This document shows, piece by piece, positions 1-29,882 of a stretch of DNA of 29,882 nucleotides (position 1 is the first letter of the stretch; each line of letters begins with the position of its first letter). Location: IMG/VR virus record IMGVR_UViG_3300036398_001717, positions 1-29,882 of that record. One strand, given 5' to 3'. Under the pieces are notes generated by a model that was not told the DNA's origin, ran no database searches, and saw nothing but the letters and a program-made list of their open reading frames with translations. This stretch comes from a virus. The position numbers and the translations under genes were made by a program.

Positions 1-348
1 CTCACTGATTTGGAACTAAAAGAACTGCTTTCGCTAGTTGGCTTCAAGGGTAAAGACCTTGTGGTTGCTTGGGCAGTTGCAAAGAAAGAATCCAATGGTC
101 GTCCTTTGGCCTATAATGGAAATCACAGAACTGGAGACTCCTCTTTTGGAATGTTCCAGATAAATATGATAGATGCTCTTGGTCCTGATCGTAGAACCAA
201 GTTTGATCTTGAGTCAAATGCTGAGTTATTTAATCCCGTAAAGAATGCAGAGATTGCATACTATATGACAAACGGTGGAGAAGACTGGTCTTCTTGGAAA
301 GGTATTACTCCAAGAACTAAGTCCTGGATGGCTAAATTTCCTAAGTAA
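1..348 (+). CDS. Lysozyme-like / SLT-type transglycosylase, 5'-partial
   Basis: The reading frame is already open at base 1, so the start lies outside the window and 115 residues are visible. Residues 24-34 contain the Glu-Ser pair (AKKESNGRP, Glu about residue 30) followed by GDSSFGMFQIN. This is the E-S...G-xx-Q-I/N layout of the SLT/lysozyme-like fold, where the Glu is the acid catalyst cutting the MurNAc-GlcNAc bond of peptidoglycan. It could be an endolysin or the C-terminal cell-wall-cutting domain of a larger virion protein; the missing N-terminus prevents choosing. The TTG at base 10 has no clear ribosome site and is probably not the start. It runs toward the minus-strand late block and a terminator follows the stop. 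Confidence 0.75.
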   Translation, partial: LTDLELKELLSLVGFKGKDLVVAWAVAKKESNGRPLAYNGNHRTGDSSFGMFQINMIDALGPDRRTKFDLESNAELFNPVKNAEIAYYMTNGGEDWSSWKGITPRTKSWMAKFPK

Positions 349-362
349 TAAAAATACTAATT

Positions 363-398
363 ATGGCCATCTATTTTAGGTGGCCATTTTTAGTTTTT
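363..398. terminator. Intrinsic terminator between convergent genes
   Basis: A 7-bp stem ATGGCCA/TGGCCAT with an 11-nt loop is followed on + by a T-rich run. The other strand also has T-rich flank, so it may serve both the lysin transcript and the leftward late transcript. Confidence 0.7.
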
Positions 399-1316
399 GT
401 ATATTGGCTTAATGTAGTCTTTTGATTCAAAGTCAAGGCCAATTTCTTCCTGCAACGCTCTATATGCTTGCATATCATCTTGGAATCCATAAACTCCTAA
501 ATCTTCCCCACGAAATAACTGGCTCAGCCTAATTCTTGCAGCCTTATCTCTAAGTCCCCAAAGTTGATTGTCAACCCAGTGAAAATCTCTTTTTCCATTA
601 TCTCTGTCATAGTTGGTCCAAATTGCATTTACTGGTGGTGCAACAAGGTTTACACCCTTAACTGATAGTCTAAGTCCCAAACTGATCTCTTCTCCAAGGA
701 AATATAGGTATGGGTCATAAATAGCCTTTGTAAATGCTTTAACTGATCCAAAAGCAAAATTTGCTGCAAATCCAAAAACTCGATCTCCATATTCAAGATC
801 TTCAATATCTTTCCATCTTAGGAGGTAAACACATTCTATGTCATCCCATACTGGAACTACCTTGTGCATAGTTTCGTTATCTAAATTAATCTTATCTGTT
901 CCAATGCCATCTTCATCCCACTCTCTCAAAAATCCGTGTGGGTATTTAGTAAATATATATTCTTCTCCCCATTTTACAGAACATCTCTCGTATTCTTCTA
1001 TAAGAATTGTGTCCCAATTCTTTTTTGCTCTAGAGTGAGAATCTGTGTGCAAGAAAAATCTATACTTATCAGACAGCAATGAGTTTGCTAGATGTCTTCC
1101 AGAACATGCTCCGTCTGCAAGTCTATAGTCAATTTTTTGATATGACATCTGACTTGCTGGAATAAAACTAAAATCAAATGCGTTTTCTGGGTCCTCGTGA
1201 GAAACTAGAGAAAAAAACAATCTATCCTTTTTCTCTGCATTTTCATAAAAACTTTTAACTGTATTTATTAAATCTGGGTCTCTGTATGCTGCAAGACTAA
1301 TAAAGATTTTATCCAT
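390..1316 (-). CDS. GT60-type (GlcNAc family) glycosyltransferase
   Basis: The 308-aa product starts IFISLAAYRDP at residues 4-14 and has SGRHLANSL at 72-80 and a TDSH motif at 91-94 followed by a Trp-Asp. This matches the layout of the GlcNAc family (GT60), whose best-known member, Dictyostelium Gnt1, adds GlcNAc to hydroxyproline of Skp1. The DSH stretch is the metal/nucleotide-sugar-binding DxD-like site of the GT-A fold. It is the last gene of the leftward late operon, 3 nt after a putative 2OG oxygenase and downstream of fibre genes. It therefore probably modifies a virion protein, or possibly a host surface glycan. Family assignment is confident; substrate is inference. Confidence 0.8.
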   Translation of the reverse strand: MDKIFISLAAYRDPDLINTVKSFYENAEKKDRLFFSLVSHEDPENAFDFSFIPASQMSYQKIDYRLADGACSGRHLANSLLSDKYRFFLHTDSHSRAKKNWDTILIEEYERCSVKWGEEYIFTKYPHGFLREWDEDGIGTDKINLDNETMHKVVPVWDDIECVYLLRWKDIEDLEYGDRVFGFAANFAFGSVKAFTKAIYDPYLYFLGEEISLGLRLSVKGVNLVAPPVNAIWTNYDRDNGKRDFHWVDNQLWGLRDKAARIRLSQLFRGEDLGVYGFQDDMQAYRALQEEIGLDFESKDYIKPIYKN

Positions 1317-1319
1317 GGT

Positions 1320-1889
1320 TTATTCTATCTCCTTTTTTGCACGAATATGACTATAAAGATAATGAGGTCCTTCTGTAAAATACCAATGATCTGGCTCTGT
1401 ATAAAAGAAAAATGCATTAGCAACTAAGTTATGTTCTGGATCAGGGAATTCTTCTCTCCAGTGCTCCTGATCGTTTCCATAAGAAATGACTGCATCATTT
1501 TCTTTTGGACTAAACTTTTCTCCCTCTACATAAAAATCCCAGGGGGTTTTATGAAAAATAGTATAATTAATATGGTATGTGCAAGCATTGTCATCTTTAT
1601 GCTTCCATAGTTTTGCTTTATCACCTTCATAGATACTGATTAGGCACCAAGATGGAACCAATGTATCTGATTCAAATTCTTCTCTTGCAAGAGGTAAAAG
1701 CATCTCGTGGAACCTACTTAATGGCTCTATGTTTTCTTTATGGGTTCCGTCCCATATGGCCCACTGGTGTCTTCCAAAACTTTCATCAAATGTGGTCTTA
1801 TCATTTACCCATAAAGACATTGCAAGATTTTGCAAATCTTTGTGATCTTGTGGTGGTAGAACATTTTTTAACAAATAAGGATTTTTCAT
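1320..1889 (-). CDS. Putative 2OG-Fe(II) oxygenase-like protein
   Basis: The 189-aa protein has H97-x-D99 in a WKHKDD stretch and H143 in QEHW, 46 residues apart, with alternating short beta-like segments between them. This spacing fits the Fe-binding H-x-D...H triad of the double-stranded beta-helix fold. The basic residue usually found about 10 positions after the distal His (2-oxoglutarate anchor) is not obvious, so the call is tentative. The ATG directly follows the TAA of the upstream Cys-rich gene, and the GT60 gene follows 3 nt downstream. Being next to a GT60 enzyme and a Pro-rich fibre suggests prolyl hydroxylation. It might instead be a structural cupin-like protein. Confidence 0.5.
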   Translation of the reverse strand: MKNPYLLKNVLPPQDHKDLQNLAMSLWVNDKTTFDESFGRHQWAIWDGTHKENIEPLSRFHEMLLPLAREEFESDTLVPSWCLISIYEGDKAKLWKHKDDNACTYHINYTIFHKTPWDFYVEGEKFSPKENDAVISYGNDQEHWREEFPDPEHNLVANAFFFYTEPDHWYFTEGPHYLYSHIRAKKEIE

Positions 1890-2138
1890 TTACCATTTTC
1901 CTAACGGACAAGTTGCTAACTCTAACGTTGTTTTTGCTTTCATAAAGCATCCACATTTTTTACATTGCTTTGTTAATTTTATTAATTCTGGACATGCTTT
2001 GCATACCTCATACCGTGCCAAGGCAACCTCATCTGAGGCTTTTGGAATTGAAGGATTTACAAGATCCCAAGGCCTTGTATCTCCAAGTTTTTCTTTATAT
2101 TTAGCCCAATTACTTTGTGACACTATATGAATCGCCAA
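1890..2138 (-). CDS. Small Cys-rich (zinc-ribbon-like) protein, paralogue A
   Basis: The 82-aa protein has a C-terminal module C-x2-C...C-x2-C-x-C ending in TLELATCPLGKW. The same module closes the 66-aa product at 10737-10937 (both have CxKCGCFMKxKxTL and end in KW), so the two are paralogues. The Cys spacing suggests a bound zinc ion. It overlaps the gene upstream by 29 nt and abuts the oxygenase-like gene, so it is co-translated with the modification group. Function unknown. Confidence 0.75.
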   Translation of the reverse strand: MAIHIVSQSNWAKYKEKLGDTRPWDLVNPSIPKASDEVALARYEVCKACPELIKLTKQCKKCGCFMKAKTTLELATCPLGKW

Positions 2139-2292
2139 TTGTAAGTTGGTTTGGATTATTTGTAATATCTACGAATATTGGATCGCTTGTATATAATGCC
2201 CAAGTATGCTCATCGCAAGAAATTGTATCCACTACACTACCGTCGATTATTACGGCTACTTTATAATTAGTTATAACTTGATTTTCTGTCAT
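2110..2292 (-). CDS. Small protein of unknown function (60 aa)
   Basis: The start is supported by GGAGGA placed 5 nt before the ATG on the minus strand. The product is beta-rich by eye, with no recognisable motif or membrane segment. It lies between the Pro-Thr fibre gene and the Cys-rich gene and overlaps the latter. Confidence 0.6.
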   Translation of the reverse strand: MTENQVITNYKVAVIIDGSVVDTISCDEHTWALYTSDPIFVDITNNPNQLTIGDSYSVTK

Positions 2293-2326
2293 TTTATTCC
2301 TCCTATATATAGTCTATCATACAAAT

Positions 2327-4201
2327 TTATGAAGCGCAACATGAGTAATACCAAGTTCCACTAGTATAGGCATACCAGGATACTGTTCCGCAAGCGCCAT
2401 TGCTTACTGACTGATTTGATGGGCTAGTTACAATACTTCTTCCACTATTTACCGTTGTTCCAGTAACGCAATTTTCATATGAAGATGCTAGGTCAGGTCC
2501 ACGGGTTGTGTATGTTGTTCCTGGTGTAGGAGTTGGTGTAGGAGTTGGTGTTGGTGTAGGAGTTGGTGTAGGAGTTGGTGTTGGCGTAGGTGTTGGCGTA
2601 GGTGTTGGCGTTGGAGTTGGAGTAGGTGTTGGTGTTGGAGTGGGTTCCACGTTCCAAGTTGCCTGTATTGATAGGTTTCCAGAACAACTTAGAGTTGCTC
2701 CAGTTGGATATCCACCAATAAATGATCCATTACATGTTACCATCCAACTTCCAAGAGTATATCCAGCCCTGCTTGCAGAAGAAGAAGGAATTACATAAGA
2801 GCCATTGTGTGTTGTATTTGCTGGCATTCCTGTTCCTCCGTTAGCATCATAGGTTACATTGTATACTGCTGGTGTAGGAGTTGGTGTAGGAGTTGGTGTT
2901 GGCGTAGGTGTTGGCGTAGGTGTTGGCGTAGGTGTTGGTGTAGGAGTTGGTGTTGGCGTAGGTGTTGGCGTAGGTGTAGGTGGTGTGCAACCAGCATTAC
3001 TACAATTTGGCAAGGTTGCTCCAGACTCATCGACTCCTGAATTGGTGCAAAGGTTTGTTGAGTAATCTCTTAAGTAAGTTCCGCTTGAATTCTTTACTTG
3101 ATAATTACACTTTCCATCATAATATGTAAATGTATATGTATTAACGCCAACTGGTCCAGGGGTAGTTAGAGTTGCCTGTGCTGACTGAGAAGATCCAGTT
3201 TGATTTGCTCCAGAATATACCGTAATAGTTATATCATGAGTTGTGCTTGGGGTCAGTCCAGTTGCAGAAGCAAACTTTGCAGTTGTTCCATTAAGACTGA
3301 AACCTGCTCCACCGCCTGCTGGGACTACGGTTAGAGAAAATGATACCTGTCCAACTGAATCCCAACTAATCCCTGCTGTTGATTCTCCAGTAACTATTGA
3401 TGACAAATTAGATACTGATAAGACAGGAGGAGTAGGTGTAGGGTCAACTGGTGTCGGTGTAGGTGTTGGTGTAGGAGTTGGTGTTGGTGTAGGTGTTGGT
3501 GTAGGAGTTGGTGTTGGTGTTGGTGTAGGTGTAGGTGTTGGTGTAGGTGTTGGTGTAGGTGTTGGTGTTACAGAAGAATTTTCGTAAATGTCTCCAGATA
3601 AAGACCAGGTGTTGGTGTCAAGTTTAATTAGTGTTGCTTTAGAAAATTGACCATCTAAAGACATTGTGTTATTTTTGCTTTTTACTGATACTGCAACACT
3701 CTCTGGAGCAATTGTAGTTGACCCAGTTCCAAGTTGAATAATGTCTACAGAATATCCTACTGGTATAGCAGTTGTTAAATTTGCGGGGACTGTAATTGTG
3801 GTTGGTGATGTTGAATCAACAGTGATAACTCTTGAATTATCTGATGCAGCCAATGTATAACTTGAAAGTTTAGATGTAATAGTTTTATATCCAGAAATAT
3901 TTTGCCAGATAGTTCCATCAAAATATTGTAACTGATCAACCCTAACTGAATTTTCATTTTCAGCAATAAAGCAAACAAGACCTCTTACTGGCTGAGTTAA
4001 AACTTGATCTCTATGAGTTGGGTTATTAAAATTATTAACACCCGCTTTTGCATTAATCACATCATTTGTTGTGACAGGAGCACCGTATGTGTGTGTTCCA
4101 CTCCATGTATAATTTAGGGCAGTATTTGCAGCACCAGAAATTGCATACCAAGTTCCGTTTTGATAAATATATGCAGTTTTTCCAATGTTGTTAATTGCCA
4201 T
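2327..4201 (-). CDS. Modular tail fibre with three Pro-Thr repeat linkers
   Basis: The 624-aa structural protein has these parts in order: N-terminal attachment region about 1-209; Pro-Thr linker about 211-259; a fibronectin III-like domain about 260-349; a Cys-containing YYDGKC segment about 350-403; second Pro-Thr linker about 404-443; a Listeria-Bacteroides (Flg_new/InlB-B-like) repeat starting YDANGGTG about 444-518; third linker about 519-561; and a Cys-rich C-terminal domain ending YYSCCAS. Alternating rigid linkers and small binding domains suggest a cell-surface adhesin or receptor-binding fibre. Pro-Thr runs are classic sites of actinobacterial protein O-mannosylation, and modification enzymes are encoded just downstream. 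It overlaps the previous gene by TAATG. The linkers are imperfect 6/12-nt DNA repeats and could vary in length between isolates. Confidence 0.8.
2518..3575 (-). repeat. Three low-complexity Pro-Thr coding tracts
   Basis: Tracts at about 2518-2645, 2871-2988 and 3425-3575 consist of degenerate hexamers (on + GGTGTA, GGTGTT, GGAGTT, GGCGTA). All code for Pro-Thr in one minus frame. Third-base mixing indicates selection on the protein as well as possible slippage. Confidence 0.9.
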
Positions 4202-4308
4202 TATTTAATTATCTCCAATGCCCTTAGTTCTGCTTCTGTTAATCCTAGAGCAAGAAGTTTTCCAACTGCTCTCTCTTTTAAAATTTCTTTTTCGCTTGGC
4301 TTTGCCAT
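4201..4308 (-). CDS. 35-aa late-operon peptide
   Basis: The gene is held in place by TAATG overlaps at both ends, with the 145-aa gene upstream and the fibre gene downstream. The product [19 protein letters not shown]... is a charged amphipathic helix ending in ALEIIK. It may be a chaperone, an assembly peptide or simply a translational coupler. No family recognised. Confidence 0.6.
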
Positions 4309-4745
4309 TATGCACCAATCTCTCTCCACCCAAGAGTTGTATCATAAATATACATCTTAAGTGGTATTGAGTTTTTGTCTACCCACAAAGTTCCCTCTGT
4401 GATAGTTCCTGTTGGTGCTAAATTCTGATAAATAGCATTAGGATATTCTGTTAATGCTGCTCCGCTTTCTGAGTCTACCCAAATATATCCATTAGGAATA
4501 TCCGATGGCTCAGTATCTGAATATTCTGATCCTGGACCATTGTCTTCAAGAACCTGAACACGTGTCTTTAAAGCCTTTAGATGTCCTGCAACTGAATCAG
4601 GAATAATGTTTGCTTCGTTTGTTCCAGAGGTGTCGTAGGATGATGATCCGTAATGATATAGTCTTAGGGCTGCCTGAATATCCGCAGCATCCTCGTAACC
4701 AGGAATTTGGGTTTTAAAAAGTTGTCCTATTTCAATGGCAGCCAT
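4308..4745 (-). CDS. Putative minor structural protein (145 aa)
   Basis: The N-terminal half is helical (LKALKTRVQVLED at about 57-69, a short coiled coil). The C-terminal half repeats a GYIWVDSES / GTLWVDKNS pattern, typical of small trimeric fibre or shaft modules. The start has AGGAG 6 nt upstream. It sits in the fibre cluster and is coupled to the 35-aa peptide. Confidence 0.6.
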   Translation of the reverse strand: MAAIEIGQLFKTQIPGYEDAADIQAALRLYHYGSSSYDTSGTNEANIIPDSVAGHLKALKTRVQVLEDNGPGSEYSDTEPSDIPNGYIWVDSESGAALTEYPNAIYQNLAPTGTITEGTLWVDKNSIPLKMYIYDTTLGWREIGA

Positions 4746-4762
4746 AATATCTCCTACCTAGA

Positions 4763-5347
4763 TTATACCACAGTAATCAATAAGTGGACTGTTTTAGTTC
4801 CAGTTAAAGATCTCCAGGCACCTTCGTGAAGTTCTGAGGCATTTACAGTAATAGGCAAATTAATGATGTCCGTAGTATCAATAGGCAGGATATTGATTGA
4901 TGAGGCAGTTGGTGTAGATCCAATAATTTGACACTGAACGCTAAAGTTTAGTTCTGAAACATTTGTAACCTCTGTTGTAGAAGAAAGAATATCAAATATT
5001 GGGATTGCTATTGTTGCTACTCCATCAACGAAGTTTGTTATTTTATTTGTTGCATATATAGATGGAGTCAACTTAAGTATATGCTGCCAAACTGGTCCAC
5101 CTGGCTCAGACTTATATTGATAAAGATATGAAAAATCTTCGCTAGTATTTTGTAAATTAATATATAGGTCATTTACTCTAAGTGGAACGGTATTACCAAT
5201 CGTTGTTCCTGAACTATTAGGATTTCCATTTCCTGCAAAAATATAACTACCACGCTCACCCTGTGCCCCCAGATCTACTGCTAAATCTATTTTTTCTGGT
5301 CCACCAATAATTGTAATTTCGTCTGTAGATAGTAATACTTCTGCCAT
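4763..5347 (-). CDS. Putative tail/baseplate structural protein (194 aa)
   Basis: The protein is beta-rich, with a very short collagen-like GAQGERGSY at about 28-36, the hinge motif used in neighbouring fibre genes. It starts inside the stop of the 114-aa gene (TAATG). Its own stop codon falls within a GTATAAT box that may be the -10 of the next gene. No specific family recognised. Confidence 0.6.
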   Translation of the reverse strand: MAEVLLSTDEITIIGGPEKIDLAVDLGAQGERGSYIFAGNGNPNSSGTTIGNTVPLRVNDLYINLQNTSEDFSYLYQYKSEPGGPVWQHILKLTPSIYATNKITNFVDGVATIAIPIFDILSSTTEVTNVSELNFSVQCQIIGSTPTASSINILPIDTTDIINLPITVNASELHEGAWRSLTGTKTVHLLITVV

Positions 5348-5691
5348 TATGCTACCGTGATATCCTCTGTAACATTAATAATTCCAGTCAAAAGGGTATA
5401 AATTTTTGTTGCACCCTTTTTAACTTCTACGTCATAATAATAGGTTGTTCCTGCTGCCAACTGTCTTCCAGTTGCAGGTAAAATTGAGCAAGAGACAAAA
5501 GAATTGTTATCGCTAATAGATGCTGTAGCAATCTTTGCGTTTGAACTTTGTCCTCTTGCAGTATCGATTGTAAACTTTACCTCATACCCATCTAAGTCAA
5601 ATGCGCTGTTGTCATTTAGTTTTGGGTATATGTTGAATTCAAGGGTGTCACCCCTGTAATAATTAATATCATAAGTTGCTGGAAATGCCAT
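5347..5691 (-). CDS. BppU-N-like beta-sandwich tail protein (114 aa)
   Basis: The product starts with a YYRGDTLEFNI strand and ends LLTGIINVTEDITVA. The same frame, RGDT-x-L-x-V/I near the N-terminus and G-x-I-x-V-x-x-DIT at the end, appears in the 126-aa product at 8751-9131, so the two are distant paralogues. This layout resembles the N-terminal beta-sandwich of baseplate upper proteins, which connects fibres to the baseplate. The ribosome site AGGAGG lies 5-6 nt before the ATG. Confidence 0.6.
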   Translation of the reverse strand: MAFPATYDINYYRGDTLEFNIYPKLNDNSAFDLDGYEVKFTIDTARGQSSNAKIATASISDNNSFVSCSILPATGRQLAAGTTYYYDVEVKKGATKIYTLLTGIINVTEDITVA

Positions 5692-5707
5692 AATTCCTCC
5701 TGTTTTA

Positions 5708-6436
5708 TTATACCATGCTGACGTATATAGATTTAAGAATTACGGATGCGTCAAAGTCAGTTCTTATTTGTGGAACTGCTCCATTTCCCCATATCTTCTG
5801 ATTTTCTATAAAAACATGCTGAGTAACTGTAATTGGGTATGTGTGCTGATATTTTAAAGATCCAACAAATTGAGATATGTCTAAATCACTGTTAGGAGAA
5901 TAGGTTCTAATCCAAACCTCAGTATTACTGCTATATGTTGTTAGTTCAAAACTGTATGTTATGAATACCTGAGCGCCTTCTTCAAGACCCCTGAAGTTGA
6001 AGGCTCTTGCATGATCATTCCATAATGGTGTGCAGCCTTTTGGAAGATACTTTTCATTTGACAAGCCGTCAGATATTAAAAATACTGTTGCCCATCCATC
6101 TTCACCCTCAGATATTCCAAGTTTAAATGGTTTCTCTAGTTTGTTGTGGTATGAGGCCCATCCCGCTTGTTGCCCTGAAGACGATAGAGAACTTAGTCCA
6201 TCTTTACCTGACGGACCCTGAGCACCTTTTGGACCTGGCTTTCCTTCTGGTCCTTGAGGCCCTTCTTTTCCATCTTTGCCATCTCTTCCTGGTGAACCTT
6301 GTGGTCCTACTGGCCCAGGAACTGGAAGAAAAGATAATACATTGTCTTGAGCATATGATGACTGACTCTGTTCTACTTGCTCAGCGTAAGATGATTTTTT
6401 AGGGGCAGGAAAATCCATAGATTTAGAAACAGCCAT
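5708..6436 (-). CDS. Collagen-like tail fibre (242 aa)
   Basis: Residues about 41-80 are 13 Gly-X-Y triplets, starting GPVGPQGSPGRDGKDGKEG, with Pro at some Y positions (GSP, GKP), the position hydroxylated in true collagens. A Gln/Ser-rich N-terminal arm precedes it and a 150-residue beta-rich C-terminal head follows, probably trimeric. Such short collagen shafts are common in phage fibres. A phage-encoded prolyl-hydroxylase-like enzyme makes modification possible, though not shown. Confidence 0.8.
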   Translation of the reverse strand: MAVSKSMDFPAPKKSSYAEQVEQSQSSYAQDNVLSFLPVPGPVGPQGSPGRDGKDGKEGPQGPEGKPGPKGAQGPSGKDGLSSLSSSGQQAGWASYHNKLEKPFKLGISEGEDGWATVFLISDGLSNEKYLPKGCTPLWNDHARAFNFRGLEEGAQVFITYSFELTTYSSNTEVWIRTYSPNSDLDISQFVGSLKYQHTYPITVTQHVFIENQKIWGNGAVPQIRTDFDASVILKSIYVSMV

Positions 6437-6457
6437 AAGTTAATTATCTCACGATAT

Positions 6458-8380
6458 TTAGTTACTTATGTATGTGCCAGCAATATGAAAGTTATCTGCT
6501 GTTGACAATGTTACTGGACTGTTATAATCAAAGTCTTCATCTTGTCCAGCAGAGTTTGTAAAGGTTAGCCCCATTTGTGACTGACCTGCATATACATGTC
6601 CACCAATTGCATACTGCTTTCCAGATGAAATGTCGTGCAAGCAGCCCTCCTTAAACTGGTATCCATATTTTGCAGGGAATGGGAGATCAATAAAATACTG
6701 ACCCTCACCAAATGTAAGGATGTTGTCCATATCTACTTGGATTTGGAAGTGCACCATTGGGCCATTTATTACATAACTACCGCTAAATAATGGAGCACCA
6801 TCAAATGTTGGCTGTGTGCCAAGAGTTCCTCCATTAACTGTAAATGACTGTTCTATTGAAGTTGCAGACATAACATCTCCAATGGTTGCAATCTGGTTTG
6901 CTGGATCGGATGAGTCATGTAAATACTCTCCATTACTTTCTCCACCACTAAGAATAAGATTTTGATCTGCCTGAACTTCTAAATTACCGTCATCATTTAT
7001 AATACCTGTGACACGTAGATAACCCGTTTCTGTAGGTCCACTTAGATACCCTGCTCTGTTAAAGTTCCAGGAATGGTTTCCGTTATCTCTGATAAATGTA
7101 TAGTTTTCAAATGGCACAAAACCGATACCTGGGGTAGTTTCATAAGAAGTAGTTCCGTTTTGTTCATCTCTAACTACGTTACTAATTACATACTTCTGAC
7201 CACTAATGATTGTAAAGTCATTATAATCTGGTTCAGCCATTGCAGACGCTATTACATAGACCTGTCCACCCTCGCCAACATTCTGGTATGACCAACTGTA
7301 ATCCTCTTGCTTTGACTGAACAACGGTAGTTCCGTCTGTGTCAGAAACTCTAACTCCTGCACGTTCTCCACCAAGGATAAGTTCTACGTTGGAGTAGTCT
7401 TGCACTCCACCTGCACGAATATGAATATGGTTTGGTGCAGTTGGATCAATAATAATCCTTTGTTCTGTTTCGTTATCTGTATCACTTGGAACAAGATGGA
7501 TTGTGTCATTACCATATCCATCACCAGATGTTCCGCTTGGATTCCAGATAATTCCCTGTCCAGGTAAATGGAATTCACCTTCTGAATTCATTGTCCAACC
7601 ATATGTTTCGCCACTTGGATCATTGTAATTAGATGTGAAGCGAATGTCATCGCTTGCACGAAGCAATATGTCATCTCCACCAGCAGTGATAAAAACATCA
7701 TCATCTGACCTAATATTGATGTCCATATTTGTTGCTTCAAGATCAAATGATCCATTATCATAGTTGATATCAATAAATGAGGATGCTACGAACAAAAAGC
7801 CAAGTTCATTTACTGTTGGGTCTTCTGCAGGAACTGTATTATTAATATAAAGAGTAACATCTGTGCTGCCATAAGATAAACCGTTTACTGTGCCTACTGC
7901 GACTCCATTAATAATAAGTGAAGCATCGTATACGCTATTTGTTAATGAGTTAACCCAGTTAATAATGTTTGGCGCATTAACAAATTGAATAACGCTTCCA
8001 ACACCAGGCTCTACTGACCATGTAGCAGAATCCCAGTCAGGATTTGCTGCGGAAAAAGTTGTTACATTTGGATTGTCAAATGCTTCTAGTTTTGCAACTC
8101 CATATGGATTAAGAACTAATTGTGACTTAACTGTGGTTGGATTATTTGCCTGAATAACAAGCGTCTCATCATCGTTTACTGTTGCAGTTCCTGCGGTAAA
8201 TTGAAAATCTCCAAGATCTGCAGTTTCACCGCCACCAATAGAATCTAACCACTCTTGCTCTGTTCCAACAAAACCATTTGCTACTGCAACATCGTATGCA
8301 GAATCTCCTTCTGCTCCCTGTGGCCCCTGTGGTCCTGGTGCTCCAGAACCTGATCCTCCTGCTGTAGTAAACCGTGCCAT
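6458..8380 (-). CDS. Large tail fibre with collagen-like hinge (640 aa)
   Basis: It begins MARFTTAGGSGSG followed by five Gly-X-Y triplets (about 13-27). Then comes AYDVAVANGFVGTEQEWLDSI, the A-x2-x-G-F-x-G-T/S-x2-x-W-L-x-S-L/I linker found in many tail-fibre and receptor-binding proteins. The rest is a long beta-rich body (runs such as DDDVFITAGGDDILLRAS, beta-helix-like) and a C-terminal head about 500-640. It is translationally coupled to the 90-aa gene by TAATG. It is probably the main host-recognition fibre. Confidence 0.8.
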   Translation of the reverse strand: MARFTTAGGSGSGAPGPQGPQGAEGDSAYDVAVANGFVGTEQEWLDSIGGGETADLGDFQFTAGTATVNDDETLVIQANNPTTVKSQLVLNPYGVAKLEAFDNPNVTTFSAANPDWDSATWSVEPGVGSVIQFVNAPNIINWVNSLTNSVYDASLIINGVAVGTVNGLSYGSTDVTLYINNTVPAEDPTVNELGFLFVASSFIDINYDNGSFDLEATNMDINIRSDDDVFITAGGDDILLRASDDIRFTSNYNDPSGETYGWTMNSEGEFHLPGQGIIWNPSGTSGDGYGNDTIHLVPSDTDNETEQRIIIDPTAPNHIHIRAGGVQDYSNVELILGGERAGVRVSDTDGTTVVQSKQEDYSWSYQNVGEGGQVYVIASAMAEPDYNDFTIISGQKYVISNVVRDEQNGTTSYETTPGIGFVPFENYTFIRDNGNHSWNFNRAGYLSGPTETGYLRVTGIINDDGNLEVQADQNLILSGGESNGEYLHDSSDPANQIATIGDVMSATSIEQSFTVNGGTLGTQPTFDGAPLFSGSYVINGPMVHFQIQVDMDNILTFGEGQYFIDLPFPAKYGYQFKEGCLHDISSGKQYAIGGHVYAGQSQMGLTFTNSAGQDEDFDYNSPVTLSTADNFHIAGTYISN

Positions 8381-8652
8381 TATCCTTCTAGACCTGTCTT
8401 AAGAACTGCAATATGTGTGCCCTGATCTGCAATTGCATATAGTGCATCCAGTGGTGGAAGTTCAATAGACCACGCTGCGCCTGGTGCAAGTCGGTATCCA
8501 AAGTCTTCTTGATTAACACCCTCTCCACCAAGATACACGTATGCTGTATCGCTTAGGTTTTGAATTGTAATGTCCATACCAGAATGCATTCCGTTTGGAG
8601 TAAGGCGTGTAGCCTCTGTGTTACTAAGATAAGGATTTGAGTGTAAAGTCAT
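8380..8652 (-). CDS. Putative virion protein (90 aa)
   Basis: The protein is small and beta-rich, with DITIQNLSDTAYVYLGG and a GAAWSIELPP strand. This pattern is seen in small head-decoration or tail-tip proteins that form an antiparallel barrel. A TATAAT box ends exactly 6 nt before the ATG on the minus strand, suggesting a leaderless internal start of transcription. It is followed by the large fibre gene with TAATG overlap. Confidence 0.6.
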   Translation of the reverse strand: MTLHSNPYLSNTEATRLTPNGMHSGMDITIQNLSDTAYVYLGGEGVNQEDFGYRLAPGAAWSIELPPLDALYAIADQGTHIAVLKTGLEG

Positions 8653-8658
8653 GAATAG

Positions 8659-8664
8659 ATTATA
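8659..8664 (-). promoter_or_regulatory. -10 box for leaderless 90-aa gene
   Basis: TATAAT with 6 nt to the ATG at 8652, so the predicted +1 is the A of ATG. No clear -35 element. Confidence 0.45.
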
Positions 8665-8751
8665 TCACTTATTTACTTTAAATACTTTATTCTTAATCCT
8701 AATTACTGGTGGCAACTCAGGTCTAGGAGTTGTTATTTTTATAACTGCCAT
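8665..8751 (-). CDS. 28-aa basic peptide
   Basis: The ATG overlaps the stop of the 126-aa gene (TAATG). The product MAVIKITTPRPELPPVIRIKN... is very basic and Pro-rich. Its TGA adjoins the TATAAT of the next gene. Its reality rests only on the tight coupling. Confidence 0.45.
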   Translation of the reverse strand: MAVIKITTPRPELPPVIRIKNKVFKVNK

Positions 8752-9131
8752 TATAGGCTACCTGTAATATCTCCAATGACAGAGATAGTTCCAATCAATG
8801 GTGTCCAAATAGTTTCTCCATCAATAGTTACCTGAAGGTCAAAAGTTAATTCTGTAACTATGGATTTATATCCATTACCCCAAAACTGAGTAAGAGATGA
8901 TGGAGCCATAATGTCTACATATCCTTCTCCCGCCGTAACTTCTAATGAATCAAGAACGTCAGACTGAGGATCATAACTTGTAGCCTCAAAAGTCCATTCA
9001 GAGGTATCAAAATATGTTACTTCGTCATCTTCTAAAAATTCAACACGGAGCGGAGAAGTATCCCCTCTAACAATTTGCCATTTGATACGGGCTGGATCTG
9101 CTCCAAAAATTTCAGGTGCACACATAGTCAT
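8751..9131 (-). CDS. BppU-N-like beta-sandwich tail protein (126 aa)
   Basis: The protein contains IVRGDTSPLRVEF at about 22-34 and ends LIGTISVIGDITGSL, the same framework as the 114-aa product at 5347-5691. It is the first gene of the leftward fibre block inside the window. An alternative ATG lies two codons further in. A baseplate-connector role is inferred from the shared framework and position. Confidence 0.6.
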   Translation of the reverse strand: MTMCAPEIFGADPARIKWQIVRGDTSPLRVEFLEDDEVTYFDTSEWTFEATSYDPQSDVLDSLEVTAGEGYVDIMAPSSLTQFWGNGYKSIVTELTFDLQVTIDGETIWTPLIGTISVIGDITGSL

Positions 9132-9158
9132 AATACTTGATTATACCATAATAATAAT

Positions 9159-9205
9159 ACTGGCTCTCAGGTCGGTGGGTATACGAGATAGGCCTGAGAA
9201 CCAGT
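9159..9205 (-). ncRNA. 5'-terminal stem-loop of the late transcript
   Basis: ACTGG and CTCTCAGG pair with CCTGAGA-x-CCAGT: 13 positions with one mismatch, loop about 21 nt. The predicted transcription start from the -10 box at 9213-9218 is about 9206, so this stem would sit at the very 5' end of the fibre-block mRNA. There is no U-run on either side, so a terminator is less likely than an mRNA-stabilising or regulatory leader. Confidence 0.5.
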
Positions 9206-9212
9206 AAAATAA

Positions 9213-9241
9213 AGTATATCATATTTGGACATTTAAGACAT
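9213..9241 (-). promoter_or_regulatory. Probable late promoter, leftward
   Basis: TATACT (9213-9218) on the minus strand with ATGTCT 17 nt upstream (9236-9241). This is the only good promoter pair in the gap upstream of the fibre block. Confidence 0.45.
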
Positions 9242-9429
9242 CAAGATAACAAAAAGTTATATAATGTTATTACAAAAAGTTATAAAGTAAATTGTTAGTA
9301 AATTGTTATAATCGACGTAACTAAAAACTATGAAATCAAGGTGTTGGTGGTGTATACTTAAATATATATAAGAGAAAAGAGTATCTTTAAGTTAGGTTTT
9401 TAATATATCTTATATATAGTATATAGAAA
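9219..9429. other. AT-rich gene-free gap with short repeats
   Basis: No credible gene is present. It contains ACAAAAAGTTATA twice, 23 bp apart (9249, 9272), and GTAAATTGTTA twice in direct tandem (9287-9297, 9298-9308) running into TATAAT (9307-9312). The rest is A/T runs. It may be a promoter/operator region or an unwinding element. Confidence 0.5.
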
Positions 9430-9699
9430 TTACTTACTATCAACTTTGGCAATATGCTCAATTAAAATCTTATACATTTCATCAAGTTTTTTCTCTTGCC
9501 TATCTCGTGACATTATAGAGTCTTGACGTTGTTCGTCTAAAGCATTTTCTAATCTTGAAACCTGATCTTTTAAACTTGAGCCAGAATTGGGTTTAAGTTC
9601 GCTCAGGTAATGTCTAACTAACCACTTAATTGCAAAAGCAATAGATGATACAATTGTTAGTATTGCGACGATTAACGAGGCCCAGTCCTGAATTGTCAT
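9430..9699 (-). CDS. Holin-like one-TM coiled-coil protein (89 aa)
   Basis: There is one membrane segment at about 7-29 (ASLIVAILTIVSSIAFAIKW), then a basic stretch and a long charged coiled coil at about 42-85. This layout (short N-terminus, single TM, cytoplasmic coiled coil) is common among actinophage holins or holin-associated membrane proteins. TTATAAT stands 10 nt before the ATG. It is divergent from the SGNH gene across 33 bp. Lysis function is inferred from topology only. Confidence 0.55.
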   Translation of the reverse strand: MTIQDWASLIVAILTIVSSIAFAIKWLVRHYLSELKPNSGSSLKDQVSRLENALDEQRQDSIMSRDRQEKKLDEMYKILIEHIAKVDSK

Positions 9700-9732
9700 A
9701 GCCTGATTATTATAAGGGGAGTTTTTAAAAAT

Positions 9733-10611
9733 ATGAAACAGTGGGACTATTTACTAGGTCAAAATAACAAAACCTTCATATCTTTGATAACAACTAACAC
9801 CTTTGAGTCTAATCTTGAAAACTCAAAAGAATACGATATGGCCTGTCAAGATTGTAACCACGAAACTTGTTTAAAACTTAATCCAAATAAAGAAGTTGAT
9901 TTTTCTGACTTTTATCCCAACCACCCAATATCATATAAAATTAATAACTTTGGGTTTAGGTCTGATGACATAACAGCCGAGTCTGTAGAAAATAATTATG
10001 CCTTTATAGGATGCTCTAATACCTTTGGGCTAGGGGTTCCAGTAGATCACTTATGGTCATATCAGTTAAACTCTTTCTTAGGCGGTAGTTCTTTTATAAA
10101 CCTTGGAACACGTGGTGGAAATGTCCAAGTTATGGCTTATAACCTTTTTTCGCTGGTAAGGAATTTTGGAAATCCAAAAGGCATTTTTATAGACTTCTCA
10201 AATTTAAATAGACAGACAGAGTTTAATGGCATAGGGAAAAACAAACATATAACTATGACATATGACCAAAACATATCTAACACAGACTTGATGATATTTA
10301 GCGCTTCGACATTGATTATGTCTATAGAGGGATATTGTCGACAAGCAAATATACCTTTAGTATATTCTTCCTGGGACCCAGAAATGGCAAAGGTTTTAGA
10401 AAGGCTCTGCGAAAACGGGGATCTAGATACTAAAAATTATTTTAGCCAATACGACAGTAAGTTGATTCAAAAGGTTGGGGCGAAAGATCAACCAGAAATA
10501 TCTTCGAGCAAGTATTGGAACAAGTCGAGAGATGGCCACAGAAATGGAATAGAGCATTGGGCTGTTTATGAAATGTTCAAGGATAAGTTCGAAAAATCTT
10601 ATGGCCTTTAA
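9733..10611 (+). CDS. SGNH/GDSL-like hydrolase or acyltransferase
   Basis: Of 292 aa, residues about 91-103 read FIGCSNTFGLGVP, matching block I (G-x-S with catalytic Ser95). GTRGGNVQ at 125-132 matches block II Gly and block III Asn/Gly, and SRDGHRN near 265-271 supplies the late Asp/His pair, though as D-x-H rather than the usual D-x-x-H. A central DFSNLNR stretch replaces the common GTND. The family removes or transfers acyl groups, often on glycans. Beside fibre and glycosyltransferase genes it may trim or acylate surface sugars. There is no signal peptide, so it acts inside the cell or in the virion. Confidence 0.6.
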   Translation: MKQWDYLLGQNNKTFISLITTNTFESNLENSKEYDMACQDCNHETCLKLNPNKEVDFSDFYPNHPISYKINNFGFRSDDITAESVENNYAFIGCSNTFGLGVPVDHLWSYQLNSFLGGSSFINLGTRGGNVQVMAYNLFSLVRNFGNPKGIFIDFSNLNRQTEFNGIGKNKHITMTYDQNISNTDLMIFSASTLIMSIEGYCRQANIPLVYSSWDPEMAKVLERLCENGDLDTKNYFSQYDSKLIQKVGAKDQPEISSSKYWNKSRDGHRNGIEHWAVYEMFKDKFEKSYGL

Positions 10612-10682
10612 TTCGACGGGATATAAGTCGTCGCCGAAATAGAGGCTTTCCAAACCCCCATAAAGACAATCTATGGGACAAA

Positions 10683-10720
10683 GCCCCAAACTGTCTGATA
10701 GGGGCCTTAAAACCTTTTTT
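10683..10720 (+). terminator. Weak candidate terminator
   Basis: GCCCC/GGGGC stem with a 13-nt loop is followed by CTTAAAACCTTTTTT. The stem is short, and it directly precedes the next promoter. Confidence 0.35.
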
Positions 10721-10724
10721 AGGC

Positions 10725-10730
10725 TATAAT
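10725..10730 (+). promoter_or_regulatory. -10 box of a leaderless promoter
   Basis: TATAAT ends 6 nt before the ATG at 10737, so +1 falls on the start codon. Confidence 0.6.
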
Positions 10731-10736
10731 TAGAGT

Positions 10737-10937
10737 ATGCCAGATGATGTCAAATTTACAGATTTATTTGATCCGAGCCAACCAAGAAGTGACAAGGATC
10801 TGATAGAATATAGACTAGGCATTTGCAATGGTTGTGAATGGTTTAATAAGCGTTTAGTCAAGTGTAGGAAGTGCGGATGTTTTATGAAGTTAAAATCTAC
10901 GCTCAAGCAGGCTAAATGCCCTATGGAGAAATGGTGA
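10737..10937 (+). CDS. Small Cys-rich (zinc-ribbon-like) protein, paralogue B
   Basis: The 66-aa protein has C-x2-C at about 30-33 and C-x2-C-x-C at about 45-50, then LKQAKCPMEKW. It closely follows the C-terminal module of the 82-aa product at 1890-2138 but has a different N-terminus. Translation probably starts leaderless at this ATG. It is followed 5 nt later by a 55-aa gene. Zinc binding is likely; the role is unknown. Confidence 0.75.
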   Translation: MPDDVKFTDLFDPSQPRSDKDLIEYRLGICNGCEWFNKRLVKCRKCGCFMKLKSTLKQAKCPMEKW

Positions 10938-10942
10938 GTATT

Positions 10943-11110
10943 ATGGAAAAGCAAGATATTATTAATGCAGTTGTTGAAGTTGTAGAAGATCAGATGAAAC
11001 TTGATGCGCCTGCAGAATTAACAAAAGATCAGATTGAGGCTGCTCTTATATTGGGAAGACCATCTTTGACAGAGACAGCAAAGAAGATTGCAGATAAGTT
11101 GTTAGGATGA
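10943..11110 (+). CDS. Small acidic helical protein (55 aa)
   Basis: The chosen ATG has GGTGAG 4-5 nt upstream. The product MEKQDIINAVVEVVEDQMKL... is mostly helical and acidic. Its stop overlaps the next start (ATGA). No family recognised. Confidence 0.6.
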   Translation: MEKQDIINAVVEVVEDQMKLDAPAELTKDQIEAALILGRPSLTETAKKIADKLLG

Positions 11111-11274
11111 GTGATTTTAAAGATCCTTTTTGGCTTGAAGAAGCGTATATCACGAGAGATTTATCCCCCGAAGATATTGCAAAAGAGTGTCAAACCACTG
11201 AATACGAAGTAAAATATCATTTGGAACTATATGGTATTTCTAAAGAAGACCTCAGCGAAAACTTCTTTAAGTAG
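11107..11274 (+). CDS. Small HTH-like protein 1 (55 aa)
   Basis: The product has WLEEAYITRDLSPEDIAKEC followed by a second helix (TTEYEVKYHLELYGI), the pattern of a resolvase or homing-endonuclease type helix-turn-helix (D/E-I-A-x-x-C/L...V-x-x-x-L). It is a paralogue of the next gene, aligning over about 35 residues without gaps. It is ATGA-coupled to the gene upstream. It probably binds DNA; the partner is unknown. Confidence 0.6.
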   Translation: MSDFKDPFWLEEAYITRDLSPEDIAKECQTTEYEVKYHLELYGISKEDLSENFFK

Positions 11275-11279
11275 TATTG

Positions 11280-11285
11280 TATAAT
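11280..11285 (+). promoter_or_regulatory. -10 box, near-leaderless
   Basis: TATAAT ends 7 nt before the ATG at 11293. Confidence 0.5.
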
Positions 11286-11292
11286 TTACTAG

Positions 11293-11466
11293 ATGAAGAA
11301 GTATACGGATAAGGCTTGGTTAGAAGAGCAGTATGTGGATCAAGAGAAATCTATAGATACCCTCGCACAAATGTGTAATGTCGATAAAAAGGTTATTATC
11401 TATTATCTAAACGAATTTAGGATCTATCGCAAATACAATCACGATAAACATCCTATGCGTTGGTAG
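11293..11466 (+). CDS. Small HTH-like protein 2 (57 aa)
   Basis: WLEEQYVDQEKSIDTLAQMC followed by NVDKKVIIYYLNEFRIYRK gives the same helix-turn-helix layout as the gene just upstream. The two are tandem duplicates that have diverged strongly. It ends with a basic tail (DKHPMRW). Its 3' end overlaps by 14 nt a minus-strand gene. Confidence 0.6.
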   Translation: MKKYTDKAWLEEQYVDQEKSIDTLAQMCNVDKKVIIYYLNEFRIYRKYNHDKHPMRW

Positions 11467-11647
11467 AGCATTGGCAATTATCACAACATTGTTCTTTAAA
11501 CATTTTCATTGCCAAACCATCATTATCAGGACGACCTAGATCTTCCCAAAATTTCTCTCTACCCATAGCGTCTGTTTCTACTATTGGTTTTGACTCAAAG
11601 AAGAACTCTTCGTCCCAGGCGTTTTCTAGATTATCTAATATTCCCAT
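11453..11647 (-). CDS. Small acidic protein with C-terminal Cys cluster (64 aa)
   Basis: I start it at ATG 11647 because TATAAT (11654-11659) ends exactly 6 nt upstream, the leaderless spacing; a frame extension upstream would pass through that promoter. The acidic body includes FWEDLGRPDNDG, and the end has C-C-x2-C-x-C. Convergent with HTH-like protein 2. Unknown function. Confidence 0.6.
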   Translation of the reverse strand: MGILDNLENAWDEEFFFESKPIVETDAMGREKFWEDLGRPDNDGLAMKMFKEQCCDNCQCSTNA

Positions 11648-11653
11648 GAATTC

Positions 11654-11659
11654 ATTATA
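11654..11659 (-). promoter_or_regulatory. -10 box of a leaderless promoter
   Basis: TATAAT on the minus strand, 6 nt before the ATG at 11647. Confidence 0.55.
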
Positions 11660-11738
11660 CCCCAAATCTGAAAAATTTTGTAAAACCCAAATCCCCTAAA
11701 ATCTGAATATTTTGTCCAGATGGATGATACAGAGTTAT

Positions 11739-11808
11739 AAGAAAAATAAAGTAAAAATATAGTGAGCACATAATATAGCAAACTTTTATCTTTACTTTAT
11801 TTTTTCTT
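11739..11808. terminator. Long A/T inverted repeat, bidirectional terminator
   Basis: AAGAAAAATAAAGTAAA pairs with TTTACTTTATTTTT(T)CTT: 17 bp and one bulge across a 35-nt loop, with T-rich flanks both ways. It closes the leftward early operon ending at 11863. Confidence 0.65.
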
Positions 11809-11862
11809 TTATTGTTTTATTAGTAGTGTAGTGGGTGGGTGATCTTTCACACCCCTACCCCC

Positions 11863-12153
11863 TCACTTTGCTTTGGATATCATTGGCACCACTACCCTGT
11901 CGTAGTGTTGTCTTAATTGCTTAGTTTCGCTTACTGTATCTCTAGCGATTTTATCAAGACCTAAGTCTCTTACTACCTTGCTAGTCTCTACTACAATTGT
12001 TTTAGCGAATGCAACGCCTAATAGTTTTAGACCTACAGGAATTGCGACTACTGCACCAATAGTTAGGACTAGAATAATAATAGCCATAAAAATCAGTGAG
12101 TATTGGACGATATTGGCAAACCATTCAAAGGGGCTAGTTAAAAAATCAAACAA
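11863..12153 (-). CDS. Membrane protein (96 aa)
   Basis: A long hydrophobic stretch at about 17-48 (SLIFMAIIILVLTIGAVVAI and beyond) is enough for one long or two short membrane passes. A charged helical tail follows. The start is TTG with AAAGGAG upstream. It is the last gene of the leftward small-gene operon. It could affect the host membrane (superinfection exclusion, holin-like), but nothing specific is visible. Confidence 0.55.
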   Translation of the reverse strand: MFDFLTSPFEWFANIVQYSLIFMAIIILVLTIGAVVAIPVGLKLLGVAFAKTIVVETSKVVRDLGLDKIARDTVSETKQLRQHYDRVVVPMISKAK

Positions 12154-12166
12154 TATAAAATCTCCT

Positions 12167-12370
12167 TTAGCAAGATGTAGTAGATGTAGGGGCAGGTGTT
12201 AGAGAGTCAAGATATTCTTGACGCACCTTAGACATAACTCTATCTATTTGTGCATATGCGTTAGCGCACTTATAGCAATAGGTTTCTGTGTTGATGCCTA
12301 ACATAAAGGCATCTGTTCCACTATAGACTAGTTCTGTTGATTCACAGTTAATTACTTGACATGTTTTCAT
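12167..12370 (-). CDS. Small Cys protein (67 aa)
   Basis: Starts MKTCQVINC and has YCYKC at about 32-36, i.e. two Cys pairs suited to one zinc. The tail is Pro/Thr/Ser-rich (TPAPTSTTSC). It follows the 34-aa gene by 4 nt. Unknown. Confidence 0.6.
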   Translation of the reverse strand: MKTCQVINCESTELVYSGTDAFMLGINTETYCYKCANAYAQIDRVMSKVRQEYLDSLTPAPTSTTSC

Positions 12371-12374
12371 TTAT

Positions 12375-12479
12375 TTATCTCTTTTCTTTTGTGCAATTGC
12401 AAGGGTTAATGTTAATGTGTTTACCTGATTGGGTAACTATTGCTAATGTGTGACATTGTGAACATAAAAATATATGCAT
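12375..12479 (-). CDS. 34-aa zinc-ribbon-like peptide
   Basis: TAATG-coupled to the gene upstream. The product MHIFLCSQCHTLAIV... has C-x2-C and later C-x-C, a minimal zinc-binding set. Support is the coupling and Cys pattern. Confidence 0.5.
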   Translation of the reverse strand: MHIFLCSQCHTLAIVTQSGKHININPCNCTKEKR

Positions 12480-12571
12480 TAGAATTCACTGTCCTTTTCT
12501 AGTATGGTAGGGATGAGGGCTAGTAGTGTTACTGTAATAGATAACGCTATGATAACAATAGGGAAGGTCAT
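12479..12571 (-). CDS. 30-aa single-TM peptide
   Basis: TAATG overlaps at both ends. MTFPIVIIALSITVTLLALI is a complete membrane helix, followed by a short acidic tail. Similar one-helix peptides occur at 14172, 15357 and 18395. Confidence 0.5.
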   Translation of the reverse strand: MTFPIVIIALSITVTLLALIPTILEKDSEF

Positions 12572-12771
12572 TAGTTACCCTCCTCTACTGTGAGGACATA
12601 ATCAGTCTTATAGCGACTAATCTCAAACTTAGCACCATTAGTGCAACGCACCTGCATAGCAGAGCCGTTCCACTTTCGTAGTGATTCTACTACACCTGAT
12701 TTAACAAGGTTCATAGAATTAGGGAATGTGATAGTGTCACCTATCTCAATTGAGTTATATAGTGAAGTCAT
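12571..12771 (-). CDS. Small beta-rich protein (66 aa)
   Basis: First gene of the leftward early operon, with AAAGGAAG 6-7 nt before the ATG. The beta pattern (GDTITFPNS, GVVESLRKW, AMQVRCTNG) suggests a small SH3-like or KOW-like barrel. Role unknown. Confidence 0.6.
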   Translation of the reverse strand: MTSLYNSIEIGDTITFPNSMNLVKSGVVESLRKWNGSAMQVRCTNGAKFEISRYKTDYVLTVEEGN

Positions 12772-12884
12772 TTTGTAACTTCCTTTCTTTTAATACTGTT
12801 AGCACTTTGCTAACTGTTTTCCTTGACCTAGGTTATTTGCCTACCCTGCTAGATAGGGCTCACTAGGATTTATATTTAATTGTT

Positions 12885-12907
12885 ATAGTAGTAATACTAG
12901 CAGACAT
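12885..12907 (-). promoter_or_regulatory. TGTC-type promoter for leftward early operon
   Basis: On minus, ATGTCT, 11 nt, TACTAT. Same spacing as the eight plus-strand copies. Predicted start about 12878, giving a leader of about 107 nt. Confidence 0.5.
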
Positions 12908-12962
12908 TTCTGCTACTGTCTAGTATACTGGCTAGTAGTCCCACTATGTGGAGCGTGGGCTA

Positions 12963-12978
12963 TGTGATTTAGGTCACT
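12963..12978. promoter_or_regulatory. CRP/GlxR-like site
   Basis: TGTGA-N6-TCACT; centre about 92 nt upstream of the predicted leftward start. Confidence 0.5.
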
Positions 12979-13114
12979 TATTTGCTACGCTCATATAACA
13001 TTTCGTTATCTTATTTGGTAGGCTCATTGACCTTTTTTATCCCTATTTAATTTTCTATAAGAGAATAATAACATAAATAAGCCTAAAAGTCAAGTCCTAA
13101 CACGGCGTGTCGTA

Positions 13115-13130
13115 TGTGATTCGCATCACA
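13115..13130. promoter_or_regulatory. CRP/GlxR-like site, perfect arms
   Basis: TGTGA-TTCGCA-TCACA, 2 nt after the ACGGCGTGTCG word. Confidence 0.65.
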
Positions 13131-13144
13131 CGGGGCCCGAGAAA

Positions 13145-13273
13145 ATGACCATTCATACGCATATACGCCTAAGACTAGTCATATACATATGCGCCCATGA
13201 TCAGTCATGTGCATATACGCCTATGACCATACATGGGTAGGGGTGCCTATGACCAGTCATATATACCTCGGCG
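13145..13273 (+). repeat. Five degenerate about 26-bp iterons
   Basis: Copies start at 13145, 13172, 13197, 13223 and 13249. The core is ATGACCAGTCAT, then 3 nt, then CATATACGCCT. Copies 1 and 3 are the most alike, and copies 4 and 5 diverge in the second half. The unspaced head-to-tail arrangement and near-constant period suit a replication or repressor binding array. Confidence 0.75.
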
Positions 13274-13276
13274 AAA

Positions 13277-13308
13277 TGTGGGCTACATCACATATGACCT
13301 ACATCACA
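13277..13308. promoter_or_regulatory. Two abutting CRP-like sites
   Basis: TGTGG-N6-TCACA (13277-13292) and TATGA-N6-TCACA (13293-13308) lie end to end, 16 bp apart, about 70 and 86 nt upstream of the predicted start at 13370. Confidence 0.5.
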
Positions 13309-13340
13309 ATGTCCGATTTACCCTATTTATACCCTCCAAT

Positions 13341-13363
13341 ATGTCAGACCCCCCTGCTATACT
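13341..13363 (+). promoter_or_regulatory. TGTC-type promoter
   Basis: ATGTCA, 11 nt, TATACT; predicted start about 13370, leader about 53 nt with a GAAAGG ribosome site. Confidence 0.65.
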
Positions 13364-13422
13364 TACTAGTATAAAGAAAGTTAAATAAAGGTTATTTAAC
13401 AAAAAAGAAAGGTTAGGTCAAA

Positions 13423-13620
13423 ATGACTAACACTAATAAAATAGACACGATGAGTTTCCTCATTGAAAATGATATCTGCGTAATGGATAACATCTGCGTA
13501 TTCTGCTCAATCCGTATGGATGGATGGGATAGGTTCTGCCGTAAGTGTAAAGACTATAAAGGCGTTATGGATGTCTATCAAGCCGTAGAAAACTATGGAA
13601 TAGAAATCCTAGGACTTTAA
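13423..13620 (+). CDS. Small zinc-ribbon-like protein (65 aa)
   Basis: C-x2-C (NICVFC) and C-x2-C (FCRKC) lie about 15 residues apart, a likely single zinc ribbon. It is the first gene of the rightward early region, with AAAGAAAGG upstream. No family recognised. Confidence 0.65.
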   Translation: MTNTNKIDTMSFLIENDICVMDNICVFCSIRMDGWDRFCRKCKDYKGVMDVYQAVENYGIEILGL

Positions 13621-13682
13621 TAATAATTAAATAAAATAAAAACTTAATAAAAATTAACTAACAAAAAGAAAGGTTGTCAAAA

Positions 13683-13862
13683 ATGATAACACTAGAAAAT
13701 AAAAAGTGCGTAGAGCACAATCCAATGAAATCTGCTATATCAGAGGTTTCAGATACACAATACACTTTCTGCCAAGATTGTGAAAATAATATTGAGCGTT
13801 GGTATAACGATACTGACCCAGAGCGTCTACCTATGTGGACAGATTGGAAGGTGTCAAAGTGA
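13683..13862 (+). CDS. Small Cys/His protein (59 aa)
   Basis: KCVEH near the N-terminus and FCQDC near residue 31 could bind one metal ion. The ATG was chosen for AAAGAAAGG about 9 nt upstream. It overlaps the next gene by GTGA. Confidence 0.6.
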   Translation: MITLENKKCVEHNPMKSAISEVSDTQYTFCQDCENNIERWYNDTDPERLPMWTDWKVSK

Positions 13863-14023
13863 GCACACTTTACCCTTTGGTTTCCGTATGTGGAAACAAA
13901 ACATCTTATGTAGATGCATTTGATGTAAATTATAACCCTCACGGTTCTATATGCTGTGATAATTGCGAAAGCATTTTAATCTGCCGTAAGGCTTGGGATT
14001 TTCTATATAAAGGAGTTAAATAA
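13859..14023 (+). CDS. Small zinc-ribbon-like protein (54 aa)
   Basis: The GTG start overlaps the previous stop and has GGAAGG upstream. CCDNCESILIC supplies C-x2-C plus an additional Cys, with an earlier Cys at about 9. Coupled to the next gene by TAATG. Unknown role. Confidence 0.6.
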   Translation: MSTLYPLVSVCGNKTSYVDAFDVNYNPHGSICCDNCESILICRKAWDFLYKGVK

Positions 14024-14172
14024 TGATTAGCGAAGATAAATCAGAGCAAGCGTTTCAACTTGCTAAAATTAAATATCCAGATGCACCATATGCTGCACTT
14101 TGGGGTTCTGCTCAAGTTTTTCTTACTGAAGAACAGATGCAAAAAATTATCAATTTTATGGAGGTTAAATAA
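14023..14172 (+). CDS. Small helical protein (49 aa)
   Basis: TAATG at both ends, AAAGGAG upstream. MISEDKSEQAFQLAKIKYPD and TEEQMQKIINFMEVK are helices. No family recognised. Confidence 0.6.
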   Translation: MISEDKSEQAFQLAKIKYPDAPYAALWGSAQVFLTEEQMQKIINFMEVK

Positions 14173-14273
14173 TGAATAATTTTTATCAAACTTTTTTTGA
14201 AAGTGGCAATGCACTTTTTTGGTTTTCTATGATCTGTTTAGGTTATGGGTTTTATTTATTCGTTACTGAATAA
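14172..14273 (+). CDS. 33-aa single-TM peptide
   Basis: Coupled by TAATG. ALFWFSMICLGYGFYLFV is a membrane helix. Last gene of this run, closed by the hairpin at 14280. Confidence 0.5.
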   Translation: MNNFYQTFFESGNALFWFSMICLGYGFYLFVTE

Positions 14274-14279
14274 ATTTTT

Positions 14280-14297
14280 CCCGAGATTTTCCTCGGG
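14280..14297 (+). terminator. CCCGAG hairpin (repeated family)
   Basis: CCCGAG/CTCGGG stem, 6-nt loop. There is no U-run after it (one before). Related hairpins with GATTTTCCTCGG or its variants lie at 15556, 17142, 18471 and 20155. Confidence 0.5.
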
Positions 14298-14302
14298 CCG
14301 TT

Positions 14303-14318
14303 TGTGGTGTAAATCACA
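14303..14318. promoter_or_regulatory. CRP/GlxR-like site
   Basis: TGTGG-N6-TCACA, centre about 75 nt upstream of the start at 14385. Confidence 0.5.
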
Positions 14319-14349
14319 CTAAAAATGTCCGTTTTGTGCGTGTCTAAAC

Positions 14350-14378
14350 TTGACTTTTTGAGATTTCTCTGCTATACT
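14350..14378 (+). promoter_or_regulatory. Sigma-70-type promoter
   Basis: TTGACT-N17-TATACT; leader about 43 nt to the 39-aa gene. Confidence 0.7.
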
Positions 14379-14427
14379 TCTAGTATAAAGAAAATTGAGA
14401 AAGGTTCTCAAATTGAAAGGAGTCCAA

Positions 14428-14547
14428 ATGGACTATAACGACTACTATGATGAAATTTACCTTGAAATTTATGAGGAGTTTGGCGCTGAAAGCGTTTCAG
14501 ACCCAGCGTATGCTGAATCTCTAAAAAGTGGTATAAATCACATCTAA
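14428..14547 (+). CDS. Acidic Tyr-rich peptide (39 aa)
   Basis: GAAAGGAG 7-8 nt before the ATG. The start MDYNDYYDEIYLEIYEEFG is strikingly acidic and aromatic, like a DNA mimic or a small inhibitor of a host enzyme; that is only a resemblance. Its 3' end contains a CRP-like site (14527-14542). Confidence 0.6.
   Translation: MDYNDYYDEIYLEIYEEFGAESVSDPAYAESLKSGINHI
14527..14542. promoter_or_regulatory. CRP-like site inside gene end
   Basis: AGTGG-N6-TCACA, overlapping the last codons, 9 nt before an ACGGCGTGTCG word. Confidence 0.4.
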
Positions 14548-14563
14548 GATACGGCGTGTCGTC

Positions 14564-14592
14564 TTGACTTTTTGCCCCTAGTGTGATAGTCT
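14564..14592 (+). promoter_or_regulatory. Sigma-70-type promoter
   Basis: TTGACT-N17-TAGTCT, immediately after the ACGGCGTGTCG word at 14551-14561. Start about 14599. Confidence 0.5.
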
Positions 14593-14631
14593 TACTACAT
14601 AAGAAAAACTAAATAAAGGACAAATCGGCTA

Positions 14632-14684
14632 ATGAGCCTAAGCAAATAAATGTGATGCAAATCACAGTGAGCCTTAGCAAATAA
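14632..14684 (+). repeat. Direct repeat around a CRP-like site, two MSLSK minigenes
   Basis: (A/G)TGAGCCT(A/T)AGCAAATAA occurs at 14632-14649 and 14667-14684, flanking TGTGA-N6-TCACA. Each copy reads as a start codon, Ser-Leu-Ser-Lys and a stop. The only internal difference is a synonymous Leu codon, and the first copy has AAAGGA upstream. It could be leader peptides or simply a DNA-binding repeat. Confidence 0.45.
14651..14666. promoter_or_regulatory. CRP/GlxR-like site, perfect arms
   Basis: TGTGA-TGCAAA-TCACA, about 64 nt upstream of the predicted start at 14723. Confidence 0.65.
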
Positions 14685-14693
14685 GTAGCCAAA

Positions 14694-14716
14694 ATGTCTG
14701 CCCCCTGTGATAGGAT
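14694..14716 (+). promoter_or_regulatory. TGTC-type promoter
   Basis: ATGTCT, 11 nt, TAGGAT; leader about 28 nt. Confidence 0.55.
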
Positions 14717-14750
14717 AGTCTTATCACTTAAAAAAAGAAAGGTGGTTCTA

Positions 14751-14948
14751 ATGAACTACATTGTAACGCTAGAAACCTTTAACGGTTCTGTAAAAAAAAT
14801 CAGCCTGCCCTCAAAAGGTGCGGTTGCTCAATTCGTATCAACTTACCCTAACACTTTACCTGTTGGCGTATCTGTAAAAATCGCTTGCGATACCCTTGGA
14901 ATTAGTGGCACACTTCGTGGCACTTCAAAACTCACTTACTCAAATTAA
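14751..14948 (+). CDS. Small protein of unknown function (65 aa)
   Basis: The ATG has AAGAAAGG 8 nt upstream; longer readings would start inside the promoter. Sequence pattern: beta strand, ISLPSKGAVAQFV helix, then Thr/Ser-rich strands. No family recognised. Confidence 0.6.
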   Translation: MNYIVTLETFNGSVKKISLPSKGAVAQFVSTYPNTLPVGVSVKIACDTLGISGTLRGTSKLTYSN

Positions 14949-14968
14949 AGAATAGGAAATAAATAAAA

Positions 14969-15175
14969 ATGGTAAAAGTAGAACACGCACTTCGTTTCGT
15001 AACAGAGTTTGATGAAACTCATCCAGTGGCTCAGCAATTCTTGCGCCTTGATGATGTTTCTCAAATTCATCTTTTAGAGTCAATGCTAAAGGATTTACTA
15101 ACTCCAAAACTAAAGCCAGTAATTGATGAAATCAATGCTAATGGCTCATACGCAATTCTAAAGGTGGCAGAATAA
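14969..15175 (+). CDS. Small helical protein (68 aa)
   Basis: All-helical pattern (HALRFVTEFDETHPVAQQFL, VSQIHLLESMLKDLL). TAATG coupling to the following gene. Unknown. Confidence 0.6.
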   Translation: MVKVEHALRFVTEFDETHPVAQQFLRLDDVSQIHLLESMLKDLLTPKLKPVIDEINANGSYAILKVAE

Positions 15176-15360
15176 TGATGACTAGAAAAGACTATGTAGC
15201 AACTGCTGAAATTCTAAAAAGTTATTCAGACTCAATTGACCAAATTACTTTTGAAGATTTAGTCTATGATTTTACAGATATGTTTCTTTCAGATAATCCA
15301 CGTTTCAACCCAATGACTTTTAAAATTGCGTGTGGTGCAGATATGGAGATGGCTAAATGA
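15175..15360 (+). CDS. Small protein (61 aa)
   Basis: Two Met codons in tandem open the gene in the TAATG overlap. Helical, acidic, with FEDLVYDFTDMFLSDNPRF. Ends in an ATGA overlap. Unknown. Confidence 0.6.
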   Translation: MMTRKDYVATAEILKSYSDSIDQITFEDLVYDFTDMFLSDNPRFNPMTFKIACGADMEMAK

Positions 15361-15506
15361 CTTTAGACACTGGAGCAATTGTTTCAATTATTATTGCGCT
15401 AACACTTAGTTGCGTTGTAATTGTTTACTCAATTAAAAATCAAATGCGATTAGAAAGAGAAATTCGCAGATTGCAAATTGCGTTGCGAACTGAGAGACTA
15501 AAATAA
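15357..15506 (+). CDS. Single-TM protein with basic coiled tail (49 aa)
   Basis: Membrane helix at about 8-25 (IVSIIIALTLSCVVIVY), then a highly basic heptad-like helix (MRLEREIRRLQIALRTERLK). Topology resembles small phage membrane anchors. Function unknown. Confidence 0.6.
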   Translation: MTLDTGAIVSIIIALTLSCVVIVYSIKNQMRLEREIRRLQIALRTERLK

Positions 15507-15515
15507 AAAGGATCC

Positions 15516-15538
15516 TGAGCACGATCTAAAACTGCTCA
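15516..15538 (+). ncRNA. 23-nt 3'-UTR stem-loop, copy 1
   Basis: TGAGCA-N11-TGCTCA with TAAAA in the loop, 9 nt after the stop codon. Confidence 0.65.
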
Positions 15539-15555
15539 AAGTTTCAACTAAAATT

Positions 15556-15576
15556 CGCCGAAGATTTTCCTCGGCG
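15556..15576 (+). terminator. CGCCGA hairpin (repeated family)
   Basis: CGCCGA/TCGGCG stem around GATTTTCC; followed by CAGTCGGGCGTGTCG. No U-run. Confidence 0.5.
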
Positions 15577-15598
15577 CAGTCGGGCGTGTCGCAGCCTG

Positions 15599-15614
15599 TG
15601 TGAGGTTTATCACA
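15599..15614. promoter_or_regulatory. CRP/GlxR-like site, perfect arms
   Basis: TGTGA-GGTTTA-TCACA, about 85 nt upstream of the predicted start at 15691. Confidence 0.65.
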
Positions 15615-15655
15615 CGGCTTGAGCGTCTTACTATTTGGACTTACTGGCTAGTAAG

Positions 15656-15684
15656 TTGATATTTTCTGTCTAATAGGCTAGACT
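15656..15684 (+). promoter_or_regulatory. Sigma-70-type promoter
   Basis: TTGATA-N17-TAGACT. Confidence 0.5.
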
Positions 15685-15736
15685 TACATAGTAAGAAAAA
15701 ATAAATATTGCACACTTACGGCGTGTCGAATTACAT

Positions 15737-15759
15737 TTGTCGCCCCCATAGTGTAAGAT
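15737..15759 (+). promoter_or_regulatory. TGTC-type promoter
   Basis: TTGTCG, 11 nt, TAAGAT; leader about 31 nt to ATG 15797. Confidence 0.5.
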
Positions 15760-15796
15760 ATTTATATCAAGTTAATTAATGAAAGAAGGTCTGCCA

Positions 15797-16003
15797 ATGG
15801 CTACCAAACTATACACAATCGAAAGCCTACTTGTAGGGAAAAACTATCGCTCACGCAATCGCCACTTTGAGGGTGAAATTGTATCTGCTGAAAAGCGTGA
15901 AGGCATTTGGTATGGAGAAAATACTGAAGCCTATCTAATCGAAGTCAATGCTAAAGGCTTGCGAAATAAATTTGCAACAATCGCAGTTAAGGTAGGTGAT
16001 TAA
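15797..16003 (+). CDS. Small beta-rich protein (68 aa)
   Basis: GAAAGAAGG 8 nt before the chosen ATG. FEGEIVSAEKREGIWYGE and the later strands suggest a small barrel. It heads an eight-gene operon to 17137. Unknown. Confidence 0.6.
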   Translation: MATKLYTIESLLVGKNYRSRNRHFEGEIVSAEKREGIWYGENTEAYLIEVNAKGLRNKFATIAVKVGD

Positions 16004-16005
16004 TA

Positions 16006-16149
16006 ATGGGATACATAGAAATTTTTAGAATTGACGAAAGCGGTGCAGGTTGGATAGACTTAGACAATGCAACCCCTGATGAACTATTTAATTTAGAAGT
16101 GGGCTTACTTAATGAAGGCGCACTATTTACAACGAAAGAGGCAGAATAA
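16006..16149 (+). CDS. Small acidic protein (47 aa)
   Basis: Starts 2 nt after the previous stop (TAATAATG) and ends with a TAATG overlap. IEIFRIDESGAGWIDLDN looks beta-rich. Unknown. Confidence 0.6.
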   Translation: MGYIEIFRIDESGAGWIDLDNATPDELFNLEVGLLNEGALFTTKEAE

Positions 16150-16367
16150 TGAACGAATATCTATATGCAGTAACTACCACTAACGATAGTGATTCAGCCC
16201 CTAAGTGGGTTGGTCGCTATAATAATGCACTTGACGCAGTAAATGTCTATAATTCTTTTATTGACCACGGATTTGCGTTAGAGTATCGCACAGTTAATCT
16301 ATCAGAGCCTAATGGAAAAATGCATACAAAGATTTTGTATCGTTCAGGAATTGTAGGGGGTAAGTAA
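16149..16367 (+). CDS. Small protein (72 aa)
   Basis: Coupled at both ends by TAATG. Reads YLYAVTTTND...PKWVGRYNNALDAVNVYNSF, an alpha/beta pattern. No family recognised. Confidence 0.6.
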   Translation: MNEYLYAVTTTNDSDSAPKWVGRYNNALDAVNVYNSFIDHGFALEYRTVNLSEPNGKMHTKILYRSGIVGGK

Positions 16368-16504
16368 TGAGCGATTTAACCTATTGCACAATTTGCTATC
16401 AGAATTTTGAAGATGAGCAATTTAACTATTTATTTGATTATCCAGTCTGCCTAGAGTGTGCAGATGAAGAAGAAATATCCCTACTACTAGAAGGAGCATA
16501 CTAA
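16367..16504 (+). CDS. Zinc-ribbon-like peptide (45 aa)
   Basis: CTIC and CLEC pairs about 21 residues apart form a likely one-zinc knuckle, with an acidic tail. TAATG-coupled to the gene before. Confidence 0.6.
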   Translation: MSDLTYCTICYQNFEDEQFNYLFDYPVCLECADEEEISLLLEGAY

Positions 16505-16505
16505 T

Positions 16506-16790
16506 ATGGGAAGTGTTACAGCGCTAGGAATTCAGGATACAGTCTTGGATTTAGAAACTCAGATTCTTTATCACTTGAAGGGTAATCACTATCCTCCAGT
16601 CCCTGCAGAAATGGTGCAACCTTGCATAGAGGCTATTGACGCTTACTATGACGAAGACTATCAGCGAATGATTGATATGCCTATGGTTGGCGACTTTCAG
16701 ATTCTCTATCGTGGAGAAACTCAAGCCCCTGCCAGTGCAATTGTAAGCCAGCACCACTTGGAATTTTGGCTACCTGATTGGGAGGACTAA
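16506..16790 (+). CDS. Conserved-looking small protein (94 aa)
   Basis: Acidic, with EMVQPCIEAIDAYYDEDYQRM and a C-terminal HHLEFWLPDWED. AGAAGGAG ribosome site in the end of the gene before. No family named. Confidence 0.6.
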   Translation: MGSVTALGIQDTVLDLETQILYHLKGNHYPPVPAEMVQPCIEAIDAYYDEDYQRMIDMPMVGDFQILYRGETQAPASAIVSQHHLEFWLPDWED

Positions 16791-16791
16791 A

Positions 16792-16893
16792 ATGGATCAA
16801 GATAAGTCACTAAGAGAACTACTAGATGAAGTAAATGACGACTATCAAAATTTCTATGAGGCTATATCAAAAATGAAATTGAAGGGTGAATAA
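16792..16893 (+). CDS. 33-aa acidic helical peptide
   Basis: Starts 1 nt after the stop of the 94-aa gene. SLRELLDEVNDDYQNFYEAI is one amphipathic helix. Support is operon position only. Confidence 0.5.
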   Translation: MDQDKSLRELLDEVNDDYQNFYEAISKMKLKGE

Positions 16894-16894
16894 A

Positions 16895-17137
16895 ATGACT
16901 GCTACAATGAATGCTATGGAATTGATACACGCAGATAACTTAACTCCAGACCAATTGATGGTTGAAGACTTAATTGAAACTGAAGAGGGTATAGTTGAAA
17001 TTAAATCTATCTCTTCAGATTCTACTGGAGATAAATATTTTATTGAATGCCAAAATGAATTTGGTGAAGTGGAATCATTTGAATTTAATTTTGATTCACA
17101 AATAAAGTTATTTGTTTTTATTGAAGAAGAGGAGTAA
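16895..17137 (+). CDS. Very acidic protein (80 aa)
   Basis: The ATG has GAAGGG about 10 nt upstream; a GTG 9 nt earlier is possible. Extremely acidic, ending FIEEEE, with no basic patch. This could be DNA mimicry or an inhibitor, a guess from charge alone. Confidence 0.6.
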   Translation: MTATMNAMELIHADNLTPDQLMVEDLIETEEGIVEIKSISSDSTGDKYFIECQNEFGEVESFEFNFDSQIKLFVFIEEEE

Positions 17138-17141
17138 AAAT

Positions 17142-17161
17142 CGCCGAGGTTTTCATCGGCG
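17142..17161 (+). terminator. CGCCGA hairpin (repeated family)
   Basis: CGCCGA/TCGGCG, loop GGTTTTCA, 4 nt after the stop, followed by CAGTCGGGCGTGTC. Confidence 0.5.
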
Positions 17162-17175
17162 CAGTCGGGCGTGTC

Positions 17176-17195
17176 TGTGGACAGCCTGTGGATAA
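17176..17195 (-). repeat. Isolated DnaA-box-like pair
   Basis: TGTGGACAG and TGTGGATAA, 11 bp apart; the second is the perfect complement of TTATCCACA. Confidence 0.5.
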
Positions 17196-17280
17196 CTCTG
17201 ATCTACTCACCAGTAACCAATATAAAATTTCTTTAAGATAGAGAGTTTTATTTCCCAGATCCTGGGCGCAGAAAAAATTT

Positions 17281-17296
17281 TGTGATTTTAATCACA
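17281..17296. promoter_or_regulatory. CRP/GlxR-like site, perfect arms
   Basis: TGTGA-TTTTAA-TCACA, centre about 54 nt upstream of the predicted start at 17343. Confidence 0.65.
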
Positions 17297-17306
17297 TCCA
17301 TAGGAT

Positions 17307-17336
17307 TTGACATTTTTGGTATATGTGTGTTAGTAT
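17307..17336 (+). promoter_or_regulatory. Sigma-70-type promoter, leaderless
   Basis: TTGACA-N18-TAGTAT, ending 6 nt before ATG 17343. Confidence 0.6.
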
Positions 17337-17342
17337 TGTTAT

Positions 17343-17489
17343 ATGAAGAAAACAAATGAGGAATTACGCAGACTTATGGAACTCCGTAGGTCTAACGCTG
17401 CCTCTGCCGTGCCTTCTAAAAAGACTTACAATCGAAAGAAATGTCAGTCAGCCCTGCTACAATATAAATATCAACAAAAAGGAGAATAG
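17343..17489 (+). CDS. Small basic protein (48 aa)
   Basis: Leaderless start. MKKTNEELRRLMELRRSNAA is a basic helix and the whole chain is rich in Lys/Arg, suggesting nucleic-acid binding. Its 3' end carries a TGTC-type promoter and the next gene's ribosome site. Confidence 0.55.
   Translation: MKKTNEELRRLMELRRSNAASAVPSKKTYNRKKCQSALLQYKYQQKGE
17441..17463 (+). promoter_or_regulatory. TGTC-type promoter within gene end
   Basis: ATGTCA, 11 nt, TACAAT, then a 25-nt leader with AAAAAGGAG before ATG 17495. Confidence 0.6.
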
Positions 17490-17494
17490 CCCCT

Positions 17495-17671
17495 ATGGGA
17501 AATATCGCAGATGAATTCTATGACGAATACTACGCAACAACCTGTCCCTCTTGCCGTGAGAATGCGGTGGATGAATATGAAGATAAATGCACTCATTGCC
17601 TACTAGAAGAAATGTCCGCAACATATAATGAAGACATTGCTCTAGAAATGAGTCTTGGCCTTGACTACTAA
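17495..17671 (+). CDS. Zinc-ribbon-like protein (58 aa)
   Basis: CPSC and CTHC pairs about 15 residues apart in an acidic chain. Strong ribosome site AAAAAGGAG. It overlaps the GP88-like gene by 17 nt. Confidence 0.6.
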   Translation: MGNIADEFYDEYYATTCPSCRENAVDEYEDKCTHCLLEEMSATYNEDIALEMSLGLDY

Positions 17672-18395
17672 TACCCTTAAACTAAAAAGATCTAACGATA
17701 GAAAGGTGGCTAACCTTGTCACAAAAAATGGAAAGCAAGCCGCAATTGCTAACACGTTCGGATTACCTGCAGGAAAGCAATTTTCTTGTCCTGGTGCAAC
17801 GTCTGTCTGTGAAACTGTTTGCTACGCAGGCAAGTTGGAAAAAGTATTCCCAACAGTAAAAGTTAATCTACTCCATAACTGGAACCTACTTAAGGACGCA
17901 GACTATGAAACTATGGTTGCACTACTTAAGGAAATGATAGTTGATTTTATAAAGGACTGCGCTAAGAAAGACGCACCCCTACTCTTCCGTATCCACTGGG
18001 ACGGAGATTTCTTTAATGATACATATGCTTATGCGTGGAAGCAAGTCATAATGGATTATAGATTTGTTCAATTCTGGGTATATACACGTGTTGAATCTGC
18101 AGCGCTTATGCTAAAGGACCAACCTAATCTATCACTATACTATTCTACAGATAGCGAGAATAAGTCTATTGGTATTAATCTTAAGACTGAGCACGGAATC
18201 AAGTTAGCATATCTTGCTAAGAATTTTGCAATTGGTCAAGCAGATATGAAAGAACTTACCAATAAGCCAGGGGCAATGTGTCCTGAGAATAGAAAACAAA
18301 TTCCACTAATTAGTAATGCAGGGTCCGCTTGCGTTTCTTGCTCTCTGTGTGTTTATAATAAAGCAGACATCGTATTTAGTGCGAGTAAAAAATAA
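17655..18395 (+). CDS. GP88-family phage protein (Gene product 88-like)
   Basis: The 246-aa protein has FSCPGATSVCETVCYAGK at about 43-60 (C45, C52, C56), RIHWDGDFFND at about 112-122, and a late cluster CP...CVSCSLC (C209, C226, C229, C232). I recognise the family of actinophage 'gene product 88' proteins, whose function is not known to me. Eight Cys in two clusters around a conserved His/Asp stretch suggest a metal or iron-sulfur centre. The start is taken as TTG within the end of the preceding gene; a second TTG two codons on is possible. A TAATG overlap joins it to a 23-aa TM peptide. Confidence 0.7.
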   Translation: MALTTNTLKLKRSNDRKVANLVTKNGKQAAIANTFGLPAGKQFSCPGATSVCETVCYAGKLEKVFPTVKVNLLHNWNLLKDADYETMVALLKEMIVDFIKDCAKKDAPLLFRIHWDGDFFNDTYAYAWKQVIMDYRFVQFWVYTRVESAALMLKDQPNLSLYYSTDSENKSIGINLKTEHGIKLAYLAKNFAIGQADMKELTNKPGAMCPENRKQIPLISNAGSACVSCSLCVYNKADIVFSASKK

Positions 18396-18466
18396 TGGAT
18401 CCACTAGTATACGTGTTAATGATAATAATCGTCACTGTTAGTCTCCTTGGAGGTGCAGGGAACTAA
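18395..18466 (+). CDS. 23-aa TM peptide
   Basis: TAATG-coupled. LVYVLMIIIVTVSLLGG is a complete membrane helix. Short, so reality depends on the coupling. Confidence 0.4.
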   Translation: MDPLVYVLMIIIVTVSLLGGAGN

Positions 18467-18470
18467 AAAT

Positions 18471-18490
18471 CCCCTGCAAAATCCTCGGGG
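18471..18490 (+). terminator. CCCC/GGGG hairpin (repeated family)
   Basis: CCCC TGCAAAATCCTC GGGG, 4 nt after the stop; weak stem but the same inner sequence as at 20155. Confidence 0.4.
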
Positions 18491-18532
18491 GCCTGACCAG
18501 TCATTTGTCAAGCCCAAAACGCCCATTTACGA

Positions 18533-18548
18533 AGTGATATTTATCACA
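18533..18548. promoter_or_regulatory. CRP-like site
   Basis: AGTGA-N6-TCACA, centre about 63 nt upstream of predicted start 18604. Confidence 0.5.
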
Positions 18549-18568
18549 CCTGAATTACGAGGTTGGAT

Positions 18569-18597
18569 TTGTATTTCTGAGATTTTTTTGCTATACT
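18569..18597 (+). promoter_or_regulatory. Sigma-70-type promoter
   Basis: TTGTAT-N17-TATACT; ends 6 nt before an in-frame ATG at 18604. Confidence 0.5.
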
Positions 18598-18660
18598 TAT
18601 AATATGAAGGAAAAAACCTACATAGTCCAAAATATGAGATTTTTCTGGCATAATTTGTAT

Positions 18661-18683
18661 TTGTCAGTAGAAAATGTTATACT
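18661..18683 (+). promoter_or_regulatory. TGTC-type promoter
   Basis: TTGTCA, 11 nt, TATACT; leader about 25 nt with AAAGGAG to ATG 18715. Confidence 0.6.
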
Positions 18684-18714
18684 TGGATTATCAACAAAAC
18701 AAAGGAGAAACAAA

Positions 18715-18882
18715 ATGACAGTAGCAACAAATACATACAAGGTAGGCGACCTCTACACTTCACAGAAGTCAAAGGTAACAGGAACTATCTTGGAAATCAA
18801 GCCAAACATTGACGGACAGAGCGTTCGTGTTAAGTTAGATGTAAATGGCAACACACGCTGGACAACTTGGACAGCAAAGTAA
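18715..18882 (+). CDS. Small beta-barrel-like protein (55 aa)
   Basis: MTVATNTYKVGDLYTSQKSK... with KVTGTILEIKPNIDGQSVRV is an SH3/KOW-like beta pattern. The ATG has AAAGGAG 8 nt upstream. The frame stays open back to ATG 18604, which is at the leaderless distance from another promoter, so a 92-aa form may also be made. Confidence 0.65.
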   Translation: MTVATNTYKVGDLYTSQKSKVTGTILEIKPNIDGQSVRVKLDVNGNTRWTTWTAK

Positions 18883-18898
18883 TCTAATTACTTATTCC

Positions 18899-18921
18899 TG
18901 AGCAAGAATTAAAAAGGCTCA
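18899..18921 (+). ncRNA. 23-nt 3'-UTR stem-loop, copy 2
   Basis: TGAGC/GCTCA arms and inner TTAAAAA; 16 nt after the stop. Confidence 0.65.
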
Positions 18922-18930
18922 CCACAACAA

Positions 18931-18953
18931 ATGTCAGACCTACCCCCTATAAT
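18931..18953 (+). promoter_or_regulatory. TGTC-type promoter
   Basis: ATGTCA, 11 nt, TATAAT; leader about 29 nt. Confidence 0.65.
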
Positions 18954-18988
18954 AGAAAATAACCCACAAAAAGAAAAGAGAAAAACCA

Positions 18989-19411
18989 ATGGCAAGAGGA
19001 AAAGCAATCTCAGTAAAAATCCCTACTCAGCGAGTAATTACTGCACTAGAAACAAAGTTGGCAGAACTAGAGGCTAACTACAAGACACAAGATGAAAACG
19101 AAGCAAAGTATCAAGAAGCATACAAGGCTTGGCAGAAAGAGTTAGCAGATTTCGCTATTGCTAATTTTGCTAAGGCAGAGAACATCAGAACAAACTATCG
19201 CACTTGGAACAAGACTCTCAATGTTGATTTTGACATTGTAGGTTCAGACAAGGACTTCCCTGTTGAGCCTGAGCGCAACTTTGAGCAAATCCACAGACAC
19301 TCATACAATGAGCAAAAAGAGGAAATCTCAAACGCAATTCGTATCCTCAAAATGACAGATGAGGAAGTAGTAAATACCTCAACATACAATGCGGTGGCTC
19401 GCTACCTATAA
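18989..19411 (+). CDS. Coiled-coil phage protein (140 aa)
   Basis: MARGKAISVKIPTQRVITAL then a long helix about 20-65 (LETKLAELEANYKTQDENEA onward) and a beta-rich middle. Soluble, charged; no catalytic motif seen. GAAAAGAG serves as ribosome site. Own TGTC-type promoter, own 3' stem-loop: a single-gene unit. Confidence 0.65.
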   Translation: MARGKAISVKIPTQRVITALETKLAELEANYKTQDENEAKYQEAYKAWQKELADFAIANFAKAENIRTNYRTWNKTLNVDFDIVGSDKDFPVEPERNFEQIHRHSYNEQKEEISNAIRILKMTDEEVVNTSTYNAVARYL

Positions 19412-19439
19412 TTCCCAATAACGGGAATAACAAACCACC

Positions 19440-19462
19440 TGAGCAAGTGGCTAAAAGGCTCA
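19440..19462 (+). ncRNA. 23-nt 3'-UTR stem-loop, copy 3
   Basis: TGAGC/GCTCA arms with CTAAAAG inside; 28 nt after the stop. Confidence 0.65.
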
Positions 19463-19633
19463 CACAATTAAATAATTGGAGTGGGTTTCAAACTAACCTA
19501 GGTGCCTGCTCCTTTAATTCGCCAGGCTGATTAGGGCGATCATAGAAATACTATAGAGCGGAAACATAGGTAGTTAGCAGGGATCTCACCTAATGTCCTA
19601 AGTAATACCCTGCCCCGCAAGGGGCCCTGAGAC
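19463..19633. other. Gene-free, possibly structured RNA
   Basis: About 170 nt without a credible gene on either strand. Contains GCCCC-GCAA-GGGGC (a GNRA-capped hairpin at about 19612) and GGAG...CTCC pairing around GGTTTCAAACTAACC. More GC-balanced than other gaps. Confidence 0.35.
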
Positions 19634-19656
19634 TTGTCAGTGGGCACTAGTATAAT
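19634..19656 (+). promoter_or_regulatory. TGTC-type promoter
   Basis: TTGTCA, 11 nt, TATAAT; leader about 25 nt. Confidence 0.6.
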
Positions 19657-19687
19657 TAAATTAACAACAAACAGAAAGAGGCCCCCA

Positions 19688-20104
19688 ATGGACCAAAAAG
19701 TAACAATAGTAAATGCAACAGAAGACTTTCTTCGTGATTCTCTAGCAAAGGCAACGCTACGTGTTGCAGAACTTGAAGAGCACATTCAGAAAGTAACTCA
19801 GCGCTCATATGTAGATTCTGCAGATAAAAACCGTATGGTTGAAGCAATGCAAGAGTGGACCTTAGAATCTTTGGATGAAGGTGCCATTGAAGAATCTCAA
19901 GCAGAAGAGATTGCAGATATCTGTGGCTTTGAACTTACAAAGGAATTTGAAGTTGAAGTTACAGTAATGTATTCCGTAACTGTAAATGCACGTAATGAAG
20001 AATCAGCAATCAATGCAATTCACGAAATCGATTTCGACACAGTGTCTTACAACGATGATTCAATTTCTTATTTGTCATCATCAGTTGATAGAGTGGATAT
20101 TTAG
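19688..20104 (+). CDS. Acidic phage protein (138 aa)
   Basis: Start chosen for GAAAGAGG 8 nt upstream. N-terminal coiled coil (FLRDSLAKATLRVAELEEHI), acidic middle, then a beta-rich domain (EFEVEVTVMYSVTVNARNEE) similar in style to the 59-aa product at 23739. Function unknown. Confidence 0.65.
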   Translation: MDQKVTIVNATEDFLRDSLAKATLRVAELEEHIQKVTQRSYVDSADKNRMVEAMQEWTLESLDEGAIEESQAEEIADICGFELTKEFEVEVTVMYSVTVNARNEESAINAIHEIDFDTVSYNDDSISYLSSSVDRVDI

Positions 20105-20124
20105 TAGGGGGCTACTAATAAACC

Positions 20125-20147
20125 TGAGCACGTTTTAAAACTGCTCA
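20125..20147 (+). ncRNA. 23-nt 3'-UTR stem-loop, copy 4
   Basis: TGAGCA-N11-TGCTCA, inner TTTTAAAA; 20 nt after the stop. Confidence 0.65.
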
Positions 20148-20154
20148 CTCAGTT

Positions 20155-20174
20155 CCCCGCAAAAATCCTCGGGG
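20155..20174 (+). terminator. CCCCG/CGGGG hairpin (repeated family)
   Basis: CCCCG CAAAAATCCT CGGGG. No U-run. Confidence 0.5.
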
Positions 20175-20214
20175 CGCAGCCCCATTTGTCAAGTCGACAC
20201 GCCGTTTACGATGG

Positions 20215-20230
20215 GGTGATCTTTACCACA
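20215..20230. promoter_or_regulatory. Degenerate CRP-like site
   Basis: GGTGA-N6-CCACA, following an inverted copy of the ACGGCGTGTCG word (20195-20205). Confidence 0.35.
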
Positions 20231-20269
20231 ATGTCCGATTTATCCATATCTAACTATCCCAATTTGCAT

Positions 20270-20292
20270 ATGTCAGTCAGTCCTGCTATACT
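20270..20292 (+). promoter_or_regulatory. TGTC-type promoter
   Basis: ATGTCA, 11 nt, TATACT; leader about 24 nt. Confidence 0.65.
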
Positions 20293-20322
20293 TGAAATAT
20301 CAACAACAGAAAGAAGGAAATC

Positions 20323-21345
20323 GTGGCTCACGACTTAGAAACACAAAATGGCAAAACCTCATTCGCATCATTCAGAGAACCTGCTTGGCACGGATTGGGA
20401 ACTGTATTCACAGAAGAAAAAACAACAAGCGAAATGCTTGCTGCTGCAAATCTTAATGGGTGGAATGTTCGCCTAGAAGATTTGGAAACCCCCTCACATC
20501 TTACAAGCGACAAGAACTACCAATATGTTCTTCGCACAAATCCCACAGACAACACTCAGACAGATATTCTTGGCGTTGTAGGTGAGCGTTATCACGTTCT
20601 ACAAAATGAAGATTTATTTTCATTTGGTGATAACATCCTAGACGGTGGAGGTCGTTGGGAAACCGCTGGTTCTATCAAGGGTGGTCGTGTTGTATTTGGC
20701 GCTCTTGCTCTTGAGCGTGAAACAATTCTTGACCCAAATGGCGTAAGTGATAAGGTAAAAACTTATTTGCTTATCAACACATCACACGATGGCTCTATTG
20801 CAATTCAAGCATCTATTACACCTGTTCGTGTTGTATGCGCTAACACTCTTAACCTTGCTCTTGGTGGCGTAGGTCGTAAGAAGAATAAGGGCATCAAGCA
20901 ATCTTTCAAGATTCGCCACACACAGACCGCTAATGGCAAGGTGCAAATCGCAAGAGAAACTCTTGGGCTTGCTAATGCCTATATGGACGAATTCGATACT
21001 ATGGCTAAGGCTATGTTTGAGAAGGAAGTCAATGCTAAAATGTTTAACGACATTATTCTTGCTGCATATCCAAAGCCTGAAAAGGATGCTAAGGGTGCTG
21101 TAAAGAAATGGGAAAACAAAGTCGATACTATTAACGACATCTATACAGGTGAATTTAATGGTATGATTGCTGGTAATGCGTGGGGTGCATTTAATGCACT
21201 TACTGAGCGCCTTGACTGGTATCGTTCTGCAAGAGGTGGTTCTAACGAATCTATTCTTGCATCTGCAAGTGGATTTGACCCTGCAATTAACGCAGAGAAA
21301 AATCGTTTGCTAAAAGTTGTGCAAAATGTTATGTCGTTAGCATAA
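20323..21345 (+). CDS. DUF932 / TIGR03299 phage-plasmid protein
   Basis: The 340-aa product shows the family's opening (FREPAWHGLGTVF about 17-29), the ILGVVGERYHVLQNED block about 84-99, and LLINTSHDGS...PVRVVCANTLN about 146-175. The family is widespread in actinophages and plasmids next to replication genes; its molecular role is not established. GTG start with AGAAGGAA upstream. It has its own promoter, a 3' stem-loop and a downstream tRNA gene, and is probably highly expressed early. Confidence 0.85.
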   Translation: MAHDLETQNGKTSFASFREPAWHGLGTVFTEEKTTSEMLAAANLNGWNVRLEDLETPSHLTSDKNYQYVLRTNPTDNTQTDILGVVGERYHVLQNEDLFSFGDNILDGGGRWETAGSIKGGRVVFGALALERETILDPNGVSDKVKTYLLINTSHDGSIAIQASITPVRVVCANTLNLALGGVGRKKNKGIKQSFKIRHTQTANGKVQIARETLGLANAYMDEFDTMAKAMFEKEVNAKMFNDIILAAYPKPEKDAKGAVKKWENKVDTINDIYTGEFNGMIAGNAWGAFNALTERLDWYRSARGGSNESILASASGFDPAINAEKNRLLKVVQNVMSLA

Positions 21346-21355
21346 CAAAAAATCC

Positions 21356-21378
21356 TGAGCAAGATTTAAAAAGGCTCA
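21356..21378 (+). ncRNA. 23-nt 3'-UTR stem-loop, copy 5
   Basis: TGAGC/GCTCA arms, inner TTTAAAAA; 10 nt after the stop and 3 nt before the tRNA. Confidence 0.65.
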
Positions 21379-21381
21379 TCT

Positions 21382-21455
21382 GATTCCATAGATCAATTGG
21401 TTAGATCGCTACCCTGTCACGGTAGAGGTTGCGGGTTCAAGTCCCGTTGGAATCG
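21382..21455 (+). tRNA. tRNA-Asp (GTC)
   Basis: Full cloverleaf: acceptor GATTCCA/TGGAATC, anticodon stem CTACC/GGTAG with loop CTGTCAC, T-arm GCGGG-TTCAAGT-CCCGT, discriminator G. CCA is not encoded. It lies in the same transcript as the DUF932 gene, so it needs processing out. Confidence 0.95.
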
Positions 21456-21482
21456 CTGAGCGTAAATGGGGCCCCGAGGAAA

Positions 21483-21498
21483 TGTGATGCAGGTCACA
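21483..21498. promoter_or_regulatory. CRP/GlxR-like site, perfect arms
   Basis: TGTGA-TGCAGG-TCACA, about 110 nt upstream of the start at 21601. Confidence 0.6.
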
Positions 21499-21565
21499 TA
21501 ACATTTCTAACTAAATAACTTTACGAACCAAATGAGATTTCCCCTAAAATTTCTTTACGATAGAG

Positions 21566-21594
21566 TTGACTTTTTCCCCAAACTATGCGACAAT
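21566..21594 (+). promoter_or_regulatory. Sigma-70-type promoter, leaderless
   Basis: TTGACT-N17-GACAAT, ending 6 nt before ATG 21601. Confidence 0.6.
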
Positions 21595-21600
21595 TAATAT

Positions 21601-21768
21601 ATGACCCAAACAAAAATGAATACCATAAACGACCTAATAAATGAAATATATGAAAGCAATTATTCTCACCTAGAGTTTGAAGAAAATATGGGTGGAGAGC
21701 CTTGCGACTGCTACATACATACTACACTAAACACTATAGCATTTTATGCTGGGATTGAGGTAGAATAA
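21601..21768 (+). CDS. Small acidic protein (55 aa)
   Basis: Leaderless start. NDLINEIYESNYSHLEFEEN is acidic and helical, then a CDC motif. TAATG-coupled to the next gene. It heads the operon running to 24288. Confidence 0.6.
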   Translation: MTQTKMNTINDLINEIYESNYSHLEFEENMGGEPCDCYIHTTLNTIAFYAGIEVE

Positions 21769-21926
21769 TGCTAGGTTATACTAAAGAAGATTTAGATAAT
21801 ATGATGACTGCCGTTTGGTCTGCCAAGACTACTGTTGATTTTAATAATGATCCTTGGCTACACGACCATCTACAAATGGCTGGGGATTTTCTTAATGGCC
21901 TATGGGCAGAAGGGTATTTTGACTAA
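21768..21926 (+). CDS. Small acidic protein (52 aa)
   Basis: TAATG at both ends. DDLDNM-type acidic helices and NDPWLHDHLQMAGDFLNGLW. Unknown. Confidence 0.6.
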   Translation: MLGYTKEDLDNMMTAVWSAKTTVDFNNDPWLHDHLQMAGDFLNGLWAEGYFD

Positions 21927-22156
21927 TGTGGAGTAAGTATACTTTTGTATGTGACCCTGATGAATGTGATGCCCTGGTAGAGTTTACTGCTAGGGATGGC
22001 TTTGACTTTCCCCTGGGTGTTGTGGAAATGAAGTGCCCTTGTGGTAGGATGTTAAACTATATTAGTTACGAAGGGGCTCACCCACCAATCATTACAGATG
22101 TGAGTAAGATCACACCACGAGAAGTTGTAAAAATTAACTCCAACCCTTATACTTAA
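21926..22156 (+). CDS. Zinc-ribbon-like protein (76 aa)
   Basis: C9 and C14 pair with KCPCG at about 36-40 for one zinc. A perfect CRP-like palindrome lies inside the gene at 22099-22114. Unknown function. Confidence 0.6.
   Translation: MWSKYTFVCDPDECDALVEFTARDGFDFPLGVVEMKCPCGRMLNYISYEGAHPPIITDVSKITPREVVKINSNPYT
22099..22114. promoter_or_regulatory. CRP/GlxR-like site inside a gene
   Basis: TGTGA-GTAAGA-TCACA, perfect arms, about 80 nt before the next gene; no good promoter seen between. Confidence 0.45.
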
Positions 22157-22182
22157 TATATACCTACAAACAAAGGAAAGAT

Positions 22183-22422
22183 ATGACCCTAGAAACAGAT
22201 ACAATGTCAGACCCAATGCTACAACCCTACTACTCTTGCGACCTTAGTATTTCTATTGTCAATATTGAGGCTAAGAATATACATCACGCAGAAGCCGTTA
22301 TGCAAACCTTCATAGATAGCATATCTAAGATAATGGAAGAAGAAGTCCGTTGGGACGAGGCTGATTGGGAAGTAATGGAAAATGTCTACCTACCTGAATT
22401 AGGTGAGTGGCACACACGATGA
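22183..22422 (+). CDS. Small protein (79 aa)
   Basis: Pattern beta (YYSCDLSISIVNIEAKN), helix (HHAEAVMQTFIDSISKIMEE), acidic tail. AAAGGAAAG ribosome site. ATGA overlap with the next gene. Confidence 0.6.
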   Translation: MTLETDTMSDPMLQPYYSCDLSISIVNIEAKNIHHAEAVMQTFIDSISKIMEEEVRWDEADWEVMENVYLPELGEWHTR

Positions 22423-22580
22423 ATTTAGAAACTTTCAAAGAGTATCTAAACATACATAAGATATCCTTGCAACAGGATTTGGAGAAGATTGACTATGTTA
22501 ATAGTCATCACTTCTATAGAGTCAAAGAGGCTGAGATTGCTTTATGTGAACATATGCTAGGAGTCATAGATGAGCACTAA
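22419..22580 (+). CDS. Small helical protein (53 aa)
   Basis: ATGA-coupled; all-helical with KISLQQDLEKIDYVNSHHFY. Overlaps the following gene by 11 nt. Similar in pattern to the 50-aa product at 23161. Confidence 0.55.
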   Translation: MNLETFKEYLNIHKISLQQDLEKIDYVNSHHFYRVKEAEIALCEHMLGVIDEH

Positions 22581-22821
22581 GTATCCCTTCATACCGCCGC
22601 ATTTGGAAAAGGGCTTAGAGGACCTCTCAATACCCTTAATTGATCTAATGCACGGACACCTCAAGGTTGAAATGCTTGAGTGTGAGGAGAAGTTGGAGAG
22701 GGCTACCTCCCACGCTGACGAATATGAGTGGCTTGAGGGATATATGCAGGCCTTGACAAATATGTATTGCTTGACGTATAATTTATCTATAGACAGAAAG
22801 CACCTAGAGGAGACCCAATGA
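22570..22821 (+). CDS. Small helical protein (83 aa)
   Basis: EMLECEEKLERATSHADEYE and LEGYMQALTNMYCLTYNL: a helical hairpin. The pattern E...EGYMQAL resembles the QGFVDGL segment of the 69-aa product at 22952, so they may be related. ATGA overlap follows. Confidence 0.6.
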   Translation: MSTKYPFIPPHLEKGLEDLSIPLIDLMHGHLKVEMLECEEKLERATSHADEYEWLEGYMQALTNMYCLTYNLSIDRKHLEETQ

Positions 22822-22955
22822 ACGACGAAGTAAGACAACTGCTTAACAGAGAAAAGCCCACTAAAGTAAAGAAATGTGTTGAGTGTGGATACATTCTAAC
22901 TGATAAGATTATTCCTGATAACTGCCCTCAATGCAAGTTGGCGGTCATCAAATGA
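22818..22955 (+). CDS. Zinc-ribbon peptide (45 aa)
   Basis: CVECGYIL and CPQC form a canonical single zinc ribbon with a basic N-terminal arm (REKPTKVKK). Coupled by ATGA on both sides. Confidence 0.65.
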   Translation: MNDEVRQLLNREKPTKVKKCVECGYILTDKIIPDNCPQCKLAVIK

Positions 22956-23161
22956 CCCCACAAGAAATGCTAGAGCAGATGATTGACAAGGCTACTTTAG
23001 ATTTCCTAGAGGTAGCCAAGGCAGAAGAAGATGATGACTATTCAGATGCAATGGTATCTATGGAGCGAACTGAAGCCCAAGGGTTTGTTGACGGTTTGTC
23101 AGTGGCATACCATATAATTTATGATAAGGAATACATCTCACCTGTTTCATTGGAGGAATAA
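22952..23161 (+). CDS. Small helical protein (69 aa)
   Basis: ATGA-coupled start; acidic helices around EEDDDYSDAMVSMERTEAQG and FVDGLSVAYHII. Possibly related to the 83-aa gene upstream. Ends TAATG. Confidence 0.6.
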   Translation: MTPQEMLEQMIDKATLDFLEVAKAEEDDDYSDAMVSMERTEAQGFVDGLSVAYHIIYDKEYISPVSLEE

Positions 23162-23313
23162 TGAAAGACCTACTTGACTTTGTCAATTCACGAATCGATG
23201 ACCTTACACAAAAACGCAGAGAATACCAAGACGGTGGTGACTACGAGATGGATGACTATCTTGCTGGTGCCATCGACGCTTACGACATTGTTAGGATGAA
23301 GATTGATGGATAA
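23161..23313 (+). CDS. Small helical protein (50 aa)
   Basis: TAATG-coupled. FVNSRIDDLTQKRREYQDGG then DYLAGAIDAYDIV: helical hairpin like its neighbours. Unknown. Confidence 0.6.
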   Translation: MKDLLDFVNSRIDDLTQKRREYQDGGDYEMDDYLAGAIDAYDIVRMKIDG

Positions 23314-23752
23314 TTTTATTGAGATGGATTTTGATGAGTGGTGTGATACATACAAGCCAATCAAAAATCATATAGATACAAATGCATCATTTGATGGAAC
23401 AATGTTTGAAACCTATGGTGATGAGTATGAGTTTGTAAAAGCACAGGACGAGAATCGTATCTGGATGTATGGAGATGGGGACGACGGTGGAAGTTATATC
23501 TGGTCTGGTTGGGGCTTTATTAATAGGATTGGTTATTTTATCACTGATAAACCTTTCCCAAATGATGTGACCATTCAAATCAGAGTCAGTCACAACTGGT
23601 TCTACTGTGAGAATTGTAGCGCTGAGTTTGAGGACCCTGATAATATAGTTAGAGATGCATTCGATGAGCACGATTTGGAAAAGTGCCCTGAATGTGCTAC
23701 CCTTGAAGAGATAACCCTGGTAGGACTGGAGAATAGAAATGCCAATGTTTAA
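23306..23752 (+). CDS. Phage protein with C-terminal zinc ribbon (148 aa)
   Basis: ATG inside the previous gene's end. N-terminal beta-rich domain with a DGDDGGSYIWSGWGFINRIG stretch, then FYCENC...CPEC about 30 residues apart. Acidic overall. It overlaps the next gene. Unknown function. Confidence 0.65.
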   Translation: MDNFIEMDFDEWCDTYKPIKNHIDTNASFDGTMFETYGDEYEFVKAQDENRIWMYGDGDDGGSYIWSGWGFINRIGYFITDKPFPNDVTIQIRVSHNWFYCENCSAEFEDPDNIVRDAFDEHDLEKCPECATLEEITLVGLENRNANV

Positions 23753-23918
23753 GATTGAGGCCACACGAGAAACCCACTATGATTTTGAGATTGAAGCGGA
23801 CACTGAAGAGGAAGCGATTGCAGAGATCGAAAGAATTGAGCGGGATGAAGATGTTGAAATATATGCCATTGACTGGTATCCTTTAGAAGTCCAATCGATT
23901 GAAGAAGAGGAAGAATAA
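23739..23918 (+). CDS. Acidic alpha/beta protein (59 aa)
   Basis: Starts within the end of the 148-aa gene. FEIEADTEEEAIAEIERIER is the helix of a small beta-alpha-beta unit, matching in style the C-terminal part of the 138-aa product at 19688 (VTVNARNEESAINAI). This recalls the DpnD/PcfM-like small domain, a weak resemblance. Confidence 0.55.
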   Translation: MPMFKIEATRETHYDFEIEADTEEEAIAEIERIERDEDVEIYAIDWYPLEVQSIEEEEE

Positions 23919-23919
23919 T

Positions 23920-24288
23920 ATGGGAGCAAGAATTAACTACGTATTCAAGGATGTTGAGGATGAGGCCTCTGTAGTGCTCTACAGCCATTGGGGAGAGACT
24001 GAGTGGCAGCGGGACCTAGCAATGGCCCTACAGCATTCAAAGCCTAGGTGGAGAGACTATGCCTACTTTAATCGTATGATGATTAGTTATCTTATTCAAG
24101 ACTCCGTCCTAGATGAGACAGGGTTTGGAATTTATGCAATCACTGGAAATAACTTTGAACTAGGTGAGACCACAGTGGTAGTTGACGTTGCTAAAGAGAA
24201 CGTATACGAGGTGGGCTCAGATGTCAAGGTAGACTGGGATTCATTTATTAATGCATATGCCCCAAAGGTTTTGGTTGAGCAAATCTAG
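23920..24288 (+). CDS. Phage protein (122 aa)
   Basis: ATG chosen for GAGGAAG 8 nt upstream. MGARINYVFKDVED...VVLYSHWGETEW, then a helical block with HSKPRWRDYAYFNRMM and a beta-rich end. It looks like a conserved actinophage protein I cannot name. Last gene before a strong terminator. Confidence 0.65.
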   Translation: MGARINYVFKDVEDEASVVLYSHWGETEWQRDLAMALQHSKPRWRDYAYFNRMMISYLIQDSVLDETGFGIYAITGNNFELGETTVVVDVAKENVYEVGSDVKVDWDSFINAYAPKVLVEQI

Positions 24289-24311
24289 GGAGTGGGTCCC
24301 CTAGAATAACA

Positions 24312-24356
24312 GGGTGGGGCGTAAGACCTGCAGTCTTGCGCTCCCCCTACTTTTTT
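24312..24356 (+). terminator. Strong intrinsic terminator
   Basis: GCGTAAGAC/GTCTTGCGC stem (one G-T pair), extended by GGG/CCC, 5-nt loop, then CTACTTTTTT. Ends the 21601-24288 operon. Confidence 0.85.
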
Positions 24357-24358
24357 GG

Positions 24359-24364
24359 TATAAT
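24359..24364 (+). promoter_or_regulatory. -10 box
   Basis: TATAAT immediately after the terminator; leader about 11 nt with GGAGGAG to ATG 24382. Confidence 0.5.
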
Positions 24365-24381
24365 GAAATGGAGGAGTAATT

Positions 24382-24627
24382 ATGGCTTATTCAATTAGAC
24401 GAAGCGAAGCAAGCAAAACAAAAGAAACACGAGCAGCGGAACAACTTGGCAGACTCCTTACCCAAGATTTTGCGGTAGACTTAGAAAGAGTAGGATTTTA
24501 CTTAGTAAGAAATCTACCCTTAATTAACTATCACAGGTTTGAAGTAATGAGCCTCTCAGCAATGGAAGAGTATGATAAACTTATGGTAGAGATGAAAGGA
24601 CCACACAATGGCAACACTCGCAGATAA
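24382..24627 (+). CDS. Small basic protein (81 aa)
   Basis: N-terminal basic helix (IRRSEASKTKETRAAEQLGR) suggests nucleic-acid contact. GGAGGAG 7 nt before ATG. Overlaps the next gene by 20 nt. Confidence 0.65.
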   Translation: MAYSIRRSEASKTKETRAAEQLGRLLTQDFAVDLERVGFYLVRNLPLINYHRFEVMSLSAMEEYDKLMVEMKGPHNGNTRR

Positions 24628-24919
24628 AGCAGGAATCCTAGGACAACTATGGATCGAATTTAGAGAAGACCCAGACTTCAAGAATTTTGTGGAGTATAAC
24701 GACATCGGTTTGCCAATGGCATATATGATGGCACAGGGTTTGGTTAAAGAAGCAACACCACTTGGCGAACAGTATATTGAAGAAACATTTGATATGCTTA
24801 TCGGTTTGCTAAAGGTTGAAGAATCAGAAGTAGATGAACTTGAAGAAATTGAATTAGGGTTCTTGCTACAATTTGCATTCAACAAAAAGAAAGACGACGA
24901 GGAAACCCCAGGCCTGTAA
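24608..24919 (+). CDS. Acidic helical protein (103 aa)
   Basis: All-helical (ILGQLWIEFREDPDFKNFVE, IEETFDMLIGLLKVEESEVD). The basic/acidic pair with the gene before it might form a complex; both unknown. Its stop codon is within the terminator hairpin. Confidence 0.65.
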   Translation: MATLADKAGILGQLWIEFREDPDFKNFVEYNDIGLPMAYMMAQGLVKEATPLGEQYIEETFDMLIGLLKVEESEVDELEEIELGFLLQFAFNKKKDDEETPGL

Positions 24920-24930
24920 AAAGGCTGGGG
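24906..24930 (+). terminator. Hairpin overlapping stop codon
   Basis: CCCCAG-G-CCT pairs with AGG-CTGGGG with one bulged G; then AAATCCCC. No U-run. Confidence 0.5.
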
Positions 24931-25107
24931 AAATCCCCGAGGATTCAGACAAATCGGACATCTTCAAACCATGGTATTTTTTGCCAACTATATTACGAAG
25001 GGGCTAAAAATTTCCCAGATCGTAGCATAAAAAGATTACGATGTCAAACCTTATTTCCCCAAACCTTATACCATACAAACCTTGGTTTGTCAAACCTTAT
25101 ATCCTGG

Positions 25108-25113
25108 TATAAT
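25108..25113 (+). promoter_or_regulatory. -10 box of a leaderless promoter
   Basis: TATAAT ends 6 nt before ATG 25120; TTGTCA lies 15 nt upstream (25087 region). Confidence 0.55.
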
Positions 25114-25119
25114 ATTCTT

Positions 25120-25380
25120 ATGAGTCCACACAATCATGCAAGGTTTAATGGGTCAAATGTTAATAGCCCTTCCTCATATCATAGTGGACAGAATGAATTA
25201 GGTTTGGCTATGGAAAGATTGCTCAATAGATCCTATAAGGGTTTGTATAAGTATAGTGGTTTGTATGCCTTCTTTAACTCCCGCCTTTTTTCCAGGGGAC
25301 TTACAGCAGAAAAACTATCTGACTTCAATAAGATGTATACCATATACACTAATAAAGAAGCAGAGATTACGAAGAGATAA
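25120..25380 (+). CDS. Small basic protein in the origin-like region (86 aa)
   Basis: Start set by the leaderless spacing. Ser/Asn-rich start, then basic Tyr-rich helices (LLNRSYKGLYKYSGLYAFFN). It lies between repeat clusters, so it may bind this region, as replication initiators or repressors often do; no motif proves it. It even contains GGTTTG words in its coding sequence. Confidence 0.55.
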   Translation: MSPHNHARFNGSNVNSPSSYHSGQNELGLAMERLLNRSYKGLYKYSGLYAFFNSRLFSRGLTAEKLSDFNKMYTIYTNKEAEITKR

Positions 25381-25808
25381 TTCTTTTCCAGTTTCAAACC
25401 TTTTTCCTGATTTATAAAACCTTTATATATTTTTATTGAGGTTTGTCGACATTTTCTCCTATTTTTGGGAGATTTTTTTATGGGGTTTTGGGCTTGACAA
25501 ACCCTGTTTCAGGGTATATAATGCCCAAATAAAGATTACGAAGGTTTGACAAATTTCCCCAATTGTGGTATAAGCAGGCTATGCAGGATATAAAGGTTTG
25601 GAGGTTTGAGGTTTGGCCGTCAGAAAGATTACGAGCCCCCTCTATAAAAGCGTTCCATTCTCCACTATCCTCCACTCTACTCCACTTCTAGAATGTTAAA
25701 CAATACAATCAGTAAGATTATTCTGTGGATAAACCTGTGGATAACTATAAAAAATATGATCAAACCATCATATCAAACCTGTGGACAACTCTTTGATATA
25801 ATGGACAT
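25381..25808. other. Gene-free repeat region
   Basis: 428 nt with GGTTTG in triple array at about 25593-25615, GATTACGA at 25534 and 25627, a TTGACA motif at about 25494, and the DnaA-box cluster from 25724. No gene seen. Confidence 0.6.
25797..25802 (+). promoter_or_regulatory. -10 box of a leaderless promoter
   Basis: TATAAT ends 6 nt before ATG 25809 and lies just past a DnaA-like box. Confidence 0.55.
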
Positions 25809-25931
25809 ATGGACAAACCAGAGTATGATTCATTAGGTAAATTATGGAAAGATGCACCAGATTGGTGTGATGATTGTGTAGCAAATCCAGGAGAAACCTG
25901 TCCTGAATGTGGATATACACATAACTGCTAA
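25809..25931 (+). CDS. Cys-rich 40-aa peptide
   Basis: Leaderless start. CDDC, CPEC and a final Cys (GYTHNC) give a compact zinc knuckle. It sits between DnaA-like boxes. Unknown. Confidence 0.55.
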   Translation: MDKPEYDSLGKLWKDAPDWCDDCVANPGETCPECGYTHNC

Positions 25932-26064
25932 CCTGTGGATAACTCTAAAATCCAGGGGGATATCAAACCCTGTTACTGTGGATATGGGGGATATGGGGCT
26001 ATATGGGGTTTATATCTTATACTAGGGATTACGATCATCTCTTATGCTCCCCCGCAAAATAGGC

Positions 26065-26070
26065 TATACT
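26065..26070 (+). promoter_or_regulatory. -10 box of a leaderless promoter (GTG start)
   Basis: TATACT ends 6 nt before GTG 26077. Confidence 0.55.
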
Positions 26071-26076
26071 TGGTAG

Positions 26077-26694
26077 GTGGATTTTACATTTGGGATTACG
26101 ACTGACTACAAGAATGTAGATCGTCTGCTTGACACAATTAGAAGCATAAAGTCTTTGAGGATACCTAACTATGAGATTTTAATCATTGGTCCTGCCCATA
26201 GCCAGATAGATCCAGATGTAATCCAAATACTATTTGACTCACCTACCCCTATGTGGATAACCAAAAAGAAAAATATCTTATCCAAAAATGCCAAATACGA
26301 AAATGTTATTTTGATGCACGACTACTTTATATTTGATCATAAGTGGTATTCTGCTTTTCTTGATTTTGGCAATGATTGGGATATCGCAACTAACACTCAA
26401 CTATACATTGATGGTTCTAGATATAGATATGATTGGGTTATCTGGGATCATCCTGAGATTCCTCGCTATACCCAGATACCAACTGATGACTGGTCTTTGA
26501 CCAAAAATATGTATATATCTGGATCATATATGATAGTCAAGAAATATGTTATGGAGCACCACCCACTTAATGAAAACCTCATATGGGATCAAAAAGAAGA
26601 TGTTGACTGGTCACTAAGAGTAAGAGATAGATACTCTATTGTATTTAACACTGAGGCTATAGTTAGACATAATAAGTATCATAGGTCATATTGA
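26077..26694 (+). CDS. GT-A-type (GT2-like) glycosyltransferase
   Basis: 205 aa. Residues 3-17 (FTFGITTDYKNVDRL) and YEILIIGPAH at about 33-42 are the first two Rossmann strands of GT-A enzymes, with VILMHDYFIFDHKWY at about 76-90 at the position of the DxD motif (here HDY). Late residues WDQKEDVDWSLRVRD carry the ED pair typical of the acceptor-side catalytic base. The GTG start is fixed by the promoter. Substrate unknown; third glycosyltransferase of the window. Confidence 0.65.
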   Translation: MDFTFGITTDYKNVDRLLDTIRSIKSLRIPNYEILIIGPAHSQIDPDVIQILFDSPTPMWITKKKNILSKNAKYENVILMHDYFIFDHKWYSAFLDFGNDWDIATNTQLYIDGSRYRYDWVIWDHPEIPRYTQIPTDDWSLTKNMYISGSYMIVKKYVMEHHPLNENLIWDQKEDVDWSLRVRDRYSIVFNTEAIVRHNKYHRSY

Positions 26695-26719
26695 CTTCCC
26701 CCGCCAAAACCGCTATACT
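26691..26719 (+). promoter_or_regulatory. Sigma-70-type promoter, leaderless
   Basis: TTGACT-N17-TATACT, ending 6 nt before ATG 26726; its -35 overlaps the previous stop codon. Confidence 0.75.
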
Positions 26720-26725
26720 AGATGT

Positions 26726-26932
26726 ATGATTAATATGGAAATACCTGACCCATTTGAGACCTTTGTAGCCAAGAAATATGCTAACGCTAAGGGTTTAGTC
26801 TATGACTTCTTTGCCAAAGAGTGGCACCTTAAAACAGCCTGCTGTGGCGAAGAACTGTATGCCCCAAGCAAAAAGATTATGAATAAAATTAGGCTATATC
26901 ATACTAGAAATGAGTGCATGGGTGGATACTGA
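26726..26932 (+). CDS. Small Cys protein (68 aa)
   Basis: Leaderless. LKTACCGEELYAPSKK then a basic helix and a late Cys. Overlaps the next gene by 23 nt. Unknown. Confidence 0.6.
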   Translation: MINMEIPDPFETFVAKKYANAKGLVYDFFAKEWHLKTACCGEELYAPSKKIMNKIRLYHTRNECMGGY

Positions 26933-27044
26933 ACAAACCTTCGACCAGGAGTTTAGCGTTGAAGAGATTACGAAGGCTATTGTAGATCAGGCTAAGGCTG
27001 ATATCAAGGCTAAGTTTGGTAACAAGAAAAGACATAGACAATGA
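26910..27044 (+). CDS. 44-aa helical peptide
   Basis: ATG inside the preceding gene; FSVEEITKAIVDQAKADIKA then a basic tail (KFGNKKRHRQ). Ends in ATGA overlap. Confidence 0.5.
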   Translation: MSAWVDTEQTFDQEFSVEEITKAIVDQAKADIKAKFGNKKRHRQ

Positions 27045-27142
27045 ACTGCCCTACCTGTAAAATGGATAAAGAAGATATCGAATACTGGGATAACCACCAG
27101 ACAATGAGTGATTATAGGGTGTGGTGTGCAAAAAGAATGTAG
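27041..27142 (+). CDS. 33-aa Cys peptide
   Basis: MNCPTCKMDKEDIEYW with C-x2-C and a late Cys. ATGA-coupled. It and the overlapping 47-aa frame may be two halves of one zinc-ribbon gene split by a frameshift. Confidence 0.45.
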   Translation: MNCPTCKMDKEDIEYWDNHQTMSDYRVWCAKRM

Positions 27143-27251
27143 CCATACTTGGTATATGCGTGAAGAAGGAATTCAATGCACTAAGTGCTTAATATTGTGG
27201 GATAGGAGTATGGATGAAGGAACCAAAGATTTCTCAAATGGACTGGCGTAG
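27108..27251 (+). CDS. 47-aa Cys peptide (GTG start)
   Basis: In the +1 frame of its neighbour: GCGVQKECSHTWYMREEGIQ followed by CTKC. Together with the upstream CPTC it would make a full two-pair ribbon. Confidence 0.45.
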   Translation: MIIGCGVQKECSHTWYMREEGIQCTKCLILWDRSMDEGTKDFSNGLA

Positions 27252-27339
27252 CCTAGGCTATTGGCCTGTGTATAAAGATGGAAAGAAAGTGTGGGTGCCT
27301 AAAAATGATAAATCATTCAACCAAGATACAGAGAACTAA
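27214..27339 (+). CDS. 41-aa peptide
   Basis: AGGAG 5 nt before the ATG. MKEPKISQMDWRSLGYWPVY is aromatic and basic. Overlaps both neighbours in other frames. Confidence 0.5.
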   Translation: MKEPKISQMDWRSLGYWPVYKDGKKVWVPKNDKSFNQDTEN

Positions 27340-27568
27340 GATCCTGCCATTACGATGGATAGGAAATATATGTGGAGAGTTTGCTGGCAATCATATAGTA
27401 AAGTGTGTTAATATGGACGAAGATGAAGAATATGGTTGGCGTTATAAATACCACGCAAAAATGTGGAAGTATCTTAACAAGCCTTACGAACTGTGGGGAA
27501 CTTATTACACTATAGATATGGCTGCATGGAAGAAAGAACTAACAGATATCGAGTCGCAAGACTCGTAG
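27278..27568 (+). CDS. Phage protein (up to 96 aa)
   Basis: The conserved-looking core is RWIGNICGEFAGNHIVKCVN then WRYKYHAKMWKYLNKPYELW. The start is uncertain: ATG 27278, ATG 27305 or ATG 27413, none with a good ribosome site. The W-R-Y-K-x-H-A-K motif looks functional, but I cannot name the family. Confidence 0.6.
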   Translation: MERKCGCLKMINHSTKIQRTKILPLRWIGNICGEFAGNHIVKCVNMDEDEEYGWRYKYHAKMWKYLNKPYELWGTYYTIDMAAWKKELTDIESQDS

Positions 27569-27618
27569 AGTTGTTCACCCCTCTCTATTTTGCGCCGAAC
27601 TTTAAACCATCTATATGC

Positions 27619-27624
27619 TATACT
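27619..27624 (+). promoter_or_regulatory. -10 box of a leaderless promoter
   Basis: TATACT ends 6 nt before ATG 27631. Confidence 0.6.
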
Positions 27625-27630
27625 TAAATT

Positions 27631-27741
27631 ATGAACTGTGAATATTGCGAAAGAGAAGCACTATATAATCAGCCACGCAAAGAAGATGGCCAGATCATAA
27701 GTGTATGCAAGAAACATTTTACAGCCGTCCAGCCGTCATGA
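27631..27741 (+). CDS. 36-aa zinc-knuckle peptide
   Basis: CEYC near the start and VCKKH later: C-x2-C / C-x2-H, a likely zinc site. Leaderless; ATGA-coupled to the next gene. Confidence 0.55.
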   Translation: MNCEYCEREALYNQPRKEDGQIISVCKKHFTAVQPS

Positions 27742-27887
27742 ACGAAGAAAAAGCCAGGGCTATGCTAGATTTAGCCAATAAATTAGATAAATTTGAATTT
27801 ATGCTGCGACTAAAATGTGAGATATGTGGTCCTAAACTTCGTGGAACACCAGGAAATTATCCTAAATGCAAAAGACACGAGCAGTAG
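27738..27887 (+). CDS. Small basic Cys protein (49 aa)
   Basis: ATGA-coupled start. Helix EEKARAMLDLANKLDKFEFM then CEIC...C-x3-H. Probably zinc-bound; unknown. Confidence 0.55.
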   Translation: MNEEKARAMLDLANKLDKFEFMLRLKCEICGPKLRGTPGNYPKCKRHEQ

Positions 27888-27904
27888 GTGTGGTATCATT
27901 GAGT

Positions 27905-28030
27905 ATGACTAAAAAAATATACAAGTGCACTGAATGCAAGACAATCATATCTATTGAAACTGAGGTTCACGACCTACCAGTGTCAATTGTCTGTCCTTGT
28001 GATCAAGTAATGCCATCAATCGGAGCGTAA
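27905..28030 (+). CDS. Zinc-ribbon peptide (41 aa)
   Basis: KCTEC and CPC make a rubredoxin-like or RPB12-like knuckle. TATCAT lies 5 nt upstream of the ATG. TAATG couples it to the hydroxylase gene, so the two are made together. Confidence 0.6.
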   Translation: MTKKIYKCTECKTIISIETEVHDLPVSIVCPCDQVMPSIGA

Positions 28031-28605
28031 TGGACACGAGGAGAAATCTTCCTAGAACTGGCGTTTATTACGAAGCCACTAACAGGATTGGCAAGTCTCC
28101 AGATAACATTAAAACCTTTAAATCTTTTGTGTCGCAAGATGATTCAAAACTAATAGTTGACGCTGTAGATTTTCTACTTCCTGATGGACCAGATGTTGAT
28201 CCAGATGAGCGTAGGCAAATACAGGTAGATGATCTACCAGATAATGTAAGATCAATTGTCAAAGACTATATAAACAAATCACTAGAAACAATGCAAAATC
28301 AGTATAATGTAAAACTAGAGCATAGCCTTGACGATCATTGGATAGTTAAGTGGTCAGTAGGAAATGATATGGGTGTGCATGCAGACGATGATGTTGTTTC
28401 AGGACTGCAGGTATCTGGAGTAATGTATTTTAGTGATGGATATGACGGTGGAGAGATTATATTTCCTAATCAAGATATGTCTATTAAGCCTGAAATGGGT
28501 GATCTAGTTATATTCCCTGGAAATTTAACATACCCTCACGGAGTGAATGCTATTAAGTCTGGACATAGATATAGTCTTCCACTTTGGGGCAAATATATTA
28601 GATAG
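28030..28605 (+). CDS. 2OG-Fe(II) oxygenase, prolyl-4-hydroxylase-like
   Basis: 191 aa. The C-terminal half carries the full active site: H117-x-D119 (GVHADDD), distal H170 (YPHGV) and R180 (GHRYSL) exactly 10 residues on, with GVMYFSDGYDGGEIIFP between, typical of the P4H/2OG oxygenase fold. It uses O2, Fe(II) and 2-oxoglutarate to hydroxylate a side chain, classically proline. No signal peptide, so it acts in the cytoplasm. Collagen-like Gly-X-Pro and Pro-Thr fibre segments of the same phage are plausible substrates; this is inference. It could instead modify a host protein or a nucleotide. Confidence 0.85.
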   Translation: MDTRRNLPRTGVYYEATNRIGKSPDNIKTFKSFVSQDDSKLIVDAVDFLLPDGPDVDPDERRQIQVDDLPDNVRSIVKDYINKSLETMQNQYNVKLEHSLDDHWIVKWSVGNDMGVHADDDVVSGLQVSGVMYFSDGYDGGEIIFPNQDMSIKPEMGDLVIFPGNLTYPHGVNAIKSGHRYSLPLWGKYIR

Positions 28606-28614
28606 ATTCACACC

Positions 28615-28643
28615 TTTACATTGATGGTGTTATCTGATATACT
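28615..28643 (+). promoter_or_regulatory. Sigma-70-type promoter of the tRNA cluster
   Basis: TTTACA-N17-TATACT; predicted start about 28650, 4 nt before the tRNA. Confidence 0.65.
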
Positions 28644-28653
28644 TATTTGACAA

Positions 28654-28724
28654 GCGAGTGTTACATAATGGTAGTGTCTCTGCCTTCCAAGCAGATAGTG
28701 CCAGTTCGATTCTGGTCACTCGCT
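28654..28724 (+). tRNA. tRNA-Gly (TCC)
   Basis: Acceptor GCGAGTG/CACTCGC, anticodon stem TCTGC/GCAGA with loop CTTCCAA, T-arm CCAG-TTCGATT-CTGG, discriminator T. CCA is not encoded. Confidence 0.95.
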
Positions 28725-28856
28725 CTAATGATACTAAGGTTGCGCTGCAGTGAAACATCTGCCTCCTGACGAGGACAACTGGAGGACAACGGGCTTATGT
28801 AAATCCTCATGTATCAGATTAATAAGTTAGTCTGCTCGTAGACTTATTAATCGCTT
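28725..28856 (+). ncRNA. Structured spacer between tRNAs
   Basis: No gene. TGATAC (28729) pairs with GTATCA (28811) to close an about 88-nt domain containing GAGGACAAC twice, 11 nt apart. Then comes a separate 13-bp stem (ATTAATAA, AGTCT arms, 3-nt bulge) at 28818-28851. Confidence 0.45.
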
Positions 28857-28928
28857 GGCTCCATCGTCTATCGGTTAGGACTCCAGATTTTCAATCTGGC
28901 AAGACGGGTTCGATTCCCGTTGGGGCTA
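28857..28928 (+). tRNA. tRNA-Glu (TTC)
   Basis: D-arm GTC...GGAC, anticodon stem CCAGA/TCTGG with loop TTTTCAA, T-arm ACGGG-TTCGATT-CCCGT, discriminator A. The acceptor GGCTCCA/TGGGGCT has two G-T pairs, including the terminal one. No CCA. Confidence 0.92.
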
Positions 28929-28952
28929 CATTTAGAGTTAGACTTCAAATAT

Positions 28953-29882
28953 TTATTGTAAAGAAATAAGTTTATTGATCACTGGTTCTGCATTATTATT
29001 ACTATCAAAACACTCAACCAATTCATAACTATTATTTAAAAACTTACATATGTATTTAAATACGTCATCATTCCTGAAGTCGCTAGTTCTTAACTCAATT
29101 AGTTTGCATTCATTTGGCGCAAACAATATGTTAACTAACCCTGTTCCTGAAATACCAGCGATTGTTTTTGCATCCTTATATAAATCTCTTTGTTGATCAA
29201 ATGTTAACTCTTCATTATATACGACTTGGTATCCAAGACTAATAAAGTAATCTTCTATCAACTCTTCATTTTTAATAAACCTTTTGTCGCTAATCGCATT
29301 TTTTCTAGATATATAAAAATTCTTTGTAGGTGTGCCATCTAGCCTAAGTTTTTCTCTTAAAAGTTTAGATGTTATTGAGTAATTCTCTAAATGTATTAGT
29401 GTTTCGCTATATGTATTAATTGATTTAGATAAACTTAATTCTTTAAATTCGTTGGTATATAGTATATCTTCTTCATCAATACCAAAATCTTTCCAGTTTT
29501 CTTTTGAAAATATTAGCCGATCCACGTTACCCTGAACCAATATCTTTGGATAAAAGTCTAACCCTAAATACTTAAGGTATAGAATACGACCTATTGTTTC
29601 ATACAAAAAGTGTAAATAGTTTAAGTTATAAACAGATAGAAGTGTTGGATGCTCAGTATTTACATCAATGATACCTTCAGCATCAGGAGTTTTATCATTT
29701 ATGATGACAATGTCTTCATACAAGTATAGATTTGGCATTGACGAGTTTACGGAGTCAAGTATGTCTGTAGAGTAACTACCTCTCCAGAAGTTTATGTATA
29801 TGTTATGTGGGTCTTTATCAATAAACTTTGTAGATTTTGGTATATTTTTAACTAAAAATTTGTCTACCCCTATAGAAAATTC
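28953..29882 (-). CDS. GT61-like (DUF563) glycosyltransferase, 5'-partial
   Basis: The frame is open through the right edge, so the start is outside; about 309 residues are visible, including an upstream part reading NIYINFWRGSYSTDILDSVN. An internal ATG at 29738 is probably not the start. Family marks: NFYISRKNA, a following KNEELIEDYFISLGYQVV and AGISGTGLVNILFAPNECKL, the G-x-S/H-G-x-G/A-x-x-N block of GT61 enzymes. These use nucleotide sugars such as UDP-GlcNAc or UDP-xylose on protein or glycan acceptors. Very AT-rich compared with the fibre genes. Convergent with the tRNAs. Confidence 0.75.
   Translation of the reverse strand, partial: EFSIGVDKFLVKNIPKSTKFIDKDPHNIYINFWRGSYSTDILDSVNSSMPNLYLYEDIVIINDKTPDAEGIIDVNTEHPTLLSVYNLNYLHFLYETIGRILYLKYLGLDFYPKILVQGNVDRLIFSKENWKDFGIDEEDILYTNEFKELSLSKSINTYSETLIHLENYSITSKLLREKLRLDGTPTKNFYISRKNAISDKRFIKNEELIEDYFISLGYQVVYNEELTFDQQRDLYKDAKTIAGISGTGLVNILFAPNECKLIELRTSDFRNDDVFKYICKFLNNSYELVECFDSNNNAEPVINKLISLQ

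Follow-up and report, generated by a model that had tools for sequence, protein, structure and literature searches.

Large phages that encode their own replisome are usually considered to start replication without the host initiator DnaA. The locus described here raises the question of whether such a phage could use the host starter instead. It lies in a nearly gene-free control region of a freshwater phage genome, within a 29,882-bp virus record which is probably a genome fragment, and the whole of which is referred to below as the window. The original prediction made from this DNA was that of a replication origin, composed of a cluster of DnaA boxes, CAAACC iterons and AT-rich DNA. The picture that now emerges is centered on a module of about 120 bp (25,627–25,744), which we lean towards reading, from its anatomy and its conservation in relatives, as an actinobacterial-phage replication origin opened by host DnaA.

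The module and its surroundings

The four predicted DnaA boxes are indeed found at 25724, 25736, 25780 and 25934, all on the minus strand. The consensus TTRTCCACA occurs at two further places in the window, 17187 and 26252, the latter inside a coding sequence. These six occurrences compare with 0.76 expected, and none of 500 first-order Markov simulations reached six; the four boxes clustered within 220 bp compare with a null maximum of two. The predicted AT-richness applies to a much shorter stretch than was thought. The GC content of the 1.1-kb region is close to that of the whole window, and it is the 60 bp starting at 25697, beside the boxes, that rank among the 2.5% least stable positions in the window, which is a modest effect.

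Two elements had escaped the original prediction. The first one, GATTACGA, is present in seven copies in the window, all on the plus strand, six of them within 1.1 kb versus a null maximum of two. The second one is a triple CTCCACT repeat (25660, 25670 and 25680) with an exact 10-bp phase. Along the module, GATTACGA is followed by the CTCCACT triple, by an AT-rich stretch containing ATCAGTAAGAT, and by two co-oriented TTATCCACA boxes (Table 1). The CTCCACT repeats are proposed to form a putative site for a phage protein, and the AT-rich stretch is proposed as a candidate unwinding element.

Table 1. Sequence features of the module and of the surrounding control region (window coordinates)
Feature	Position	Strand	Basis
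CAAACC/GGTTTG word cluster, both orientations	24965–25969	.	
GGTTTGTCAAACC palindrome over -35-like TTGTCA, 16 bp before TATAAT (25108)	25084–25096	.	
86-aa ORF, ATG 7 nt after TATAAT	25120–25380	+	
Promoter-like TTGACA–17 bp–TATAAT, CAAACC overlapping the -35 box	25494–25522	+	
Promoter-like TTGACA–17 bp–TATAAG, directed at the module	25546–25574	+	
GATTACGA element, start of the module	25627–25634	+	Repeat search
Three CTCCACT repeats, exact 10-bp phase	25660–25686	+	Conserved in relatives
AT-rich stretch, invariant ATCAGTAAGAT at 25708–25718	25687–25723	.	Conservation and stability profile
DnaA-trio-like run, eight consecutive NTN triplets 3' of the box pair (NAN on the plus strand)	25698–25721	-	
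DnaA box 1, TTATCCACA	25724–25732	-	
DnaA box 2, TTATCCACA, co-oriented with box 1, 12-bp period, 3-bp gap	25736–25744	-	
DnaA box 3, TTGTCCACA, 8 bp before TATAAT	25780–25788	-	
TATAAT (25797) and 40-aa Cys-rich ORF (ATG 25809)	25797–25931	+	
DnaA box 4, TTATCCACA, directly past the stop codon of the 40-aa ORF	25934–25942	-	

Other features of the window include (G/A)ATTACGA repeats, of which 10 of the 11 copies lie at 24992–28067, all on the plus strand. A tandem array (26 bp, 3.3 copies) is located at 13145–13229 in a gene-poor stretch. A 624-aa protein with long Thr-Pro repeats is encoded on the minus strand at 2327–4201, among collagen-like and tail-type genes.

Conservation across freshwater phages

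Two related contigs (L007 and L008) retain the region, and their clearest noncoding conservation runs from GATTACGA through the CTCCACT triple and the AT-rich stretch with ATCAGTAAGAT to the box pair; neither of them has an exact box at the place aligned with box 4. A scan of viral contigs for the tandem box pattern returned at least 120 stretches, many of them unrelated to the module. Viral contigs were also queried with CTCCACTNNNCTCCACTNNNCTCCACT, with no box required, in order to avoid selection for boxes. At least 77 distinct modules belong to class 1, defined by the presence of a CAGTAAGAT-like word. Among the matches listed, at least one same-strand box is found within about 210 bp downstream in 72 of the 77 class-1 modules, and at least two in 69; an opposite-strand box in this interval, or any box in the 200 bp upstream, occurs in none of the 77. 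Lack of conservation of the boxes had been named as an argument against an origin. They are kept, and the exceptions amount to five of the 77 modules (among the matches listed), in which the exact box is missing although the core is preserved. Since such modules exist, and since two complete relatives (G006 and G007) have no box at the module, the core may serve a role independent of DnaA.

Details of the geometry were drawn from 88 nonredundant modules of all sources (matches listed), a set partly selected for boxes, the 77-module figure being the fair one. The spacing of the box pair is 12 bp in 55 of these 88 modules and 11 bp in 20, and in 64 the first CTCCACT is preceded by (G/C)ATTACGA at -31/-32. 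The first box pair lies at a fixed distance from CTCCACT, regardless of the downstream sequence.

Boxes are sometimes found elsewhere in the genome. In G006 this is an inverted pair at a distance of 10 kb, in G007 a single box, and in the class-1 relative G005, also boxless at its module, an 11-bp pair at a distance of 8 kb. Other freshwater lineages also have boxes near their CTCCACT triples, with three box-like sites in 11-bp steps (the middle one being TTATACACA) just before the CTCCACT triple in G009, and a 12-bp box pair about 380 bp before the triple in G010. There is also a second class of CTCCACT triples, and none of its 17 members (among the matches listed) lies within 200 bp of a box. 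The link between the CTCCACT triple and DnaA boxes across freshwater lineages is recurrent, not universal. In phages of this second class (L070, L160, L167, L182, L199, L203 and others), the triple is followed by a hairpin-like AGCCTTCTAAGGGCT. A blastn search of the module against the phage collection gave weak matches only (best E 0.01, T5-like phages first), and no match to it was found in the plasmid collection.

Resemblance to a basal unwinding system

The published rules for the basal unwinding system (BUS) call for two co-oriented DnaA boxes no more than 3 bp apart, then a spacer, then at least three DnaA-trios downstream of the boxes. The middle A of the trios is conserved, on the strand whose complement reads 5'-CTA-3'. 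The boxes at 25724 and 25736 are co-oriented, with a 3-bp gap. The search for at least three trios covered 0–16 bp from the boxes, on the side and the strand that these rules predict. In this test, which was picked after the conserved stretch had been seen and in which the four combinations of side and strand were examined together, the run comprises eight triplets in the window (shuffle P 0.0042) and seven in the consensus (shuffle P 0.0043). Unstable DNA beside the boxes is present as well, to the modest extent mentioned above for the 60 bp from 25697.

The NTN run 3' of the TTATCCACA pair has a mean length of 6.5 triplets in 83 modules versus 3.0 in shuffles, which counts as one evolutionary observation and not as 83, because the modules are homologous. 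Runs on the other strand, or on the other side of the pair, stay at the shuffle level. A run of seven is seen in 1.5% of random 37-mers of equal GC, and a run of six is reached at 2 of the 59 other DnaA boxes in these genomes. Mean entropy amounts to 0.34 for the middle base of the triplets, versus 0.41 for the first and 0.85 for the third base, the contrast between middle and first being weak.

Such an arrangement also bears on the possibility of a decoy, in which the boxes would titrate host DnaA and halt the initiation of host chromosome replication. Several consensus boxes on a genome turning multicopy would suit this role, but three or four per genome is a small number, and titration needs neither the 12-bp spacing nor the single strand, the trio-like run or the phased triple repeat. 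We regard this explanation as very improbable.

CAAACC words, promoters and small genes

The predicted cluster of CAAACC/GGTTTG words is real, with 20 of them in the region (17.4 per kb) versus 19 in the rest of the window (0.66 per kb); up to 21 fall within 1.1 kb, against a maximum of six in simulations. It is their interpretation as origin iterons that finds no support. They occur in both orientations with irregular spacing, and several copies are fused to -35 boxes (25494 and 25546) or form GGTTTGNCAAACC (25084), so that they look like operators or promoter elements. The cluster is found near the module in most complete relatives, and hardly in G003. The 86-aa and the 40-aa Cys-rich ORFs are both probably leaderless, and the former has no match in Pfam or PHROGs.

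These observations could fit a transcription hub devoid of any origin, where a phage regulator would act on the CAAACC/GGTTTG operators over the -35 boxes and host DnaA would repress or activate the small leaderless genes by way of the boxes next to their promoters. Promoter-like sites with a built-in CAAACC are what this hypothesis predicts, and the position of box 3 just upstream of the TATAAT of a probably leaderless ORF would also be accounted for. It is also in favor of this hypothesis that a TANNNT followed by a start codon is detected after the last box in 28 of 72 modules (among the matches listed). The same pattern reveals no such promoter in the other 44 (among the matches listed), and the idea that the last box always lies within a promoter was dropped. 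The first pair keeps its distance from CTCCACT whatever follows, and regulation of this kind does not explain the trio-like run, restricted to one side and one strand. A hub without origin function appears unlikely.

Complete relatives, replication genes and host

The complete relatives include three circular assemblies (G001, G002 and G006, 112–118 kb, with short end overlaps), to which three long linear records can be added. TerL, a DnaE-type polymerase, helicase, primase, SSB, RecA, portal, capsid and WhiB are shared with Streptomyces phage Samisti12, and the shared genes have the same relative orientation, the records being written the opposite way round. The identity levels (52–54% for TerL, 51–52% for the polymerase, 44–47% for the portal) are in the range of a distant or separate family, and the complete relatives would be distant kin of the Stanwilliamsviridae. 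Among the window's own genes, only GP88 and DUF932 (52% for DUF932) are shared with this family. A 2OG-Fe(II) oxygenase gene is located at 28030–28602 of the window, and many divergent copies are present in complete relatives (G001, G002 and G007).

Initiator, loader and helicase profiles (PF08299, PF01695 and PF03796) were searched in eight genomes. DnaB_C is matched in all eight of them, and DnaA_C and IstB/DnaC in none. The fact that neither DnaA nor an IstB/DnaC-type loader was detected in the complete relatives with these profiles is consistent with the predicted role of the boxes.

An actinobacterial host is indicated by the presence of WhiB and by the relationship to Streptomyces phages. 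The published Nanopelagicales phages, of about 39 kb, are far smaller. The single match in the genome collection, L312 (CANGYR010000020.1), belongs to a MAG labelled Chitinophagaceae; it is probably a mis-binned phage contig, since it encodes proteins 83–99% identical to those of the window.

GC skew, which had been suggested as a source of evidence, gave no origin signature in the three circular relatives. Cumulative skew tracks gene direction. The third-position skew of plus-strand genes flips sign across the module, and this is not a replication-strand effect, since the skew of minus-strand genes varies with map position in the same way. In the coding strand of G001, G002 and G006, third-position skew takes negative values to one side of the module and mostly positive values to the other, for both gene orientations.

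Cultured Stanwilliamsviridae and the question of genome ends

Boxes are present in the corresponding gap of seven of the eight cultured Stanwilliamsviridae checked, whatever the length of their terminal repeat, and we infer that the Loccivirinae gap is homologous to that of the window. Samisti12 has three boxes at 122951–122995, about 50 bp outside its 10,666-bp terminal repeat, and Jay2Jay has two exact boxes and a degenerate one at the matching place. In these two phages, the boxes lie about 50–95 bp outside terminal repeats of 10.7–11.4 kb (for Jay2Jay, 11,438 bp as computed here, with the first 1,500 bases checked, versus 10,778 published). Clusters of three or four boxes, each confined to about 300 bp, occur in Forrest, Gilson, BillNye and TunaTartare, and the two boxes of Blueeyedbeauty are 255 bp apart; the terminal repeats of these five phages are 0.77–2.3 kb long and about 5–6.5 kb away from the boxes. 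No boxes were found in Tomas, and no cluster in the more distant Trina. TTACGA/TTTACGA-type repeats also occur near the box gap of Samisti12 and of some other Stanwilliamsviridae.

The injection stop signal of phage T5 has been described with repeats and DnaA boxes (PMC13250531). By analogy, boxes and repeats could mark the junction of a first-entering terminal block, where they would pause DNA entry or guide packaging. The location of the Samisti12 and Jay2Jay boxes, by position at the inner edge of the terminal repeat, agrees with this proposal, and the T5-like L257 bears box-like sites in its terminal repeat. In addition, the start of 9 of 81 contigs falls in the 300 bp preceding the module, versus a single contig end in the 300 bp following it, but these starts may reflect a genome end as well as repeats or strain variation. 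The five Loccivirinae phages with boxes kilobases away from short terminal repeats indicate that the box cluster does not track the genome end, and they lower the packaging-site reading. Closeness of the cluster to the genome end is not constant, and a role at genome ends is considered quite unlikely.

In the L257 terminal repeat, CAGTAGAATAACCTGTTGATAAGTCTGTTGATAAC (2945–2975) resembles by eye the layout of ATCAGTAAGAT and the box pair in the window; the 161 bp around it are present in 526 phage records.

A possible mechanism for the proposed DnaA-opened origin

The origin predicted from the boxes has gained comparative support, through the constancy of their position, strand and spacing across dozens of phages and through a BUS-like anatomy. 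Retention of an oriC-like module in dozens of related phages suggests that the host starter is borrowed. According to the DnaA-opened origin that we favor, host DnaA would bind the co-oriented pair 25724/25736. ATP-DnaA could then extend from this pair onto the trio-like run at 25698–25721 and melt the stretch in the BUS manner, as its anatomy suggests. On the far side of the AT-rich stretch, a phage protein probably acts on the phased CTCCACT repeats, which would make firing phage-specific. Once bound, this protein may help to bring in the DnaB-type helicase, the primase and the DnaE-type polymerase. The upstream promoters facing the module may activate it by transcription.

A broader proposal can be formulated, which we put forward as tentative and on the whole doubtful. 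A large clade of actinobacterial phages would combine a complete host-type oriC unwinding module with phased repeats of their own, firing would need both host DnaA and a phage protein, and the T5 injection-stop boxes would likewise belong to a DnaA-opened origin. The conserved BUS-like module and the box clusters of cultured Streptomyces phages allow the usual view of replication start in large phages to be tested with common laboratory strains, and the module provides a specific hypothesis to account for the DnaA boxes that have been reported close to the injection stop signal of T5.

Comparison with known systems

Iteron-type phage and plasmid origins with DnaA boxes, of the P1 oriR type, have short repeats, an AT-rich segment and boxes side by side. 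The same three ingredients adjoin one another in the module. It differs from this type by its 7-mers at 10-bp phase, in place of long iterons, and by the fact that no initiator gene was recognized with the three profiles searched.

The gap of cultured Stanwilliamsviridae is comparable to that of the window in that a box cluster lies in a gene-poor gap with TTACGA-type repeats nearby, downstream of DUF932 in the case of Samisti12. Unlike in the window, the boxes are partly inverted, and Samisti12 has no CTCCACT triple. The T5 injection stop region is similar to its counterparts in T5-like phages and in some Stanwilliamsviridae, which are likewise noncoding and combine repeats with DnaA boxes at, or close to, a long terminal repeat. 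It differs from the other Stanwilliamsviridae examined, where the boxes are kilobases away from the terminal repeat.

The bacterial oriC BUS, exemplified by DnaA-box#6/#7 and the DnaA-trios of B. subtilis, differs from the module in several respects. The module is carried by a phage, its triplets follow 3'-GAT-5' more loosely, box and trios are not separated by a GC cluster, and it has phased CTCCACT repeats alongside, not the dnaA gene. In both, two TTATCCACA boxes of the same orientation are separated by 3 bp, and the module shares with the BUS a spacer of 2–5 nt, followed by seven or more triplets whose middle base is the required one, on the expected strand. On paper, the module would work like a BUS, whose anatomy is recovered wherever the sequence allows it to be tested.
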